From: Flavobacterium terrae
GTDB lineage: Bacteria > Bacteroidota > Bacteroidia > Flavobacteriales > Flavobacteriaceae
Assembly: GCF_900142035.1 (NCBI RefSeq)
Contig: NZ_FQZI01000002.1
Span: 310,001-374,000 of the forward strand
Direction of reading: 5' to 3'
DNA length: 64,000 nt
Positions 1-64,000 of this stretch are shown piece by piece. The notes beneath the pieces are model-generated. The model was not told the origin of the DNA. It did not search any database and saw only the letters and a program-made list of their open reading frames with translations. A program made the translations under genes and the position numbers. Numbering within the stretch: the stretch's first letter is position 1; each line of letters opens with the position of its first letter.

Positions 1-376
1 CTTCTTCTTCAGGGAAAAACTCCTTTAACTGTTTAACAAAATTATCATAGCCTTGAGCATGTGGATATTCGTTTGAATCGTCATCAAACGTTATGAAATC
101 ATAACCGTCTTCATCCATTTTTTTTAAACGAAGTTGATCCATAATACCTATATAGGAAAAATATCCGTGAAGATTTTGACCTTTTTCGAGTCCTCCTATA
201 TAGTGAATTCCAGTATCAAAAATAGTTTTATCACGTACAAAGGTTTGTAAATTTCCTCCGTACTGATTGTTTTTTTCAAGAACACAAACTTTTTTACCTT
301 CTTTCGCTAAAATAATAGCAGACACAAGACCTCCCAGACCACTACCTATAATAACTATGTCGTATTTGTTCTCCAA
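1..376 (-). CDS. FAD-dependent desaturase/oxidoreductase, CrtI-like (partial, C-terminus off the window)
   Basis: The first ~125 residues are visible; the rest lies left of base 1. Residues ~5-30 form a Rossmann dinucleotide fold with IGSGLGGL followed by an acidic strand end (VCVLEKN), and then the YGGN and DTGIHYIGG segments typical of phytoene-desaturase/retinol-saturase type flavoproteins. A TTG at 374-376 starts the frame 2 bases after the upstream stop; no ATG fits as well. It is the last visible gene of the flexirubin operon. By family it would oxidise or isomerise C-C bonds, so a role in tailoring the polyene or the resorcinol is an inference. Moderately sure of family, unsure of substrate. 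Confidence 0.75.
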   Translation of the reverse strand, partial: MENKYDIVIIGSGLGGLVSAIILAKEGKKVCVLEKNNQYGGNLQTFVRDKTIFDTGIHYIGGLEKGQNLHGYFSYIGIMDQLRLKKMDEDGYDFITFDDDSNEYPHAQGYDNFVKQLKEFFPEEE

Positions 377-378
377 AA

Positions 379-3300
379 TTACTTTACTAAAACTATAATG
401 TTATGGTTTTCAGTTTCAAGTTTGAAACCTAAATTTTCAAAATGATTTTTATATTCAGAATTTGAAACCAAAATGATTTTATTTACTGTTGAAGGTAAAG
501 CTAAATTTTCTAATTCGTTTGTTTCCACATCAGAAATAAGCAAGTCAGAATATTTTCCATCATTTAATTCAAATGAATCCAAATACTTTATTTCTCTCTT
601 TTTAACCAAATAATTAGTCGAAGCTATTTCTCGATTATCTAAATTAGAAATATAGCTTTGAATTTTACGTTTTGGCTCATTAATAGCAAGCATAAAATCA
701 ATTTGCCCATAATCATTTCCTAAATGCATTAACCTTGCACTATCCGTTATGACTTTGTTTAAATGATAATACACTGTTTTATTTTTCTCAAAATCAGTTT
801 TTACAGCTTTAACAATCTCGTCTTCTTTATATAAAAAACTTGAGAACAATTTATTTCTAAAGTAGTTTTCGCCTTCAAATTCTTCTCTTATCTTCGAAAA
901 TTGCTGACGGTAAAATTTATTTATTTTTTTAGATCTTTCTGTATAATCTGAACCAAAAGAAGCATCAGAAGCTTTTATTCTATCTTCTATAACAACAGTT
1001 ATACTTTCATTGTGAATCATAAAATCTCCTTTTGGAGCAGTCTCTGAATTTCCGTGAATGTAAATTGGTAAGATATCTAAATTGTATTCTTGCGCTAAGA
1101 AAAAGGCTCCTTTATGAAAACGCTTAACTACATTATCATCTGAACGAGTGCCTTCAGGGAAAATCATTAAAGAATAACCTTGTTCTATTTTTTCACGAAG
1201 ATGATCTACTCCTCCTTCAATTCCTTGTGAAACTGGATAATATCCCATAGCACGAACAGCTTTGCCAAAAATTGGTGAATTGTAAACCCAATCATTTACC
1301 AAATACACAATTTTATGAGTCACCATTCCTAAAGCCAAAGTATCTAACACCGAAGTATGATTCGCAATTATAATAGCTGGCTTCTCAAATTTCTCTCCAA
1401 CTTTATTTATTACTTGTTTTTTAACAAAAGGATTCGAATATAAAACCGAAGTCACAAATTTTGCCATTAACTTTCTAAAGAAAAGCATTTTCTTTTCAGC
1501 ATTAGCCGGTATAATTTTTAATAAAAAACGGCCAAAAGTTGATAACAAAATACCTCCCAAACTATAATACAATAATGAAACAACCGAATGTAAAAAAGTA
1601 AAAATAGTAACCGGTACATTTCCTTTTTTCACTCTATTAAAAAAGCAAAATCTAAATAAAATTGGATAAACTATAAATGTTATGATTAAAGCCGCAAACA
1701 CTCCAATTAAAGATACAGAAGAGATTGACTTTAATGCAGGATGCTTCGCAAAAACTAATGCACCAATTGCCAAAATAGTTGTAAGTGCCGCTAAAATGAT
1801 CGAAATACGATAGGTTTTCATTTCATTTTTTCCAGTAGTATATTCTTTTTGTAAAGCACTTGTCATGAAAATACTAAAATCGACTCCATGACCAAAAATT
1901 AATGTACAAACGATTAAACTAAAAATATTAAGTTGAATGTCGAAAACACTCATAATTCCTGCTGTCACAACTCCTGTAATAACAATTGGAATAGTACTTA
2001 CAATAACTAATTCTATACGTCTAAAAAATACAAATAAGATAACAACAACAGCTATAAAAGAAAAATTGATTAAGCTATTAAAATCGTCACGAAGTTTGCC
2101 CAAAAAGGTTTCGTTCATTTGTTGACGATCTATGGTTATCACCTCCTTGTGTGAATCCATTTTTTTTACAAAATTGTCTCTTTGCTCATTCGAAACTTTT
2201 GCTACTGACGAAATAGTATAAAAACCATTTTTTTCGGTAACAAATTCATTCAAAAACAAAGCTTTCATCGAAGCATATTCAGCAAAACCAATTGGTTCGA
2301 ATTTTTTGCTTAATAAATCGTAAAATTTTTGATGCGTCTCAGGCTTAAAGCCTAAAGAACTTCCTGAACTTATTAATTTACTCTTTACAAATTCTTTTTT
2401 CTGAGTAGTCCAAAAAGAATTCCATTGTTGTATTTTTTTAAGTTGTTCTTCTTTAGAGAAAACTACACCACCAATCGAGCTGAAGTTTAAAATTTGCTTC
2501 TTGTCTTTTTGGCTTGAAAGATTTTGAAAAAGTTTACTATTGTTTTGCAAAGCCTCTTCAAATGAATTTCCATATGAAGCCAAATAAATTGATTTTGAAG
2601 TTAAATTAGAAGAACCTTCAAGTTTTGATTCGGCTTTCTTTATCTCAGAAGGAATAAAATTTAAATCCGATAAATTGTTATTAAACTTAACATTTCCAAA
2701 AGTAAAAAAGCTTACTATCACTACGATTATGCTTGTAATGATTAAAAACTTATTCTTTTCGAATGAAAAACCAGCTACTTTATCTAACACTGTTTTTCGT
2801 TCAATTGTTTCATCGGTTTTTGGTTTATACAAATGTGGAATTATCAATAAAGAAAAAATTGCTGATACCATTACACTAATAGCCGCAAATACACCTAGAT
2901 CTTTTAGAGCTTCTGAGTTTACAAACAACAAACATAAAAATGCCAAAGCTGTTGTTGAACTACTCATAATTAAAGGCATGGTAATATCCTTGTATAATGT
3001 TTCTACATCACTATTATGACGATAATGCGTCATAATATGTAACGAATAATCTATAGTTACTCCCAATAAAACCGCACCAACACTCAACGAAATGGCTGAA
3101 ATTGTCCCTTTTAAAAAAACTAAACTCGTTATAGCAATTGCTACTCCAAATAAGGTAGGAATGAATATAATTATAGGAACATATAGTTTTCTATAAAAAA
3201 GAATTAAAATCAACAATAAAGCCCCCAAAGATGCAAAAATGGTTGTGATAATATCCGTTTTTATTTGCTTTGCATTAGCAACAGCAATTAATGAAGAGCC

Positions 3301-4053
3301 AAAATAATCAACTGAAACTTTTTGCTTAAACTGATTGTTTAACGCTTCTTGAATCGAATACAATTTATTGGCGAAAAATGTATTGTTTTCTGTTTCACTT
3401 CCTCCCAATTTAGGATTGATAAAAAGTAAGAGTTTAGACTCATCTTTTGTAATAACATAACCATTCTTAAGCTGAAATTCATCGCCAACACTTAATTGTT
3501 GTAATTTTTTAAGTGCTATGAATGAAATTCCTAATGGGTCATTTACTATAAAATCTTTAGCGACAATTCCTGTGGGTGAAATTAAAGTTCTGTAGTTTTT
3601 ATCAACTTGATTAGCAATACTATCATTGTTTATTTTTTGCTGAATTTGTTGGTAATCTTTATCCGTTAAAAATAAAGGAAGGTTATCATAAACAAACTGA
3701 AAAGTTTCTTGAATATTTTCTTCGTCTACTTTTCCTTGAATATCTTTTATGTAGTCATTACAGCTTTGAACAGAGTCTAAAAAAATATCGGCAACTTCAG
3801 ATAAATCATCAACAGACCCATTTTTATCTTTCTCGATTATAACCGTAATTTTATCAGAAAATTTTAATTGCTGAAGCACTTTTGCAGTAACATCTGCCTT
3901 TTCATTTTTAGGAATTATCCTTGTAATGTCTTCTTCAAACTTAATTCTCGAAGCTAAAAAACCAAAAAACAACAAAACAGAAGCCGCAATTGAAACTGCC
4001 AACCATTTATTTTGCTCTACAAATTGATGAATTTTAATAAAAAAACGATGCAT
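379..4053 (-). CDS. MMPL/RND-type lipid exporter fused to a PlsC-type acyltransferase
   Basis: A 1224-residue fusion. Residues ~1-840 are an RND/MMPL transporter: a first membrane helix (~17-36), a large periplasmic loop, a block of helices (~270-410), a second loop and a second block (~665-830). Residues ~870-1070 are a glycerolphosphate acyltransferase domain with the HTSVLD (HX4D) motif near residue 899 and FPEGTRS near 966. The last ~150 residues match nothing I know. MMPL exporters and acyltransferases are usual parts of aryl polyene clusters, where they are thought to move and lipid-anchor the pigment to the outer membrane; having both in one chain suggests coupled acylation and export (inference). 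The gene directly abuts its operon neighbours. Confidence 0.85.
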   Translation of the reverse strand: MHRFFIKIHQFVEQNKWLAVSIAASVLLFFGFLASRIKFEEDITRIIPKNEKADVTAKVLQQLKFSDKITVIIEKDKNGSVDDLSEVADIFLDSVQSCNDYIKDIQGKVDEENIQETFQFVYDNLPLFLTDKDYQQIQQKINNDSIANQVDKNYRTLISPTGIVAKDFIVNDPLGISFIALKKLQQLSVGDEFQLKNGYVITKDESKLLLFINPKLGGSETENNTFFANKLYSIQEALNNQFKQKVSVDYFGSSLIAVANAKQIKTDIITTIFASLGALLLILILFYRKLYVPIIIFIPTLFGVAIAITSLVFLKGTISAISLSVGAVLLGVTIDYSLHIMTHYRHNSDVETLYKDITMPLIMSSSTTALAFLCLLFVNSEALKDLGVFAAISVMVSAIFSLLIIPHLYKPKTDETIERKTVLDKVAGFSFEKNKFLIITSIIVVIVSFFTFGNVKFNNNLSDLNFIPSEIKKAESKLEGSSNLTSKSIYLASYGNSFEEALQNNSKLFQNLSSQKDKKQILNFSSIGGVVFSKEEQLKKIQQWNSFWTTQKKEFVKSKLISSGSSLGFKPETHQKFYDLLSKKFEPIGFAEYASMKALFLNEFVTEKNGFYTISSVAKVSNEQRDNFVKKMDSHKEVITIDRQQMNETFLGKLRDDFNSLINFSFIAVVVILFVFFRRIELVIVSTIPIVITGVVTAGIMSVFDIQLNIFSLIVCTLIFGHGVDFSIFMTSALQKEYTTGKNEMKTYRISIILAALTTILAIGALVFAKHPALKSISSVSLIGVFAALIITFIVYPILFRFCFFNRVKKGNVPVTIFTFLHSVVSLLYYSLGGILLSTFGRFLLKIIPANAEKKMLFFRKLMAKFVTSVLYSNPFVKKQVINKVGEKFEKPAIIIANHTSVLDTLALGMVTHKIVYLVNDWVYNSPIFGKAVRAMGYYPVSQGIEGGVDHLREKIEQGYSLMIFPEGTRSDDNVVKRFHKGAFFLAQEYNLDILPIYIHGNSETAPKGDFMIHNESITVVIEDRIKASDASFGSDYTERSKKINKFYRQQFSKIREEFEGENYFRNKLFSSFLYKEDEIVKAVKTDFEKNKTVYYHLNKVITDSARLMHLGNDYGQIDFMLAINEPKRKIQSYISNLDNREIASTNYLVKKREIKYLDSFELNDGKYSDLLISDVETNELENLALPSTVNKIILVSNSEYKNHFENLGFKLETENHNIIVLVK

Positions 4054-5232
4054 TTACTCTCTTGATTTTTTGGAAAGCGAAAGTACTAAATAACTTCCAA
4101 CTCCAAAAATAAATGCCATAACAGTTGCTAAAATAAAACTACCTATTAGGTATTGAAAAATATTTGTTTTAATATGACTAAAAGTGATAGGGTCACCAAA
4201 ACTAAATTTTGCTTTATCTTCTACAAACAATCCTCCCACTTTTAACGATCCATAAATAACAAAAGGAATCATAGGTGGAATACTTATATTTGAAAAAGTA
4301 AAAGCCAGTGCTTTGTTCCAACGAAGAAGAACTGCTATTGAAATTACAATTGCAGTTTGAAAACCCCAAAAAGGAGCAATACCACAAAAAACGCCTAGAG
4401 CAATGGAAAGTGCTTTTTTTAAATTAGAATCTGAACTGGACAGCACATCATCTTTTAGAAACTCTTTAAAACTTTTTTTTTTAAAACTTCGAAAAAAATC
4501 TCTTGGCTTAATGTAAAGAAACAATAAAAGAACTAAAACAGTATTTAATATACTAATTCGAGTAAAATCACGAAATGGTCTAAAATGCGAAACCCTTTCT
4601 GAAGGATCATACAATACCTTGATAGGAACGTTTTTTACATCAACACCATTCCAAGCAGTACGAACAATCACTTCTATTTCGAATTCAAATTTTTTAGTAA
4701 AAAACTTTTTCGGAATAGCATTCAAAGGATAAAGTCTGTATCCTGACTGAGTATCATTTAATTTGATACCTGTTTCAAACCAAAACCAGAAATTTGAAAA
4801 TTTATTTCCGAAACTACTTTTTTTAGGAACACTTTCATGAGCCATATTTCGGCTTCCAATTAGCAAAATATCTTTTCCTTCTTGCTCAAGAGCATCAAGA
4901 AAAACAGTGATATCATCTGGAAAATGCTGACCGTCAGAATCGATTGTAATGGCATGATCAAAACCTAGTTCTTTTGCTTTACGAAATCCTTCTTTCAAAG
5001 CATTTCCTTTACCTTGGTTTTTAACAACACTTATTAAGGTTATTACTTTGTAAGTTTCAAGAATTTGAGGTGTTGTATCTGTAGAACCATCGTTTACCAC
5101 AATAACATTACTAGTTAGTTCTAAAACTCCATCTAAAACTCGTTGCAATGTTTTGTGATTATTGTAAGTAGGTATAATAACACAAACATTCAATTTTGTC
5201 ATTCTTTCTGAAACAGTTACTACAGAATTCAT
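4054..5232 (-). CDS. Family 2 glycosyltransferase fused to DUF2062
   Basis: Residues ~15-235 are a GT-A family 2 glycosyltransferase: CVIIPTYNN at the start, VVNDGSTD, and TIDSDGQH as the DxD-like metal site. Residues ~255-385 are a DUF2062 membrane domain with several hydrophobic helices (IALGVFCGIAPFWGF). GT2-DUF2062 chains occur in bacterial aryl polyene/flexirubin loci. The sugar donor and acceptor cannot be read from sequence; a lipid or pigment carrier is inferred from context. The start is ATG at 5232; a second ATG at codon 11 (5202) would also keep the whole catalytic domain. The stop codon abuts the MMPL gene. Confidence 0.85.
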   Translation of the reverse strand: MNSVVTVSERMTKLNVCVIIPTYNNHKTLQRVLDGVLELTSNVIVVNDGSTDTTPQILETYKVITLISVVKNQGKGNALKEGFRKAKELGFDHAITIDSDGQHFPDDITVFLDALEQEGKDILLIGSRNMAHESVPKKSSFGNKFSNFWFWFETGIKLNDTQSGYRLYPLNAIPKKFFTKKFEFEIEVIVRTAWNGVDVKNVPIKVLYDPSERVSHFRPFRDFTRISILNTVLVLLLFLYIKPRDFFRSFKKKSFKEFLKDDVLSSSDSNLKKALSIALGVFCGIAPFWGFQTAIVISIAVLLRWNKALAFTFSNISIPPMIPFVIYGSLKVGGLFVEDKAKFSFGDPITFSHIKTNIFQYLIGSFILATVMAFIFGVGSYLVLSLSKKSRE

Positions 5233-5235
5233 GTG

Positions 5236-5715
5236 TTATTTTATTTTTTGCTTTTCGGCTTCGGTAAAAATTTTAGACTGATTGACATAGATTTTGATAT
5301 ATTCCTTTAAATCTTTTGATTGTTTTTCAAATGAATTTAGAATCATCTTTTTATCTTCCTCAATATTAGCTTTATATTTTAAAAACTTAGGTGTATTCTC
5401 CTGAACACTTAATCTTATTAATCGGATTTCAGCGTTGCTAGGTTCTTGCTTTACACTGTTCTCAATGGTAGTCACTCCTTCAATAAATAGCTCTTTTTTT
5501 TCTTTTTTATCAGAAGTGTATTTAGATTTTAAAGCCAATGCAGCACCTTTGTAGGCAAGCAATGTTTTATTTTCTTTGTTATACTTAACTAGTAAATTGT
5601 AGAACTTATCAGCATTTTGCTTACTCTTTGAAGCGGCATAATATTGTTCTCTTACATCCGTTGGGTTTTGGATGAAAGAAAAGACAGTAAACAATATTAA
5701 TACTAAAGATTTCAA
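5236..5715 (-). CDS. Small secreted protein of unknown function in the flexirubin operon
   Basis: 159 residues with a hydrophobic N-terminal segment (LVLILFTVFSFIQ) that looks like a signal peptide, then charged helical sequence with TPR-like spacing (LAYKGAALALKSKY, AEIRLIRLSVQE). The frame begins with TTG at 5713-5715, one base from the upstream stop; no ATG start is available. It sits between the FabZ-like and the glycosyltransferase genes with gaps of 1 and 3 bases, so it is surely cotranscribed. Possibly a periplasmic helper protein; I do not recognise a function. Confidence 0.65.
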   Translation of the reverse strand: MKSLVLILFTVFSFIQNPTDVREQYYAASKSKQNADKFYNLLVKYNKENKTLLAYKGAALALKSKYTSDKKEKKELFIEGVTTIENSVKQEPSNAEIRLIRLSVQENTPKFLKYKANIEEDKKMILNSFEKQSKDLKEYIKIYVNQSKIFTEAEKQKIK

Positions 5716-5716
5716 C

Positions 5717-6088
5717 TTATGCCTTTATATAAGTATTTGTTAATTTTAACGCTACAGTATCTTCAAACTTTGTGGTGTTTTTTACTTTAATTTCAGAAGT
5801 TAAATCACCCGAAATTTCAAGTTCTAAATCCAATTTTGGATTATTATCTGGGTTGATAAGTGCCATGAACTTTACATTCGATGAACTTTTCATAAATAAA
5901 GAACTTCCTAGGATTTCCTGAGAAAGTTCTTTTATAATTTGCATCATACAAACACCTGGTGTTACAGGATTTCCTGGAAAATGTCCTTTAAAAATGTCGT
6001 GTTCTCTATTAAGCAAAACAACTGCATTGTACTTGCCTTCAGCAACATTTTCTAATTTCTCGACAGTATAAAAATCTTTTAGTAACAT
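5717..6088 (-). CDS. Hotdog-fold FabZ/ApeI-like dehydratase, catalytic Glu replaced by Gln
   Basis: 123 residues with a single hotdog fold. GHFPGNPVTPGV is the FabZ active-site strand and central helix, with the catalytic His present. In FabZ the acidic partner lies 14 residues after that His; here the position reads Gln (VCMMQIIKE). The family dehydrates 3-hydroxyacyl-ACP, which an aryl polyene synthase needs at every extension cycle. The substitution could mean altered chemistry, a binding-only role, or that the next acidic residue (Glu in IIKE) is used. It lies in the operon 20 bases downstream of the beta-barrel gene. Confidence 0.8.
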   Translation of the reverse strand: MLLKDFYTVEKLENVAEGKYNAVVLLNREHDIFKGHFPGNPVTPGVCMMQIIKELSQEILGSSLFMKSSSNVKFMALINPDNNPKLDLELEISGDLTSEIKVKNTTKFEDTVALKLTNTYIKA

Positions 6089-6108
6089 GTTTGTAATTTT
6101 ATTTTTTA

Positions 6109-6720
6109 TTAGAATGTGTATGTAATACCTGTTTGGAAAACAACATTTGTAGAGTCCCAGTCACCATTATCATTAACAGGAATAATTCCTTTTTTAATTC
6201 TTGCTTCAATTCCGAAATTTTCTGTAATATCAAATCCAGCTCCTAAAAAGAAAGCGAAATCAATAGCCGTTAAATCATTATTATAATAGTAGTAATTATC
6301 ATAATTATTATATGTATTCCCTAGCTTTTTACCAGCATCCTTAACTTTAATATCAAGAGTAGGTCCAAGATGAATGTTAAACTTATCAAATTTGAATTTA
6401 TTAGCTACACCAAGTGATATATAAGAAACTTTAATTTCTGAATTGTAGCGTCTATTATCTGTGTCAATAAATTCATATTTAGCTCCTTGTCTAGAATAAT
6501 TTATCTCAGGTTGAAGTGTATACACTTTTGATAAATTTAATGCTCCAAACGCTCCAACATAAAAATCAGTTCTAGTACTGTATTTTTCATTTGGATTATC
6601 AGTTTGTGTTAAATGAGCAAAGTTAGCTCCTCCTCTAATTCCTGGTCTAAATTTAGACTGTGCATTAACTTGAGTAATTCCTAAAAAGCATAAAAATGCT
6701 ACAATTATTGTTTTTCTCAT
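6109..6720 (-). CDS. Outer membrane beta-barrel protein (PorT-like family)
   Basis: 203 residues. The N-terminus MRKTIIVAFLCFLGITQVNAQ is a signal peptide with a VNAQ cleavage site. The rest alternates polar and aromatic/hydrophobic residues in strands (RPGIRGGANFAHL, YTLQPEINYSRQG, FFLGAGFDITENFGIEARI) and ends in an aromatic residue (TGITYTF), as expected for an eight-stranded barrel. This family is very common in Bacteroidota. Position inside the flexirubin operon suggests it may be a membrane platform or receptor for the pigment, but this is inference; it could be an unrelated passenger. Confidence 0.75.
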   Translation of the reverse strand: MRKTIIVAFLCFLGITQVNAQSKFRPGIRGGANFAHLTQTDNPNEKYSTRTDFYVGAFGALNLSKVYTLQPEINYSRQGAKYEFIDTDNRRYNSEIKVSYISLGVANKFKFDKFNIHLGPTLDIKVKDAGKKLGNTYNNYDNYYYYNNDLTAIDFAFFLGAGFDITENFGIEARIKKGIIPVNDNGDWDSTNVVFQTGITYTF

Positions 6721-6733
6721 TTGAAATTCTAGG

Positions 6734-7354
6734 TTAATTAGTAATTTGATTTAATTCAATTTTTAATTTAATATTCTTGTGATTAATTTTAATAATCTCG
6801 GCAAAAGTAGTGTTTTTTGATTCAAATTCGAAAACTACCTTTTCTTTATGTTTTGTTGCACTTACTAATTTCGTTAATGAATTAGAATTCTTATTAACAA
6901 AGAAATAAATAAATTTATGATTACTATTTGACTTGAAAATATTGAATGAAGAATTTTCAAAAGACTGATTAACTTGATGGTTTACTTTAAGCAATAATCT
7001 AAAATCTTCTTCTAATGTATTTAAAATCATTTTCCTATCTAGCTCTTCCAAAACATAGTTGACTTTGAAGTCATTATCAGACAATTCGAAATCCATTAAT
7101 TTATTGCCAAATTCAGTTGTAAAAACAACCCTATGAATTGAATCAGATATTTTTTTTGCCACAAAAATTCCTCCAAGTTTATTTCCATAGACTTCAATTT
7201 GTGCCTTGTAAACATAATCTATTTCAGGATTATCAAAATAAGGATTCTTAAACTCTTGAATAGAATTTTCTTTTACCGTAGCGTCATCTATTTGATATGA
7301 TTTACACGATATTAATTGTAATAGAAAGAAACTAATTAGTAAAAGCCGAATCAT
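6734..7354 (-). CDS. Putative lipoprotein of unknown function, beside the LolA-like gene
   Basis: 206 residues. The N-terminus MIRLLLISFFLLQLISCKS has a lipobox (LISC), so it should be a lipoprotein. The body is rich in beta strands with many Asn/Lys/Phe residues, similar in style to the lipid-binding LolA/LolB fold, and the next gene upstream is LolA-like with a 23-base overlap. A LolB-like partner receiving lipid or pigment at the outer membrane is a plausible inference from gene order; no motif proves it. Confidence 0.6.
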   Translation of the reverse strand: MIRLLLISFFLLQLISCKSYQIDDATVKENSIQEFKNPYFDNPEIDYVYKAQIEVYGNKLGGIFVAKKISDSIHRVVFTTEFGNKLMDFELSDNDFKVNYVLEELDRKMILNTLEEDFRLLLKVNHQVNQSFENSSFNIFKSNSNHKFIYFFVNKNSNSLTKLVSATKHKEKVVFEFESKNTTFAEIIKINHKNIKLKIELNQITN

Positions 7355-7958
7355 CTATTTTTGCATTAACTTGTTTGTTCTTAAATACAATTTTTGTGTA
7401 ATCTCCAGAAGGTTCTATAAGCTTGACTTGTGACACTGTTGATTCATTTTCAGGAAAAAATAAATTTACTTCTTTGATATACTTTTTAATTGTAGCTGTT
7501 TTTGGAAACAATTTGGCAATATTGTAATCTTTGGTTTTAAAGTAAGTAATCGTAAATTCATTATCATCAAACATATTCCCACTTACACTTCCAACAATAA
7601 GTTTGTTTATTTTTTCAAACATTTTACTCTTTGCATCAACTGTACTTTTATTCCCTTGATCGTTTATGTAGATTTTATTGTTTTTAAAAACAATACTATA
7701 CTGATAAGGTTTGGTATACTGCCAATTAAGTAAATTAGGTGCTTTAAAAACCATTTTTCCTGAAGTTTCTATATCCTTAGATAAAAAATCCATATGCTTA
7801 TATTGCACAAAATCTGTCTTTAAGCTTTTTATATTTTTTGTTTCCTTAGTTACTTCATTCTTAAAATTCAGAATTTCAGAATTTGACATTTTTTGCTCTT
7901 GTGCAAATCCAATTGAAACTGTAAAAGAAAATAATATGGTAAAAAATTTAATTTTCAT
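7332..7958 (-). CDS. LolA-like outer membrane lipoprotein carrier protein
   Basis: 208 residues with a signal peptide (MKIKFFTILFSFTVSIGFAQ). The sequence follows the LolA pattern: KSLKTDFVQYKHMDFLS near residue 45, then SGKMVFKAPNLLNWQYTKPY, then IYINDQGNKST. LolA carries lipids or lipoproteins across the periplasm in a half-open barrel. Dedicated LolA homologues are regular members of aryl polyene clusters, together with MMPL transporters, so this copy is probably specialised for pigment transport and not the housekeeping carrier (inference). It overlaps both neighbours by a few bases. Confidence 0.85.
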   Translation of the reverse strand: MKIKFFTILFSFTVSIGFAQEQKMSNSEILNFKNEVTKETKNIKSLKTDFVQYKHMDFLSKDIETSGKMVFKAPNLLNWQYTKPYQYSIVFKNNKIYINDQGNKSTVDAKSKMFEKINKLIVGSVSGNMFDDNEFTITYFKTKDYNIAKLFPKTATIKKYIKEVNLFFPENESTVSQVKLIEPSGDYTKIVFKNKQVNAKIDDSAFTN

Positions 7959-8712
7959 ATGCTGAAATATTCAGTAATTTATCAACGGTTATCATTTCAT
8001 ACTTCTCAGATTGCAAAAATAGCAATAACTGTTCCAATACATTCACCGTTTTTAAAGAAGTGTCATGTAAAAGAACAATTCCTCCTGGTTTAACCTTCTT
8101 TTTTATACGTTGAAAAATCTTAGTTTCATCATCAATAACTGTATCTAATGACCTTATATTCCAACCAATTACAGAATGTCCAGTTTGAGCAATAGCTTTA
8201 GCTACATTCGGATTTGTTACCCCAAAAGGAGGTCTAAAAAAAAGAGGTTTTTTTATTGTTTTATTTTGCAATAAGGTATCAGTCTGTTCAATTTCTTCTT
8301 TAACTTGTGATGTTGAAAAAAACCCAAAAGATTTTGAATGAGAAAGAGTGTGATTTCCTACTGTGTGTCCTTCTTTAATAACTCGTTGTAAAATTTCGGG
8401 ATGCTTTTCAATTTGATTTCCAATACAAAAAAAGGTCGCTTTAGCATTATACTTTAGCAAAAGATCTAAGACTTTTTCGGTCATTTCATGTGGTCCATCA
8501 TCAAAAGTAAGTGCAATTCTCCTAGACTTTTCATTTGGGTTGCTTGAGTAAGCTTTTATAAAATAATTTAATCGTATATCAAAAGATCCCCAACTTGTTA
8601 ACCCAATAAAGACTAAAAAAATTAAAAGATACAACCACCATTCTACATTAAGTACTATAAAAACTAGTAATAGAAGTACAAATAATGCGGCAGTAAATTT
8701 ATGCTTTAGCAT
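7948..8712 (-). CDS. Polysaccharide deacetylase family protein (NodB homology domain)
   Basis: 254 residues: two N-terminal membrane helices (FVLLLLVFIVLNVEWWLYLLIFLVFIG), then a NodB deacetylase domain. Visible motifs are TFDDGPHE (catalytic Asp and metal Asp), HTLSHS (metal His pair), RPPFG and VLLHD. The family removes N- or O-acetyl groups from carbohydrates. In a flexirubin operon it could act on the sugar added by the GT2 enzyme or on cell envelope glycan; substrate unknown. It starts with ATG 8710-8712, overlapping the ketosynthase-like gene by 14 bases. Confidence 0.85.
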   Translation of the reverse strand: MLKHKFTAALFVLLLLVFIVLNVEWWLYLLIFLVFIGLTSWGSFDIRLNYFIKAYSSNPNEKSRRIALTFDDGPHEMTEKVLDLLLKYNAKATFFCIGNQIEKHPEILQRVIKEGHTVGNHTLSHSKSFGFFSTSQVKEEIEQTDTLLQNKTIKKPLFFRPPFGVTNPNVAKAIAQTGHSVIGWNIRSLDTVIDDETKIFQRIKKKVKPGGIVLLHDTSLKTVNVLEQLLLFLQSEKYEMITVDKLLNISAYEN

Positions 8713-9766
8713 TTTTAAGTAGTATTAAACTATGATCTTTCCCTAGATATTGGTTATAAAGTAGAATAGTTTTGTATGAGTCTTTTTGTAAACCATTCAT
8801 TTTCACAATGGCTGGAATTTGTTGTTGCTTCATAATATTAGCAGCTAACCACAAACCAAAACCAGAAGCTGTGTTATATTCACCACTTAAATGCTTATAA
8901 AACACTTGAGGTGTTTCATTAAATATTGTAGAAGAAACGTTGTAATACCCATCATGAGTTACATCTCCGTTATTTCCAAAAACCACAGCATCAATTTCTG
9001 AAATTGCTAAATTGTTAGCCTTTAAAAATTCGGTTACAAAATTTGCAACTTGTTCAGGTTGCAAAGCACTGTATATAGCAACATCTTCAATTTTAGCATA
9101 AGTTGTATCATTTGGAGTATTTGCTAAAGCAAAAAAGTTTGCTCCCTCACCAAACACTACACCTTTTGAGTTCGAATTCAAAACTGAATAAGGCTTATCT
9201 TCTTCTTTTTTAATTATTTGAGTTAATTTAAATAATTCTAAAGTGTGAGAAGATGTCTCATCGATACCACCTACTAAAACATTAGTAAGTTCATCATTAT
9301 CTAATTGCATTTTTGCATCTATCAAAGCGGTTTCCATTGAAACAGCTCCGTTAACGTATGTAAAATTGTAGTTTTTACATTGTAATCCAAGAGCGATTTG
9401 GGCACCAACTGTATTGTGAGTCGATTGGATAAAAGATGTTGGTGTTAAAAATTGTTCATCATTATCTAAAATAGCTTTTAGAAACTTTTCAGAATCTTCA
9501 ACACAACCCATTCCTGTACCAGTAATAATCGCTCCAGGTATTTCTATTCCTGCTTCTTCCAAAGCTTTAGTAGAAGCATAAATTCCCATTTTAACACCTT
9601 TAGCCATACGACGTATCATCGCAGGAGGTATCATTTCTTTGTATGAAGGTTGCTGAGCATAAAGCACGTTTTCTGTTTCATTAACAATGACTTCACTCAA
9701 AAACTCCGAATCAAATGTTTTTTGAACCGATACGATTCCCATTCCATTGATATAGCAACCTTTCAT
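8699..9766 (-). CDS. Ketosynthase-like protein lacking the catalytic triad (chain-length-factor type)
   Basis: 355 residues with a thiolase/KAS fold, but the residues needed for condensation are gone: the nucleophile elbow reads VNGAVSMET with no Cys, the first active-site His region reads FGNNGD where HGT is expected, and the second reads KHLSGEYN in place of GHT. Such proteins pair with an active ketosynthase as chain length factor in type II polyketide and aryl polyene systems. The active KAS immediately upstream (9811-11001) is the likely partner. Assignment as a CLF is strong from the missing residues plus context; the exact partner is inferred. Confidence 0.8.
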   Translation of the reverse strand: MKGCYINGMGIVSVQKTFDSEFLSEVIVNETENVLYAQQPSYKEMIPPAMIRRMAKGVKMGIYASTKALEEAGIEIPGAIITGTGMGCVEDSEKFLKAILDNDEQFLTPTSFIQSTHNTVGAQIALGLQCKNYNFTYVNGAVSMETALIDAKMQLDNDELTNVLVGGIDETSSHTLELFKLTQIIKKEEDKPYSVLNSNSKGVVFGEGANFFALANTPNDTTYAKIEDVAIYSALQPEQVANFVTEFLKANNLAISEIDAVVFGNNGDVTHDGYYNVSSTIFNETPQVFYKHLSGEYNTASGFGLWLAANIMKQQQIPAIVKMNGLQKDSYKTILLYNQYLGKDHSLILLKNAKA

Positions 9767-9810
9767 CTTTTATTCTTTAGTATTATTGGTACAGCTCAAG
9801 CTGTATTTAT

Positions 9811-11001
9811 TTAATTTTTTGAAAAAATCACAGTCGAACAATTCCCTCCAAAACCAAAGGAATTAGACAATACGTGATTAATCTCTTTGTTTTTTAATGT
9901 TGTCTGCGGAATGAGATTGAACTCTTCCATAGGTGTTACAAAATTCAAATTTGGGAAAATGATATTATTTTGCAAAGCCAAAACACTATAAACCGCTTCG
10001 ATGGCAGCCGCAGCCGCCAAAGTATGTCCCGTAAAAGCTTTTGTCGAACTAAACTCAGGAGTATTATCCCCAAAAATTCTAATTAAAGCTCGGCCTTCAG
10101 ATAAATCATTGTTTGGTGTAGCCGTTCCATGAGCATTAACATAATCTATGTGAGACGGATGCAGATTAGCAATTTTTAAAGCTTTTTCCATTGCTAAAAA
10201 GGCTCCGTCACCATTTTCTGAAGAAGCCGTTTGATGATAAGCATCGTTAGCATTTCCAAAACCAGAAACATATGCCAATACTTTTTTATTTGTTTTTTGA
10301 ACCAATTCATCTGATTCTAAAACCAAAAAAGCAGCAGCTTCTCCCAAATTCAATCCCTTACGATTATTATCAAATGGTGTATTATAAGTATCCGATAAAA
10401 TCATTAATGTTTTAAATCCGTTTATGGTGAATTTTGCCAAAGCATCTGTTCCTCCTACCACTACTCGATCCAGTTTCCCTTGTTGAATCATTCTCGCGCC
10501 CATCATAATAGCATTCGCGGCAGATGAACAAGCTGTACTTATTGTAGAAACAAAACCTTCTAAACCAATATATTCTGCTATTTTATGAGATGAATCTCCG
10601 GCATCGTGACTACTTATATATTTTTGACAAGCTTCATCTTCAAAATATTCGTAATAGAAACGCTCAGTCATATCCATACCACCAACACTAGTTGAAGAAA
10701 TTAAACCTGAACGAGAGTCATTCATATCTGAAATTCCTGCATCTTCAACTGCTTTTTTAGCTGCATAAGCCCCTAACATATCAGTTCTCGAATAATTATT
10801 ATCAGGAGACAATCCAAGAAGTTGCTCTAATTGAGAATTGGTCAACTTAATTTCACCTACTTTAATAACATCTTTGTGAACGGTATGGAAATTTTCTATT
10901 GTAGAAATCCCTTTTTGTCCTGTTACCAATGCGTTGTAGTTCTCTTCTACGGTTTTACCAATAGCAGAGATAATTCCCATTCCTGTTATCGCAACTTTCA
11001 T
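9811..11001 (-). CDS. Beta-ketoacyl-ACP synthase, active (KAS II type)
   Basis: About 396 residues from ATG at 10999-11001 (MKVAITGMG); an in-frame TTG six codons upstream is a less likely start. The catalytic Cys is in STACSSAA, the two His in AHGTATP and FTGHTLA, and the C-terminus ends in the usual SFGFGGN loop. It would perform decarboxylative condensation of malonyl-ACP onto the growing aryl polyenyl-ACP. It follows the inserted four-helix-bundle gene and precedes the CLF-like gene, the classic KS-CLF order of type II systems. Confidence 0.88.
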   Translation of the reverse strand: MKVAITGMGIISAIGKTVEENYNALVTGQKGISTIENFHTVHKDVIKVGEIKLTNSQLEQLLGLSPDNNYSRTDMLGAYAAKKAVEDAGISDMNDSRSGLISSTSVGGMDMTERFYYEYFEDEACQKYISSHDAGDSSHKIAEYIGLEGFVSTISTACSSAANAIMMGARMIQQGKLDRVVVGGTDALAKFTINGFKTLMILSDTYNTPFDNNRKGLNLGEAAAFLVLESDELVQKTNKKVLAYVSGFGNANDAYHQTASSENGDGAFLAMEKALKIANLHPSHIDYVNAHGTATPNNDLSEGRALIRIFGDNTPEFSSTKAFTGHTLAAAAAIEAVYSVLALQNNIIFPNLNFVTPMEEFNLIPQTTLKNKEINHVLSNSFGFGGNCSTVIFSKN

Positions 11002-11022
11002 ATTAATTTTAGAGTTCAAATT

Positions 11023-11391
11023 TTAGATTTTTGATTGATTAATTCTTGAATTAACTGTTTTAAGTGAACTAACAAAAATTGCTACTAATTGATTTCCTTC
11101 TTCTAATAAACTTTTTGTCATAAACTCTGTAATCCATTTTTTGTCCAGAATTATTTCCAACCAAAATACCGTTTCATCAGCTTCTTCTAACACAATATTC
11201 ATTTTAGAAATAAATTCTTTATCACTTCTTGCTCTGCAAGCAGCTCTGTAATTTGCTGCCACAGATGTTCCACTTCTAATAATTTGATTGGCAATTACTC
11301 TACAAGAAATTGAATTTGGTAAACTTTCTACCAAATTTATAATTTCTAATGAGAATTTTTTAGTTCTTAATTTTAATTCATCTGTTGTCAT
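11023..11391 (-). CDS. Four-helix bundle protein (S23/IVS family) inserted in the flexirubin operon
   Basis: 122 residues of pure helix with the family's usual features: KKFSLEIINLVESLP near the start, IANQIIRSGTSVAANYREA-type motif (here RSGTSVAANYRAACRARS), EADETVFWLEII and a C-terminal helix. These proteins were first found in intervening sequences of bacterial 23S rRNA and in variable spots of Bacteroidota genomes; their function is unresolved. Here it lies between a ketosynthase and an ACP gene. Both flanks carry short AT-rich runs built from TCTAAAAT-like units, unlike the tight junctions elsewhere in the operon, which suggests insertion. Confidence 0.85.
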   Translation of the reverse strand: MTTDELKLRTKKFSLEIINLVESLPNSISCRVIANQIIRSGTSVAANYRAACRARSDKEFISKMNIVLEEADETVFWLEIILDKKWITEFMTKSLLEEGNQLVAIFVSSLKTVNSRINQSKI

Positions 11392-11433
11392 TACTTTCCT
11401 TTGAATCTAAAATCTAAGATCTAAATTCTAAAA

Positions 11434-11691
11434 TTATTTTGTTCTGTTTGCAGTAATGTAAGCAGCCATAGTATCGATAGACTGGAAAATGTTTTTTCCT
11501 TCTTTTGGATCTGTTAATTTGATACCATAATCTTTATCTAACAATACGATTAATTCTAAAGCGTCGATAGAATCTAATCCTAAACCGTCACCAAAAAGAG
11601 CATCATTATCATTAATATCCTCTACTGCAATATCTTCTAAGTTTAAAACTTCAATGATTTTAGATTTTAATTCTTGTTTTAAAGCGTCCAT
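11434..11691 (-). CDS. Acyl carrier protein
   Basis: 85 residues, the standard ACP size. The phosphopantetheine attachment Ser is in [12 protein letters not shown] near residue 41, followed by the acidic recognition helix. It would carry the growing aryl polyene intermediates as thioesters on a 4'-phosphopantetheine arm. A second ACP gene lies at 21146-21397 in the same cluster, consistent with separate carriers for two chains. The start overlaps the end of the next upstream gene by 13 bases. Confidence 0.92.
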
Positions 11692-12323
11692 AATGTATTT
11701 GTATATAATTGTTTTATTGTTTCTATGTTATGTTCTTTGCTAAAGCTATTTGATGAAGTTTTCTCAACCAAATATACTACAGCTCTATAATTCTCTTTAT
11801 ACAATTCAGTCCATCCGCAAAGTACTTTCTCAGCCTTTTCAGATTCTAAAAGGTTATTTGCATAATGCATCATAAATTCTGCAGGAAATTCCTCGAAAAC
11901 AAAAAAAGCATTTTCCGATTTTAAATTGTTCTTGATACTTATTTCCCCAATACAAATATTAGGAAGTGTATACACAAAAACCGCTGGACTTGGAAAATAA
12001 TTATCTTTACTCGCTATCGATTCTTGGTATTTCACATCTGTATCTAAACTTGATGAACGATTCGCAAAAACTACTGCTATGTCATTTTCTTGTTCATTGG
12101 ATTGCACTACTTCTTTTAAAAGCAATTCGGCTGATAAAAAAGCTAATTTACTCAAATTGTCCATTTTAAAAAATTTGGGATATTCTATCTCAAACTTTTT
12201 GTAAACTGCTTTTGAAAATTCGGAAAAATTAGCATCATCAAGAATAAAACTATTTTCTCCAGAGAGAAAAACAGCATTATCTTCAATAACACAACTTTCC
12301 GATATATAATTATTAAACTCCAA
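11679..12323 (-). CDS. Half-length ketosynthase-like protein (KS N-terminal-domain family)
   Basis: 214 residues beginning with TTG at 12321-12323; no ATG is available. It resembles the N-terminal half of a beta-ketoacyl synthase: an [14 protein letters not shown] segment, then [19 protein letters not shown], where active enzymes have the SPxxF and nucleophile region, but no catalytic Cys or His motif is present. Similar short proteins are annotated as 3-oxoacyl-ACP synthase in flexirubin and aryl polyene clusters. It is too short to be a complete thiolase fold, so an enzyme-associated, possibly chain-length or scaffold role is inferred. Lies between an active KS and an ACP gene. Confidence 0.6.
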
Positions 12324-12324
12324 A

Positions 12325-13461
12325 TTAACTTACTTTTTCAAATAATACTGCCGTATTACAACCTCCAAATCCAGATGCAGTTTTTAGGAAGTAATCCATT
12401 TCAATCACATCATTATCAGTAATTACATTTATCTCTTGGCTAACCCCTAAATCTGAATACCCTTTAGAAACGATTAAACGATTTTGCTTAGCACTTTCCA
12501 TAGCCATAACTGTTTCCAACAATCCAGAAGCGCCTAAAGTATGTCCATAATAGCCTTTCAAACTATTCACTGGAACATTTTGTAATCCTAAACGGTTAAA
12601 AGCAATTGCTTCCATTTCATCATTATAAAGTGTTGCTGTTCCATGAGCAGAAATATACTTTACTTTATTCTTTTCTAATTTTGCTTCTTTAAATGCACTT
12701 TCAATGCTTCGGAACAATCCTTCACCCGTTCTTGAAGGGCCAGAAATATGATTCGCATCGTTTACAGCACCATCCCCAATAATTCTAAAACTATTAGATT
12801 TTAGCTCATCTTCATTTGCAGTTATATAAACCGCCGCTACTGCTTCTCCAAGAGTTACTCCTGTACGATTAGCGTCATAAGGTTTACATGGCTCGGCACT
12901 CATAGCTTGGAAGGAATTAAATCCAGAAAGCACAAATTCTGAAACTTCATCACCCGCAACTACAAAAGCATTCTCATACAAACCAGTCTCTATCATTCGC
13001 TTAGCAACTGAAACTGCTAAAATTCCCGAGACACATGCATTTGAAACCACAATTGGCTCTACTTCAAAACCAAAATATGCACTTATTTTTTTTGCTAATG
13101 CCGCAAGTTGAGCATTTTCTACTGATACCTTTTTATCTTCTAAAAGACTTATGTTTCCTTTAGTTGTTGAAAAAATAAAAGCTGTTTTTTTTGAAATTTT
13201 ATTTTCTTCTACTAATGGTTTCAAAGCCAAAATCATCATTTTCTCCAACTTGGTAAAATGGTGATTACTTTCTACCTTAGAAAAAGCCAAATCTAATTTA
13301 TTGCTATCAACAATTGAAGCATAAAAAGACTCTAACTGTCCTATATTTTGATGTTTTTTTATTCCTGAAAGATTGTTTTGGAGAGCATCCCAATTGGAAG
13401 CCACGTCAAATCCTAAAGGAGTTACACAACTACTTGCCGTGATGTAAACATTCTTCTTCAT
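12325..13461 (-). CDS. Beta-ketoacyl-ACP synthase
   Basis: 378 residues with an intact condensing site: Cys in [10 protein letters not shown], His in [11 protein letters not shown] and His in [10 protein letters not shown], ending with SGFGGCN. It is shorter at the N-terminal side than the KAS at 9811-11001. In aryl polyene clusters one ketosynthase usually primes or extends with a different acyl specificity. It starts with ATG overlapping the thioesterase stop by one base (TAATG), indicating translational coupling. Function as condensing enzyme is secure; which chain it extends is not. Confidence 0.88.
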
Positions 13462-13910
13462 TATTTCAGCAAACCTACATTACGTTTCCATTCTTCAAAG
13501 AAAGGAGGAAGATTTAAAACCAAATCTCCTTTAGCATCCATAAAAACCTGAACAGTTTCTCCGGTACAAACTACTTTTTCGTTGGCATCAAAAATTTTAT
13601 ATCTAAAAATCATTTTAGCAGCTGGAGTATTTACAATCGTTGTCTCAATTCTAGCGACATCACCATAACGCAATGAAAGTTTATGCTCACATTCCGATTT
13701 TACAATAGGCGTAGTATATCCATTGCGTTGAACATCTAAATAAGAGATGCCGTGTTTACGACCAAAAGCCTCTCTTCCATCCTCAAAATAAGTAATATAA
13801 TAGCCATGCCATACAATTCCTAAAGGATCTGTTTCATTAAAGCGTACTCGAATTTTTTTCGATACGGTTAATTCTGGAACTTCATTATACTGCTCTTTTC
13901 TTCTTATCAT
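13461..13910 (-). CDS. Acyl-CoA/ACP thioesterase, 4-hydroxybenzoyl-CoA thioesterase (YbgC) type
   Basis: 149 residues, one hotdog domain. The motif VRFNETDPLGIVWHGYYITYFEDGRE is the family active site: the Asp of TDPLG is the catalytic residue and WHG the conserved turn. The family hydrolyses acyl-CoA or acyl-ACP thioesters, so it may release or proofread an intermediate of the polyene or resorcinol pathway. It overlaps the ABC permease gene upstream by about 26 bases and is coupled to the downstream ketosynthase. Confidence 0.87.
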   Translation of the reverse strand: MIRRKEQYNEVPELTVSKKIRVRFNETDPLGIVWHGYYITYFEDGREAFGRKHGISYLDVQRNGYTTPIVKSECEHKLSLRYGDVARIETTIVNTPAAKMIFRYKIFDANEKVVCTGETVQVFMDAKGDLVLNLPPFFEEWKRNVGLLK

Positions 13911-15171
13911 ATCCTATAGCTATAGTCGTTGCAATTATAAAAAACAAAAGTAATAAAAATATTTCCGGTAGGATTTCTACAAAACCTCCGTTACGTAACA
14001 ATACATCGTAGAATGCATTTAATCCCCAATTCATTGGAGAAATATGTGAAGCGTATTGCATGATTTTTGGCATAGCAAAAACAGGAACCCAAACTCCTCC
14101 AATAGCGGCTAAAATAACCACTGAAGTTGCACCAAACGGCGCTGACTGTTCTTGTGTCTTAGCAATAGTTCCTAATAATATTCCGAAACCAATAGCTGCT
14201 AATCCTGAAAATAATGCTACCGTACTCATTAAAAGCATTTTCCCGTTAATATCTAATACTGGTAATCCTAAATAAGGGAAAAGATAAACACCCACAGCAA
14301 CCATCAACCAAAATTGAATCATACAAATGATTAAATACGTAGCTGTTTTTCCTAAAATAACTATCGCATATGGAACTGGATTCGTAATCAATCGCACTAA
14401 AGTACCTTGACTCTTTTCTTTCACAATATTGATAGACAAAGGCACTACCACAAAAAAGATTGCAAACAAAGTCCAAGCTGGCACATTATGTTGTACTGAA
14501 TTTGGGATAATTTCTTTGTTATCAACTTTAGGCACAATCTCTTTAAAAGAAATAAAACTTTTTTGATCAAAAATTGGTGCTTCACCTTCACCTAGCTGAT
14601 CTTGAAAAGTAGCATAGATAGATTTATTCTCAATTTGAGAAATCATTTTGTCGATAGCACTTTTCACTCCATTTTTAAATGTCAGTTGGGTAGCTGGATC
14701 AAAATATAATTTTACTTCTTTGGGCAGTATTTCAATATTTTTTGAAGAGACTTTTGTACTGTCTTCCATACCAAAATTGCTCAAAATTTTATTTACATTT
14801 TGATTCACCTTTAGCTGCAAATCTGAACTTAATTTTTCTGGAATAACTATTGCTAATTGGTATTTTCCTTTAAAAACCTCATCTCTTGCAATACTTTCGG
14901 TTATTTTTTGACTATTTATTTCTGTAACTATTTCAAAAGAACCACTTTGATTTAAATTCTCTTTAACTGTTTTTGAAATATCACCATGGTCATTATCAAC
15001 AAGTAAAACAGGAATTTTTGTATCAGAAACCGTTTTAAAGGTGCTATCTTGAATTAAGGTAATTGTTACAATAAGCACTAATGGCATTACAAACAAGATT
15101 ACCAACCCTCCAAAATCTCTTTTAAGCAAGAGAATTTCTTTATAAACCGACATTAAAAACTTATGCATCAT
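13885..15171 (-). CDS. ABC transporter permease (ABC-2 type)
   Basis: About 428 residues: one N-terminal membrane helix (LVILFVMPLVLIVTITLI), a ~200-residue periplasmic domain, then five C-terminal helices, the ABC2_membrane_3 layout of lipid and drug exporters. Several starts are possible in frame (GTG 15174, ATG 15171, 15168 or 15153); 15171 keeps the expected short cytoplasmic N-terminus. It overlaps the ATPase gene, its partner. A role in exporting a flexirubin precursor or a lipid is inferred from location. Confidence 0.85.
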   Translation of the reverse strand: MMHKFLMSVYKEILLLKRDFGGLVILFVMPLVLIVTITLIQDSTFKTVSDTKIPVLLVDNDHGDISKTVKENLNQSGSFEIVTEINSQKITESIARDEVFKGKYQLAIVIPEKLSSDLQLKVNQNVNKILSNFGMEDSTKVSSKNIEILPKEVKLYFDPATQLTFKNGVKSAIDKMISQIENKSIYATFQDQLGEGEAPIFDQKSFISFKEIVPKVDNKEIIPNSVQHNVPAWTLFAIFFVVVPLSINIVKEKSQGTLVRLITNPVPYAIVILGKTATYLIICMIQFWLMVAVGVYLFPYLGLPVLDINGKMLLMSTVALFSGLAAIGFGILLGTIAKTQEQSAPFGATSVVILAAIGGVWVPVFAMPKIMQYASHISPMNWGLNAFYDVLLRNGGFVEILPEIFLLLLFFIIATTIAIGYDKKKRAV

Positions 15172-15916
15172 CACGTAATTCTTTACCGGTTAATGAAATA
15201 AACACATCTTCTAAATTATGAGCGTTTGGCGTTTGAGCAACCAAGCCTTCAGGAGTTCCTTGAGCATAAATAGTTCCTCTATCTATAATTGCAATATGTG
15301 TACAAAAATCTTGCGCTTCGGTTAAATGGTGAGAAGTATAAATTATTGTTGTTCCACCTGCATTGAGTTCTTTTAGGTAATCAATGATTACATTTTTAGA
15401 TTGAACATCCACACCAACTGTTGGTTCATCTAGGAATAAAACCTTTGGATTATGTAAAATTCCTGCGATCAAATTTACACGACGCTTCATTCCTCCTGAA
15501 AATGTTTCCACTTTTTTATCGGCAAATTTTAAAAGCCCCAAATGTTCAAGTGAGTTATCTACTTTTAAACATAGCTCTTTCCCTTTCAAACCATACATAC
15601 TCCCGAAATATCTTAAATTTTCACGAGCAGTTAACGTAGGATATAAAGCATATTCTTGAGGTACAACTCCAATTTTATTTTTAATTTGGGTTGCATTTTT
15701 ATCATAAGAAAGCGAATCGATCGTAAACTTACCAGATGTGGGTTTTATTAAACCACAAAGCATGGAAATTAGAGTTGTTTTCCCAGCCCCATTTGGTCCT
15801 AAAAGTCCAAAAATTTCTTTTTCCTGTATTTCTAAATTTAAATTCTGAACAGAAAAATCTTCGGAATCTTTATACTTTTTATAAAGCTCTTTAATATGAA
15901 TAATTGGCGTCTCCAT
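15161..15916 (-). CDS. ABC transporter ATP-binding protein
   Basis: 251 residues with all ATPase motifs: Walker A GPNGAGKTT near residue 39, Q-loop VVPQEYALYPTL, signature FSGGMKRR, Walker B VLFLDEPT and the switch His in TSHHLTEA. Together with the overlapping permease it forms a DrrA/NodI-type exporter. It starts 3 bases after the BtrH_N gene. Substrate unknown; a pigment or lipid precursor is likely given the operon. Confidence 0.92.
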   Translation of the reverse strand: METPIIHIKELYKKYKDSEDFSVQNLNLEIQEKEIFGLLGPNGAGKTTLISMLCGLIKPTSGKFTIDSLSYDKNATQIKNKIGVVPQEYALYPTLTARENLRYFGSMYGLKGKELCLKVDNSLEHLGLLKFADKKVETFSGGMKRRVNLIAGILHNPKVLFLDEPTVGVDVQSKNVIIDYLKELNAGGTTIIYTSHHLTEAQDFCTHIAIIDRGTIYAQGTPEGLVAQTPNAHNLEDVFISLTGKELRDDA

Positions 15917-15919
15917 GAA

Positions 15920-16915
15920 TTAAATCGCTTTTTTTAATTTTTTAAAAAAGGCTTCTTCTAGATTTGAAATATGAATCAATTCGTCTGCAAGACTATTGTA
16001 AACATCAGTCTGATTACTTCTGTTTTTATATACTCTAGCTGCATTTACAGCAAAATCTCTCCATAAATCACCAATAGTAGTCATTTCAGCAGACAAAACT
16101 TTTAAACTATCATTTTTAAGCACAACTGATGCTTCTTGTAAAAAAGCTGCATAAATAAAACGAAATCCTCCACCTCCTGTGCCAATTTCTTCCTGCATAC
16201 GAACCATTTGTGCCAAATAATGATTGGCAACCTTAACACCTTTTTTAACTGGCCATTTACGAATGCTTCTTGCAAGAAAACGCATAGCAGCAACACCTAC
16301 AATAGGCACTGGAGCCAACATATCGTTACATGTGTTTTTGATTCCTTTTTTAATAGCTGTTTCCCAATCTATTTCTGAAGGTATATTCACTGGGTAGTAC
16401 ATTTGCCCTTTAGGTGCTAATGCTCCTTTTGCAAAACGCACTTTTTCCAATTCTTTTTCGGTAAGAGTGGTCACCGTTTCCATTACAGGATCACTTATTA
16501 AGAAAGTGTCGTCTTTTTTACCATAAACCACTAGGTTATGAGCATTGAAATGGAAACGATATTCATCTGGAAAATAAGTAAGATTATAAACCCCAACTTG
16601 CAATCCTGATGGTATATTATTATTTAAATTTTCTTCTAAGGCTTTTTGAGCAGATTGAGGATTAGAAAATTTTACACGTTTTACTTTGATTCCTAATCTT
16701 TTTGCTGCTTTATTGAAAATGAATCCTGGCATAGGTCTATAACTAATTGCCGGGGCATGATTCACTTTTAATAATGGTAGATAAAAAAAGAATAATCCTG
16801 AACCAATTCCAAATACCATTGGCTCACTTATATTGATACCATGATATTTTAGTAAATTTGAAGCAACACCATTTTCACAATGTGCCGATTGATGATGAAC
16901 AAAACCCGTCTCCAT
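15920..16915 (-). CDS. BtrH N-terminal domain protein, candidate acyltransferase of the pathway
   Basis: 331 residues. The N-terminal half matches the BtrH_N family: Cys in HHQSAHCENGVASNLL near residue 13, GIGSGLFFFY, then HFNAHNLVVYGKK with a conserved His and SDPVM with an Asp, giving a Cys-His-Asp papain-like triad. BtrH moves an acyl chain from an ACP to an amine in butirosin biosynthesis. The C-terminal half is helical. In a pathway whose final step esterifies an aryl polyene acid to a dialkylresorcinol, an ACP-dependent acyltransferase is required; this protein is a good candidate, which is inference. Starts one base inside the previous stop. Confidence 0.75.
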   Translation of the reverse strand: METGFVHHQSAHCENGVASNLLKYHGINISEPMVFGIGSGLFFFYLPLLKVNHAPAISYRPMPGFIFNKAAKRLGIKVKRVKFSNPQSAQKALEENLNNNIPSGLQVGVYNLTYFPDEYRFHFNAHNLVVYGKKDDTFLISDPVMETVTTLTEKELEKVRFAKGALAPKGQMYYPVNIPSEIDWETAIKKGIKNTCNDMLAPVPIVGVAAMRFLARSIRKWPVKKGVKVANHYLAQMVRMQEEIGTGGGGFRFIYAAFLQEASVVLKNDSLKVLSAEMTTIGDLWRDFAVNAARVYKNRSNQTDVYNSLADELIHISNLEEAFFKKLKKAI

Positions 16916-17319
16916 TATTCTCCTTTATAATTTTTTAGTTCTTCAACTGATATTTCGAAAGCTTCGGCATATTTAGCCAAAAGTTTATTGCTTAATTTTT
17001 TAAAAACAGAAGGTTTTCCATGACGTTTAACGCGCCAAGTCCACATACCAACATAACCCGAAAGAGTCATCCAATCCATCTTACAAACTTCCATAAAATA
17101 CACTATTGGACTAACCAACCCTAATTTCACATCTTCTTTTGCTTGTTCAATGCGTTCATTGATTTCTAACATCGATTGTTCTAAGGCAATGGTTTTAGGT
17201 TCCCAACCAGAACTTAAAGCAGTAGTATAATTACCGTTTTCATCTGTTGCATAGCAAAGTTCTTTCATATTGCTTTTTGAAAGATTGCTTTTATCCTGTG
17301 GTACTTCTTCCTTTTTCAT
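16915..17319 (-). CDS. Conserved flexirubin-cluster protein with a degenerate HTH-like C-terminus
   Basis: 134 residues, no signal peptide. The N-terminal third is polar; the middle is amphipathic helix (EINERIEQAKEDVKLG). Residues ~75-132 have the spacing of an XRE-type helix-turn-helix (MDWMTLSGYVGMWTWRVKRHGKPS...LAKYAEAFEISVEELKNY), though the recognition helix is poorly conserved. It could be a regulator or just a helical accessory protein. It is packed between BtrH_N and hotdog genes with gaps of 2 bases or an overlap. I do not know a function. Confidence 0.6.
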   Translation of the reverse strand: MKKEEVPQDKSNLSKSNMKELCYATDENGNYTTALSSGWEPKTIALEQSMLEINERIEQAKEDVKLGLVSPIVYFMEVCKMDWMTLSGYVGMWTWRVKRHGKPSVFKKLSNKLLAKYAEAFEISVEELKNYKGE

Positions 17320-17321
17320 TT

Positions 17322-17780
17322 TTACTTTTCTTGAATGAATAAATTAATTTCAGTTTCGAAAAGAATTTCTTCTCCTACAAAAGTTTCACATTTCATTGTA
17401 CAAATACAATAATTATCTGAATCGAAACGTGAATTTAGAACAGCTTCTGTTCTAATAACTTCTCCAACTTTTGGAAGTTTATGAATATTTATTTTTTTTA
17501 TTCCGCTAATGAAACCTATTATTCCAACATCTTCCTTAACTTCATTCTTATCATCTAAAAAAAACGTTTGACCAACAATAGCCGAACAAGTTTGTGCGGC
17601 ATTTTCAATAAGTCCAGTCTCGGCAAAATAATTATCTGCTACAAATAAATTATCTTCTTTTATTTCAAAAACAGTTTTTACTTTTTGATCACTAAGTTCC
17701 AAAATCAAATCGACCATAAGCATTGGAGCTCTATGGGGCAAAAAATTTTGGATCTCAATAGTATTTTCGTAAGTATGCAT
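17322..17780 (-). CDS. Hotdog-fold ApeP/FabZ-like dehydratase, first tandem copy
   Basis: 152 residues. LPHRAPMLMVDLILEL at the start is the FabZ/ApeP opening, and TGLIENAAQTCSAIVGQ is the central helix with its conserved Glu. The HFPG segment that supplies the His of FabZ is replaced by NYFAETG, so the active site differs from canonical FabZ and matches the ApeP-like subgroup. Likely dehydrates 3-hydroxy aryl polyenoyl-ACP. Next to a second, diverged copy (17782-18219), possibly a heterodimer partner. Confidence 0.75.
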   Translation of the reverse strand: MHTYENTIEIQNFLPHRAPMLMVDLILELSDQKVKTVFEIKEDNLFVADNYFAETGLIENAAQTCSAIVGQTFFLDDKNEVKEDVGIIGFISGIKKINIHKLPKVGEVIRTEAVLNSRFDSDNYCICTMKCETFVGEEILFETEINLFIQEK

Positions 17781-17781
17781 A

Positions 17782-18219
17782 CTAATTTGCTAAAACTGTT
17801 TTCATTTGCCCTTTGGCAATTTCTTTATCGTTTACTCTAGACACAATATCCACTAACGTAACTCCCATAAATTCGTGTAAAACACTTACAGTAGTTACAA
17901 CATCGTCAGAGAGTTTAGGCAATTCTATTATTTCTATCGACTTTATTGAACCTATGTAGCCAGTTGGTGCCGGTTCATTTTTTAAATAAAATTGGTATCC
18001 TGTAAATAAGGCTACAGATTGAGCCATATGCTCAATAAGTCCAGATTCTTGAAAAACACCTTGATTTTCAAATATATTTTCTTGAGTTACTTGTAAACCT
18101 GCAATCACTTCGTTATCCGAAAAAGATAGAAGCTTGTCAACCATTACAAATGGAAATTTTTGAGGAATTAAACTTCCCACAAATCCTGAATCTAATATTG
18201 GTAAAGTTTGGTTTTCCAT
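17782..18219 (-). CDS. Hotdog-fold ApeP/FabZ-like dehydratase, second tandem copy
   Basis: About 145 residues from ATG 18217-18219, which overlaps the DarB stop in TAATG; two codons upstream a TTG is in frame but less likely. Visible features are IPQKFPFVMVDKLLSF, the opening strand with PQ replacing PH, and SGLIEHMAQSVALFTGY, the central helix with Glu. The paralogue downstream shares this design. A tandem pair with differing active-site residues suggests a heterodimer in which each supplies part of the site (inference). Confidence 0.75.
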   Translation of the reverse strand: MENQTLPILDSGFVGSLIPQKFPFVMVDKLLSFSDNEVIAGLQVTQENIFENQGVFQESGLIEHMAQSVALFTGYQFYLKNEPAPTGYIGSIKSIEIIELPKLSDDVVTTVSVLHEFMGVTLVDIVSRVNDKEIAKGQMKTVLAN

Positions 18220-19352
18220 TAGCAAACCGTTAAATAAGCATATGAGTAAGAAAATCTTCCACTTTCTGGAACAGACAATAATACTTTATCTCCTTTTTTA
18301 AGTTTTCCAGAATTCATTAACTCTTCTAGCATCAAATAAATTGAAGCTGAACCCACGTTACCTACATTTTTTAAGTTCATAAACCATTTTTCCATTGGTA
18401 CTTCTATCCCTTTTTCTGCAAGGTTTTTATACAAACCTTGTACAAAATAATGAGATGAAACGTGTGGTAAGAAATAGGTTATATCTTCAACAGTAATATT
18501 GTTCTTATCCATAGCAGCTTTCATGCTTAAAGCCCCTTTTTCAAGAATATACTGGTCTAATATTTTTACATCTTGTTTAATTGAAAAAACAGATTCTGTA
18601 AGCCATTCATTAGCATTATAATCACTCCACGGTTTGATGCTTCCATCTGCTTGTTTATCTCCTCCTGCATACATACAAGCTTCTAATTCATGAGCATATG
18701 AAAAAGCTTCCATCCATTCTATTTTCAAAGGTGTTTCTCCCTTTGGTTTATTTTCAAGTAAGAATGCAGCAGCGCCATCTGACAACATCCAACGCAAAAA
18801 ATCTTTTTTAAAGGCAATTATAGGCTGCTCTTCTAAATTTTTTAAGTTAACTATTTCGTTTTCAAACTTTTCTGATTTCATCCAAGTAGAAACTCTTTCT
18901 GAACCAGTACAAACCGCATTATTAGTATTTCCAGATTTAACAGACAAATACCCAAATTTTAACGCGTTCATACCTGCATTACAAACCCCAGATGAAGAGT
19001 TAAGTTCTACTGATTGATTTTTCATCAATCCGTGAACCATAGCTGCATGTGACGGTAATAAATTATCTGGAGTCGAAGTCCCGCAAGACAACAACTCTAC
19101 ATCATTTGCAGAAAAAGTATCATCATAAAGCGATTTGATAGCATTATTTGTTAACTCAGCATTAGTATGCGTAGGCACTCCATTCTCATCTAAAGCATAG
19201 TAGCGCGTAACGATTCCGTTATTACGCAAAATAATTCTTCTGGCCTTTGATGCCGTATTGTTAATTAAACCAAGAAAAGACTCCATCTCATCATTAGTGA
19301 TAGGCTTATTAGGCAAAAATTTTCCTGATTTTGTTATGTAAACTTCAAACAT
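18219..19352 (-). CDS. darB: DarB, dialkylresorcinol ketosynthase (KAS III type)
   Basis: 377 residues with the FabH-like thiolase fold. The triad is visible: Cys in SSSGVCNAGMNA near residue 124, His in LPHVSSHYF near 300 and Asn in NLKNVGNVGSAS near 335. DarB condenses two beta-oxoacyl intermediates toward the 1,3-cyclohexadione/resorcinol ring of dialkylresorcinols, the alkylresorcinol half of flexirubin. It sits directly upstream of the hotdog pair and downstream of darA, the diagnostic darA-darB pair of flexirubin loci. Confidence 0.9.
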   Translation of the reverse strand: MFEVYITKSGKFLPNKPITNDEMESFLGLINNTASKARRIILRNNGIVTRYYALDENGVPTHTNAELTNNAIKSLYDDTFSANDVELLSCGTSTPDNLLPSHAAMVHGLMKNQSVELNSSSGVCNAGMNALKFGYLSVKSGNTNNAVCTGSERVSTWMKSEKFENEIVNLKNLEEQPIIAFKKDFLRWMLSDGAAAFLLENKPKGETPLKIEWMEAFSYAHELEACMYAGGDKQADGSIKPWSDYNANEWLTESVFSIKQDVKILDQYILEKGALSMKAAMDKNNITVEDITYFLPHVSSHYFVQGLYKNLAEKGIEVPMEKWFMNLKNVGNVGSASIYLMLEELMNSGKLKKGDKVLLSVPESGRFSYSYAYLTVC

Positions 19353-19355
19353 ATT

Positions 19356-20255
19356 TTAAACTCCTCTATAGTAGGCTTTTTCTTTTTTGATTTTATTAAG
19401 AACCAATGGATATTTTAAAAGGTGCAAGATATATACAATTGGCGAAATTAACCAGATTGCAACCAATAAATAAACATTAAATCCCTTAAGTAATTTTGGA
19501 CGTGAATTTGGCCTTTTTATGATCAAATTCGCCCATTTTTTAAACATTTTATTCGCTTTTTTATCCATTTCGACCAAAAAAGATCTTATTTCAATTGCGT
19601 CTTTTTCTAACAAATTTTCTTGAAGTTGTTGAAAAGAGTCATTTTTTAAGTGATTTAGAATTACTTCACCAAATTTTGATGCACCTTTAATTTCCTCATC
19701 TGAAACTCCAGGTTTGGGAAAAATTCCAAATTTCTCCTTTTTCCCAGTAAACATCCATTCAACAATAGTAATAACACTTACGTGATTTATATGTCGGTCC
19801 ACAAGAGCAATATTGCCAACTAATTTAGCATTAAGTCCTTTTAATATCACTTTCATCTTCTCTTGAGCCATTACCCACATATTTCTAGCTCCAATAACTG
19901 TAACAACAGGTGTTTCGTTGAAAAGATTTTTAGCGTATTCACTTTGTAAAAATGAATTAACTGGTATAGATGGTGATAAATACCAAACTTGGTATCCTAA
20001 AATAATCAAATCGTATTTTTTATTCAACACTTCATCAGAAGGAGGAACTACTTTTGAGGGAATGTGTAAAAATGATTCTGGAAAAGCATCAAAAAAAGCT
20101 GCTTTTTCCCATGGAAACGGAAAAGGCTTTTCTAAACTAATATCACAAAACGTAAGATTAATGTCTGAACTTGCCAATAATGGTGCAGAAAGATTTTGGA
20201 CAATTTCTTCCAACTGACCTGATTGAGTATAGTAAAGCACAAGAACATTTTTCAT
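19356..20255 (-). CDS. darA: DarA, dialkylresorcinol condensing/aromatising enzyme
   Basis: 299 residues. The N-terminal ~190 residues have a flavodoxin-like fold (KNVLVLYYTQSGQ, DLIILGYQVWYLSPSIPVNSF, VVTVIGARNMW), and the C-terminus has a hydrophobic segment (VYLLVAIWLISPIVYILHLL). This is the arrangement of DarA, which acts with DarB and aromatises the ring. Its stop lies 3 bases before the darB start. The cofactor loop TQSGQ near residue 10 fits FMN binding. Confident from sequence style and the darA-darB adjacency. Confidence 0.88.
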   Translation of the reverse strand: MKNVLVLYYTQSGQLEEIVQNLSAPLLASSDINLTFCDISLEKPFPFPWEKAAFFDAFPESFLHIPSKVVPPSDEVLNKKYDLIILGYQVWYLSPSIPVNSFLQSEYAKNLFNETPVVTVIGARNMWVMAQEKMKVILKGLNAKLVGNIALVDRHINHVSVITIVEWMFTGKKEKFGIFPKPGVSDEEIKGASKFGEVILNHLKNDSFQQLQENLLEKDAIEIRSFLVEMDKKANKMFKKWANLIIKRPNSRPKLLKGFNVYLLVAIWLISPIVYILHLLKYPLVLNKIKKEKAYYRGV

Positions 20256-21140
20256 TTACTTTTTATTTAATGAATTCCAAAAATCAAAATAATTAAACCA
20301 TTGCATAGGATATTTTAAAAGCATATTCTCGACACTAGTTGTGTAAGCCTTTAATAAACCTTTTTCATCTCTATGTTTAGCGTCAGATTCACGAGCATAT
20401 AAATGGTAGTGTAAGTTTGCCTCTTTCATAACATACACAAACAAAACGGGTACTTTTAAACGAGATGCTATTAAAAAAGGACCAGCTGGAAAATGTGCTT
20501 CTTGACCTAATAATTGTTCTGTTAATGTTTTAGTTCCTTCAAAATATCTATCTCCTGTAAAACAAATTAATTCATTATTAGCTAGAGCATTATTAATTTC
20601 AAAAATATGCGACAAGTCTTCTTTTACAATAATAAATTTTATAGAAGATTTTTTAGTAACACTGTCTAGATACTCTTTTATAATCGAATGTTCCATATCT
20701 GTAGTGACTAAATTAATTTGAAAATCTAAATCTATTTCTCCAAAAAAATGCTCAGCTATTTCAAAATTCCCGACATGAGCACTTATTAAAACTCCTCCTT
20801 TTTTTTCGGCTAAAAGCTTTTTAAGTAAATCAATACCATCAAACTCATATGTAAATTTATCTCTAAGCCCCGCTGATATGGCAGTTTTATCAATAATGGT
20901 CTGCCCAAATGTAAAGTAACTTTTATAAACTGAACAAATTGATTTTAGGTACGAGTAACCTAATCTTTTATTAAAATAATAAAAGATTGCCTTATTAGAA
21001 CGCTTCTCAAATATAAAATAATAAAAAGCTACAAAAACCAAGACAGAATATGCTGCTTTGATTCCGAGCTTTTTTATGCAGTAAACAAAAATTTTATATC
21101 CGAGTAGTGTACCTTTTGATTTTCCGTCCCACTCACTCAT
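20256..21140 (-). CDS. LpxL/HtrB-type lysophospholipid acyltransferase
   Basis: 294 residues. An N-terminal hydrophobic helix (AYSVLVFVAFYYFIF) precedes an LpxL-like acyltransferase domain with HVGNFE (HX4E catalytic motif) near residue 122 and GDRYFEGT plus FPAGPFLIASRLKVPV downstream. LpxL enzymes move acyl chains from ACP to lipid A; homologues in aryl polyene clusters are thought to transfer the polyene or an acyl group onto a lipid. Here it could join the aryl polyene to the resorcinol or to a membrane lipid. It abuts darA with no gap. Confidence 0.82.
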   Translation of the reverse strand: MSEWDGKSKGTLLGYKIFVYCIKKLGIKAAYSVLVFVAFYYFIFEKRSNKAIFYYFNKRLGYSYLKSICSVYKSYFTFGQTIIDKTAISAGLRDKFTYEFDGIDLLKKLLAEKKGGVLISAHVGNFEIAEHFFGEIDLDFQINLVTTDMEHSIIKEYLDSVTKKSSIKFIIVKEDLSHIFEINNALANNELICFTGDRYFEGTKTLTEQLLGQEAHFPAGPFLIASRLKVPVLFVYVMKEANLHYHLYARESDAKHRDEKGLLKAYTTSVENMLLKYPMQWFNYFDFWNSLNKK

Positions 21141-21145
21141 TTAAA

Positions 21146-21397
21146 TTATCCTTTTGTCTTGATTTTATTCTCAATCAAATCATAAAATTTTTGAAATGTA
21201 TCTATACCGATAAAGTCAGCTTCACCAAGTTTTACACCAAAATTTGATTCGATAATTACAACTAGATCTACATAATCTAAGCTATCTAAACCTAATGTAT
21301 CTTTTAAATTTGCTTCGGGTGAAATTGTGTCTCCATCAACCTCAAATTCATCAACCAAAAACCCGTTTACAATTTCGATAATCTCTTCTTTGCTCAT
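21146..21397 (-). CDS. Acyl carrier protein, second copy of the cluster
   Basis: 83 residues with the phosphopantetheine Ser in LGLDSLDYVDLVV near residue 39 and acidic helices. It differs clearly from the ACP at 11434-11691 (DSLDYVDL against DSIDALEL), suggesting distinct partner enzymes. It lies between the KAS II gene and the LpxL-like acyltransferase, so it may hand chains to that acyltransferase. Confidence 0.92.
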   Translation of the reverse strand: MSKEEIIEIVNGFLVDEFEVDGDTISPEANLKDTLGLDSLDYVDLVVIIESNFGVKLGEADFIGIDTFQKFYDLIENKIKTKG

Positions 21398-21410
21398 TTC
21401 TCTTAAATCA

Positions 21411-22631
21411 CTATACTTTTTTTATTACTAAAGCCGAATTTGTTCCTCCAAATCCGAAAGAATTTGACAAAAATATGTCAATTTTTTTATTTATGGTAGT
21501 TGTAGCAATATTTAATTTTTTTGAATCCTCATCAGGATTCTCCAAATTAATGTTTGGGGCTACAAACGAATTTTGCATCATTAAAATCGAATAAATAATT
21601 TCACTAGCACCCGCCATCCAACATTCGTGACCTGTCATCGACTTAGTTGAGCTTACAAGTGGTCCATTTTCGCCAAAAATTTCAAAAATGGCTTTTGCTT
21701 CATTCGCATCACCTACAGGAGTTGATGTTGCATGAGCATTGATATAATCGATTTGACTTGGCTTAATATTAGCTTGATCTAAAGCTCTTTTCATTGCAGT
21801 CGCTGGACCATCAACATTTGGAGTAGAAATATGTCCACCATTTGACGAAAATCCATACCCAACTACTTCAGCGATGATAGGAGCGCCTCTTTTAACAGCA
21901 GACTCATAACTTTCAAGAATTAACGTAGCTCCACCGCCCGATGGTACTAAACCATTACGAGAAGAATCAAAAGGACGTGATGATTTTGCTGGATTGTCTT
22001 CATCTGTAGAAAACACACCTAATCCATCAAAACTAGCCATAGCATATTTATTGATTTCTTGTGCTCCGCCACAAATAATCATATCTTGAAGACCACTTTT
22101 AATTAAATGATATCCTAAACCAACAGAATGTGAACCGCTTGCACAAGCTGCACTAATGGTAAGATTCACCCCTTTTAATCTAAAAATAGTTGAAAGATTC
22201 ATGGTTACCGTAGAATTCATCGATTTAAAAATTGCTCCAGAACCAATAAGTGTTGTATCTTTTTTCTCTCTTATAATATCAGTAGCTTCAATTATTGCAA
22301 GCGAAACACTATCATTACCATAGATAATTCCTACTTCATTTTCATCAAAATAAGCATCCTCTATATTGGCGTTTTTTAATGCTTCTATAGTAGCCATATA
22401 AGCATATTCTGTTTCTTCACCAACACTAATTCTTTGCCTTCTATTAAGAAGGTTTTTTAAATCAGGTTTAGGAACACTTCCTGTTAAAGCAGACCGGAAA
22501 CCAAACTGTTTTCTTTCTTCATCATAAATTATTCCTGACTTACCTTCATACAAAGAGTTTTTAACCTCATCTAATGAAGTACCTATACAAGAATAAATTC
22601 CCATTCCGGTAATTACTACTCTTTTATCCAT
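21411..22631 (-). CDS. Beta-ketoacyl-ACP synthase II-like condensing enzyme
   Basis: 406 residues. Catalytic Cys in SAACASGSHSVG near residue 165, His in NAHATSTPVGD (HAT where HGT is usual) and His in SMTGHECWMAGASE, ending SFGFGGTNSA. An FabF-type chain-elongating synthase of the polyene pathway. It is 17 bases downstream of fabG-like and 13 bases upstream of an ACP gene, a reductase-synthase-carrier trio that can run an elongation cycle together with the hotdog dehydratases. Confidence 0.88.
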   Translation of the reverse strand: MDKRVVITGMGIYSCIGTSLDEVKNSLYEGKSGIIYDEERKQFGFRSALTGSVPKPDLKNLLNRRQRISVGEETEYAYMATIEALKNANIEDAYFDENEVGIIYGNDSVSLAIIEATDIIREKKDTTLIGSGAIFKSMNSTVTMNLSTIFRLKGVNLTISAACASGSHSVGLGYHLIKSGLQDMIICGGAQEINKYAMASFDGLGVFSTDEDNPAKSSRPFDSSRNGLVPSGGGATLILESYESAVKRGAPIIAEVVGYGFSSNGGHISTPNVDGPATAMKRALDQANIKPSQIDYINAHATSTPVGDANEAKAIFEIFGENGPLVSSTKSMTGHECWMAGASEIIYSILMMQNSFVAPNINLENPDEDSKKLNIATTTINKKIDIFLSNSFGFGGTNSALVIKKV

Positions 22632-22648
22632 TTTCTAATTAAGTAATT

Positions 22649-23380
22649 TTATGAATAAATTCCTCCGTTTATATTGATTACTTCCCCTGTAATATAACCT
22701 GCTTTTTTTGAGGCAAGGAATGCTACTAAATCAGCTACTTCTTCTGCTTCGCCAAAACGGTTTACTGGTATTAATTTTGCTAATTCTTTTTCGTCTAATT
22801 CACCTGTCATATCCGTTCTAATAAAACCAGGTGCAACAGCATTTACGGTAATATTTCTTTTAGCTACTTCTTGCGCTAAAGCTTTAGTCGCCGCAACAAC
22901 TGCTCCTTTTGCAGCAGAATAGTTTGTTTGTCCAGCTGTTCCTTTCACTCCAGATACTGAAACCATATTAACTATTCGTCCATACTTATTTCTTAATAAT
23001 TTTTGAATGAAGAAATTAGTTACGTTAAAAAAACCATTTAAACTGGTATTAATAACATTATTCCAATCATCTTGAGACATCCACATGAACAAACCATCGC
23101 GTGTAATTCCGGCATTATTTACAATAACCTCAACAATAGCATCTGGATTAGCTTCTTGCCAAGCTGTCAAGGCAGCTTTAACCTCTTCGGCATCTGCTAC
23201 ATTGAATTGAATAATTTCACCAGTTGCTCCTAATGCTTTTACTTTTTCAAGCGTTTGCAGGGCAGCTTCTTGGTTTCCTTGGTAATTAATTAAGATGTGA
23301 TAATTTTTATCTTCGGCTAATTTTTGACAAATAGCACTACCTATTCCTCTTGAACCACCTGTTACTAAAGCACATTTCAT
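22649..23380 (-). CDS. fabG: 3-oxoacyl-ACP reductase (FabG-type SDR)
   Basis: 243 residues, classic short-chain dehydrogenase. NADPH site TGGSRGIG at residues 7-14, NNAG near 90, catalytic Ser in MVSVSGVKG, the YxxxK motif YSAAK, and PGFIRTDM. It would reduce the beta-keto group after each condensation in aryl polyene synthesis. The housekeeping fabG is probably elsewhere in the genome; this copy is pathway-dedicated by context. Confidence 0.88.
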   Translation of the reverse strand: MKCALVTGGSRGIGSAICQKLAEDKNYHILINYQGNQEAALQTLEKVKALGATGEIIQFNVADAEEVKAALTAWQEANPDAIVEVIVNNAGITRDGLFMWMSQDDWNNVINTSLNGFFNVTNFFIQKLLRNKYGRIVNMVSVSGVKGTAGQTNYSAAKGAVVAATKALAQEVAKRNITVNAVAPGFIRTDMTGELDEKELAKLIPVNRFGEAEEVADLVAFLASKKAGYITGEVININGGIYS

Positions 23381-23390
23381 ATGTGTATTT

Positions 23391-24509
23391 TTATTTTGAG
23401 AATAACTCTACGTGTTGAAACCAAACGTTTCCTAATACAGAACCATCGGTTTTAATAAATCCGAACTTTTTATCTTTACTTACACGAGCTAATCCGTTTA
23501 TGAATCCTTTTTCTTCGTTTTTAAACATTCCAACAAAACCTGGCATTGAAATTTGATATTGAGGCTCGATTACCATTTTTCCACTAGTATTTATAAAACC
23601 CCAATTTTTATCAACTTTCACAGGAGCTAAACCATCTTCACTAAACGTTTCAGCATCTGTATAGGTTGGTTTTACTACATAATCTCCTTTTACATTAATA
23701 AAACCCCATAACTTATCACTAAAAACTGGTGCTAAACCTTTAACAAAGGCTCTAGCTTTGTCAAATTTTGGTTCGATAACCCATTTTCCTGATGTATTAA
23801 TAAAACCAACTTTTTCGCCTTTTTTAGCGTAAGTTAGATCTGATGTTGCTACAAAATCCCAAATTTTTGTCACACCTTCTAACACTTTGAATGAATTGTT
23901 AGTTACTAAACCAAAATCTGTTCCTTTTTTTGCCCAACATACATTTTTAACATAATCTCCAATATCATCATAATCAAATTTTACAATGATTTTACCAGTT
24001 TGATCAATAATCCCCCATTTATCATTGACTTTTGCACGAGCGTAACCACCTTCAAAATGCTTAATCATTTGATAAGTTGGCTTAATTACAACTTCTCCTT
24101 TAGAATTAACAACTCCAACGCTTTCATTTTGTCTAATAAATGCTAATCCCTTTTCGAAATCATATGCCTTATCAGTTTGTGCTAGATTTGTTTTTTCTCC
24201 TTTTTTATTGATCCAAAATCCTTCTTTACCAATTACAACTGCACAAATTCCGTCTTTAAAATATCGAGCTTTATCATAAGTAGGTTTAATAACCCAATTC
24301 CCTTTCATATCAATAAAACCAAATTTCCCATCTTCCATTACAGCAGCTAAACCTTCAGAAAAACTCATTGCCGCTTTATATTTGCATGGAATAACTAATT
24401 CACCAGATTTATTAATAAACCCCATTTTTTTCTTTTCCATAACTAATGACATTTCTTGTGCAGAAACCCATTGCGTTACTAAAACGATTAATAAAATTAG
24501 TTTTTTCAT
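23391..24509 (-). CDS. WG-repeat secreted protein
   Basis: 372 residues with a signal peptide (MKKLILLIVLVTQWVSAQ) followed by about eight WG beta-hairpin repeats of ~45 residues, each with a core like KFGFIDMKGNWVIKPTYDKAR or WGFINTSGKMVIEPQY. WG repeats are widespread in Bacteroidota exported proteins; their role is not established, probably binding. It sits between TAL and fabG, inside the biosynthetic operon, with 26 bases to the TAL stop, so it is likely cotranscribed. No enzymatic motif is seen. Confidence 0.82.
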   Translation of the reverse strand: MKKLILLIVLVTQWVSAQEMSLVMEKKKMGFINKSGELVIPCKYKAAMSFSEGLAAVMEDGKFGFIDMKGNWVIKPTYDKARYFKDGICAVVIGKEGFWINKKGEKTNLAQTDKAYDFEKGLAFIRQNESVGVVNSKGEVVIKPTYQMIKHFEGGYARAKVNDKWGIIDQTGKIIVKFDYDDIGDYVKNVCWAKKGTDFGLVTNNSFKVLEGVTKIWDFVATSDLTYAKKGEKVGFINTSGKWVIEPKFDKARAFVKGLAPVFSDKLWGFINVKGDYVVKPTYTDAETFSEDGLAPVKVDKNWGFINTSGKMVIEPQYQISMPGFVGMFKNEEKGFINGLARVSKDKKFGFIKTDGSVLGNVWFQHVELFSK

Positions 24510-24535
24510 AGCTTGTATTGTTTAGTTGATTGTTT

Positions 24536-26053
24536 TTACCCTATTAAATAATCTTTCACTTTTTGAACATAAGGATACATTACCATATCATCTTTAAACT
24601 CTGGCACAATTTTTCTCACTTCATCATAAATAGACTTGGTAGTTGAAGATACTTGATTTTTAAATCCAAGAGCATCTATTGCTTGAACTACTGTAATTAA
24701 TTCAATTGCTAAAACTTCGAATGCATTTTCGACCACTTTACCAGCCATTACTGCAGCATTAGTTCCCATACTAACGATATCTTGATTATCATTGTTATTT
24801 GGAATACTATGAACATACATTGGATTTGACAAAGTTTGAGATTCAGCTGTAGTTGATACAGCTGTAAACTGAACACCTTGCATACCAAAGTTAAACCCTA
24901 AAGTACCTAAATTTACAAAAGGAGGCAAAATTTCGTTTATTTTAGAATTCAATAAATAATTTAGCTGTCTTTCTGCAAGCATGGTCAATTTGGCAACAAC
25001 AATTTTCAATTTGTCCATTTCCAAAGAGATGTAATCCCCATGGAAATTTCCACCATGATAAACATGTTTGTTCTTAACATCAATAATTGGGTTATCATTA
25101 GCTGAATTGATTTCGTTTTCTAAGACTTTTTCAACTCCATTGATAGTATCTAAAACTGGTCCTAAAATTTGAGGAACACATCTTAATGAATAATATTCTT
25201 GAACTTTTTCTTTAAAAACATCTTCAGTATTTTCTCCCGAGTACAAATGATCTTCTCTTTTTCTTACCAAAGAACTATCTGCTAAATGATTTCTCATTAT
25301 TCTAGCAATTTCTTGCTGTCCAAAGTGATGCTTTACTCCATTTAACTCTTCAGATAAATGATCATCATAAGCTTGAACCAATTCATTGATAGCACATGAT
25401 ATTTTTACAGACCAATCTAAAACCTTTTTAGAGTTATAAGCATTTACAATACCAATACCTGTCATTACAGAAGTTCCATTCATTAAGGCTAAACCTTCAC
25501 GAATTTCAACATTAATAGGTTTTAACCCTTCTATTTCAAAAACTTCTTTAGTTGCTCTTCTTTCACCTTTATAAAAAACTTCTCCTTCACCTATTAAAGT
25601 AAGAGCTAAATGCGCTAACTGCACTAAATCTCCACTTGCACCTACTCCACCATGTTCAAAAATCAAAGGAGTAATATCCCTATTAATAAACTCTTTCATT
25701 AATAAAATAACCGAAGGATGAACTCCAGAATTACCTAACGAAAGTGTATTTAATCTTGCTAAAATTGCCGATTTCACAAAAACAGGACTTAATGGTTTTC
25801 CTGTCCCTGAAGAATGGCTTCTTATCAAGTTATATTGCAATTGCAAACGATCTTCGTCTTTAATACGATATTGAGCCATTGGTCCAAAACCAGTATTTAC
25901 TCCGTAAATCACTTTATTTCCTGAAAATTCTTTAAGAAATTCAAAACTTTCTGAAACTCTTTCCAGAACATTATCACTTAATTGTACAGGATTTTTTTTA
26001 AAGACTATATCTTCAAATTCTTTTAAACTTAAATACTCGTTTATTATACTCAT
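24536..26053 (-). CDS. Tyrosine ammonia-lyase (HAL/PAL/TAL family)
   Basis: 505 residues from ATG 26051-26053 (an in-frame TTG directly precedes it). The MIO cofactor triad Ala-Ser-Gly is in GGVGASGDL, residues ~139-141. YGVNTGFG and NLIRSHSSGTG form the substrate pocket, and NDNPIID and the amide-rich NNNDNQD segment are family marks. From memory the sequence closely resembles the characterised F. johnsoniae tyrosine ammonia-lyase. It makes 4-coumarate and ammonia, the aromatic starter of flexirubin. As first gene of the minus-strand cluster with a -7 box upstream (26134-26141), it probably heads the operon. Confidence 0.85.
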   Translation of the reverse strand: MSIINEYLSLKEFEDIVFKKNPVQLSDNVLERVSESFEFLKEFSGNKVIYGVNTGFGPMAQYRIKDEDRLQLQYNLIRSHSSGTGKPLSPVFVKSAILARLNTLSLGNSGVHPSVILLMKEFINRDITPLIFEHGGVGASGDLVQLAHLALTLIGEGEVFYKGERRATKEVFEIEGLKPINVEIREGLALMNGTSVMTGIGIVNAYNSKKVLDWSVKISCAINELVQAYDDHLSEELNGVKHHFGQQEIARIMRNHLADSSLVRKREDHLYSGENTEDVFKEKVQEYYSLRCVPQILGPVLDTINGVEKVLENEINSANDNPIIDVKNKHVYHGGNFHGDYISLEMDKLKIVVAKLTMLAERQLNYLLNSKINEILPPFVNLGTLGFNFGMQGVQFTAVSTTAESQTLSNPMYVHSIPNNNDNQDIVSMGTNAAVMAGKVVENAFEVLAIELITVVQAIDALGFKNQVSSTTKSIYDEVRKIVPEFKDDMVMYPYVQKVKDYLIG

Positions 26054-26133
26054 CAATTGCTCATTTTTTTAAAGCGAAATTATAATTAACATTCGCTTTC
26101 ATTTTCAAAATATATGTAGTTAATTTGAACTCG

Positions 26134-26141
26134 CAAAAGTA
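26134..26141 (-). promoter_or_regulatory. Putative -7 promoter box for the flexirubin operon
   Basis: On the minus strand the bases read TACTTTTG, a perfect match to the Bacteroidota -7 consensus TAnnTTTG. It lies 81 bases upstream of the TAL start codon in the 118-base divergent gap. No matching TTG -33 element was found at the usual distance, so this is a half-supported call. Confidence 0.4.
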
Positions 26142-26171
26142 ATATTTTCTTAAGAAAAAAAAAGAAAAAAA

Positions 26172-27431
26172 ATGACAAAGGAGATAGTAGATGTTTTAGT
26201 GATTGGCGCAGGACCATCAGGCTGTGTATCAGCATCATATTTACACAATAACAATGTAAAGGTAAAAGTTGTCGAAAAAACTAAATTTCCTAGGCTAGTT
26301 GTTGGTGAAAGTTTGATACCTCGAGTGATGGATCATTTTTATGAAGCTGGTTTATTTCCTGCACTTGACGCAATGAATTTTGAAAAAAAACTAGGCGCAC
26401 GCTTTATCAGAGGAGAAGAAATTTGTGTATTTGATTTTAGCGATAAATTTTCTGAAGGTTGGGATTGGACTTGGCAAGTTCCTAGAGCTGACTTTGACAA
26501 CACTTTAGCGCAAGAAGTTATTAGAAAAGGTATTGACTTAGAATTTGAAAGTGAAGTTCTTGCGGTAGAGTTTAACGGAAGCGATTCTATTACCACTGTT
26601 AAAGATAAAGATGGTAATATGAAAGAAATTCATGCTAAATTCATTATTGACTCTAGTGGATATGGACGTGTTTTACCTAGACTTTTGGACCTTGACACAC
26701 CTTCAAAATTAGACCCTCATTCTTCAATATTTACTCATGTTAAAGATATTAATCGTCCTGAAGGAGAAGAAGGTACTTTAATTTCATTCGATATTTTAGA
26801 GACCGAAGTTTGGTTATGGGTTATTCCTTTCTCTAACGGAAATACAAGTTTAGGAGTTGTTGGCCCTACTGATTTCATCAATTCACTTTCTACCAATAAA
26901 GACAATGCCGAGGCTTTAAAAAATGCTATTCAGTTATCTGATTATTATATAAAGCGTTTTGGAGGTGTTGAATTCTTGTTTGAGCCTGTTAAACTTGAGA
27001 ACTACTCTCGTTCTGTTAAGAAAATGTATGGAGATGGGTTTTCATTAACTGGAAATAGTTCAGAGTTCTTAGACCCTGTATTTTCATCAGGAGTTGCTTT
27101 TGCTACTGAATCTGGTATGCTTTCAGCAAAATTAGTTCACCGTCAACTTCAAGGAGAAAAAATAGACTGGGAAGTAGAATTTACGCAATACATGAGAAGT
27201 GGAATTGGAGTATTTACTACTTATGTTAAGGAATGGTATACAGGAAATTTACAAACCTTATTTTTCCACCGACCTGAAAACCCAGAAGTTAAAAGAAAAA
27301 TATGTGCTGTCTTAGCAGGTTATGTTTGGGATCAGGAAAATCCTTTTGTTAAAAAACATGATAATGTAATCAAAAATATGGCTCATTTGATAAATCTAGA
27401 AAAAGAGCAAAAAATAGAAAACCCATCTTAA
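26172..27431 (+). CDS. FAD-dependent halogenase-like monooxygenase (tryptophan halogenase family)
   Basis: 419 residues. FAD motif VIGAGPSGC at residues ~9-17, VGESLIPRVMDHF as in flavin halogenases, and WLWVIP near residue 213, which fits the WxWxIP motif that separates halogenases from ordinary monooxygenases. Flexirubins are often ring-chlorinated or methylated, so halogenation of the aryl ring is a reasonable role; some members are instead hydroxylases or dehydrogenases. It is divergent from TAL and ends in its own terminator. The catalytic Lys was not located with certainty. Confidence 0.75.
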   Translation: MTKEIVDVLVIGAGPSGCVSASYLHNNNVKVKVVEKTKFPRLVVGESLIPRVMDHFYEAGLFPALDAMNFEKKLGARFIRGEEICVFDFSDKFSEGWDWTWQVPRADFDNTLAQEVIRKGIDLEFESEVLAVEFNGSDSITTVKDKDGNMKEIHAKFIIDSSGYGRVLPRLLDLDTPSKLDPHSSIFTHVKDINRPEGEEGTLISFDILETEVWLWVIPFSNGNTSLGVVGPTDFINSLSTNKDNAEALKNAIQLSDYYIKRFGGVEFLFEPVKLENYSRSVKKMYGDGFSLTGNSSEFLDPVFSSGVAFATESGMLSAKLVHRQLQGEKIDWEVEFTQYMRSGIGVFTTYVKEWYTGNLQTLFFHRPENPEVKRKICAVLAGYVWDQENPFVKKHDNVIKNMAHLINLEKEQKIENPS

Positions 27432-27444
27432 CGATGGGTTTTTT
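27418..27444 (+). terminator. Rho-independent terminator after the halogenase-like gene
   Basis: Stem ACCCATC / GATGGGT (27421-27427 with 27433-27439), extended by A/T pairs, with a 5-base loop and a following T run. It overlaps the stop codon. The A run on the other side could let it act for the convergent gene as well. Confidence 0.85.
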
Positions 27445-27462
27445 ATTGTAATTTATCTAAGC

Positions 27463-29103
27463 TTAATTCAAATTAATCTTCAACATTACATCCTCTTTTT
27501 TCTTTTTATAAGCCTCCATCATAAATGAATTTTCGGAAGATTGGAAAACTCTGTCCATATTAATTTGATGCAAATTAAATTCCTCCATACCTCTTACATC
27601 CAATATTGAACCTTTAGTAACAGAACCATCTTTATCATTTATTTTTACACAAGTTAAATACCCACCTTTTCCATCTGAATGCCTTGCTGGGAATTTATTT
27701 AAAGGCAAATCAATATTTTTAACATTATCTAGAAAAACTACATAGTGATTATTATTATTGAATAAATATTGGAATGACATTCCTCCTCTACCTCTACTTC
27801 CTATTTGATTTTTAGGAATTTTTTTCATCCATCCTAATTTTCCATTCGAATCAATTTTTGCAGCATATACACTACCATAATAGTACGTATAACTTGTTCT
27901 GGTTCCAGATGATGTCATATAAGTATGAACAATTACATTATAAACTTCACTTGTTAAGACAATACTTCCATCAGGATTCAAACTCAAATCTCTTAAAACA
28001 AGATTTTTAATATTAGCACCTTCTCCATCTTCATCCTCTTTTGCTTCTTTTTTCTCATTCTTTTTAGCAGTTTTTTCAGAAACATATTGATTCATTAATT
28101 CTAAAGGAAATTCAATAAAATTTTTATTGATAACCGCAAAATTTTTATCTAATTGAAAAGTAACAAATCCGTCTGCATCATCTAAATCTTTTGATCCACT
28201 GTTGTAAATTCCACCAAAAACCATTTTATCATCTGGAGAGTCAATAAACTTTAAATTATTGATAAATTTATCTTTCAAATCGATTTTTGTAGTTTGAAAT
28301 TCTTTGGCATTAGCTTTTAAAGTTAAAATTTCTAAATGATAGTTTGGTTTATCATCCTTTTTACTTTTTCTATCTTTATTAGAATCATCTTCAAATATTT
28401 TTTCTAGCAAAAATAAATCACCATTTTTATTTAGTTGATAATCTAAGTTTTCCATAATTCTTTCAGTGTATGGCATTTTTACCTCACTTTCAGAATTTAC
28501 AGACAAATCAAAATTTAATACTTTATAACCTATAATTTCATTACTTTTTTTATCATTTTTAACTTCTGGAATTCTTGAAAACTTAACAAGCATTTTACTT
28601 TTATCATGTGATCTATAAAACTCAAATTTTCTTAAGTTAAAATTCATATACTTTATAGTATTTGGAGCCATACCTTTAACTTTTCCATCAATATAAAATA
28701 CACGTTTAGGCTCAGAAACAAACTCCCCTTTTTCAATATCTATTTCTGCTGCAAATAATTGCTCTCTTTTAACATTTCCTCCATCCCATGACGAGTAAAA
28801 AATATAATATTTATTACCAAACTCATATACTTCTTCAATAACACCGTTTTTAGGCAAAAATTCTTTATACAGTTTTTCACTTACAAATTTTGGTTTTTCA
28901 TTATCAAATTTTTGTATCATTATATTTCTACCATCAATCTTTACGGCTATAGAATTGTTATCTCTAGAAAAATAATGTTTTTCATCAGCATCAAAAACCT
29001 TATAGGGTTCACTTACTTTATACGAATAAGAGTCTTCTACTTTCATTTGCGAAAACGAAAGCATTGAAAGGAACAACATAGCTCCTAAAAAAAAATTTTT
29101 CAT
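27463..29103 (-). CDS. Secreted protein of unknown function, beta-propeller-like
   Basis: About 546 residues from ATG 29101-29103; the longer frame up to 29130 adds ten residues before an obvious signal peptide (MKNFFLGAMLFLSMLSFSQ) and is rejected. The mature part is rich in beta strands with repeated phrases such as NKYYIFYSSWDGG, KMLVKFSRIPE, GGIYNSGSKD and HYVVFLDNVKN, resembling a multi-bladed propeller. A low-complexity acidic/Lys stretch (KKNEKKEAKEDEDGEGA) lies near residue 365. Convergent with the halogenase-like gene. No function recognised. Confidence 0.75.
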   Translation of the reverse strand: MKNFFLGAMLFLSMLSFSQMKVEDSYSYKVSEPYKVFDADEKHYFSRDNNSIAVKIDGRNIMIQKFDNEKPKFVSEKLYKEFLPKNGVIEEVYEFGNKYYIFYSSWDGGNVKREQLFAAEIDIEKGEFVSEPKRVFYIDGKVKGMAPNTIKYMNFNLRKFEFYRSHDKSKMLVKFSRIPEVKNDKKSNEIIGYKVLNFDLSVNSESEVKMPYTERIMENLDYQLNKNGDLFLLEKIFEDDSNKDRKSKKDDKPNYHLEILTLKANAKEFQTTKIDLKDKFINNLKFIDSPDDKMVFGGIYNSGSKDLDDADGFVTFQLDKNFAVINKNFIEFPLELMNQYVSEKTAKKNEKKEAKEDEDGEGANIKNLVLRDLSLNPDGSIVLTSEVYNVIVHTYMTSSGTRTSYTYYYGSVYAAKIDSNGKLGWMKKIPKNQIGSRGRGGMSFQYLFNNNNHYVVFLDNVKNIDLPLNKFPARHSDGKGGYLTCVKINDKDGSVTKGSILDVRGMEEFNLHQINMDRVFQSSENSFMMEAYKKKKEDVMLKINLN

Positions 29104-29127
29104 TAATTCTATTTTTATAATTTGCGG

Positions 29128-29135
29128 CAAAAGTA
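29128..29135 (-). promoter_or_regulatory. Putative -7 promoter box
   Basis: Minus-strand TACTTTTG matches TAnnTTTG, 24 bases upstream of the signal-peptide start at 29103. It supports that start over the longer frame, whose start codon would overlap the box. No clear -33 TTG. Confidence 0.4.
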
Positions 29136-29165
29136 CATTAAACTATTGTAATTTTAATTAATAAA

Positions 29166-29192
29166 AAAACCGGAGTAATCCGGTTTTTTTTA
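29166..29192 (-). terminator. Terminator after the 29193-29966 gene
   Basis: Perfect stem ACCGGA / TCCGGT around a 4-base loop, flanked by A and T runs on both sides, so it can act in either direction. It lies immediately after the stop of the minus-strand gene starting at 29966. Confidence 0.85.
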
Positions 29193-29966
29193 TTATTGTT
29201 TTGACTCTTCAGTCATTCTCGTGTATTCATAAATTAAGAAACTCAAATACCCCCATTCTATAGAGTTTAAAGGGTATTGCTTAATAAACTCTGGATTGTC
29301 ACCAAAAATTTCATTGTAATAATCTCCAAAGTCACTTTTGTGCATCCAAAAAACTTTATCACCTTTCTTTAGATAAAAAGATTTTAAAAGTCCCCCTCCC
29401 ATTTGCATACCTCCAAAACTTACACCTTGAGTTTCATTTGCATTTGGATCACCATATACTTCGATAATACTATTAAATTCAGGATTAATTAACTGCATTA
29501 AATATTCCTTGATCTCTTTTTTATTTTTCAAAGAAACTGTTTGGTTTTTAAAATACACTGTTTCCTTGTTTGTTGCTTTTTTCATTTTTTTAGTCGCTAA
29601 GCTTCTAATGTTGGTAGCATTTTTAAATGCTTTTGCCCCTTTCTCAGCACCACTCGGAGCCAAATACAATTCACTAATTAAGGCAGCATCTAACTCTTCT
29701 TGTTTACCAGTAACACTGTCTTTAAATTTAATATCAGTAATTTGTCCTTTTTTTCGGTCAATGTCTTTAAAGTATCCTTTAATAACTCTTCCATCTTTAA
29801 GAATAACAGTGGAAGTTTTTTTATTATTAACAGTTGTAAAAACTTCTTCAAACAAATAGGCTTCCATTTCTTTGATCTTTTCTTTACTGTACTTTATTTT
29901 TTCACTACTTTGTGCAAAAACAAAAGAAGACACAAATAATAAACTCAAGGCAGCAATTTTCTTCAT
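29193..29966 (-). CDS. Secreted protein of unknown function
   Basis: 257 residues with a signal peptide (MKKIAALSLLFVSSFVFAQ). A strand-rich segment TSTVILKDGRVIKGYFKDIDRKKGQI near residue 55 looks like a small Sm-like or SH3-like barrel, followed by a Lys-rich helical region and FGGMQMGGGLLKSFYLKKGD. Monocistronic, with its own terminator at 29166-29192. The opening phrase resembles that of the small exported protein at 32590-33042 (VLFEDGQRTKIATLDRK), possibly a shared domain. No known function. Confidence 0.7.
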   Translation of the reverse strand: MKKIAALSLLFVSSFVFAQSSEKIKYSKEKIKEMEAYLFEEVFTTVNNKKTSTVILKDGRVIKGYFKDIDRKKGQITDIKFKDSVTGKQEELDAALISELYLAPSGAEKGAKAFKNATNIRSLATKKMKKATNKETVYFKNQTVSLKNKKEIKEYLMQLINPEFNSIIEVYGDPNANETQGVSFGGMQMGGGLLKSFYLKKGDKVFWMHKSDFGDYYNEIFGDNPEFIKQYPLNSIEWGYLSFLIYEYTRMTEESKQ

Positions 29967-30052
29967 TATAATTAGTATTTAGTTATACTGTAAAAGTATT
30001 ATTTTTTTTAATGAATAATCAATAGCACTACAAAAAATAAATCCATAATCCC

Positions 30053-30060
30053 TATTTTTG
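30053..30060 (+). promoter_or_regulatory. Putative -7 promoter box of udk
   Basis: TATTTTTG, a perfect TAnnTTTG match, 21 bases upstream of the udk ATG at 30082. It overlaps the TTG that opens the longer reading frame, which argues for the ATG start. No -33 TTG found. Confidence 0.4.
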
Positions 30061-30081
30061 CAGTTCACAAACAAGACAATT

Positions 30082-30690
30082 ATGCTAATTATAGGTATTG
30101 CCGGAGGAACTGGCTCAGGAAAGACTACTGTTGTTCACCAAATTATGAATGAATTACCAGAAACTGAGGTAGGTATTATTTCTCAAGATCATTATTACAA
30201 AGAAACAAGTGATTTAAGTTTAGACGAACGTACAAAAATCAATTTTGACCATCCTCGTTCTATCGATTTCGAACTTTTAGTACAACACTTAAAAGACTTA
30301 AAAGATGGTAAAGCAATCGACCAACCTGTTTACTCGTTTGTAAAACACAATCGCACCGGTGACACAATCCACACACTACCTCGCAAAGTAATGATTGTAG
30401 AAGGTATCTTAATCCTAACTAATCCGGAACTTCGTGAAATGTTTGACATCAAAGTTTTCGTTCATGCTGATTCTGACGAAAGACTTATCCGTCGTTTAAA
30501 AAGAGATATTGCAGAGCGCGGAAGAGACATGGAAGAGGTTTTAAATCGTTACCAAACGACATTAAAACCAATGCACGAACAATTCATTGAGCCTACAAAA
30601 GCCTTTGCTGACATCATTATTCCTAATGACAAATACAATACTGTTGCTATCGATGTGGTTCGAGCAGTAATTAATCAACGTATTTCATAA
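30082..30690 (+). CDS. udk: Uridine kinase
   Basis: About 202 residues from ATG 30082 (MLIIGIAGGTGSGKTT); the frame can be extended to a TTG at 30058 but that is inside the promoter box. Walker A GGTGSGKT at residues 8-15, SQDHYYK as the nucleoside-binding Asp-His-Tyr segment, NFDHPRSIDF, and lid residues RLIRRLKRDIAERGRD. It phosphorylates uridine and cytidine in pyrimidine salvage. Length fits the family. Followed by a hairpin repeat and the septum gene. Confidence 0.93.
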   Translation: MLIIGIAGGTGSGKTTVVHQIMNELPETEVGIISQDHYYKETSDLSLDERTKINFDHPRSIDFELLVQHLKDLKDGKAIDQPVYSFVKHNRTGDTIHTLPRKVMIVEGILILTNPELREMFDIKVFVHADSDERLIRRLKRDIAERGRDMEEVLNRYQTTLKPMHEQFIEPTKAFADIIIPNDKYNTVAIDVVRAVINQRIS

Positions 30691-30700
30691 ATATTTACTA

Positions 30701-30796
30701 TTTTTAGGAGCTATTTCCCGCTATTCGCTATATCTTTTTGATGGCTTCGAGAGCCTCAGCCATCAAAAAGGATGTCGCTACTATCGGGGCTAAAAA
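30701..30796. repeat. Long hairpin-forming intergenic repeat element
   Basis: A ~96-base inverted structure: outer arms TTTTTAG (30701-30707) and CTAAAAA (30790-30796); inner perfect 13-bp stem CTTTTTGATGGCT (30734-30746) with AGCCATCAAAAAG (30758-30770) around an 11-base loop. The intermediate parts (TTTCCCGCTATTCGC and TCGCTACTATCGGGG) also pair partly. From memory, GC-richer elements with this GGAGC...CCCGCT...CGGGGC plan recur in Flavobacterium genomes, in the manner of REP/BIME or MITE elements. It fills the udk to ftsB-like gap. Confidence 0.75.
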
Positions 30797-30802
30797 AAAC
30801 CA

Positions 30803-31138
30803 ATGACAAATCCAATTGAAAAGATAACTTCCAAAAAACCTTGGCTAAAATTTTTAGGCAACAGGTACTTTTTGGTTTCATTGTTTTTTGTGGTTTGGAT
30901 GCTTTTCCTTGATAATTATTCTTATTTAGATCACCGAGTTTTAAATAAGGAAATTGATGAGCTTGAAGACAACAAATCTTATTATCAAGAAGAAATAAAA
31001 AAAGACAAAGGGCAGATTAAAAAACTCAAAAATCCTGCTCAAATAGAAAAATATGCTAGGGAAAAATATTATATGAAACGTGAAAACGAAGACATTTATA
31101 TAATAGAATTTGAAGGAGATACAATTGAAAAAAATTAG
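30803..31138 (+). CDS. Septum formation initiator family protein (FtsB/DivIC-like)
   Basis: 111 residues: short cytoplasmic N-terminus, one membrane helix (YFLVSLFFVVWMLFLDNYSYL), then a coiled coil (LNKEIDELEDNKSYYQEEIKKDKGQIKKLKN) and the family's C-terminal KYAREKYYMKRENEDIYIIEF motif. It would belong to the FtsB-FtsL-FtsQ complex at the division site. Size and topology fit. Downstream, 57 bases separate it from mutA, including a small inverted repeat. Confidence 0.88.
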   Translation: MTNPIEKITSKKPWLKFLGNRYFLVSLFFVVWMLFLDNYSYLDHRVLNKEIDELEDNKSYYQEEIKKDKGQIKKLKNPAQIEKYAREKYYMKRENEDIYIIEFEGDTIEKN

Positions 31139-31160
31139 TCACCAATAAATAAAATCGAAT

Positions 31161-31181
31161 TTCTAACCCTAAAAGTTAGAA
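31161..31181. repeat. Small inverted repeat between the septum gene and mutA
   Basis: TTCTAAC (31161-31167) pairs with GTTAGAA (31175-31181) around a 7-base loop, in the 73-base gap before the mutA start at 31212. There is no T run after it, so it is not a clear terminator; an RNA leader hairpin or chance are the alternatives. Confidence 0.35.
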
Positions 31182-31211
31182 TCATAAAGTTGGTATTTGG
31201 AATTTCAAATT

Positions 31212-32579
31212 ATGAAAAATAACTTATTTAAAGATTTCGAACCCGTTTCGTCCAAACAATGGAAGCAACAAATTCAGTACGAACTAAAAGGGGCAGATTA
31301 TAACGAAACACTAGTTTGGGAAAGTCCAGAAGGCATAAAAGTAAAACCTTTTTACCATGCGGATGAAGATGCAAACATAAATAATGTTCCATCTTCTAAT
31401 GAACCTTTCAAAATCTTACAAAACATCTTTGTTTTTGACATAGACAAATCAATTAAAAAGGCAAAAGATGCCATTGCAAGAGGTGCAGAAAGTTTACGAT
31501 TTACAATAGAAAACGAAGAAACTGATGTTGCTAAACTACTTTCGAACATCGAAATCGAATCAATTCCAATTTACCTAACTGTAAAATTTCTTTCAGATAG
31601 CTTTTTACAAAAAGTAAATGCTGTTGCAGCTACAAGAAACACGACAATATATTGCTTAATCGACCCTATTCATCAACTGGCTTCAGATGGTAATTGGTTC
31701 ACAAGTCAAGACAATTTTGAAGTTGTAAACTCAGCAATCAACAACTGTAAAAACATAAATGTTGTTTCTATAAATGCTACTTTGTATCAAAATGCTGGTG
31801 CTACTATTGTTCAGCAATTGGCTTACACACTAGCACATCTAAATGAATATTTCAACAAATACAAAAAAATAGAACAGCCTATTGTAATTGAAACAGCAGT
31901 AGGAACCAATTATTTTTTCGAAATCGCTAAACTAAGAGCATTACGTCTATTATTTTCGGCACTTGCAAAAGAGTACGATCATACTTTAGATTGTCATATC
32001 ATAGCAACTCCTACAAAACGCAACAAAACACTTTACGATTATAATGTGAATATGCTTCGCACTACTACCGAATGTATGAGTGCTATTTTAGGCGGAGCAA
32101 ATGTGGTTTCAAATCTTGCTTATGATGCCATTTACCATAAAGACAATGAGTTTGGCGACAGAATTTCAAGAAATCAACTATTGGTTTTAAAACATGAAAG
32201 CTATTTTGACAAAGTAGAAAACCCTTCAGATGGTGCTTATTATATTGAGAGTTTAACGTCTCAACTTGCCAACAAAGCACTTCTACTATTTAAAGATATC
32301 GAAGCTAATGGCGGTTTCTTACATCAGTTAAAAGAAGGAACCATCCAAAAGAAAATACAAGAAAGCGCTCAAAAAGAACAAGAGTTATTTGATTCAGGTA
32401 AAGAAATTCTTTTGGGAACTAACAAATACCCGAATAAAAATGACCGCATGAGTCATGACTTAGAACTTTTCCCTTTTGTAAAAATAAAGCCACGAAAAAC
32501 ATTGATTACACCAATAATTGAAAAGCGTTTGGCCGAAAAAATAGAACAAGAGCGTTTAGAAACCGAAAAACAACCATAA
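31212..32579 (+). CDS. mutA: Methylmalonyl-CoA mutase small subunit
   Basis: About 455 residues from ATG 31212; the five-residue longer frame starts with TTG and is rejected. It matches the TIM-barrel substrate domain (KDFEPVSSKQWKQQIQYELKGADY at the start, CMSAILGGANVVSN, DGAYYIESLTSQLANKAL) but lacks the B12-binding DxHxxG region, as is normal for the non-catalytic small subunit. With ScpA (33046-35169) it forms the alpha/beta mutase that interconverts succinyl-CoA and (R)-methylmalonyl-CoA in propionate metabolism. A small exported-protein gene lies between the two subunits. Confidence 0.9.
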   Translation: MKNNLFKDFEPVSSKQWKQQIQYELKGADYNETLVWESPEGIKVKPFYHADEDANINNVPSSNEPFKILQNIFVFDIDKSIKKAKDAIARGAESLRFTIENEETDVAKLLSNIEIESIPIYLTVKFLSDSFLQKVNAVAATRNTTIYCLIDPIHQLASDGNWFTSQDNFEVVNSAINNCKNINVVSINATLYQNAGATIVQQLAYTLAHLNEYFNKYKKIEQPIVIETAVGTNYFFEIAKLRALRLLFSALAKEYDHTLDCHIIATPTKRNKTLYDYNVNMLRTTTECMSAILGGANVVSNLAYDAIYHKDNEFGDRISRNQLLVLKHESYFDKVENPSDGAYYIESLTSQLANKALLLFKDIEANGGFLHQLKEGTIQKKIQESAQKEQELFDSGKEILLGTNKYPNKNDRMSHDLELFPFVKIKPRKTLITPIIEKRLAEKIEQERLETEKQP

Positions 32580-32589
32580 AACCAACACT

Positions 32590-33042
32590 ATGAAAAAGCT
32601 ATTATTATTAGTATTAGTTCTTACAAGCTTTACCTTTTTTGGCCAGACAAAAAAACTAGAAGCTACTAATAAAACTACGGGCAAAACTGTTCTTTTCGAA
32701 GACGGACAAAGAACTAAAATTGCCACATTAGATCGTAAAAAAATGGTAGGTAGCTTTTCAGTAAAAGACAATGAAACCATCACCATCGACGGAGCCGAAG
32801 TAAAAATTAACAACATAGCAAGCATTAAAATTTACCCTAAAGGTGGCCGTACAGTAAAAAATATACTTTTTGGAGCCAGTGCTGGATTATTAGTTACTTC
32901 AGGAGTTTTAGCTGCTGGAAGTAATGAATCTGCGGTAGCTGTGTTTACTGGAGGTGTTGCTACTGCTGCTGTTGGCGCTTTGGTTAACAACAAAAACAAA
33001 AACTTAAGTTACCGTCATTATCAATTTCAAGTTATAGAATAA
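32590..33042 (+). CDS. Small exported protein of unknown function between the mutase genes
   Basis: 150 residues with a signal peptide (MKKLLLLVLVLTSFTFFGQ), a strand-rich middle (TGKTVLFEDGQRTKIATLDRK) and two glycine-rich hydrophobic stretches (ILFGASAGLLVTSGVLAAG and AVFTGGVATAAVGALV) that look like membrane-inserting or glycine-zipper helices. It is 10 bases after mutA and 3 bases before the large subunit, so it is transcribed with them, though it has no obvious part in the mutase. Function not recognised. Confidence 0.7.
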   Translation: MKKLLLLVLVLTSFTFFGQTKKLEATNKTTGKTVLFEDGQRTKIATLDRKKMVGSFSVKDNETITIDGAEVKINNIASIKIYPKGGRTVKNILFGASAGLLVTSGVLAAGSNESAVAVFTGGVATAAVGALVNNKNKNLSYRHYQFQVIE

Positions 33043-33045
33043 ATA

Positions 33046-35169
33046 GTGAGAAAAAATATTCAACATATTACTTTAGAGTCATCAGCTAATAGCCATCAGC
33101 CATCAGCTAATAACTCTTTTTTAACAGCTGAAGGAATAGAAGTAAAATCTTCTTATGCTGAAGCTGACATTCAAGGTTTAGAGCATCTGGATTTTGGCGC
33201 TGGTTTTGCACCCAATTTACGAGGTCCTTACGCAACGATGTATGTTCGCCGTCCTTGGACAATCCGTCAATACGCAGGTTTTTCTACTGCCGAAGAAAGT
33301 AATGCTTTTTACAGAAGAAATTTAGCTGCTGGCCAAAAAGGATTATCGGTTGCGTTTGACTTGGCAACTCACCGTGGATACGATTCAGATCATGAGCGTG
33401 TAGTTGGTGACGTAGGAAAAGCAGGAGTTGCCATAGATTCGGTAGAAGACATGAAAGTGCTGTTTGACCAAATTCCATTAGGTGAAATGTCGGTTTCGAT
33501 GACGATGAATGGTGCGGTGTTACCAATTATGGCCTTTTACATTGTAGCTGCCGAAGAACAAGGTGTGGCTCCTAACCTATTGTCAGGAACAATTCAAAAT
33601 GATATTCTAAAAGAGTTCATGGTGCGTAATACTTACATTTATCCACCTACGCCTTCGATGAAAATCATTGCGGATATTTTCGAATATACGAGTAAAAACA
33701 TGCCTAAATTCAATTCAATATCAATTTCTGGTTACCACATGCAAGAAGCAGGTGCCACTGCCGATATTGAGTTGGCTTATACTTTAGCGGATGGATTAGA
33801 ATACATTCGTACTGGATTAGCTGCAGGAATGGATGTAGATACATTTGCTCCTCGTCTATCGTTTTTCTGGGCGATTGGAATGAATCATTTTATGGAAATT
33901 GCAAAAATGCGTGCCGGTCGTATGCTTTGGGCAAAATTATTGAAACAATTCAACCCTAAGGACGAAAAATCATTAGCACTAAGAACACACTGCCAAACAT
34001 CGGGTTGGAGTCTAACAGAACAAGATCCTTTTAATAATGTAGCGCGTACTGCTATCGAAGCTGCCGCAGCAGCTTTTGGAGGAACTCAATCCTTACACAC
34101 GAATGCTTTAGATGAAGCGATTGCTTTACCTACTGATTTCTCAGCACGTATTGCGCGTAATACACAAATCTTTTTACAGGAAGAAACCAAAATTTGCAAA
34201 ACTGTTGACCCTTGGGCAGGAAGCTATTATGTAGAAAGTTTAACGGCTGAAATTGCTGAAAAAGCATGGGCATTAATCGAAGAAGTAGAAGAATTGGGCG
34301 GAATGACCAAAGCGATTGAAGCAGGTATCCCAAAACTTCGCATTGAAGAAGCAGCTGCACGTAAACAAGCACGTATTGACAGCGGACAAGATATTATTGT
34401 AGGGGTGAACAAATACCGTTTGGAAAAAGAAGATCCTTTACATATTCTTGAAGTAGATAACCAAACGGTTCGTAAACAACAAATTGAGCGTTTGGAACAA
34501 ATAAAAGAGACGCGTGATAATGCAAAAGTTGCGGAGTGTTTAGCCAAACTAACCGAATGTGCTACAACAGGAAATGGTAACTTATTAGATTTAGCCGTTG
34601 ATGCAGCTAGAAACAGAGCCACTTTAGGCGAAATTAGTGATGCTTTAGAAACGGTTTTTGGAAGATACAAAGCACAAATTAGAAGTTTTAGCGGAGTGTA
34701 TAGTAAAGAAATTAAAAACGACGAAAGCTTTGAAAAAGCAAAACAATTAGCAGATGCCTTTGCTAAAAAAGAGGGACGTCGCCCTCGTATTATGATTGCT
34801 AAAATGGGACAAGACGGTCACGACCGTGGCGCTAAAGTTGTTGCTACAGGTTATGCCGATGTAGGTTTTGACGTAGACATTGGGCCATTGTTCCAAACAC
34901 CACAAGAAGCCGCGAAACAAGCCGTAGAAAACGATGTACATATTTTAGGTGTTTCCTCTTTAGCAGCGGGACACAAAACGTTAGTTCCTCAGGTAATTGA
35001 AGAATTAAAAAAATACGGCCGTGAAGATATTATGGTGATTGTGGGTGGCGTAATTCCTGCGCAAGATTACCAATACTTATTTGACGCCGGAGCGGTTGCG
35101 GTTTTTGGTCCTGGGACTAAAATTAGCGATGCAGCCATTACGATTCTTGAGGTCTTATTAGAGGATTAA
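33046..35169 (+). CDS. scpA: Methylmalonyl-CoA mutase large (catalytic) subunit
   Basis: 707 residues from GTG 33046. TIM-barrel substrate domain with [39 protein letters not shown] and the [10 protein letters not shown]-type loop, then a C-terminal B12 domain: DGHDRG (DxHxxG, lower axial His) near residue 590 and GPGTKI near the end. Catalyses the adenosylcobalamin-dependent rearrangement with MutA. The N-terminal ~25 residues contain an odd repeat ([12 protein letters not shown]) encoded by a duplicated CATCAGCTAATA unit, outside the conserved fold. Ends before a strong terminator. Confidence 0.95.
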
Positions 35170-35190
35170 GTTATAATCTAAATATTTATA

Positions 35191-35224
35191 AAAAAACACC
35201 AGCAGAAATGTTGGTGTTTTTTTT
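35191..35224 (+). terminator. Terminator after the mutase operon
   Basis: Stem AAAAAACACCA / TGGTGTTTTTT (35191-35201 with 35212-35222) with a short loop and a long T run. It marks the left boundary of the restriction-modification island. Confidence 0.85.
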
Positions 35225-35255
35225 ATGCTTAAAACTTGTTAACAACTAAACCTTT

Positions 35256-35290
35256 CCTGCTTACAATTGTAAGCAGGTCAATTGTAAGCA
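35256..35290 (+). promoter_or_regulatory. Palindromic operator upstream of the R-M controller gene
   Basis: A perfect 22-bp palindrome at 35256-35277 (CCTGCTTACAATTGTAAGCAGG is 22 bases; its core is GCTTACAATTGTAAGC) is followed 1-3 bases later by a further half-copy, CAATTGTAAGCA, at 35279-35290. A full site plus an adjacent half or weak site upstream of an XRE gene is the layout of C-box operators that let a controller protein first activate and then repress itself. Binding is inferred. Confidence 0.65.
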
Positions 35291-35310
35291 TAGCAATAAT
35301 TTTATACACT

Positions 35311-35532
35311 ATGAATATTAAAGAAAAATTTGGTTTAAAAGTAAAATCTCTTAGAGAAGAAAAAGGAATTTCTATTGAACATTTAGCCAATATTTCCAAT
35401 GTGGATAGAAACTATATCTCAGATATAGAGAAAGGAAAAAGGAATGTTTCTATAGAAATTATGGAAAAGATAATAATTGCTTTAGATTTTGATTTAACAA
35501 CATTCTTCAACGATAAAATTTTCAAGAAATGA
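35311..35532 (+). CDS. XRE-family controller-like regulator of the R-M system
   Basis: About 73 residues from ATG 35311 (MNIKEKFGLKVKSLREEKGIS). The frame extends upstream to 35236, but that part would be encoded by the operator palindrome and is rejected. A helix-turn-helix covers residues ~10-60: ISIEHLANISNVDRNYISDIEKGKRNVSIEIMEKI. Size and sequence fit restriction-modification C proteins, which delay endonuclease expression until methylation is complete. It overlaps the methyltransferase start by 4 bases. Confidence 0.85.
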   Translation: MNIKEKFGLKVKSLREEKGISIEHLANISNVDRNYISDIEKGKRNVSIEIMEKIIIALDFDLTTFFNDKIFKK

Positions 35533-36788
35533 TGATGAAAGAGACTATATCAATAGATGAATTTGACGGAAAAAAATTTAAAATTCGTTTTGTAGAAGAA
35601 GATGATAATAGAAAAGCCGTTTTAACTCATTACTTACATAACTATCATAATGGTGTAAAAAAACATTATGAAAAAGAAGCTCTTGAATATCTTAATCAAA
35701 TTATTGAATATAAAAATCAAGAAGAAGAATTAGGATTAGTAAATGAAGTTGCTTTACAACAATTATTATTTGAAGTAGAAAATGTTCCTTTCCCAACTCC
35801 AAAGGATTATACCTTTAAATTTATTGATTTATTTGCAGGAATTGGGGGCTTTAGATTAGCACTTCAGAACTTAGGTGGGAAATGTGTTTTTACTAGTGAA
35901 TGGGATGAAAATGCAAAGAAAACTTATCGTGCAAATTTTGGTGAAACTCCTTTTGGCGATATCACAAAAGAATATACTAAAAACTATATACCTGATAATT
36001 TTGATGTTTTATGCGCAGGATTTCCATGTCAAGCATTCTCGATAGCAGGTAAAAGAGGTGGTTTTGAAGATACTAGAGGAACATTATTTTTCGATGTTGC
36101 TGATATAATAAAAAGAAAACAACCTAAAGCTTTTTTTTTAGAAAACGTAAAAGGCTTAAAAAATCACGATAAAGGAAAAACATTAGCTACTATTTTAAAC
36201 ACATTACGAAACGACTTAAACTACTACGTACCTGAACCTGAAATATTAAATGCTAAAGATTTTGGAATACCTCAAAATCGAGAAAGAATTTTTATTGTTG
36301 GTTTTCATAAAAACACAGGCATAACTAGTTTTGATTATCCAAATGTTTTAAATCAAAAAATTACATTCAAAGAAGTAAAAGAAGAAAATGTAGTAGACAC
36401 AAAATATTATCTTTCAACACAATATCTACAAACTTTAGAAAACCATAAAGCTAGACACGAAAAAAAAGGTAATGGATTTGGTTACAACATTATTAAAGAC
36501 GATGAAATTGCAAATGCTGTGGTTTGTGGAGGAATGGGAAGAGAAAGAAACCTAGTTATCGATCACAGAATTACAAATTACACACCAACAACAAAAATTA
36601 AAAGTGAAGTCAATAAACTTGGAATCCGAAAAATGACACCTCGCGAATGGGCAAGATTACAAGGATTTCCAGATAATTTTGTCATTCCTGTTTCTGACAC
36701 ATCAGCATATAAACAATTTGGCAATTCAGTTGCTGTTCCAGCGATTCAAGCGACAGCCAATGAAATCTTAAAATTAATATTAAAATAA
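35529..36788 (+). CDS. DNA cytosine-5 methyltransferase (type II modification enzyme)
   Basis: 419 residues. All key motifs are visible: I FIDLFAGIGGF (~99-108), IV GFPCQAFS with the catalytic Cys at ~167, VI FFLENVKG (~203-209), VIII QNRERIFIVG, and X YKQFGNSVAVPAI at the end. The target recognition region is short (roughly residues 285-365). An N-terminal ~95-residue Lys/Glu-rich extension precedes motif I, longer than in minimal enzymes such as M.HhaI. Starts ATGATGATG, so the exact first Met is uncertain. Its recognition sequence cannot be read from sequence. Confidence 0.93.
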   Translation: MMMKETISIDEFDGKKFKIRFVEEDDNRKAVLTHYLHNYHNGVKKHYEKEALEYLNQIIEYKNQEEELGLVNEVALQQLLFEVENVPFPTPKDYTFKFIDLFAGIGGFRLALQNLGGKCVFTSEWDENAKKTYRANFGETPFGDITKEYTKNYIPDNFDVLCAGFPCQAFSIAGKRGGFEDTRGTLFFDVADIIKRKQPKAFFLENVKGLKNHDKGKTLATILNTLRNDLNYYVPEPEILNAKDFGIPQNRERIFIVGFHKNTGITSFDYPNVLNQKITFKEVKEENVVDTKYYLSTQYLQTLENHKARHEKKGNGFGYNIIKDDEIANAVVCGGMGRERNLVIDHRITNYTPTTKIKSEVNKLGIRKMTPREWARLQGFPDNFVIPVSDTSAYKQFGNSVAVPAIQATANEILKLILK

Positions 36789-36790
36789 TA

Positions 36791-37414
36791 ATGGGAAAAT
36801 TAAACGATTTAAGCATTACCATTGGAAAAGATAATAAAGCAGAAATTATTTTTGATAGTTTATTCCCGAATTTTTTTGAAATATCGTATACAAAACCTAA
36901 CGAATATATTCAAAAATATTGGAATGCTTATGCTTTACATCCAGAAAGAAACAATAACCTAAACGGTAAAATATTTGAATACATTTTAGCTACACTTTGT
37001 ATTCGAGAAGGCATTCTGCCTATATATATGAGTGCAAAAGTAGCATTTGTCCCTAATGTAATTTATGATTTAATGTTTTACACTTCAGAACGAGGTCCAA
37101 TTTGCTGGAGTGTAAAAACAAGTTTAAGAGAAAGGTATAAACAAGCAGATTTAGAATCTATTGCGCTTAAATACGTTCACCGAAAAGCATTAAGTTATCT
37201 AATTACCCTTGAAGAAAATGAAGCAAAAAGTGTAAAAGCAAAAATTAAAAGTGGAGATGTTATAGGTCTTGACAACCTAATTGTTGCTACCTCGGAAGAA
37301 TTCAATGAGCTAATTATAGAACTAAAAGGATATGAATTTTCAGAGCCTCCAACAGTAAAGGTTATTGAAAGTAATCAAATAATAACAAAAGAAAAAGTAT
37401 CAAATATAATATAA
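36791..37414 (+). CDS. Probable type II restriction endonuclease of an unrecognised family
   Basis: 207 residues, 2 bases downstream of the methyltransferase stop, in the position of the cognate nuclease. A PD-(D/E)xK-like core can be traced: Glu63 in NGKIFEYI, Asp93 in NVIYDLMFY, and Ser-Val-Lys at 107-109 in CWSVKTS, where the usual second acidic residue is replaced by Ser. The rest does not match a family I can name. Function rests mainly on gene order. It ends just before a bidirectional terminator. Confidence 0.65.
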   Translation: MGKLNDLSITIGKDNKAEIIFDSLFPNFFEISYTKPNEYIQKYWNAYALHPERNNNLNGKIFEYILATLCIREGILPIYMSAKVAFVPNVIYDLMFYTSERGPICWSVKTSLRERYKQADLESIALKYVHRKALSYLITLEENEAKSVKAKIKSGDVIGLDNLIVATSEEFNELIIELKGYEFSEPPTVKVIESNQIITKEKVSNII

Positions 37415-37437
37415 ACCAGCCTCACAGCTGGTTTTAT
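37413..37437. terminator. Terminator closing the R-M island
   Basis: Stem AAACCAGC (37413-37420) with GCTGGTTT (37427-37434) around a 6-base loop, then TTATATT. It lies between convergent genes and could serve both. Confidence 0.75.
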
Positions 37438-37441
37438 ATTA

Positions 37442-38005
37442 TTAAAAATTTAATTTATCCACTTCCATCACCCCCTCCAAAAAATCAATACTTTTCACTT
37501 CTTCAAAAAAGTCGATTTCGGTTTCATGCGGTAAAAAATCAGAGATAATACGAACAATAAAATCTTGTGGTTTTTTGAGGTACATAAACGTATAATCTTC
37601 CATATTCACGACTGTTTTTTCGGCTAGATCTGTCGTTCGTACAAACTTATCTGAAGTCAAGGAAGACAAGCATGGTAAATTTAAATGTGCTTCTTTGGTA
37701 ATGGGAGCGCCATTTTCAAACAAACCGCCTTCGTAACCATACAAAGAGGCATTGGTAATTTCAATAGGTTTTCCCAATTGCAAATAATCGGGTAAATCAC
37801 TGGCTTTACCAACTATGGCCGCAAATCCCATCAATACACAAACATCATGTGGTGGCAATTGCATCATGGCTTTGGCAGTACTTTCTCTCCCTATTCCTGA
37901 AACAATGACTTCGTAGGTATGATTTAGTGTTGGTATTCGAGATAAAGCAGAAAGCACTTTTTCTCTTTCTATCTCCATGGGAGTGAGTATAATTATTTTT
38001 GACAT
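37442..38005 (-). CDS. Nucleoside phosphorylase/nucleosidase family protein (MqnB- or MTAN-like)
   Basis: 187 residues from ATG 38003-38005 (MSKIIILTPMEIE); the frame reaches 38065 but that would overlap the upstream gene's coding end. The opening TPMEIEREKV, VSGIGRESTAKAM and LMGFAAIVG match the MTA/SAH nucleosidase and futalosine hydrolase superfamily, which cleaves N-glycosidic bonds. The later NMEDYTFMYL segment is the substrate-binding Met-Glu. Futalosine hydrolase is possible, but a specific substrate is not certain. Possibly cotranscribed with the dioxygenase gene 23 bases upstream. Confidence 0.6.
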   Translation of the reverse strand: MSKIIILTPMEIEREKVLSALSRIPTLNHTYEVIVSGIGRESTAKAMMQLPPHDVCVLMGFAAIVGKASDLPDYLQLGKPIEITNASLYGYEGGLFENGAPITKEAHLNLPCLSSLTSDKFVRTTDLAEKTVVNMEDYTFMYLKKPQDFIVRIISDFLPHETEIDFFEEVKSIDFLEGVMEVDKLNF

Positions 38006-38027
38006 TGTATATTGTTCTATTGTTTGT

Positions 38028-38936
38028 TTAAATCCATTGGGTAGGTTCTGTGTACTTTTCGCCAAAGTACGTTAGGTATTGTACCATTCGTGGCGTTGTA
38101 CCATAATTAGGCGTTGCACAATGAGGCAAAGCCTGATGCCAAATGACCATATCACCAGCTTCTCCGGTTATGGGAATGGGTTGTAAGGTTGCTGTAGCGT
38201 AGGCTCGAATGTTTTCATCTTCGGGTACTTGTTTTATCCATTCTGCAATACTTCGATGAAAACCTGGCACACAATGAAACGCACCGTCTTTTGGTCCGCA
38301 ATCAGAAAGGTAAATTAATCCTTGCAATCGAAACGGGATGGGTTGTTGCAAACTGACATCCCAATGCAAATCACTGCCTTTGAAACTGTAATTTGGAGTA
38401 ATGGGAGGATTAAAGCTTACTTTATCGATCGTTTTATAAATTTGTTTGGATTGATACAACTGCTCGTAGGCTTTTTTTATTCGGGCAGAGGCTCTATTTT
38501 TTTCTAAAACGGGATGCTCAAAAAAGTTAACCATCAATCCCTTTTGCTCTGGATGTGCAACATACCAAGAGTCTGGATTGTCAGGTTCCATTCCTAAAAA
38601 CTCCCATATAATTTGTTGAGTCGCTAAACAATCTTCTTTTGAAATGGCATTTTTTAAAACAAAATAGCCATTATCTTCAAAAAATTGCAAATCGGTTTCA
38701 GACAAAACATCTTCATTTTTATCCTCAACAGAAACTAGTGTTGTCGCTTTCTTATTGATCCAATTTTCAAAATCATCTGCAGAAGGTTTTTCAAAATACA
38801 AGTACTGCAAGGCTTCGTCTAAACCTATTCCGTTTTTGTACAATTGCTCAACTTCTTGCGCCCAACTTGCACTAGCTGAAGATTCTCCGTTTAATATTCG
38901 GTTTCTAAGTGACGCTAGAACAGAATTGGCAGACAT
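38028..38936 (-). CDS. Phytanoyl-CoA dioxygenase family protein
   Basis: 302 residues. The Fe(II)/2-oxoglutarate facial triad is visible as HWD (HxD) in SDLHWDVSLQQP near residue 190 and a distal His in VIWHQALPHCATPNYG near 275, followed by the co-substrate Arg in TPRMVQY. An N-terminal ~80 residues form a helical region unlike the catalytic core. Such enzymes hydroxylate aliphatic compounds; substrate unknown. Divergent from the aminotransferase gene with 63 bases between. Confidence 0.8.
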   Translation of the reverse strand: MSANSVLASLRNRILNGESSASASWAQEVEQLYKNGIGLDEALQYLYFEKPSADDFENWINKKATTLVSVEDKNEDVLSETDLQFFEDNGYFVLKNAISKEDCLATQQIIWEFLGMEPDNPDSWYVAHPEQKGLMVNFFEHPVLEKNRASARIKKAYEQLYQSKQIYKTIDKVSFNPPITPNYSFKGSDLHWDVSLQQPIPFRLQGLIYLSDCGPKDGAFHCVPGFHRSIAEWIKQVPEDENIRAYATATLQPIPITGEAGDMVIWHQALPHCATPNYGTTPRMVQYLTYFGEKYTEPTQWI

Positions 38937-38958
38937 ATTTATGGTATTAAGTAAAGTT

Positions 38959-38966
38959 CAAAAATA
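38959..38966 (-). promoter_or_regulatory. Putative -7 promoter box for the dioxygenase gene
   Basis: Minus-strand TATTTTTG, a perfect TAnnTTTG match, 22 bases upstream of the dioxygenase ATG. On the opposite strand of the same gap, TAAATTTG at 38988-38995 ends 4 bases before the aminotransferase ATG, which would give an almost leaderless transcript. No -33 boxes seen. Confidence 0.35.
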
Positions 38967-38999
38967 TGAAATTCTTATTTGTTTTCTTAAATTTGGGCC

Positions 39000-40127
39000 A
39001 TGTCAAAATTACCCAATATCACAACTAGCATTTTTTCTGTAATGTCGCAATTAGCGAATGAGCACAGAGCTATCAATTTATCACAAGGTTTCCCTAACTT
39101 TCCAGAAGACGAACGTTTATTGCAAATTTCTGAACGTTTAATTAGAGAAAACATCCATCAATATACTCCAATGGCAGGTTTACCTTCGCTAATGGAAAAA
39201 ATTGCAGCTCAAACTACTAAACAATACGGAAGAATTGTTAATACATCTACCGAAATGCTTATTACCGCAGGCGCTACTCAAGGCGTTTTTACTACAATTA
39301 ACACCTTTGTTTCGGCTGGTGATGAAGTGATTATATTGGATCCTAGTTATGATAGCTACGAACCATCGGTTCTAGTGGCGGGAGGAATACCTGTTCGTGT
39401 TTCGTTAAACGAGGATTACACGCCCAACTTCAATCGAATTGAAAACGCTATCACTTCCAAAACCAAAATGATTGTCATCAATAATCCGCACAATCCTACA
39501 GGTAGAATTTGGACAGAAAAAGATTTTGAATCACTAGAAACCATCTTAGAAAAACATCCACAAATTTTAATCTTGGGTGATGAAGTATACGAATACATTA
39601 CTTTTACCCAACCTCATATTTCATTCAATACTCGAAAAAAATTAAAACATCGCACGGTAATCGCTTCTTCTTTTGGAAAATCATTACATGTTACGGGTTG
39701 GAAAGTGGGTTATCTAATAGCGCCTGAAAATTTAATGTCCGAGATGAAAAAAGTGCATCAGTTTTTAGTTTTTAGCGTAAATAGTTTTTCGCAACATGCC
39801 ATTGCTCACTATCTTGATGTAGTAGATTTTAACGAAGTATCTAAAATGTATCTTCGAAAAAGAGATTTATTTCAAAACCTAATTCGTGATAGTCGTTTTG
39901 AGCTGATGCCTTGCGATGGTACGTATTTTCAAGTAGTGAACTACAAAGAGATATCGAAACTGAACGATGTTGATTTTGCTAAAGCATTAATCACAAAGCA
40001 CGGTGTAGCTGCAATTCCAATTTCGGTTTTTTACAACGACGCCACAGACAGAAGTATGCTTCGTTTTTGTTTTGCCAAAACTGATGAAACATTAATTGCA
40101 GCTGCTGAAAAATTATGTAGAATTTAA
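39000..40127 (+). CDS. PLP-dependent aminotransferase, methionine aminotransferase (YbdL) type
   Basis: 375 residues, fold type I. The opening FSVMSQLANEHRAINLSQGFPNF fits YbdL/kynurenine aminotransferase-like enzymes. Visible PLP contacts are NNPHNPTGR, DEVYE, the Schiff-base Lys in SSFGKSLHVTGWKVGY near residue 230, and the C-terminal Arg in MLRFCFAK. Likely transfers the amino group of methionine or aromatic amino acids to 2-oxo acids, as in methionine salvage. Assignment to the family is firm, to methionine less so. Confidence 0.82.
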   Translation: MSKLPNITTSIFSVMSQLANEHRAINLSQGFPNFPEDERLLQISERLIRENIHQYTPMAGLPSLMEKIAAQTTKQYGRIVNTSTEMLITAGATQGVFTTINTFVSAGDEVIILDPSYDSYEPSVLVAGGIPVRVSLNEDYTPNFNRIENAITSKTKMIVINNPHNPTGRIWTEKDFESLETILEKHPQILILGDEVYEYITFTQPHISFNTRKKLKHRTVIASSFGKSLHVTGWKVGYLIAPENLMSEMKKVHQFLVFSVNSFSQHAIAHYLDVVDFNEVSKMYLRKRDLFQNLIRDSRFELMPCDGTYFQVVNYKEISKLNDVDFAKALITKHGVAAIPISVFYNDATDRSMLRFCFAKTDETLIAAAEKLCRI

Positions 40128-40261
40128 TCTAGTTCAATAATATTTTTTTTACAACTCTCTGTTTATAGGGCACGGAATCATTTTGTCAAAATGTTAACAA
40201 AATAGATTTTCAAAACCCATAAATAATTGTATTTTTACGGCTCAAAATTTCAAAAAATCAG

Positions 40262-41026
40262 ATGGGTAAAATCATTGCAATTGCTAATCAAAAAGGTGGA
40301 GTTGGAAAAACGACAACTTCTATCAACCTAGCGGCCGCTTTAGGCGTTTTAGAAAAAAAAGTATTGCTTATAGATGCAGATCCTCAGGCAAATGCCAGCT
40401 CTGGCTTAGGCATTGATGTAGAAAGTGTCGAGATAGGTACTTATCAAATCCTTGAGCATAGTAACACGCCTGAAGAGGCTACTATTAAAAGCTCATCGCC
40501 TAATGTTGAAGTGATTCCTGCACACATCGATCTAGTTGCTATCGAAATTGAACTAGTAGATAAAGAAAACAGAGAATACATGCTTAAGCAAGCTTTAGAA
40601 TCTGTTAAGGATAAATACGACTATATCATTATAGATTGTGCTCCATCGTTAGGATTATTAACACTTAATGCGCTTACTGCTGCAAACAGTGTTGTAATCC
40701 CTATTCAATGCGAATATTTTGCACTTGAAGGTTTAGGAAAGTTACTTAACACTATAAAAAGTGTTCAAAAAATACACAATCCTGATTTAGACATTGAAGG
40801 ATTATTGTTAACAATGTATGATTCACGTTTACGTTTATCAAATCAAGTGGTTGAAGAGGTTCAAAAACATTTCAACAATATGGTATTTGAAACAGTGATA
40901 CAACGTAACATCAAATTAAGTGAAGCTCCTAGTTATGGAGAAAGCATCATTAATTATGACGCTACAAGCAAAGGAGCAACAAACTACTTACATTTAGCAG
41001 AAGAAATAATTAAGAAAAATAGTTAA
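40262..41026 (+). CDS. parA: Chromosome partitioning ATPase ParA (Soj)
   Basis: 254 residues with the deviant Walker A KGGVGKTT at residues 11-18, the DADPQANAS signature, IIDCAPSLG and the C-terminal RNIKLSEAPSYGES motif of chromosomal Soj proteins. It forms ATP-dependent DNA-bound dimers that move ParB-parS complexes during segregation. Head of the parA-parB-DUF5683-dapB-lepB-wbqC row. I did not find a parS site by eye. Confidence 0.95.
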   Translation: MGKIIAIANQKGGVGKTTTSINLAAALGVLEKKVLLIDADPQANASSGLGIDVESVEIGTYQILEHSNTPEEATIKSSSPNVEVIPAHIDLVAIEIELVDKENREYMLKQALESVKDKYDYIIIDCAPSLGLLTLNALTAANSVVIPIQCEYFALEGLGKLLNTIKSVQKIHNPDLDIEGLLLTMYDSRLRLSNQVVEEVQKHFNNMVFETVIQRNIKLSEAPSYGESIINYDATSKGATNYLHLAEEIIKKNS

Positions 41027-41034
41027 AATAGTAT

Positions 41035-41937
41035 ATGGCATTAGCGAAAAAACAGGCAATGGGAAGAGGGTTATCTGCGTTATTGAAAGATCCTGAAAAC
41101 GATATCAAATCAGTTACAGATAAAAATGCTGACAAAGTAGTTGGTAATATTATCGAATTAGATATTGAAGCTATCGAAATTAACCCGTTTCAGCCTCGTA
41201 CCAATTTTAATGAAGAATCTTTACAAGAATTAGCCACTTCTATTCGCGAACTTGGTGTAATACAACCTATTACAGTTCGTAAAATGGAATTTAACAAATA
41301 CCAATTAATTTCTGGGGAACGTCGTTTACGTGCTTCAAAAATTGTTGGTCTAAAAACTGTTCCTGCTTACATCCGATTAGCTGACGACAACGAGTCGTTA
41401 ACTATGGCTTTAGTAGAAAACATTCAACGTCATGATTTAGATCCAATCGAAATTGCTTTATCATACCAACGTTTAATGGATGAAATTCAGTTAACTCAAG
41501 AACAAGTTAGTGACCGTGTTGGTAAAAAAAGATCAACAGTAGCAAACTACATGCGTTTATTAAAACTTGACCCAATAATCCAAACCGGTATTCGTGATGG
41601 ATTCATTTCTATGGGGCATGGTCGTGCTATTATTAATATTGACAACCACGATGATCAAGCTGATATTTACCAAAAAATAGTTAGCCAAAATCTTTCTGTA
41701 CGTGAAACAGAAGCTTTAGTAAAAGCTTACCATGAAGGCACTCCAGAAAAGGCGATTCCTTCTTCAAAAAATAATGATGCTTCTTTTGATGTAAAATCTG
41801 AAGACAAAAAAGCATTTGCAAATTATTTTGGAGCTAAAGTAGATGTGAAAGTAGCCGGAAATGGTAAAGGTAAAATCACTATTCCTTTTACTTCGGAAGA
41901 AGATTTTAACAGAATTCTTAAATTGATTAACAGTTAG
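41035..41937 (+). CDS. parB: Chromosome partitioning protein ParB (Spo0J)
   Basis: 300 residues. The N-terminal nuclease-like CTP-binding domain contains NPFQPRTNF, GVIQPITVR and ISGERRLRA (the GERR(L/Y)RA box), then ALVENIQRHDLDPIE, a central helix-turn-helix (LTQEQVSDRVGKKRSTVANYMRLL) and a C-terminal dimerisation region. It binds parS and loads a sliding clamp. The first residues (KKQAMGRGLSALL) are the usual ParA-interacting tail. It overlaps the next start by 1 base. Confidence 0.95.
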   Translation: MALAKKQAMGRGLSALLKDPENDIKSVTDKNADKVVGNIIELDIEAIEINPFQPRTNFNEESLQELATSIRELGVIQPITVRKMEFNKYQLISGERRLRASKIVGLKTVPAYIRLADDNESLTMALVENIQRHDLDPIEIALSYQRLMDEIQLTQEQVSDRVGKKRSTVANYMRLLKLDPIIQTGIRDGFISMGHGRAIINIDNHDDQADIYQKIVSQNLSVRETEALVKAYHEGTPEKAIPSSKNNDASFDVKSEDKKAFANYFGAKVDVKVAGNGKGKITIPFTSEEDFNRILKLINS

Positions 41938-42497
41938 TGAAAAGCTGGTTATACATATTTATTTTTTGTGCTATTACTGGGAATTTTTCAAGTTTTGGTC
42001 AAGAAGAAATTAAACTAATCGCCTCAGATACTGTTACCAAAACCATAGATCCTTTAAGACCTGCAAAAGCCGCTTTTTATTCGGCAGTTTTACCGGGTTT
42101 AGGGCAAGCTTACAATAAAAGGTATTGGAAAATTCCTATTGTTTATATTGCTTTAGGTACAGGTATTTATTCGTACACTTGGAATCAAAAAAGATACGAC
42201 AGATATCGTGATGCTTACAAACAACGTTTAGTTCTTGGCGAAAATAGTAATGACCGCTACCAAGGTCTTTTAAGTACTGATCGATTAATTGACGCACAAA
42301 AATACCATCAACGCAATAGAGATTTATCTTTACTAATCACTGCTGCCTTGTATGCTCTTAACATTATTGATGCTAATGTTGACGCTCATTTACAACAATT
42401 TAACGTAAATGGTGATTTAACTATACGACCTGAAATCCAAACTAATGAATTCAACTACAAACAAAACGTTGGACTTAGTTTAAATTATAAATTCTAA
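41937..42497 (+). CDS. DUF5683 membrane protein
   Basis: 186 residues, GTG start overlapping the parB stop. An N-terminal hydrophobic signal segment (LYIFIFCAITGNFSSFGQ), then the DUF5683 core AAFYSAVLPGLGQAYNKRYWKIPIVYIALGTGIYSY with a membrane helix, and SLLITAALYALNIIDANVDAHL. The family is found across Bacteroidota, usually just here after parB. Role unknown; linkage to segregation or envelope is only inferred from conserved neighbourhood. Confidence 0.8.
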   Translation: MKSWLYIFIFCAITGNFSSFGQEEIKLIASDTVTKTIDPLRPAKAAFYSAVLPGLGQAYNKRYWKIPIVYIALGTGIYSYTWNQKRYDRYRDAYKQRLVLGENSNDRYQGLLSTDRLIDAQKYHQRNRDLSLLITAALYALNIIDANVDAHLQQFNVNGDLTIRPEIQTNEFNYKQNVGLSLNYKF

Positions 42498-42553
42498 CAA
42501 TTAATTGGATTATTGATAAAATTCTTTAATCCCTTAATTTAAAATAATAAACA

Positions 42554-43261
42554 GTGAAAATTGCACTTTTAGGATACGGAAAAATGGGTAAAGTGATTGA
42601 AAGAATCGCTTTAGAACGTGGTCATGAAATTGTATTACGCAAATCAAGCCAAGATAGTTTTGATGGACTTAAAAATGCAGATGTAGCAATCGATTTTAGT
42701 GTCCCAAGTAGTGCAGTATGTAACATTTCTGAATGTTTTGCTACTAACATTCCAGTGATAAGTGGTACAACAGGCTGGTTAGAAAAATATGATGAAATAG
42801 TTTCGCTTTGTAAAGAAAAAAATGGCGCTTTTATATATGGTTCTAACTTTAGTTTGGGAGTCAACATTTTTTTTGAATTGAATGATTATTTAGCTAAAAT
42901 GATGGCTAATTTAAATCAGTACAAAGTATCGATGGAAGAAATTCATCATACTCAAAAACTTGATGCTCCAAGTGGAACTGCAATATCACTAGCTAATGGA
43001 ATTATAGAAAATTCTGCTTATGAATCATGGACACTTGATACTCCGTCAGAGAATCAAATACACATTGATGCTAAAAGAATAGAAAATATTCCAGGTACAC
43101 ATAGCATTTTTTATGATAGTGAAGTGGATCAAATAGAAATTAAACATACAGCACATAACCGCGAAGGTTTTGCCCTTGGATCAGTTATTGCAGCAGAATG
43201 GTTAATAGGAAAAAAAGGAATTTTCACAATGAAAGACGTCCTCTTTAACAACAATAAATAA
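42554..43261 (+). CDS. dapB: 4-hydroxy-tetrahydrodipicolinate reductase
   Basis: 235 residues, GTG start. NAD(P)H site LGYGKMGKVIERIA at residues 5-18, DFSVPSSAV, GTTGW, the catalytic EEIHHTQKLDAPSGTA with the His and Lys pair, and the substrate loop. It reduces 4-hydroxy-tetrahydrodipicolinate in the diaminopimelate/lysine pathway, needed for peptidoglycan. Slightly shorter than the E. coli enzyme (273), as usual in Bacteroidota. Confidence 0.93.
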   Translation: MKIALLGYGKMGKVIERIALERGHEIVLRKSSQDSFDGLKNADVAIDFSVPSSAVCNISECFATNIPVISGTTGWLEKYDEIVSLCKEKNGAFIYGSNFSLGVNIFFELNDYLAKMMANLNQYKVSMEEIHHTQKLDAPSGTAISLANGIIENSAYESWTLDTPSENQIHIDAKRIENIPGTHSIFYDSEVDQIEIKHTAHNREGFALGSVIAAEWLIGKKGIFTMKDVLFNNNK

Positions 43262-43309
43262 TTCAACTTTAGAAGTAAAATTCAAAAGCAAACATAAAAA
43301 GGTAAAAAA

Positions 43310-45010
43310 ATGACAGCATTACAGTGGTTTATATTTTTCTTAGTAGTTCAAATCATTCATGGATTAGGAACATGGAAACTATATGAAAAAGCAGGTAGAA
43401 AATCATGGGAAGCTTTTATTCCTGTTTACAATTCAATTGTATTGATGAAAATAATAAACAGACCTACTTGGTGGACTGCTTTATTATTTATTCCAATTAT
43501 AAACCTAATTATGTTCATTGTTGTTTGGGTGGAAACACTACGCAGTTTTGGTAAAAATTCAACAAAAGATACACTTTTAGGGGTTCTTACTTTAGGTTTT
43601 TACATATACTACGTCAACTATTTTGAAAATGTAGAATACATCAAAGACAGAAGTTTAGTGGCTAAAACTCAAGTTGGCGATACTATAAGCTCTTTATTGT
43701 ATGCAATTGTTGTAGCAACCCTAGTGCATACTTATGTAATGCAACCTTTTACGATTCCTACTTCATCATTAGAAAAAACACTATTAGTTGGGGATTTCTT
43801 ATTTGTGAGTAAATTTCACTACGGAGCTAGAACACCTAAAACCGCAGTGGCTTTACCAATGGTTCACGATAGTTTATTAGTAGTTAAAGAAAAATCATAT
43901 TTAAGCTGGCCGCAATTACCGTCTTTCCGTTTTCCAGGAATCCAAAGTATAAAAAGAAATGACATTGTTGTCTTCAATTGGCCAATAGACACTGTATATT
44001 TCTTTAGAGATGCTTCTCATAGACATATTGACAAACCATTAGACAAACGTTCTAATTATGTAAAAAGATGTGTTGGTTTGCCTGGTGATAATTTATCTAT
44101 AAAAAATGGCGATATTTTTATAAACAATAAAAAACAAACTTATTCTGACAGAACCAAACTTCAGTTTATTTACAAAGTTAAATCGAAAAACGGTGTATCT
44201 ACAGAGTTAATAAAAGAGTCAGGTTCAACTGAATTTAGCAGAACATATATAGCATATTTTGAAAGCCAAGAGCAAATTGACGCTATTATCCCTTTTGTTA
44301 AGAGTTCTTATTCTAATCCTGACAAATCAGCAACTTTAATCACAGAAAGCAATGGCATTCCTGATAATGTAGCAATCGCATTATCATTAAATATCAAAGA
44401 AATATATCCTCTAGAAAGAGAAGCAAATCTCACTTTTGAAGGAGCAGAAAAAATAAAAAAATCTGGACTTGTTGATTCAATTGAAAAAATAATTCTTCCA
44501 AAAGAAAGTCAAAGTCATTCTATGTTTCCTCACAATAATGATTGGTCTTTAGATAATTTTGGTCCAATCTATATCCCGGAAGCTAACAAAACAGTTGTTT
44601 TAAACAAAGAAACCCTTCCTTTCTACAAACGTCTTATAACAGTTTATGAAGGCAATAAATTAGAGGAAAAATGGGGAAAAATCTATATTAACGACAAAGA
44701 AGCTACAAACTACACTTTTAAACAAGATTATTACTGGATGATGGGAGATAACCGTCATAACTCAGAAGACAGTCGTTACTGGGGATTTGTACCTTTTGAT
44801 CATGTTGTGGGTAAACCAGTTTTTATCTGGTGGAGTGTTGATCCTAACGTTCCATGGAGCAAAGCTATCGATAAAGTGCGTTGGGATAGATTATTTTGTA
44901 CTGTGGGAGGTGATGGACAACCAACATCATATTTCAAATATTTCTTGATTGCACTTGTATTGTGGTTTGGTTACGATTTTTACAAAAGAAAAAAAGCTAA
45001 AAAAGCATAA
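43310..45010 (+). CDS. lepB: Signal peptidase I, enlarged form with N-terminal membrane domain
   Basis: 566 residues, much longer than the ~320 of E. coli LepB. Residues ~1-110 form a separate helical membrane domain of DUF5684 type (WFIFFLVVQIIHGLGTW, ALLFIPIINLIMFIVVW). The S26 protease follows: catalytic Ser in PTSSLEKTL near 151, Lys in NYVKRCVGLPGD near 252, a large ~170-residue insertion, then MMGDNRHNSEDSRYWG near 483, and a C-terminal helix. It removes signal peptides in the periplasm. Ends with a terminator at 45019-45052. Confidence 0.92.
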   Translation: MTALQWFIFFLVVQIIHGLGTWKLYEKAGRKSWEAFIPVYNSIVLMKIINRPTWWTALLFIPIINLIMFIVVWVETLRSFGKNSTKDTLLGVLTLGFYIYYVNYFENVEYIKDRSLVAKTQVGDTISSLLYAIVVATLVHTYVMQPFTIPTSSLEKTLLVGDFLFVSKFHYGARTPKTAVALPMVHDSLLVVKEKSYLSWPQLPSFRFPGIQSIKRNDIVVFNWPIDTVYFFRDASHRHIDKPLDKRSNYVKRCVGLPGDNLSIKNGDIFINNKKQTYSDRTKLQFIYKVKSKNGVSTELIKESGSTEFSRTYIAYFESQEQIDAIIPFVKSSYSNPDKSATLITESNGIPDNVAIALSLNIKEIYPLEREANLTFEGAEKIKKSGLVDSIEKIILPKESQSHSMFPHNNDWSLDNFGPIYIPEANKTVVLNKETLPFYKRLITVYEGNKLEEKWGKIYINDKEATNYTFKQDYYWMMGDNRHNSEDSRYWGFVPFDHVVGKPVFIWWSVDPNVPWSKAIDKVRWDRLFCTVGGDGQPTSYFKYFLIALVLWFGYDFYKRKKAKKA

Positions 45011-45018
45011 TATAAAAC

Positions 45019-45052
45019 AATGCTAAATCAGTAAAATGGTTTAGCATTTTTT
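45019..45052 (+). terminator. Terminator after lepB
   Basis: Stem AATGCTAAA (45019-45027) with TTTAGCATT (45040-45048) around a 12-base loop, then a T run. It separates lepB from wbqC. Confidence 0.8.
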
Positions 45053-45064
45053 AAATAATTCGCA

Positions 45065-45676
45065 ATGGACATTTTAATACATCCTACCTACTTTCCTTCA
45101 ATAAGTCATTTCGTGGCAATCATTAAAGCTAATTCTGTTACATTTGAAATGGAAGACAACTTTCAAAAACAAACCAACAGAAATAGGATGTATATTTATA
45201 GTCCAAATGGAATTCAGCTTTTAAACATTCCTATAAAACATTCTAAAGAAATACACCAAAAAACTAAAGATGTTCGTTTAGAAACCGCATTCGATTGGCA
45301 AAAACAGCACTTTAAATCATTAGAAGCAGCTTACAGAACTTCACCTTTCTTTGAATATTATGAAGATGCCATCGCGCCTATATTCACAAAAAAACATACT
45401 TTTTTAATGGATCTTAATTTCGAAACTATTGAAATTGTAAAAAAATGTCTAGGTCTTACTTTTGAAGCAAACAAAACCATTGAATATTTTCACGAAGTTC
45501 CATCATTTGATGATTACAGAATTTTAGCAAATGGAAAAAAAGACAATTCTAATTTTGATGAATATACTCAAGTTTTTGAAGAAAAGCATGGCTACATTAA
45601 CAATCTAAGCATTTTAGATTTGTTATTTAATGAAGGTCGTTATGCCTTAGAATATTTAAAAAAACAATCTATTTAA
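45065..45676 (+). CDS. WbqC family protein
   Basis: 203 residues. The start IHPTYFPSISHFVAIIKANSVTFEMEDNFQKQTNRNRMYI matches the WbqC family, with LETAFDWQKQHFKSLEAAYRTSPFFEYYED as the conserved core. WbqC-like proteins are linked to sugar or polysaccharide biosynthesis in some genomes but have no proven activity. Convergent with the EEP gene; the stop codons overlap by 4 bases. Confidence 0.82.
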   Translation: MDILIHPTYFPSISHFVAIIKANSVTFEMEDNFQKQTNRNRMYIYSPNGIQLLNIPIKHSKEIHQKTKDVRLETAFDWQKQHFKSLEAAYRTSPFFEYYEDAIAPIFTKKHTFLMDLNFETIEIVKKCLGLTFEANKTIEYFHEVPSFDDYRILANGKKDNSNFDEYTQVFEEKHGYINNLSILDLLFNEGRYALEYLKKQSI

Positions 45677-46731
45677 TTCTTTAGTTCTACTCTTGCCATT
45701 ACAGGCAGGTGATCAGAATTAATGAATTCAGGGAAGTTTGTAAAACTCTTAACTGTCATTCTTGGATCTGCAAAAATATAGTCAATACGAGCAGGATAAT
45801 ACTTAAAATTATAGGTTTGACCAAAGCCTTTACCAGCTTCCTCAAAACCATCTTGCAAATCGCCTTTGATTACTCTATATACATAGGAAAAAGCACTGTT
45901 ATTCATATCCCCACAAACAACTAATGGAAGTTTTGATGTCTTTTTGTGCTCCATTATTATTTCGGCTTGTTGCTGTTGCTTTTTGAAAGCTTCACTAATG
46001 CGCTTAAAAAGCATTTGTGATTTTTCTTGATTAATTCCTTCTACATTTTCAGACATTTCATTCACATCTGGTGAAATTTTTATAGACTCTAAATGAATAT
46101 TATAAATTCTAACAATATCTTTTCCCACTTTAATATCAGCAAATATCGCATCATTATTAGAATTAGGAAATTCAATTTTACCTTCTTCTACAATAGGGAA
46201 TTTTGAAAAAATAGCATTACCTGATTTTATCTGATCCCCTTTCATAAAAATGGCACGATAAGGATAAATTTTTAAATCAATTTTTGCAGATGCTGATGTA
46301 GAATATTCCTGAATACAAAGCACATCAGGATTATTTTCATTAACAAATTTCAAAATATCTTGAGCGACATCATCTCGAGGAATCCAATTAAAAAGATTAA
46401 GTAATCGGACATTGTAAGTCATCACCACAAAATCCTTATCAGACACTTCTTTTTCTATAGATGAAAATTTATAAAACTTATTGATAAAAGTTATTCCCAA
46501 AAGTAAAACTAAACCTGACAAAAACATTTGCTTTTTAAACTGCAAACACCAATAGGCAAAAAACAAAGCATTAACAATCAAAAATAAGGGCAAAATAAGT
46601 GTTAAAACTGACAATAAGGGAAACCACTTAGGTGCTAAAAAAGGAAGCACATAAGCGAGGAAAGTCAATATAGTCAACACAATATTGAGAAAAAATATAA
46701 TTTTATTAAACCACGAAAGGTTTTTCATCAT
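45673..46731 (-). CDS. Membrane-anchored endonuclease/exonuclease/phosphatase family protein
   Basis: 352 residues. Three N-terminal membrane helices (residues ~8-80) precede an EEP domain with VMTYNVRLLN, DVLCIQEYS (metal Glu), VVCGDMNNSAFS (Asp-Asn) and NSDHLPVMARV (Asp-His). The fold includes nucleases, inositol phosphatases and sphingomyelinases; membrane anchoring argues for an extracytoplasmic substrate. Two start Met codons (46731, 46728) are equivalent. Confidence 0.87.
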   Translation of the reverse strand: MMKNLSWFNKIIFFLNIVLTILTFLAYVLPFLAPKWFPLLSVLTLILPLFLIVNALFFAYWCLQFKKQMFLSGLVLLLGITFINKFYKFSSIEKEVSDKDFVVMTYNVRLLNLFNWIPRDDVAQDILKFVNENNPDVLCIQEYSTSASAKIDLKIYPYRAIFMKGDQIKSGNAIFSKFPIVEEGKIEFPNSNNDAIFADIKVGKDIVRIYNIHLESIKISPDVNEMSENVEGINQEKSQMLFKRISEAFKKQQQQAEIIMEHKKTSKLPLVVCGDMNNSAFSYVYRVIKGDLQDGFEEAGKGFGQTYNFKYYPARIDYIFADPRMTVKSFTNFPEFINSDHLPVMARVELKN

Positions 46732-46764
46732 AACTTATCTAGTTCAAAATCAACTTAAACAAAT

Positions 46765-47649
46765 TCACTTTCCAGCTCTAAACAAGAAATCTTTTTCTTC
46801 TTTAGTAAGACTGTCATATCCTGACTGACTTATTTTATCTAAAATTTCATCTATTTGCTGTTGCGTTTTGTCTTTAATTACTACTCTGCTTGTTGTTTTT
46901 GTAGGATTACTAGATTTGGGATTTTTATGAATTTTCTTAAATGGGGCCGATTTTTTTGGTGAAAATAGATTTGCAAAGAAATCTAAAAGAGAATTAAATC
47001 CAGAGGTTAAATCAGTTCCAGCTTGCAATGCTTTTATAAATACAAACCCGAAAACTGCTCCTCCTATATGTGCTAAATGTCCTCCTGTATTTTCTAGAGG
47101 TAATTGAATTAAATCTAGTACTAAAAAAACAACAGCAATGTGCCAAAGTTTCACATTCCCTATAAGTAACAACCTTATATTCATGTATGGGCTATATGTT
47201 GTTGTGGCAACCAATATTGCCATTACAGATGCAGAAGCACCTACTAACAGGGTACTTTGATTTTGCAACAAAGGAAAAACAAAATACGACAATAAATACA
47301 ATACTCCTCCAAATAGACCTCCTAATACATACAATGCAAATAATTGCTTTTGAGTAAAGAAAGTCACAAATAATTTACCGCAAAAATTAAGCATAATCAT
47401 ATTAAATAGAATATGCATAAAACCTGAATGAAAGAAAGAATACGAAACAATCGTCCAAGGTTTAATCAGGAAACTACTAAAATTTGAAGGCAATCCAACC
47501 AAATTATAATAGTTGAACTGTACATTAAAAAGTCTTAATAAAGCAACTGCAACACTAGGAATAGTAAATAACAATATGTTCCAAAATATTAATTTGGTGG
47601 TCATATCCCCTATTCTATATTCTAATTTAAAATCGTTTATTAAACTCAT
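46765..47649 (-). CDS. Rhomboid family intramembrane serine protease
   Basis: 294 residues with six or seven membrane helices. Catalytic Ser in LLVGASASVMAIL near 135, His in GGHLAHIGGAVFG near 190, and the HILFNMIMLNFCG helix with its conserved His. The C-terminal ~70 residues are a cytoplasmic Lys/Ser-rich tail with IDEILDKISQSGYDSLTKEEKDFLF. Rhomboids cut membrane proteins within the bilayer. It is one of two tandem rhomboids downstream of mutL. Confidence 0.88.
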   Translation of the reverse strand: MSLINDFKLEYRIGDMTTKLIFWNILLFTIPSVAVALLRLFNVQFNYYNLVGLPSNFSSFLIKPWTIVSYSFFHSGFMHILFNMIMLNFCGKLFVTFFTQKQLFALYVLGGLFGGVLYLLSYFVFPLLQNQSTLLVGASASVMAILVATTTYSPYMNIRLLLIGNVKLWHIAVVFLVLDLIQLPLENTGGHLAHIGGAVFGFVFIKALQAGTDLTSGFNSLLDFFANLFSPKKSAPFKKIHKNPKSSNPTKTTSRVVIKDKTQQQIDEILDKISQSGYDSLTKEEKDFLFRAGK

Positions 47650-47680
47650 TTAAGTAACAATGATATACAATTATAATAAA

Positions 47681-48427
47681 TTAATTCCAACGACGGTCAT
47701 TAAATGAATTTTTCTTCCAATACCACATCATAATAAAACCAACTATGGCTCCACCTATATGTGCAAAATGAGCAATCCCCGTACCTCCTCCAAATATGGA
47801 CCCTCCTTTAACTCCTAAAAATAAATCAATAGCTAATAAACCTGGCACAAAATACTTTGCTTTAATAGGAATTGGAATAAACATAAGTGCTAATTCAGCA
47901 TTAGGAAACATAAATGCAAATGCAGTTAGCAAACCATAAATGGCCCCTGAAGCTCCCACTGCTGGAACTATGTAAGCAGAAATAAATTCAGTAAAATCAT
48001 TTTTGGTTAAAATTTGTTCCCAATTTAAGTTATACTGTCCTTCTTTAAGCAAGTTCATAATATCATCAACTTTTTCTCCGTTAGCAACCAATGTTTCTAA
48101 ACCAGAATGAAAGTTGTAATAGTTCACCAAACTATGTAGCAATGCAGCTCCAAAACCACATGAAAGATAAAAGAATAAAAACTTTTTACTTCCCCAAAAG
48201 TGTTCTAATGCAGAACCAAAAGAATACAAAGCAAACATATTGAAAAAAATATGTGCTATGTTTCCATGCATAAACATATGTGTTAAGGGTTGCCAAACTC
48301 TAAAAGCACTGCTTTCAAAATAATGAAGCGAAAGCAACTGTTCAGCTTGTGGCACAAATTGAGTTCCAACAAAGAAAATAATATTAATTATTAACAACTG
48401 TTTTACTGTTGGTGTTATTTGTATCAT
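47681..48427 (-). CDS. Rhomboid family intramembrane serine protease
   Basis: 248 residues. AVGASGAIYGLLTAF carries the nucleophile Ser, HFAHIGGAIVGF the catalytic His, and HMFMHGNIAHIFFNMFALYSFG the conserved helix 2. A ~60-residue insertion lies between helices 3 and 4 (residues ~90-135). Its start overlaps the mutL stop by 4 bases, so the three genes probably form an operon. Confidence 0.9.
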   Translation of the reverse strand: MIQITPTVKQLLIINIIFFVGTQFVPQAEQLLSLHYFESSAFRVWQPLTHMFMHGNIAHIFFNMFALYSFGSALEHFWGSKKFLFFYLSCGFGAALLHSLVNYYNFHSGLETLVANGEKVDDIMNLLKEGQYNLNWEQILTKNDFTEFISAYIVPAVGASGAIYGLLTAFAFMFPNAELALMFIPIPIKAKYFVPGLLAIDLFLGVKGGSIFGGGTGIAHFAHIGGAIVGFIMMWYWKKNSFNDRRWN

Positions 48428-50274
48428 ACACTAAATTTTTTATCTAAATCTTCAACACTTATAGTGATGAAGGTTGGTTTATTAAAAGGCGAAACAGAGT
48501 TTTCTTTACATGCAAATAAATTGTTTACCAAGTTTTCTTGAGCAGCTTCAGTCAAAATGGCTCCTGTTTTAACTGCTAAACTCTTAGCCATAGACTTTGC
48601 CATACTGTCTATTTGACTAAAACTACTTTCTGGAATTTCGTCTTGTAAATCAGCCACTAGTTGTTCAAGAACAATCGAAGCTTCACTCTCAGAAACAGTA
48701 ACCGGTAATCCTGAAATCACAACAGAATCCTGTCCTATTGCATCAAATATAAAACCTGTATTTTCAAGTGATGGTCTTAATTCATTAATAAGACTCATTT
48801 CATTACCTGAGAAATACAATGTAATAGGAAACAATAATTGTTGGCTATTCGCATGATGAACAGTAATGTTAGTTAAAAACTGCTCATACAAAACTCTTTG
48901 ATGTGCTCTTTGCTGATCAATTATTAACATGCCAGATTTTATTGGGCTAACAATATACTTTTTATGAATTTGATAAGTAACAGTTTTAGGCTTTTCTACT
49001 TCAGAATCCGCAAACAATGAGTTAATCGTTACTTCAGACTCAAAATGCATTTCTTGAGGCTCAAAAGTATCCTTTAAACCTACATACAAACTTTCCCACG
49101 ACTGTGTTTCTTTTTTTGGCTTATAACCACCAGAACTAAAATTACTTGTGGTAGTTTTCTTTTCTTGCTCAAAAGGATTAAAAGTACTATCTACCTGAAT
49201 GGTAGGAAAATCGACTTCTTTATTTTGAAAACTATAAGGCGTATCTAAAGTAGCATCTCTTTCGAAATCCAAGACCGGCGCAACATTAAATTGTCCCAAA
49301 CTATGTTTTACTGCAGAGCGCAAAATGGCATACAATGCATGCTCATCGTCAAATTTTATTTCAGTTTTTGTTGGATGAATATTAATATCTATGGTATGCG
49401 GAGGCACACTTAAATACAAGAAATAACTTGGCTGAGCGCCATCACGTAATAATCCTTCATAAGCAGCCATTATCGCATGATGCAAATAGCCGCTTTTAAT
49501 AAAACGATCATTAACAAAGAAAAACTGTTCTCCTTTATTTTTTTTGGCGAACTCAGGTTTTCCTATAAATCCATCAATAGTTACAATTTCTGTATTCTCT
49601 TGAACAGGAACTAACTTTTCATTCGTTTTTCCTGAAAAAATATTCACTATACGTTGACGTAAATTGGATTGCGGTAAGTTAAACAACTCGCTTCCATTAT
49701 GATACATCGTAAAATGAATGTTCGAATGTGCTAAAACTACTCTTTGAAATTCATCAATAATATGACGAAGCTCAACTACATCAGACTTTAAGAAATTTCT
49801 GCGTGCCGGTATATTGAAAAATAAGTTTTTTACTGAAAATGAAGTCCCTTTGGGTAAAACAGAAGGCTCTTGCGAAGTGAATTTACTTCCTTCAATAACA
49901 AGATGTGTTCCTAATTCGTCCTGATCTTGCTTTGTTTTTAATTCAACATGTGCAATTGCCGCAATTGAAGCTAGTGCTTCACCACGAAAACCTTTGGTAT
50001 GTAAATCAAATAAATCCTCTGCTTTTCTTATTTTAGAAGTTGCATGGCGCTCAAAACACAATCGAGCATCGGTAACATTCATCCCTTTTCCGTTATCTAT
50101 AACTTGAATAAGTGTTTTACCAGCATCTTTACAAATAAGCTTGATATCTGTTGCACCAGCGTCAATGGCATTTTCCAACAACTCTTTAACTACAGATGCA
50201 GGACGTTGCACCACTTCGCCAGCAGCAATTTGGTTAGCAACATGATCAGGAAGTAATTGGATTATACTTGACAT
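48424..50274 (-). CDS. mutL: DNA mismatch repair protein MutL
   Basis: 616 residues. N-terminal GHKL ATPase: IAAGEVVQRPASVVKELLENAIDAGAT, IDNGKGM, RHATSKI and FRGEALASIAA, then the S5-like domain (NIHPTKTEIKF). A Ser/Thr-rich linker (~335-425) leads to the C-terminal dimerisation domain, where the endonuclease motif DMHAAHERI/DQHAA is replaced by IIDQQRAHQRVLYEQ; Bacteroidota MutL proteins commonly look like this. It links MutS recognition to strand repair. Confidence 0.95.
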   Translation of the reverse strand: MSSIIQLLPDHVANQIAAGEVVQRPASVVKELLENAIDAGATDIKLICKDAGKTLIQVIDNGKGMNVTDARLCFERHATSKIRKAEDLFDLHTKGFRGEALASIAAIAHVELKTKQDQDELGTHLVIEGSKFTSQEPSVLPKGTSFSVKNLFFNIPARRNFLKSDVVELRHIIDEFQRVVLAHSNIHFTMYHNGSELFNLPQSNLRQRIVNIFSGKTNEKLVPVQENTEIVTIDGFIGKPEFAKKNKGEQFFFVNDRFIKSGYLHHAIMAAYEGLLRDGAQPSYFLYLSVPPHTIDINIHPTKTEIKFDDEHALYAILRSAVKHSLGQFNVAPVLDFERDATLDTPYSFQNKEVDFPTIQVDSTFNPFEQEKKTTTSNFSSGGYKPKKETQSWESLYVGLKDTFEPQEMHFESEVTINSLFADSEVEKPKTVTYQIHKKYIVSPIKSGMLIIDQQRAHQRVLYEQFLTNITVHHANSQQLLFPITLYFSGNEMSLINELRPSLENTGFIFDAIGQDSVVISGLPVTVSESEASIVLEQLVADLQDEIPESSFSQIDSMAKSMAKSLAVKTGAILTEAAQENLVNNLFACKENSVSPFNKPTFITISVEDLDKKFSV

Positions 50275-50383
50275 TGAAAAATTTAATCTTTTGAGTTATG
50301 AGCATGTTTAAAACTCATATAGGACAAATTTAAAGAAAACAAATGGGTTTTAATAGCCAATAAAATCTTAATTATTGACAAAA

Positions 50384-50439
50384 AATGTCATTCTGAATAA
50401 GGCTAAGTTTATACTCTACCTAGTACTCAGAACGACATT
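50384..50439. repeat. Imperfect inverted repeat in the mutL-ribH gap
   Basis: AATGTCATTCTGA (50384-50396) pairs with TCAGAACGACATT (50427-50439) with a single mismatch over 13 bases; the 30-base loop contains further AGG/CCT pairing. The arms resemble the TGTCATTCTGA-type palindromic repeats that occur in many genomes. It fills most of the 182-base gap, where I see no gene. Confidence 0.6.
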
Positions 50440-50456
50440 CATTAAAGCTTTTGTGC

Positions 50457-50945
50457 TTAAGCCTTTTTTCTTAAGTCAGCCATTTTAATTGCTGCGATGG
50501 CCGCTTCAGTCCCTTTATTACCGTGAACACCTCCACTTCTATCTATGGATTGTTGTTCATTGTTATCTGTTAACAAACAAAAAATAGTTGGAACATCTGT
50601 TTGAACATTCAAATCTTTTATTCCTTGTGTAACACCTTCACACACAAATTCAAAATGCATTGTTTCTCCTTTGATTACACAACCAATAGTAATAACACAA
50701 TCAACATTTTGAGTTTCAATCATTTTTTTAGCTCCGTAAATTAATTCGAAACCACCTGGAACATTCCAACGAACTATATTTTCTGGTAAAGCGCCACAAT
50801 CTAACAAAGCAGCTTCTGCACCATTATAAAGCCCTTCTGTGATTTTGTCGTTCCATTCTGAAACAACAATCCCAAACCGAAAATCTTTCGCGTTTGGGAT
50901 TGTATTTTTATCGTAATTTGATAAGTTTTTATTTGCTGTAGCCAT
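50457..50945 (-). CDS. ribH: 6,7-dimethyl-8-ribityllumazine synthase
   Basis: 162 residues. Conserved parts: FGIVVSEWNDKITEGLYNGA, VPGGFELIYGAKKM, TIGCVIKGETMHFEFVCEGVTQGI with the catalytic His, and GGVHGNKGTEAAIAAIKM at the end. It makes lumazine from the pyrimidine and butanone precursors in riboflavin synthesis and normally builds a 60-mer shell. No FMN riboswitch was seen upstream. Confidence 0.95.
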   Translation of the reverse strand: MATANKNLSNYDKNTIPNAKDFRFGIVVSEWNDKITEGLYNGAEAALLDCGALPENIVRWNVPGGFELIYGAKKMIETQNVDCVITIGCVIKGETMHFEFVCEGVTQGIKDLNVQTDVPTIFCLLTDNNEQQSIDRSGGVHGNKGTEAAIAAIKMADLRKKA

Positions 50946-50946
50946 C

Positions 50947-50979
50947 TAAAATTTAGAATTTAGAATTTAGAATTCAGAA
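50947..50979. repeat. Short tandem AT-rich repeat upstream of ribH
   Basis: Four consecutive units close to AATTTAGA lie just before the ribH start, in the 79-base gap to the TPR gene, followed by related AAATTTCTAA-type runs. The same style of sequence flanks the four-helix-bundle gene at 11 kb. Probably slipped-strand product; function unknown. Confidence 0.5.
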
Positions 50980-51024
50980 AAAAGATTAGAAATCTCTAAC
51001 CTTATATTTCTAATTTCTAACTTC

Positions 51025-51816
51025 TTATTGAGCTAATCCAATTAAAGCATCTACGTTCATTGCTTCTGGAGCATCTTCGTAGCTTTCTTTAATTTCTGTA
51101 AAATATTTTAAAGCATCTGCTTTTTTACCTGTTGACAAAGCAACTTGTCCCGCTTTCATTAAGAAACGTGGAGTTGTAACATCATTCTTAGCACTTTCAG
51201 CAGCCTTAACATAAAACTCTAATGCTTGCTCAGGTTTTTTTAATTCAGAATAAGCATCTCCTATCGCTCCAATTGCTAAAGCATTTGTAAACTCATCTTT
51301 AGTTTTAAATTCAGACAAATGATCAATCGCTTTTTGGAACTGCTTAGTATTCAAGAAAGACATACCTGCGTAGTACTGTGCTAAATTTCCTGCATCAGAA
51401 CTTCCGTGATTTTTAATAATATCTAAGAAACCTTGTTTTCCTTCACCTCCATTTAATGCTAAGTTGTATAATGAATCACTAGCTACAGGAGCATCAACTG
51501 CTTTTTGGAAATATTGTTGTGCTTGGAACATATCGCTAGCAGCTTCATTTTCTGCAGGTCCAGAAACAAATTTGCTGTATAACAAATATCCAGCAACCAC
51601 AAGAGCAATTCCTCCAACAACTGATAAAATAATGTTTTGATTTTTTGCAATGAACTCTTCCGTTTTTGAAGCTGTTTCATCTAACGTATTAAAAACCGTA
51701 GCTGTAGTACTGTCTTTTTCATCAATGTTAACTACTTCTTCAAGATCATTTACATTTTCTACTTTTTCAGCTTCAGGCTTTGGAGCTTTGTATCCTCTTT
51801 TATTGTAAGTTGCCAT
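51025..51816 (-). CDS. Tetratricopeptide repeat membrane protein
   Basis: 263 residues. The N-terminal ~60 residues are cytoplasmic and charged, one membrane helix follows (NIILSVVGGIALVVAGYLLYSKFV), then a periplasmic domain with TPR-like helices (AQYYAGMSFLNTKQFQKAIDHLSEFK, AIGDAYSELKKPEQALEFYVKAAE, MKAGQVALSTGKKADALKYFTEI). The topology resembles YfgM, a chaperone-associated TPR protein, but sequence alone does not prove it. It has a well-formed promoter at 51839-51867. Confidence 0.8.
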   Translation of the reverse strand: MATYNKRGYKAPKPEAEKVENVNDLEEVVNIDEKDSTTATVFNTLDETASKTEEFIAKNQNIILSVVGGIALVVAGYLLYSKFVSGPAENEAASDMFQAQQYFQKAVDAPVASDSLYNLALNGGEGKQGFLDIIKNHGSSDAGNLAQYYAGMSFLNTKQFQKAIDHLSEFKTKDEFTNALAIGAIGDAYSELKKPEQALEFYVKAAESAKNDVTTPRFLMKAGQVALSTGKKADALKYFTEIKESYEDAPEAMNVDALIGLAQ

Positions 51817-51838
51817 TTATATAAAAATTAGTGAGGTG

Positions 51839-51867
51839 CAAAAATAAAATTTTTATTGAAAAACAAA
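51839..51867 (-). promoter_or_regulatory. Bacteroidota-type promoter of the TPR gene
   Basis: On the minus strand a TTTG at 51864-51867 is followed after 17 bases by TATTTTTG at 51839-51846, matching the TTTG...TAnnTTTG consensus with correct spacing. The predicted transcript start is ~51833, giving a short leader before ATG 51816. Confidence 0.6.
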
Positions 51868-51955
51868 ACATCTTTAGCGATATTTTTAATATTTTGCAAA
51901 GCTTTTATAATAATGGTCTTTTTACTCACAATTCCGCTGTAATTTTCAGTTTTTC

Positions 51956-53035
51956 ATGCACTTAAAAAAAATCTCTCTTTTAAATTTTAAAAACTTCAGT
52001 GAAGCTAATTTTAATTTTGAGCATAAAATAAATTGTTTCGTAGGAAAAAACGGCGTAGGAAAAACAAATATCCTTGATGCAATTTTTCATTTAGCTTTTG
52101 GAAAAAGTTATTTCAACACCCTTTCTGTTCAAAATATAAAACATGGCGAAGAGTTTTTTGTCATCGACGGAGAGTTCGAAAAACAAAATCGCTCAGAACA
52201 AATTTTGTGTAGCCTAAAAAAAGGGCAAAAAAAAATCCTAAAAAGAAACGGAAAGCTTTACGAGAAATTTTCAGACCATTTAGGTTTTATTCCTCTAGTA
52301 ATAATTTCACCTACAGATGCTGATTTGATTCGAGAAGGGAGTGAAACCAGAAGAAGGTTTATTGATAGTGTTATCTCTCAGCTGGACAACGTTTATCTTC
52401 ATCAATTAATCAACTACCAAAAGATTTTACAGCAACGCAATGCTTTATTAAAATATTTCGCTGCTAACAGAGTATTTGATAATGAAACTTTGGAAATATA
52501 CAACGAGCAACTGGCTACTTTTGGAAGTACAATTTATGAAAAGCGTAAATCATTTCTAGAGGAATTCATTCCAATTTTTAATCATTATTATCAAGATATT
52601 TCAAACTCTTCTGAACAAGTACAATTAGTATACGAAAGCCAACTTGAAAGCCTTGATCTTTTATCACTATTACGCGAAAACATAAACAAAGACAAAGCAC
52701 TACAATACACCAGCGTAGGCATACACAAAGATGATTTATCTTTTGAAATTGAAAATCATTCTATCAAAAAATTTGGCTCTCAAGGACAGCAAAAATCCTT
52801 TCTGATTGCTCTAAAACTAGCTCAATTTGAATTTGTAAAAAAACAAAGCGGTGAAAAACCTATTTTGCTTTTTGACGACATTTTTGACAAACTTGATGAA
52901 ATGAGAGTATCTAAAATTGTAGCTATGGTCAACAATGAAAGTTTTGGCCAATTATTTATATCAGACACCCATCCAGAACGTACCGAAAGCATAGTAAAAC
53001 AGACGCATCAGAGTTATAAAATATTCAACATTTAA
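51956..53035 (+). CDS. recF: DNA replication/repair protein RecF
   Basis: 359 residues. Walker [10 protein letters not shown] at residues ~30-38, FGKSYFN, the [21 protein letters not shown] segment typical of RecF, the signature [15 protein letters not shown] and Walker [15 protein letters not shown]. It binds gapped DNA with RecO/RecR and loads RecA. Divergent from the TPR gene; 28 bases before the lipoprotein gene. Confidence 0.95.
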
Positions 53036-53063
53036 TTTATATCTTAGCATAAAATTTAACCTC

Positions 53064-53762
53064 ATGAAAAATCTTATATTAACATTTTTATGTACAGCAA
53101 CAATATCATTTACAAGTTGTAAAGGTCAAGACAAACACAATTACGAAAGTATCGAGCCTAAAGTTTTTGCAGAAAAAATAGCAACAACTAAAAATCCTCA
53201 AATTCTTGATGTGAGAACTCCCGAAGAATTTAATTCATTACACTTAGACAATGCAATAAACAACAACATTAATGATGCCGATTTTGACAAAAATTTAAGC
53301 AGCTTAGACAAAAACAAACCAGTTTTTGTGTATTGTTTAGCTGGAGCTAGGAGCGCAAAAGCAGCAGCAAAACTTACTGAACAAGGTTTTACTGAAGTTT
53401 ATAATATGACTGGAGGGATTACTAAATGGAATTCTTCTGGACTTGGAAAACCAGTAAAAAAAGAAGGAGCACTTAGTATGGCTGACTATCAAAAATTAGT
53501 TCAAAGCGACAAAAAAGTTTTAATCGATTTTAATGCAGAATGGTGTGGGCCTTGCAAAAAAATGGCTCCATATTTAGCCAAAATGAAGGAAGAATTAAAA
53601 AATGATATAGTTATCATTCAAATTGATGTAGATAAAAATCAAGAACTGGCTCAAGAAATGAAAATTGAAGGTTTACCAACTTTAATTTTATACAATAAAG
53701 GAAAAGAAGTTTGGAAAAACCTAGGATACATGTCTGAATCTGATTTAAAATCAAAGTTATAA
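53064..53762 (+). CDS. Rhodanese-thioredoxin fusion lipoprotein
   Basis: 232 residues. Signal peptide with a lipobox ending FTSC at residue ~19, then a rhodanese domain (QILDVRTPEEFNSLH and VYCLAGARSAKAA with the active Cys) and a thioredoxin domain (DFNAEWCGPCKKMAPYLA, the WCGPC site). Anchored outside the inner membrane it would act in sulfur or disulfide redox handling in the periplasm. Its stop overlaps the next start (TAATG). Confidence 0.88.
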   Translation: MKNLILTFLCTATISFTSCKGQDKHNYESIEPKVFAEKIATTKNPQILDVRTPEEFNSLHLDNAINNNINDADFDKNLSSLDKNKPVFVYCLAGARSAKAAAKLTEQGFTEVYNMTGGITKWNSSGLGKPVKKEGALSMADYQKLVQSDKKVLIDFNAEWCGPCKKMAPYLAKMKEELKNDIVIIQIDVDKNQELAQEMKIEGLPTLILYNKGKEVWKNLGYMSESDLKSKL

Positions 53763-54436
53763 TGTGGACGAAGGAAGCAGCTCAATTTCTTGACGATTTG
53801 ACAAAAAATAATGCTACCGAATGGATGCATGAAAATAAAAAACGTTACGAAGGCTACAAAAAAGATTACAATAATTTAATTGCTTCTGTACTTGAAGCTA
53901 TGAAACCATTAGATAGTAGCTTAGAACCTCTCGAAGTTAAAAATTGTACGTTCCCTATTAATCGCGACATCCGTTTTTCAAAAGATAAATCTCCATACAA
54001 AACCAATATGGGCATTTGGATATCAACCAACCGAAACAGAAAAAATAGCCCTGGTTACTACATTCATTACGAAAAAGGAAGATCATTTATTGCTGGAGGC
54101 GTTTGGTGTCCAGAAGCAGATGAATTAAAAAAAATAAGAAAAGAAATCGCTTTCTTTTACGATGATTTAGAAGTAATCATAAACGACAAAGCCTTTAAAA
54201 AAGAGTTTGGCGAACTGGATAATGATGATGCTAATAAACTAAAAACAGCACCCAAAGGATATGAACCAAATCATCCAGCAATCGAATTTTTAAAACTCAA
54301 AAGTTTTACTTGCTCCCATCCCATTGACGAAAAATTATTTTTTGAAAAGGACTTTGGAAAAAAAATAGCTGAAAAGCTTATCGCTATCAAGCCACTAAAT
54401 GAATTTTTAAACAGAGCTTTAGAAACTGAAGAATAA
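53762..54436 (+). CDS. DUF2461 family protein
   Basis: 224 residues. The opening FLDDLTKNNATEWMHENKKRYE and the core FPINRDIRFSKDKSPYKTNMGIWIS, then GYYIHYEKGRSFIAGGVWCPEADELKKIR, match DUF2461 (TIGR02453) proteins, which are widespread and functionally unknown. Translationally coupled to the rhodanese-thioredoxin gene. Confidence 0.85.
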   Translation: MWTKEAAQFLDDLTKNNATEWMHENKKRYEGYKKDYNNLIASVLEAMKPLDSSLEPLEVKNCTFPINRDIRFSKDKSPYKTNMGIWISTNRNRKNSPGYYIHYEKGRSFIAGGVWCPEADELKKIRKEIAFFYDDLEVIINDKAFKKEFGELDNDDANKLKTAPKGYEPNHPAIEFLKLKSFTCSHPIDEKLFFEKDFGKKIAEKLIAIKPLNEFLNRALETEE

Positions 54437-54450
54437 AATAGAATACTAAA

Positions 54451-55464
54451 ATGCAAATCCAACATAATTTCTCATTAAAAAAATACAACACTTTTGGAAT
54501 CGAAGCAAAGGCTAGAGAATTTGTAGCTGTTCACTCTGTAGATGAATTAAAAGAAGTACTTGTAGAGAATTCTTCGAAGAAAAAATTCATTTTAGGAGGA
54601 GGAAGTAACATGCTACTTACTCAAGATATTGATGCTTTAGTAATACATGTTGACATCAAAGGAATTCGTATTGCAAAAGAAACTGAAGATTTTGTTTGGA
54701 TTGAAGCCAATGCTGGCGAAAACTGGCATGAGTTTGTGCTTTGGAATATTGACCATAATTTTGGGGGTCTTGAAAATATGTCACTTATTCCAGGAAATGT
54801 AGGTACAACCCCTGTACAGAACATTGGTGCATATGGCGTTGAAATTAAAGACAGCTTTGTTTCTTGTGAAGCAGTAAATATTGAAACTCAAGAGTGCAAA
54901 ACTTTCGATAAAGAAGAATGTAACTTTGGGTACAGAGAAAGCATTTTTAAACACGAAGCAAAAGACAAATACATCATAACTTCAGTTACTTTTAAGTTAA
55001 CCAAACAAAATCATAAAATAAATACTTCATACGGAGATATCTTAAAAGAATTAGAAAAAAACAACATCTCTACTCCTACTATCAAAGACGTAAGCAATGC
55101 TGTAATTGCTATTCGTCAAAGTAAATTACCAGACCCTAAAGAACTAGGAAATAGTGGAAGTTTTTTTAAGAACCCAATCATTTCACGCGATCATTTTGAA
55201 AAAGTAAAAGCTTTATTCCCAGATGTAAAACATTATGATGTTTCTTCTGAACAAGTTAAAGTCCCTGCTGGATGGCTTATAGAGCAAGCAGGTTTTAAAG
55301 GCATTAGAGTTGGCGATGCTGGCGTTCACAAAAATCAAGCTTTGGTCTTAGTAAATTACGGAAACGCGACTGGACAAGAAATATTAAGTCTTTCAAAAGA
55401 AATTCAAAAGACTATTTTAGACAAATATACCATAGCAATTGAAGCAGAGGTAAATGTAATCTAG
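54451..55464 (+). CDS. murB: UDP-N-acetylmuramate dehydrogenase
   Basis: 337 residues, type I MurB. FAD-binding motifs KYNTFGIEAKA and LGGGSNMLLT, then GLENMSLIPGNVGTTPVQNIGAYGVEI, FGYRESIFK with Tyr and Arg, GNSGSFFKNP with the catalytic Ser, and the C-terminal Glu region. It reduces the enolpyruvyl ether to UDP-MurNAc in peptidoglycan synthesis. Length fits the E. coli enzyme (342). Confidence 0.95.
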   Translation: MQIQHNFSLKKYNTFGIEAKAREFVAVHSVDELKEVLVENSSKKKFILGGGSNMLLTQDIDALVIHVDIKGIRIAKETEDFVWIEANAGENWHEFVLWNIDHNFGGLENMSLIPGNVGTTPVQNIGAYGVEIKDSFVSCEAVNIETQECKTFDKEECNFGYRESIFKHEAKDKYIITSVTFKLTKQNHKINTSYGDILKELEKNNISTPTIKDVSNAVIAIRQSKLPDPKELGNSGSFFKNPIISRDHFEKVKALFPDVKHYDVSSEQVKVPAGWLIEQAGFKGIRVGDAGVHKNQALVLVNYGNATGQEILSLSKEIQKTILDKYTIAIEAEVNVI

Positions 55465-55496
55465 TTTAATTGTCAACTAACTCTAACGATTTCTAA

Positions 55497-56225
55497 ATGA
55501 CGAAAAAAGTAGCCATCATATTTTTAATTCTAATTTCGTCAATTTTATTCGGCTTTTATATTCAACCAAAAAATATAAAAATTGACGATGAACGTTTTAT
55601 TACTTATACTATTAATCCTAAGAAACTAAATGTAGAATTTTATTGGAAAAACGAAAAGGGTGAGAATTTTAAAAATATTGAAAACCTAAAACTTTGGCTG
55701 GAACAACGAAAAAAAACACTTGTTTTTGGAACAAATGGTGGGATGTATAAAAAAAACAATTCTCCACAAGGACTTTACATTGAAAATAAGATTCAAAAAG
55801 CTGAAATTGACACAACAAATGGTAATGGCAATTTTTATCTAAAACCTAACGGAGTTTTCTATATAAAGACTGATAAAACAATAAATATTTGCTTAACCAA
55901 TGATTTCGTTAATGATGGTAAAATAAAATACGCAACACAGTCAGGACCTATGTTAGTGATTAACGGAAAAATTCTTTCTGCATTTAAAAAGAATTCAACA
56001 AACTTAAATATCCGAAATGGAGTTGGAGTTTTACCAAATAATGAAATAATGTTTGTGATGTCAAAAAAAGAAATAAACTTCTATGAGTTTGCAGAATATT
56101 TCAAAAACAATGGTTGCAAAAACGCTTTATATTTAGATGGATTTGTTTCACGAACTTATTTACCTGAAAAAAATTGGATACAAACTGATGGTAATTTTGG
56201 AGTAATAATTGGAGTGACAAAATAA
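55497..56225 (+). CDS. Phosphodiester glycosidase family protein (NAGPA-like)
   Basis: 242 residues with an N-terminal membrane or signal segment (VAIIFLILISSILFGFYI). The core has FGTNGGMYKKNNSPQGLYI, ATQSGPMLVINGKI, NIRNGVGVL and ALYLDGFVSRTYLP, the pattern of phosphodiester alpha-GlcNAcase (uncovering enzyme) homologues such as YigE-like proteins. It probably cleaves a sugar phosphodiester in the periplasm. Substrate unknown. Confidence 0.8.
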   Translation: MTKKVAIIFLILISSILFGFYIQPKNIKIDDERFITYTINPKKLNVEFYWKNEKGENFKNIENLKLWLEQRKKTLVFGTNGGMYKKNNSPQGLYIENKIQKAEIDTTNGNGNFYLKPNGVFYIKTDKTINICLTNDFVNDGKIKYATQSGPMLVINGKILSAFKKNSTNLNIRNGVGVLPNNEIMFVMSKKEINFYEFAEYFKNNGCKNALYLDGFVSRTYLPEKNWIQTDGNFGVIIGVTK

Positions 56226-56267
56226 ATCATTGAAATAATTAATAGCAATTTGATTAATTCCCTCAAC

Positions 56268-56286
56268 TTTTTACAAGTTGTAAAAA
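56268..56286. promoter_or_regulatory. Perfect 19-bp palindrome upstream of the PaiB-like gene
   Basis: TTTTTACAA G TTGTAAAAA, two 9-bp arms around one base, in the 104-base gap before ATG 56330. Perfect odd palindromes of this size are typical of dimeric regulator sites. There is no GC-rich stem, so terminator use is less likely. The regulator is not identified. Confidence 0.5.
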
Positions 56287-56329
56287 TATAAAGACATATC
56301 TTTTATATCATTCTAAAATCTAAAATTTT

Positions 56330-56944
56330 ATGTACATCCCTGATTTATACAAAAATGAAAACCAAATAGAAATTGAACAATTTCTAACTAACAATGGATT
56401 TGCAATTTTAATAAATCAAACAAATGGTAGATCTTGGGGTACACATACACCACTAGTTCTTGAAAAAACTATTGATGGCAAATCTATTTTGACTGGCCAT
56501 ATTTCAAAAGAAAACCCACAAGCTGAAAATTTCAAGGAAGGAGAAGAAATCCTAGCAATTTTTAACGGACCTCACTCATACATTTCCTCTTCTTGGTATG
56601 ACCATGAAAATGTTCCTACATGGAATTATATTGCAGTACATGTCTATGGAAAATTAAGATTATTATCTTTTGACGAAACTATTGAATCCCTTAAGAAATT
56701 AGTCAATAAGTACGAAAAAAACGAAGAAAACCCTGTTAAAGTAGAAAACTTATCTGCAAAAACAATGCTTCAAGCTAGAGGAATTGTCGCATTTGAAATT
56801 GAAATTACCGAGGTACAAGCTAAAAGAAAACTATCACAAAATCGAGATGACAAAAATCACCAGAATATTATAAATCATCTTGAAAATTCACAAGACCATG
56901 ATTCGATTAACATCGCTTCAGAGATGAAAAAAGATAGAAGTTAA
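56330..56944 (+). CDS. FMN-binding PaiB-like protein
   Basis: 204 residues. MYIPDLYKNEN at the start, GFAILINQTNGRSWGTHTPLVLE, GHISKENPQ, AIFNGPHSYISSSWYDHENVPTWNYIAVHVYGK are the hallmarks of the PaiB family with its split-barrel FMN fold. Bacillus PaiB is described as a negative regulator of sporulation and protease genes, but most homologues are of unknown role. It lacks a helix-turn-helix, so it may not bind DNA. Confidence 0.85.
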   Translation: MYIPDLYKNENQIEIEQFLTNNGFAILINQTNGRSWGTHTPLVLEKTIDGKSILTGHISKENPQAENFKEGEEILAIFNGPHSYISSSWYDHENVPTWNYIAVHVYGKLRLLSFDETIESLKKLVNKYEKNEENPVKVENLSAKTMLQARGIVAFEIEITEVQAKRKLSQNRDDKNHQNIINHLENSQDHDSINIASEMKKDRS

Positions 56945-56982
56945 AGATTTAAATTTTAAGCTAGAATTCTGTTATTATTCAA

Positions 56983-57012
56983 TTGCTAATTGTCAATTAA
57001 TAATTACATTTG
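56983..57012 (+). promoter_or_regulatory. Bacteroidota-type promoter of the glycosyltransferase gene
   Basis: TTG at 56983-56985, a 19-base spacer and TACATTTG at 57005-57012 match the -33/-7 consensus fully. The predicted transcript start is near 57018, and the first ATG downstream is 57035. This shows that the coding frame starts at 57035 and not at the earlier in-frame codon at 56990. Confidence 0.6.
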
Positions 57013-57034
57013 CACCTTAATTCTAAAATACTTT

Positions 57035-58150
57035 ATGGAGCTATTTTTACTCGTAATTTTTTATTTCTTTATTTCTATTGTATTAATCCAAACAGTGTAC
57101 TATTTGTTCATTTTTGGAAAATTTTCTTTTGGAAAAATTGAAAAAAACACTCCAAAACACATTCCTGTTTCAGTAATTGTTTGTGCAAAAAACGAGGAGA
57201 AAAATATCCAAAAATACCTTCCTTTATTAATCAATCAAAATTATCACAATTTTGAAATTGTAATCATAGATGATGCCTCTTCTGACGACACTCGAGATTT
57301 AATTGAAAATTTCCAAATTCAGCATCCTAACTTAATCAAACTTGTAAAAGTAGAAAATAATGAAGCTTTTTGGGGCAATAAAAAATTTGCCTTAACTCTT
57401 GGTATAAAAGCTGCTTCAAAAGAATATTTATTATTTACAGATGCTGATTGTTATCCTAATTCAGACAATTGGATTGCAGAAATGACATCACATTTTACAC
57501 TTCACAAAACATTTGTTTTAGGATATGGTGCCTATGAAAAAGAACCAGGATTTTTAAATAAATTAATTCGTTTTGAAACACTACTTACTGCAGTACAATA
57601 TTTTTCTTGGGCAAAAATAGGAAGACCATACATGGGAGTAGGTCGCAATTTAGCATATAAAAAAGAAGAGTTTTTTAACGTAAATGGATTTATTCATCAC
57701 ATGAAATTACGTTCTGGAGATGATGATTTATTTATAAATGAAGCTGCTAAAGGGCATAAAACAACTATTTCTGCAAATCCTGAAGGATTCACTTATTCTA
57801 AAGCTAAAGAAACTTTTGGAGATTGGATTATGCAAAAAAGAAGACATGTTTCTACAGCGAAGCATTATAAAAGTTTCGATAAACTTCAGTTAGGCTTGTT
57901 CTTTTTATCACAACTTTTATTTTTCATTCTTCCAATACCTTTATTAGCATTCCAATTCCAATGGATAATAATAGTATCACTTATTGCGTTCAGATATTTG
58001 ATTACTTGGTTATCTTTAGGATATTCTGCTAGTAAACTCGAAGAGAAAGATGTCATGTATTGGTATCCTATTCTAGAATTAATTCTTATATTAATACAAA
58101 TTAATGTGTTTATTAAAAACATATTTTCAAAACCATATACTTGGAAATAA
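57035..58150 (+). CDS. Family 2 glycosyltransferase, membrane-bound
   Basis: About 371 residues from ATG 57035. One N-terminal helix (LFLLVIFYFFISIVLIQTVYYLFIF), a GT-A domain with VSVIVCAKNEEKNI, IVIIDDASSDDT, LFTDADCYP (DxD), RSGDDDLF and the QKRRH acceptor motif (QxxRW-like), then two or three C-terminal helices. It resembles processive or lipid-linked glycosyltransferases of exopolysaccharide or glycolipid synthesis. Its stop overlaps the start of the sigma factor gene. Confidence 0.88.
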   Translation: MELFLLVIFYFFISIVLIQTVYYLFIFGKFSFGKIEKNTPKHIPVSVIVCAKNEEKNIQKYLPLLINQNYHNFEIVIIDDASSDDTRDLIENFQIQHPNLIKLVKVENNEAFWGNKKFALTLGIKAASKEYLLFTDADCYPNSDNWIAEMTSHFTLHKTFVLGYGAYEKEPGFLNKLIRFETLLTAVQYFSWAKIGRPYMGVGRNLAYKKEEFFNVNGFIHHMKLRSGDDDLFINEAAKGHKTTISANPEGFTYSKAKETFGDWIMQKRRHVSTAKHYKSFDKLQLGLFFLSQLLFFILPIPLLAFQFQWIIIVSLIAFRYLITWLSLGYSASKLEEKDVMYWYPILELILILIQINVFIKNIFSKPYTWK

Positions 58151-58689
58151 AAAAACATATTGAAAAAGCTGTTTTGGGAGACCAAGTAGCTTTTACTTTC
58201 CTACTCGACAGATACTGGAATGAGGTTTACGGCTTTATGCTACAGCGAACAGAAAATGAAACTGACGCAGAAGATATTACTATCGAAACTTTCTCAAAGG
58301 CTTTTGATAAAATTTCAACATACAATCCCGAATATCAATTCAATACTTGGTTAATTGCAATTGCAAAGAATGTTCACATTGATTTGTTGAGAAAGAAAAA
58401 ATCATCACTATTCATAGACATTACAGATGAAGAAGATGATATCGCTTATACTGTTGCTGATTCCTCCCCTTCTGCCGAAGATAAATTAATAACGGAACAA
58501 AACTTAAACAGACTTTTACAGTACATTAAAGAACTAAAGCCTGCTTATCAGGAAGTAATTCAGATGCGCTATTTTCAGGAAATGAGCTATCAAGAAATTG
58601 CTGATGAACTTGATGAACCACTTAACAACATCAAAGTAAAGCTATTGAGAGCAAAAAAACTTCTTGCAGAAATCATCTCAAGTAAGTAA
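58141..58689 (+). CDS. RNA polymerase sigma factor, ECF (sigma-70 family)
   Basis: 182 residues; TTG start at 58141 inside the end of the glycosyltransferase gene, giving 10 bases of overlap and likely coupling. Region 2 covers ~20-85 (FTFLLDRYWNEVYGFMLQRTENETDAEDITIETFSKAFDKI, FNTWLIAIAKNVHIDLLR) and region 4 ~125-175 (YQEVIQMRYFQEMSYQEIADELDEPLNNIKVKLLRAKK). Neither region 1 nor 3 is present. No obvious anti-sigma gene follows; the next gene is a membrane protein that could play that part. Confidence 0.9.
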   Translation: MEIKKHIEKAVLGDQVAFTFLLDRYWNEVYGFMLQRTENETDAEDITIETFSKAFDKISTYNPEYQFNTWLIAIAKNVHIDLLRKKKSSLFIDITDEEDDIAYTVADSSPSAEDKLITEQNLNRLLQYIKELKPAYQEVIQMRYFQEMSYQEIADELDEPLNNIKVKLLRAKKLLAEIISSK

Positions 58690-59465
58690 TGAAAAAGAAT
58701 AAAAACAAATATCTTAAACCAAAAACAAATTCATTACTAAAAACTGATTTTTACAAAAATTCACTCATTATTTTAGCTTGTGCTTTTGGCATCTATCTTT
58801 TAAGGAACGAAAGTGGCCCACTTCGCTATTTAGTAGTTGGATTAATGTTATTATTACTTTATAAACTGATCTTTTTAATTCAATCTGCACCTGAAATTGT
58901 TGAAGAGTTTTTTCCACCTAAAGTAAAATTTGAAATAAACACAAAACCAATTGATCAATTTATATATAAAAGCTCAAATTATTTTTTTGGTCTCTCTTTA
59001 GTTCTTATTCTTTTTCAAATTAGAAGAATTGACAATACCATACATGGAATTAATTTATTTTTCAAGTTTGGATTATATGGTGCTTTATTTGGATTTATAG
59101 TATTATATATTCTAAAATTAATAAGCCCTACCATATATGATACTGGTAATAGACGCTTTGCAATTACATTCATTTCTATTGTTGGTTTTTTTCTTGTTAC
59201 TGCTGCTACTGCAAGTTTTGTAAATTATAATTTTCCAAAAGAAAAACCTAAATCATCTACATATCTCATTAAAAGAAAATCACTTGGTGGGAAAAGAAAT
59301 AATGACCATTTGTTGTTTATAGAATTCTATAAAAATGATGAGGAACGAATTGAGGTTTCAGAAAATGAATACAATACGGTTAAAGAGGGAGAAAAAGTAA
59401 ATCTAACGACTCAAAAAGGATATTTTGGTTATGAAACAATTATAGATATAAAATCAATAAATTAA
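58689..59465 (+). CDS. Membrane protein of unknown function next to the sigma factor
   Basis: 258 residues with about five membrane helices (SLIILACAFGIYLL, LVVGLMLLLLYKLIFLI, YFFGLSLVLILFQI, FGLYGALFGFIVLYIL, ITFISIVGFFLVTAATASF) and a C-terminal ~55-residue soluble tail (KRKSLGGKRNNDHLLFIEFYK...). The start overlaps the sigma factor stop. It has no anti-sigma zinc or HxxxCxxC motif. Position suggests a partner of the sigma factor, without proof. Confidence 0.65.
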   Translation: MKKNKNKYLKPKTNSLLKTDFYKNSLIILACAFGIYLLRNESGPLRYLVVGLMLLLLYKLIFLIQSAPEIVEEFFPPKVKFEINTKPIDQFIYKSSNYFFGLSLVLILFQIRRIDNTIHGINLFFKFGLYGALFGFIVLYILKLISPTIYDTGNRRFAITFISIVGFFLVTAATASFVNYNFPKEKPKSSTYLIKRKSLGGKRNNDHLLFIEFYKNDEERIEVSENEYNTVKEGEKVNLTTQKGYFGYETIIDIKSIN

Positions 59466-59493
59466 ATTTTAAATCTTATAAAAATTTCTGTAG

Positions 59494-59512
59494 GTTTGGC
59501 AAAAAACCAAAC
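59494..59512 (+). repeat. Inverted repeat in the MFS gene leader
   Basis: GTTTGG (59494-59499) pairs with CCAAAC (59507-59512) around a 7-base loop, 2 bases before the MFS start codon, and it overlaps a TAGGTTTG -7-like box at 59491-59498. A small hairpin at the start codon could lower translation; it may equally be chance. Confidence 0.35.
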
Positions 59513-59514
59513 TA

Positions 59515-60759
59515 ATGCAAAACTTTTCCAACCAAGAAAAAATAAAACACCTATTATCATTACCCGTTATCGTGGCCGCTCTTGGCTATTTTGTTGACAT
59601 ATACGATTTACTTTTATTTGGAATTGTTCGTGTACCAAGCCTTAAAGATTTAGGGCTAAACCCTGATACTTCAGGAACATTAATCATGAATTTTCAAATG
59701 ATTGGTTTATTACTAGGAGGTATTTTATGGGGAGTTCTTGGTGATAAAAAAGGAAGACTTTCTGTACTATTTGGTTCTATAATTGTATATTCATTGGCCA
59801 ACATAGCTTGTGGCTTTTTACCTCAATTTCCAATAGAAGACAAAACAACCATTTATGCCGTTTTACGATTCATTGCGGGGATTGGTCTAGCAGGCGAATT
59901 AGGCGCTGGTATAACACTAGTCTCGGAATCTCTTCCCAAGGAACTTAGAGCAATAGGTACATCTATAGTTGCAGGATTCGGTTTAATGGGAGCAGTTGTT
60001 GCTCAATTAACAGTAGAATTAGCTGGAAGCTGGACTACAGCCTATTTCATTGGAGGAACGCTAGGATTATTATTACTATTACTACGTGTTGGAGTTGTAG
60101 AATCCGGGATTTATAAAGATATTGAGAAAAAAGAAACTGTTTCAAAAGGTAATTTCTTATCCTTTTTTACAAATGGCGAAAGGCTAGTTCGCTACTTAAA
60201 ATGCATTGCCATAGGATTACCAACTTGGTTTTGCATAGGCATCTTAGCTGTAATGGCTAATCAGTTTGCACCAGCCTTAGGGATAAAAAATATAGTTCCT
60301 GGTAAAGCTATTATGTGGGGTTATGTTGGAATTTCGATAGGAGATTTTGCCAGTGGATTTATTTCGCATTGGTTAAAATCAAGAAAAAAAGCAATTTTTT
60401 ATATGATGCTTTTTACAATCATTGGAGTTGCTTTAATGCTTTATGGAGGAACAAATACTGAGAGTATGTATTATTTCTACTGTGCTTGGTTAGGATTAGG
60501 AACAGGTTACTGGGCAATGTTTGTTACAGTTGCTTCTGAACAATTTGGAACCAATATTAGAAGTACTGCTACAACCACAGTTCCCAATATGGTAAGAGGT
60601 CTACTTCCTTTAATGCTTTTAGGTTTCGATTTTTTCAAAAAAAGTAACGGAGTAATACTTTCTTCAACAATAGTAGGAGCAATAGCATTTGCATTAGGAA
60701 TCTATTCAACATTAACTATAAAAGAAACCCATGATAAAGATCTTGATTTTATCGAATAG
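59515..60759 (+). CDS. MFS transporter
   Basis: 414 residues, 12 predicted membrane helices. Conserved MFS loop GVLGDKKGRLSVLFG near residue 75, RFIAGIGLAGELGAG and the second-half equivalents (FASGFISHWLKSRKKAIFY). The RFxxGxGxGGE-like motif suggests the metabolite:H+ symporter branch (sugar or organic acid carriers). Substrate not determinable. It is followed by a strong terminator. Confidence 0.88.
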   Translation: MQNFSNQEKIKHLLSLPVIVAALGYFVDIYDLLLFGIVRVPSLKDLGLNPDTSGTLIMNFQMIGLLLGGILWGVLGDKKGRLSVLFGSIIVYSLANIACGFLPQFPIEDKTTIYAVLRFIAGIGLAGELGAGITLVSESLPKELRAIGTSIVAGFGLMGAVVAQLTVELAGSWTTAYFIGGTLGLLLLLLRVGVVESGIYKDIEKKETVSKGNFLSFFTNGERLVRYLKCIAIGLPTWFCIGILAVMANQFAPALGIKNIVPGKAIMWGYVGISIGDFASGFISHWLKSRKKAIFYMMLFTIIGVALMLYGGTNTESMYYFYCAWLGLGTGYWAMFVTVASEQFGTNIRSTATTTVPNMVRGLLPLMLLGFDFFKKSNGVILSSTIVGAIAFALGIYSTLTIKETHDKDLDFIE

Positions 60760-60791
60760 ATAAACTTAGATATAAACGATCTATATTCTTT

Positions 60792-60829
60792 AAGCCTATG
60801 TGTAAACACACATAGGCTTTTTTGTTTTT
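60792..60829 (+). terminator. Strong terminator after the MFS gene
   Basis: Perfect 12-bp stem AAGCCTATGTGT (60792-60803) with ACACATAGGCTT (60808-60819), 4-base loop, followed by a T-rich run. It separates the core region from the protease cluster. Confidence 0.9.
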
Positions 60830-60843
60830 AACTATTTGTATCC

Positions 60844-60861
60844 ATCACTAAAATTAGTGAT
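60844..60861 (+). promoter_or_regulatory. Inverted repeat upstream of the caspase-like gene
   Basis: ATCACTAA (60844-60851) pairs with TTAGTGAT (60854-60861), two bases between the arms. It stands 167 bases before the caspase ATG, in the 268-base stretch after the MFS gene, where no gene was seen. A regulator site is possible. Confidence 0.4.
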
Positions 60862-61027
60862 TTAAAAAAGGAAATACCCCTTTCTAATTCCAACCTTTTC
60901 CTATTTAAAAATTGGTAAAAACCCTCTATCAAAATGGGCCATTTCTCTGACAACTATAATGTCAGATATAAGCAATTTTACATCAAGAAATTTCACAAAA
61001 ATTAATCAACAATTTAACAACAAATAT

Positions 61028-61897
61028 ATGGCTAAGAAAGCAGTAATTATAGGAATAAACGACTACGCTCCAATAGGCGCTGGAGGTCCCGACTTAAATG
61101 GTTGCATAGCAGATGCACGTGATATGGCTAATACATTAGTTATATGCGGATTTCAACCCACTAACATCAGAATTTTAACAAATCAAAATGCTACAAAAAA
61201 CAATATCATCACTTATATAAAATGGTTACTAACTGGAAATAAAGCTGGAGATTCATTAGTGCTTTATTACTCAGGCCATGGAACAAGAGTGGCTAATATA
61301 GGAACAGATCTTGAATTAGACGGTTTAGACGAAGCTGTATGTCCTCACGATTATGCAACAGCAGGAGTTATAAGAGACGATGAATTCAAAAATCTTTTTA
61401 AAGGAAAAGTACGAAAAGGAGTAAGTTTTGATGTTTTCTTTGACTGCTGTCACTCTGGATCAGGAACCAGAAAAATGAATCTTAGCGGCATTGATGGAAT
61501 GTTTGCAAATGAAACTCCAAGGTTTATCCCTCCTATGCTTGAAGATGAATTTTACTTCAATTTCTCGAAAAGCATCGAAACTAAATCATCCACAAAAGAA
61601 GCCTCATCTGAAGAAGCAACAACTACAACTAAATCATTAAACAAAGTCCCTGAAATGAATCATGTTCTTTGGGCTGGTTGTATGGACAATCAAGTATCAA
61701 TGGAAGGTGACTTTTCAGGCATGACAAGAGGATATTTCACTTACAACTTATGTAAAGTCCTTAGAGCGACAAGCGGTAACATTACTAGAGAACTTCTTGA
61801 CTCTCAAATAGCAAACGCTCTTTCAGCTATGGGTGCGGCACAAATTAATCAAACCGAAGGTAAATCAGCTAAGCTAAAACTAAAAATATTCGAATAG
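61028..61897 (+). CDS. Caspase-like cysteine protease (bacterial metacaspase/orthocaspase)
   Basis: 289 residues from ATG 61028 (MAKKAVIIGINDY); the frame extends to 60959 but the extra 23 residues precede the domain start. Peptidase C14 fold: DLNGCIADARDMANTL, catalytic His in LYYSGHGTR near residue 84, and Cys in FFDCCHSGSG near 141, followed by an acidic/Ser-Thr-rich linker (~178-203) and LWAGCMDNQVSMEG with a second subunit segment. No signal peptide. Such proteases cut after basic residues and act in stress or conflict systems. First gene of a four-gene cluster with a trypsin-like protease. Confidence 0.88.
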   Translation: MAKKAVIIGINDYAPIGAGGPDLNGCIADARDMANTLVICGFQPTNIRILTNQNATKNNIITYIKWLLTGNKAGDSLVLYYSGHGTRVANIGTDLELDGLDEAVCPHDYATAGVIRDDEFKNLFKGKVRKGVSFDVFFDCCHSGSGTRKMNLSGIDGMFANETPRFIPPMLEDEFYFNFSKSIETKSSTKEASSEEATTTTKSLNKVPEMNHVLWAGCMDNQVSMEGDFSGMTRGYFTYNLCKVLRATSGNITRELLDSQIANALSAMGAAQINQTEGKSAKLKLKIFE

Positions 61898-61906
61898 CGG
61901 TGGAAT

Positions 61907-61931
61907 CCGAAAAGCCATAAAAGAGTAGGAA
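61907..61931 (+). repeat. Intergenic element, copy 1, before the trypsin-like gene
   Basis: CCGAAAAGCCATAAAAGAGT continued by AGGAA, lying 20 bases before ATG 61951. A second copy, 23 identical bases out of 26 aligned, is at 63295-63320 before the last gene. It includes an AGGA that could serve as ribosome binding site, but the conserved part is much longer. Confidence 0.75.
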
Positions 61932-61950
61932 AAATTAAAAATCAAATAAA

Positions 61951-62913
61951 ATGACAACTAACAAAAAAGACAAACCCATGTTGCAAGATGAGGTTAAAAA
62001 TTTAAAACCTATCAAAGCAAAAAGAAAAATTGAGTTCGATGAAGATGGAAAACAGCGAATTGAAGCTATTGGTGTAAAATCATTAGAAAAAGGAGCTAGA
62101 GGTTTAATGGAACAAACACCATTTTGTCCTGACCACTTAGATCAAGATTTCAATCCAAAAGTGGATAAAGCGGGAGCTAAAACTCCAATTTTCATTGACA
62201 GAACTACATTTATGCAACCAGAAGGAAGCAGAACCATTTTTGGAGCAGATAACAGAACTGTATATAATTCAACAGCCTACCCTTGGGGATGTGTAGGTAG
62301 AGTTGAAACTGCTCTAGGAATAGGAAGTGGCGCCATGATTGGACCAAGACATATATTAACTTGTGCGCATGTTATCGATTTTAAAAGCGATGGATCAACA
62401 GGTTGGGTAAAATTTTCTCCTATGTACTACAATGGACCAAATCCAACTTTTGGTACTGCAAATGGTATCAAAACTTACTATAAGTATAAAGTTAAAGGAT
62501 CTGACGGTATAAACTCTACAGAAGCGCAGTACGATTATGTTGTAGTTGTGTTAGATAGAAATATTGGAAATCAAACAGGTTGGTTTGGTGCAAAAGCTTA
62601 CACAGATTCTTGGGATGGCTTAGCTTCATGGACTCATGCAGGATATCCAATGGATAAGACTGGTGCTCAAAGACCAACATATCAAAACAATATTGCTTTA
62701 GATGGAGATGCATTAACAACAGATGCTCATGAAGCAATTTATCACCAAGGTGACATATGGCCGGGACAAAGCGGTGGACCATTTTGGGGATATTGGTCGG
62801 GAACACCTTATGTAGTAGCTGTACAAAGCTGGCAAAACGCATCTAAAAATGGAGCCAGTGGCGGATCTGACTTACTAGACTTAGTAAATAAGGCTAGGAC
62901 TGAATATCCTTAA
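61951..62913 (+). CDS. Trypsin-like serine protease, cytoplasmic
   Basis: 320 residues without a signal peptide. Chymotrypsin-fold triad: His140 in ILTCAHVID, Asp195 in QYDYVVVVL and Ser274 in GQSGGPFWG; TGASGG-like SGGSDLL follows at the C-terminus. A ~105-residue N-terminal region (Lys/Glu-rich, then PFCPDHLDQDFNP) precedes the protease and may be an inhibitory pro-region. Resembles the glutamyl-endopeptidase/V8-like group. Location next to a caspase-like gene suggests a proteolytic cascade, with the caspase activating this zymogen or vice versa (inference). Confidence 0.88.
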   Translation: MTTNKKDKPMLQDEVKNLKPIKAKRKIEFDEDGKQRIEAIGVKSLEKGARGLMEQTPFCPDHLDQDFNPKVDKAGAKTPIFIDRTTFMQPEGSRTIFGADNRTVYNSTAYPWGCVGRVETALGIGSGAMIGPRHILTCAHVIDFKSDGSTGWVKFSPMYYNGPNPTFGTANGIKTYYKYKVKGSDGINSTEAQYDYVVVVLDRNIGNQTGWFGAKAYTDSWDGLASWTHAGYPMDKTGAQRPTYQNNIALDGDALTTDAHEAIYHQGDIWPGQSGGPFWGYWSGTPYVVAVQSWQNASKNGASGGSDLLDLVNKARTEYP

Positions 62914-62923
62914 TTAAATCAAA

Positions 62924-63277
62924 ATGGAAAATGATAAGACAATTGAAGAAATCTTCAAAGATGTCACAGATATTAATAGACTTCAGTATCTAAAAGAAAA
63001 ACTTGGTCAAGTTAAAAAAGATAAAAATGGAGCTTCAAACATTTACCCTTCTTCAAAATTCGCCAAATATTTAGAGCACAAGGATAACTATTTAAATCTA
63101 TCCAATAAACTAAATACTTTAAAGGAGAAAGTTGAAAATGGAGAGATAGATGCAATGACTGAGATGAACTTTTCTGGTGCATCTCATATCAAAAAAGTTG
63201 AAAATGCTCTTAAACTATGGTCAACAATTGGATATAAAAATGAAGTCGAGAAAATAATATCTGAAAGTTTAAAATAA
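62924..63277 (+). CDS. Small helical protein of unknown function in the protease cluster
   Basis: 117 residues, mostly helix, no signal peptide. Residues ~41-75 (YPSSKFAKYLEHKDNYLNLS...LNTLKEKVENG) show clear likeness to a stretch of the next gene product (FPSPQYVKYLEYEALYYEA...LTDLQKRV), with shared P-S, KYLE, Tyr and the L-K/Q-x-K/R-V ending. It may be a short paralogue, regulator or substrate of the larger protein. Starts 11 bases after the trypsin stop, so cotranscribed. No family recognised. Confidence 0.7.
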   Translation: MENDKTIEEIFKDVTDINRLQYLKEKLGQVKKDKNGASNIYPSSKFAKYLEHKDNYLNLSNKLNTLKEKVENGEIDAMTEMNFSGASHIKKVENALKLWSTIGYKNEVEKIISESLK

Positions 63278-63294
63278 ATAAAATAAGGCGTATA

Positions 63295-63320
63295 CCGAAA
63301 AGCCTTAAAAAGAGTAGGAA
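63295..63320 (+). repeat. Intergenic element, copy 2, before the last gene
   Basis: CCGAAAAGCCTTAAAAAGAG continued by TAGGAA, 22 bases before ATG 63342. Compared with copy 1 at 61907-61931 it has one substitution and one inserted A. Here AAGGC just upstream (63286-63290) can pair with GCCTT (63302-63306) to form a small hairpin, which copy 1 supports less well. Confidence 0.75.
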
Positions 63321-63341
63321 CAAACTAAAAAAAATAATATT

Positions 63342-64000
63342 ATGCCAAATTTCACACCAATGCCTGATGAAAAAGATTTTTTAAATTATCTATTAGGCGA
63401 TGTTTTTAAAAAAATGACTAACGGCGGAGACGCTAAAATGTTAGGCCCAAACAACTTTATTGCTTGGGAACCTGTACCTGTAGTCATGGACCCAGAAGCT
63501 TTTGATTATGCTTTAAAAGGTTTTTTTGGAGCTACTCCAAAATTAGAAAACATGTCAGACGAAGAATATGAAGATGCAAGAAGCTCAAAAAAATACAGCA
63601 AATTTGCTTATGCAGAAGAATTTGCTAGAATAGCAGATCAAATTCCAAGTATGATTCCAGAAATAGATCCAGCTTCTGGAGCTAGAAAGTTCACAATTTT
63701 TAGCCCGCATCCTGATCATACAAAATCAAACGTATATAGTGATGTATTGGATTACTGTGTGGTTAAAAATTCAAAAATTGACCCTAAAGTTGAAAAGAAA
63801 TTAGAAACTTTAAGAAAACAAATTGTTACTATTAAAAAGTTGGCAAACCCTGATTTTGATGAATCTGTTGTTGAACACCCAGAAGATAATCCAAAATTCA
63901 TCTATCAATCTTTTCCATCTCCACAGTATGTAAAGTATTTAGAATATGAAGCACTTTACTATGAAGCAGAAGACAAATTAACAGATCTTCAAAAAAGAGT
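63342..64000 (+). CDS. Large protein of unknown function, cut by the window edge
   Basis: The open frame from ATG 63342 (MPNFTPMPDEKDFLNYLLG) runs to base 64000 with about 219 codons and no stop. It is acidic and helix-rich, with no signal peptide and no catalytic motif that I recognise. Its visible C-terminal part (YQSFPSPQYVKYLEYEALYYEAEDK) resembles the small protein encoded just upstream, and both genes belong to the same unit as the caspase-like and trypsin-like proteases. Possibly the effector or substrate of those proteases. Identity open. Confidence 0.7.
   Translation, partial: MPNFTPMPDEKDFLNYLLGDVFKKMTNGGDAKMLGPNNFIAWEPVPVVMDPEAFDYALKGFFGATPKLENMSDEEYEDARSSKKYSKFAYAEEFARIADQIPSMIPEIDPASGARKFTIFSPHPDHTKSNVYSDVLDYCVVKNSKIDPKVEKKLETLRKQIVTIKKLANPDFDESVVEHPEDNPKFIYQSFPSPQYVKYLEYEALYYEAEDKLTDLQKR

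Follow-up and report, generated by a model that had tools for sequence, protein, structure and literature searches.

The window, a 64,000-nucleotide stretch of the Flavobacterium terrae genome, ends in a protease gene cluster on the plus strand, which is preceded by a terminator-like hairpin (60792..60819, plus strand; a 12-pair stem followed by a T run). The first gene of the cluster codes for a caspase-like protein (Peptidase_C14; 60959..61897, plus strand; Pfam PF00656, E 4.4e-31), and the starts of its homologues correspond to the ATG at 61029, which suggests that this position, rather than the listed 60959, is its true start. It is followed by a trypsin-like gene (61951..62913, plus strand), whose product falls just below the curated Pfam cut-off for Trypsin_2 and just above that for Trypsin, by a small gene (62924..63277, plus strand), and by a large gene (63342..64000, plus strand) that continues beyond the end of the window and forms a complete reading frame of 516 aa in the extended locus. 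At 33% identity (E 1.3e-14), the product of the small gene is related to residues ~151-263 of the large protein and thus looks like a duplicated segment of it. A Pfam search with an E limit of 0.01 assigns the large protein itself to no family, and the structure predicted for one of its homologues from a four-sequence alignment has a mean pLDDT of 34.3 and a pTM of 0.23. PADLOC and NCBIfam searches of the cluster recover little besides the caspase, the remainder being weak protease, peptidoglycan and other matches. Caspase- and trypsin-type effectors are treated in a paper on prokaryotic conflict systems (PMC7159879), a part of whose text says nothing about the DUF805b element described below. 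Additionally, a muramidase with a peptidoglycan-binding domain (PF11860, PF01471) is encoded downstream of the large gene (L003, 7495-8322). Neither of the -7 box forms TAnnTTTG and TAnnTTnG is found in 60760-61029, before the caspase gene, and no -7 box is found near the two elements in the window; the search thus gives no promoter for the cluster, and the co-transcription of its genes is inferred.

The first-pass annotation had pointed to two nearly identical stretches before the trypsin-like and large genes, at 61907-61931 (25 bases) and 63295-63320 (26 bases), and their near-identity is borne out, with one A/T substitution and one inserted A as the only differences. Between them and the ATGs at 61951 and 63342 lie 19 and 21 nt, the same distances as the 20 and 22 reported earlier as offsets. 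It also holds that there is no copy before the small gene, where the upstream gap is only 10 nt, or before the caspase gene, where a scan of 60760-64000 lists no match to the RNA family named below. The stretches of 25-26 bases are real, but the description of their surroundings as differing spacers has to be amended: the element starts about ten bases earlier, at 61897 and 63285, and these 5' ten bases differ between the copies because they hold the 5' arm of a hairpin, in which the bases pair. Both copies in fact belong, as two new members, to an orphan RNA family already known, the DUF805b RNA (Rfam RF02914, type Cis-reg), at 43.0 and 50.1 bits against a gathering score of 35.6; the E-values of 3.6e-10 and 1.4e-12, for 3,241 bases scanned, exclude chance. 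They span the full model (positions 1-35 of 35) with both the hairpin and the GAGUAGG tail, and lie upstream of coding sequence, as is characteristic of the family. Within the Rfam clan DUF805b is their best match, and they do not have the two hairpins that define the DUF805 RNA.

Copy 1 (61897..61931, plus strand) shares its first base with the last base of the caspase gene stop codon. The 5' arm of its hairpin, GGU (61899..61901), pairs with GCC at 61914-61916 in the Infernal alignment, this first helix being one that covaries in the family, and the fourth hairpin pair of the model is non-standard here, so that the hairpin is a weak one. Within the hairpin loop UCC (61906..61908) would form the 5' strand of a pseudoknot with GGA at 61928-61930, as indicated by covariation over 148 copies. 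In copy 2 (63285..63320, plus strand), the arm AAGGC (63285..63289) pairs with GCCUU at 63302-63306 in both the single-strand fold and the Infernal alignment, and CC (63295..63296) could pair with GG at 63317-63318, the outer pair of the pseudoknot being broken (A/A). Plain single-strand folding gives copy 1 another hairpin that is no better than shuffles (z 0.05), and gives copy 2 the expected hairpin, weakly (z -1.14). As a literal pattern with allowed gaps, the repeat occurs at exactly these two sites in the whole 3,161,259-base genome, and a reversed control pattern has 0 occurrences in the same 3.16 Mb. Across 60 genomes, F. terrae included, the pattern recurs in one other, G013, before a homologue of the large gene; the best plain fold of that copy differs from the family hairpin.

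Covariation between the hairpin loop and the tail

The family was compared in 153 copies taken from the best-scoring matches listed, of which 148 were distinct once five identical repeats had been dropped. A short hairpin, whose loop has ~12 nt, is followed by an A-rich linker with GAGUA at its end, and a 3-bp helix joins the loop to the tail. Because all 153 copies come from the high-scoring end, selection accounts in part for the near-invariance of the GAAAA and GAGUA segments. The loop triplet before GAAAA is mostly complementary to the tail triplet after GAGTA: the combinations among the 153 copies include GCC/GGC (61), TCC/GGA (38), CCC/GGG (11), ACC/GGT (8) and TCT/AGA (3), with ACC/GGA (5), ACC/GGG (3) and GCC/GGA (2) as the main misfits. 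In terms of mutual information, the column pairs tested are headed by a hairpin pair (1.38 bits), followed by the outer loop/tail pair (1.12 bits) and then by a third at 0.39 bits. This outer pair is Watson-Crick in 127 of the 148 distinct copies, as against a mean of 50.8 and a maximum of 70 in 10,000 shuffles. In the pseudoknot helix 97.1% of the cells are paired, and both sides have changed at its outer pair in 64/148 copies; its middle pair is near-invariant and hence little informative. Three of the five measures, namely the covariation score, the paired percentage and the count of cells with changes on both sides, are beyond all 500 shuffles; the two coarser ones are reached by some, the pairs changed on both sides by 44/500 and the further pair types by 123/500. 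Further, the structure is 92.6% paired when in register, the best slid control reaching 49.8%.

Since related sequences can mimic covariation, shuffling was also confined to copies within one genome. Here 51 of 58 copies from 14 genomes have a Watson-Crick outer pair, compared with a mean of 30.1 and a maximum of 43 in 10,000 shuffles, and a single genome (G426) carries five complementary loop/tail combinations, one of them with a G-U. The outer pair is missing in 11/148 copies (12 when L101, which has CAAAAA in place of GAAAA, is misregistered); eight of the 11 have a loop shorter by one base, and copy 2 of the window (ACC/GGA) is among the remaining three. A selection bias in favor of the second helix is unlikely, because the Infernal alignments of the model used for selection have no such helix. 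This strong covariation argues for the DUF805b RNA being an H-type pseudoknot of ~35 nt, with a 3-bp helix between a loop NCC and a tail GGN'.

Inspection of 30 RF03081-type sequences (a duplicate, L202, being dropped, and L215 giving no loop pair) suggests that the DUF805 RNA might be a tandem of two DUF805b-like units. Its second unit has an inner pair like that of DUF805b (CG 23, UA 4, UG 2, other 1; n=30), and the outer pair is mostly A/A (14/30), so that a third pair is not supported there. In the first unit a loop dinucleotide pairs with the two bases preceding the second stem, with a standard inner pair in 29/29 parsed sequences and a standard outer pair in 28/29, and with a few compensated changes; the single outer misfit comes from L023, which was parsed out of register, so that its inner pair is likewise worthless. 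As most cells are an invariant CG, the tandem remains suggestive only.

Distribution, placement and downstream genes

A search of the F. terrae genome with RF02914 returned 22 matches, seven at E 2.6e-4 or better and the other 15 at E 0.06 or worse; at the loose cut-off of E<=10 all 14 control genomes match too. Four of the seven score above the gathering score, one (34.0 bits) is just under it, and two match DUF805 (RF03081) better (L023, L024). These seven clan copies stand before unrelated genes: the large gene, the trypsin-like gene, and those for a class I lanthipeptide-like peptide, an SCO4226-like protein, a 112-aa protein that resembles two others in the set and has no NCBIfam match, a 214-aa protein with no Pfam match, and a 94-aa protein. 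A Flavo-1 RNA (RF01705, 67.7 bits) lies in the same genome behind the gene following another DUF805b-like copy (L022, 2285-2374, minus strand). More broadly, at E<=1e-5 RF02914 is found in 112/150 genomes of the genus and in 96/395 genomes of the phylum, representing 47/170 genera, with up to 15 sites per genome and 0/14 control genomes. RF03081 is found in 59/395 phylum genomes and passes the cut-off in 1/14 controls, Bacteroides ihuae.

Among the named homologues of the large gene, four are from Flavobacterium records, and the fifth lies on a truncated contig of a metagenome bin of the Sphingomonadales and cannot show the region upstream of the gene. All seven full-length homologues examined carry the element before the large gene (the window, G217, G013, F. 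terrigena, F. cucumis, F. sp. J27 and F. supellecticarium). In the F. cucumis copy, GCT/AGC replaces the usual TCC/GGA, two pairs having changed together. A split homologue in G171 also carries the element, and a motif search sees none at the weak matches in G124 and G115. In G160 one copy precedes a 468-aa gene with distant similarity to the large protein (L185, 10893, minus strand), and a second, with an imperfect knot, precedes an 81-aa frame two genes on (L185, 7945, minus strand). The trypsin gene has the element in the window, G217, G426 and G489, and none was seen before it by motif search in J27, F. cucumis and G171. The caspase gene has it in G426 and G489, and the same search saw none before it in the window, G217, J27, F. 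cucumis and G171. The placement in the window is thus one of several arrangements, with the module coming and going at individual genes. In three relatives a putative sensor kinase and response regulator were recognized by eye beside the caspase/trypsin or large-gene cluster (L183, 5910-7321; L184, 9954-11365; L188, 9725-11183).

The position of the element relative to the start codon is nearly constant. For 142 of the 153 copies, the distance from the end of the element to an ATG with a frame of 40 codons or more is 13-30 nt, with a mode of 20; the other 11 fall outside this placement, three of them having no such frame within 200 nt. In two copies from relatives within the order (L075, L156), which have no 40-codon ATG frame nearby, a similar short open stretch of ~14 codons follows the element by eye; it is possibly a leader peptide or small gene, that of L075 having no ATG start. 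In base composition the spacer has 51% A, 33% T, 13% C and 3.4% G, and A is commonest at -3 (80%) and at -11 to -13 (75-82%; 82% at -12 and 75% at -13). In a study of F. johnsoniae (PMC6847099), A at -3, -6, -12 and -13 is reported to favor initiation and structure to be lowered in the -20 to +20 region. Three of these four positions (-3, -12 and -13) are A-rich in the spacer, and -6 is weak, at only 52%. With a modal spacing of 20 and an initiation region that begins at -20, the element stops about where that region starts.

The 142 downstream proteins, some of which are cut by locus ends, were compared with family models at E<=0.001, and not at curated cut-offs. NCBIfam identifies 12 bacteriocin-like proteins (leader_Chryseo), three class I lanthipeptides and three CCPGW putative bacteriocins; Pfam identifies six DUF6520, five DUF805, four PixA, four DUF6345, three DUF2589, three TRL, three TM2, three Trypsin_2, two phage Collar, one caspase and one muramidase (probably that of L145, by eye), among others. 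Such a mixture of families points to a common signal rather than a shared pathway. It also rules out an element specific to the protease cluster, and the special link to that cluster proposed in the first-pass annotation is accordingly not supported. The same annotation had named, as the finding that would undo its reading, a common ribosome-binding leader scattered before many unrelated genes; the scatter is indeed what we find, but the element, ending ~20 nt upstream, is not a leader of the Shine-Dalgarno type.

Possible function

The element lies in leaders and between genes, possesses two covarying helices and keeps a near-constant distance to the AUG. These features, together with its identity as DUF805b, support the earlier suggestion of a shared leader or RNA-binding site. 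We favor, with a probability of roughly 0.6, a cis-acting leader operator that is read by a trans-acting factor and affects the translation (or the stability) of the mRNA for the next gene. Both copies would then be parts of an mRNA, with the element at the upstream edge of the ribosome landing zone in an organism without Shine-Dalgarno signals, and would work in cis, after transcription. The conserved GAAAA and GAGUA segments could be what the trans-acting factor recognizes. In the cluster, the trypsin-like and large genes might thereby be tuned apart from the caspase and small genes on one transcript. No RNA-binding protein stands out among the best 25 of the 28 and 29 downstream families, and hence the trans-acting factor is a guess. 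The broken outer pair of copy 2, the weak hairpin of copy 1 and the modest share of A at -6 also tell against this reading.

A riboswitch, in which a small molecule (perhaps a signalling nucleotide) would be bound by the knot itself and no protein would be needed, is an unlikely but sensible alternative. The size and knot layout recall small H-type riboswitches of the preQ1-I type, up to 15 matches occur in one genome, the downstream genes are very different, and DUF805 looks, suggestively, like a tandem of two such units. Against this, the downstream genes are not a metabolic set and no expression platform is evident, as the helix ends ~20 nt before the AUG and leaves the start region uncovered. 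The near-fixed distance to the AUG and the A-rich, initiation-friendly spacer are also what might be expected of a constitutive translation enhancer or 5' mRNA stabilizer, a knot that would serve without any regulation, by docking onto the rim of the 30S subunit or by keeping nucleases away. This we consider improbable, given that 38/150 genomes of the genus have no match at E<=1e-5, that orthologous genes gain or lose the element, and that its named targets are unlike housekeeping genes.

Two conserved boxes ~20 nt before genes could further resemble the -35 and -10 boxes of a promoter with a short leader, read by an alternative sigma factor, or the binding site of a regulator. However, the loop and tail covary by Watson-Crick pairs, and the two boxes are not at a set distance, which differs by several bases among copies. 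Moreover, the -7 box TAnnTTTG is itself enriched upstream of non-operon copies, which puts the element inside the transcript: in shuffles preserving base composition only, as in the position test, it occurs within 60 nt upstream of 13/95 copies without a co-directional frame ending just upstream (shuffle mean 4.8, reached by 0/500), and it is not enriched upstream of operon-like copies (3/54; shuffle mean 1.7, reached by 117/500). The covariation and these upstream boxes largely refute the promoter reading, and a DNA signal of any kind has very little probability left. The gene-cassette joint proposed in the first-pass annotation, or a recent duplication inside the cluster, is hardly credible, for although the copies flank genes of one cluster and neighboring genes each have a copy elsewhere (L117, L182, L135), copies are scattered through the genome, are nearly fixed relative to start codons and differ by pair-preserving changes.

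Returning to the post-transcriptional operator, a more far-reaching and tentative proposal, to which we would give distinctly less than even odds, is that DUF805b and DUF805 are the single and tandem H-type pseudoknots of one phylum-wide operator in Bacteroidota devoid of Shine-Dalgarno sequences. Through this movable module at about -20, one trans-acting signal at the mRNA exit side of the ribosome could control bacteriocin-like peptides, inclusion-body proteins, small membrane proteins and caspase/trypsin-type proteases. Should the knot indeed work at about -20, it would illustrate a means of translational regulation in organisms that do not use Shine-Dalgarno pairing, and the element provides a route to genes that share one signal with the protease cluster.

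Comparison with known systems

The attC sites of gene cassettes have GTTRRRY core sites, and by eye no GTT is present on either strand of either window copy. The preQ1-I riboswitch is ~35 nt long, with a hairpin loop that pairs with an A-rich tail, and the DUF805b RNA is like it in all these respects; however, the DUF805b tail does not overlap the ribosome-binding region, and the preQ1 family is absent from the four Rfam matches (E up to 5) in the scan of 60760-64000. A Shine-Dalgarno sequence is a purine run 5-9 nt before the start codon, and the purine-rich GAGUAGGA upstream of the start codon bears a likeness to it. A leader of this type was rejected, since the element ends ~20 nt from the ATG (mode 20), which is too far, with a spacer of 3.4% G. 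Further, the host phylum naturally lacks Shine-Dalgarno sequences, according to the F. johnsoniae study (PMC6847099).

The DUF805 RNA (RF03081) belongs to the same clan as DUF805b, which its second hairpin and tail resemble. It differs in an extra upstream hairpin, whose loop seemingly pairs with the following GG (again suggestively), and which the window copies lack. With the DUF805b RNA (RF02914), reportedly described by Weinberg in 2017, the window copies have in common the hairpin and the GAAAA and GAGUAGG segments. Our literature search, beyond whose scope most of the subscription literature lay, yielded no paper on the function of the DUF805b or DUF805 RNA, and the family is thus named but without a function in the literature searched. 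The Infernal consensus of DUF805b has one helix, to which the loop-to-tail helix found here is added as a second, although it may already be drawn in the Rfam seed or the founding paper. Beyond the known family, therefore, the present analysis contributes the pseudoknot, the spacing to the start codon and the list of targets, which together make tests by reporter mutation possible.
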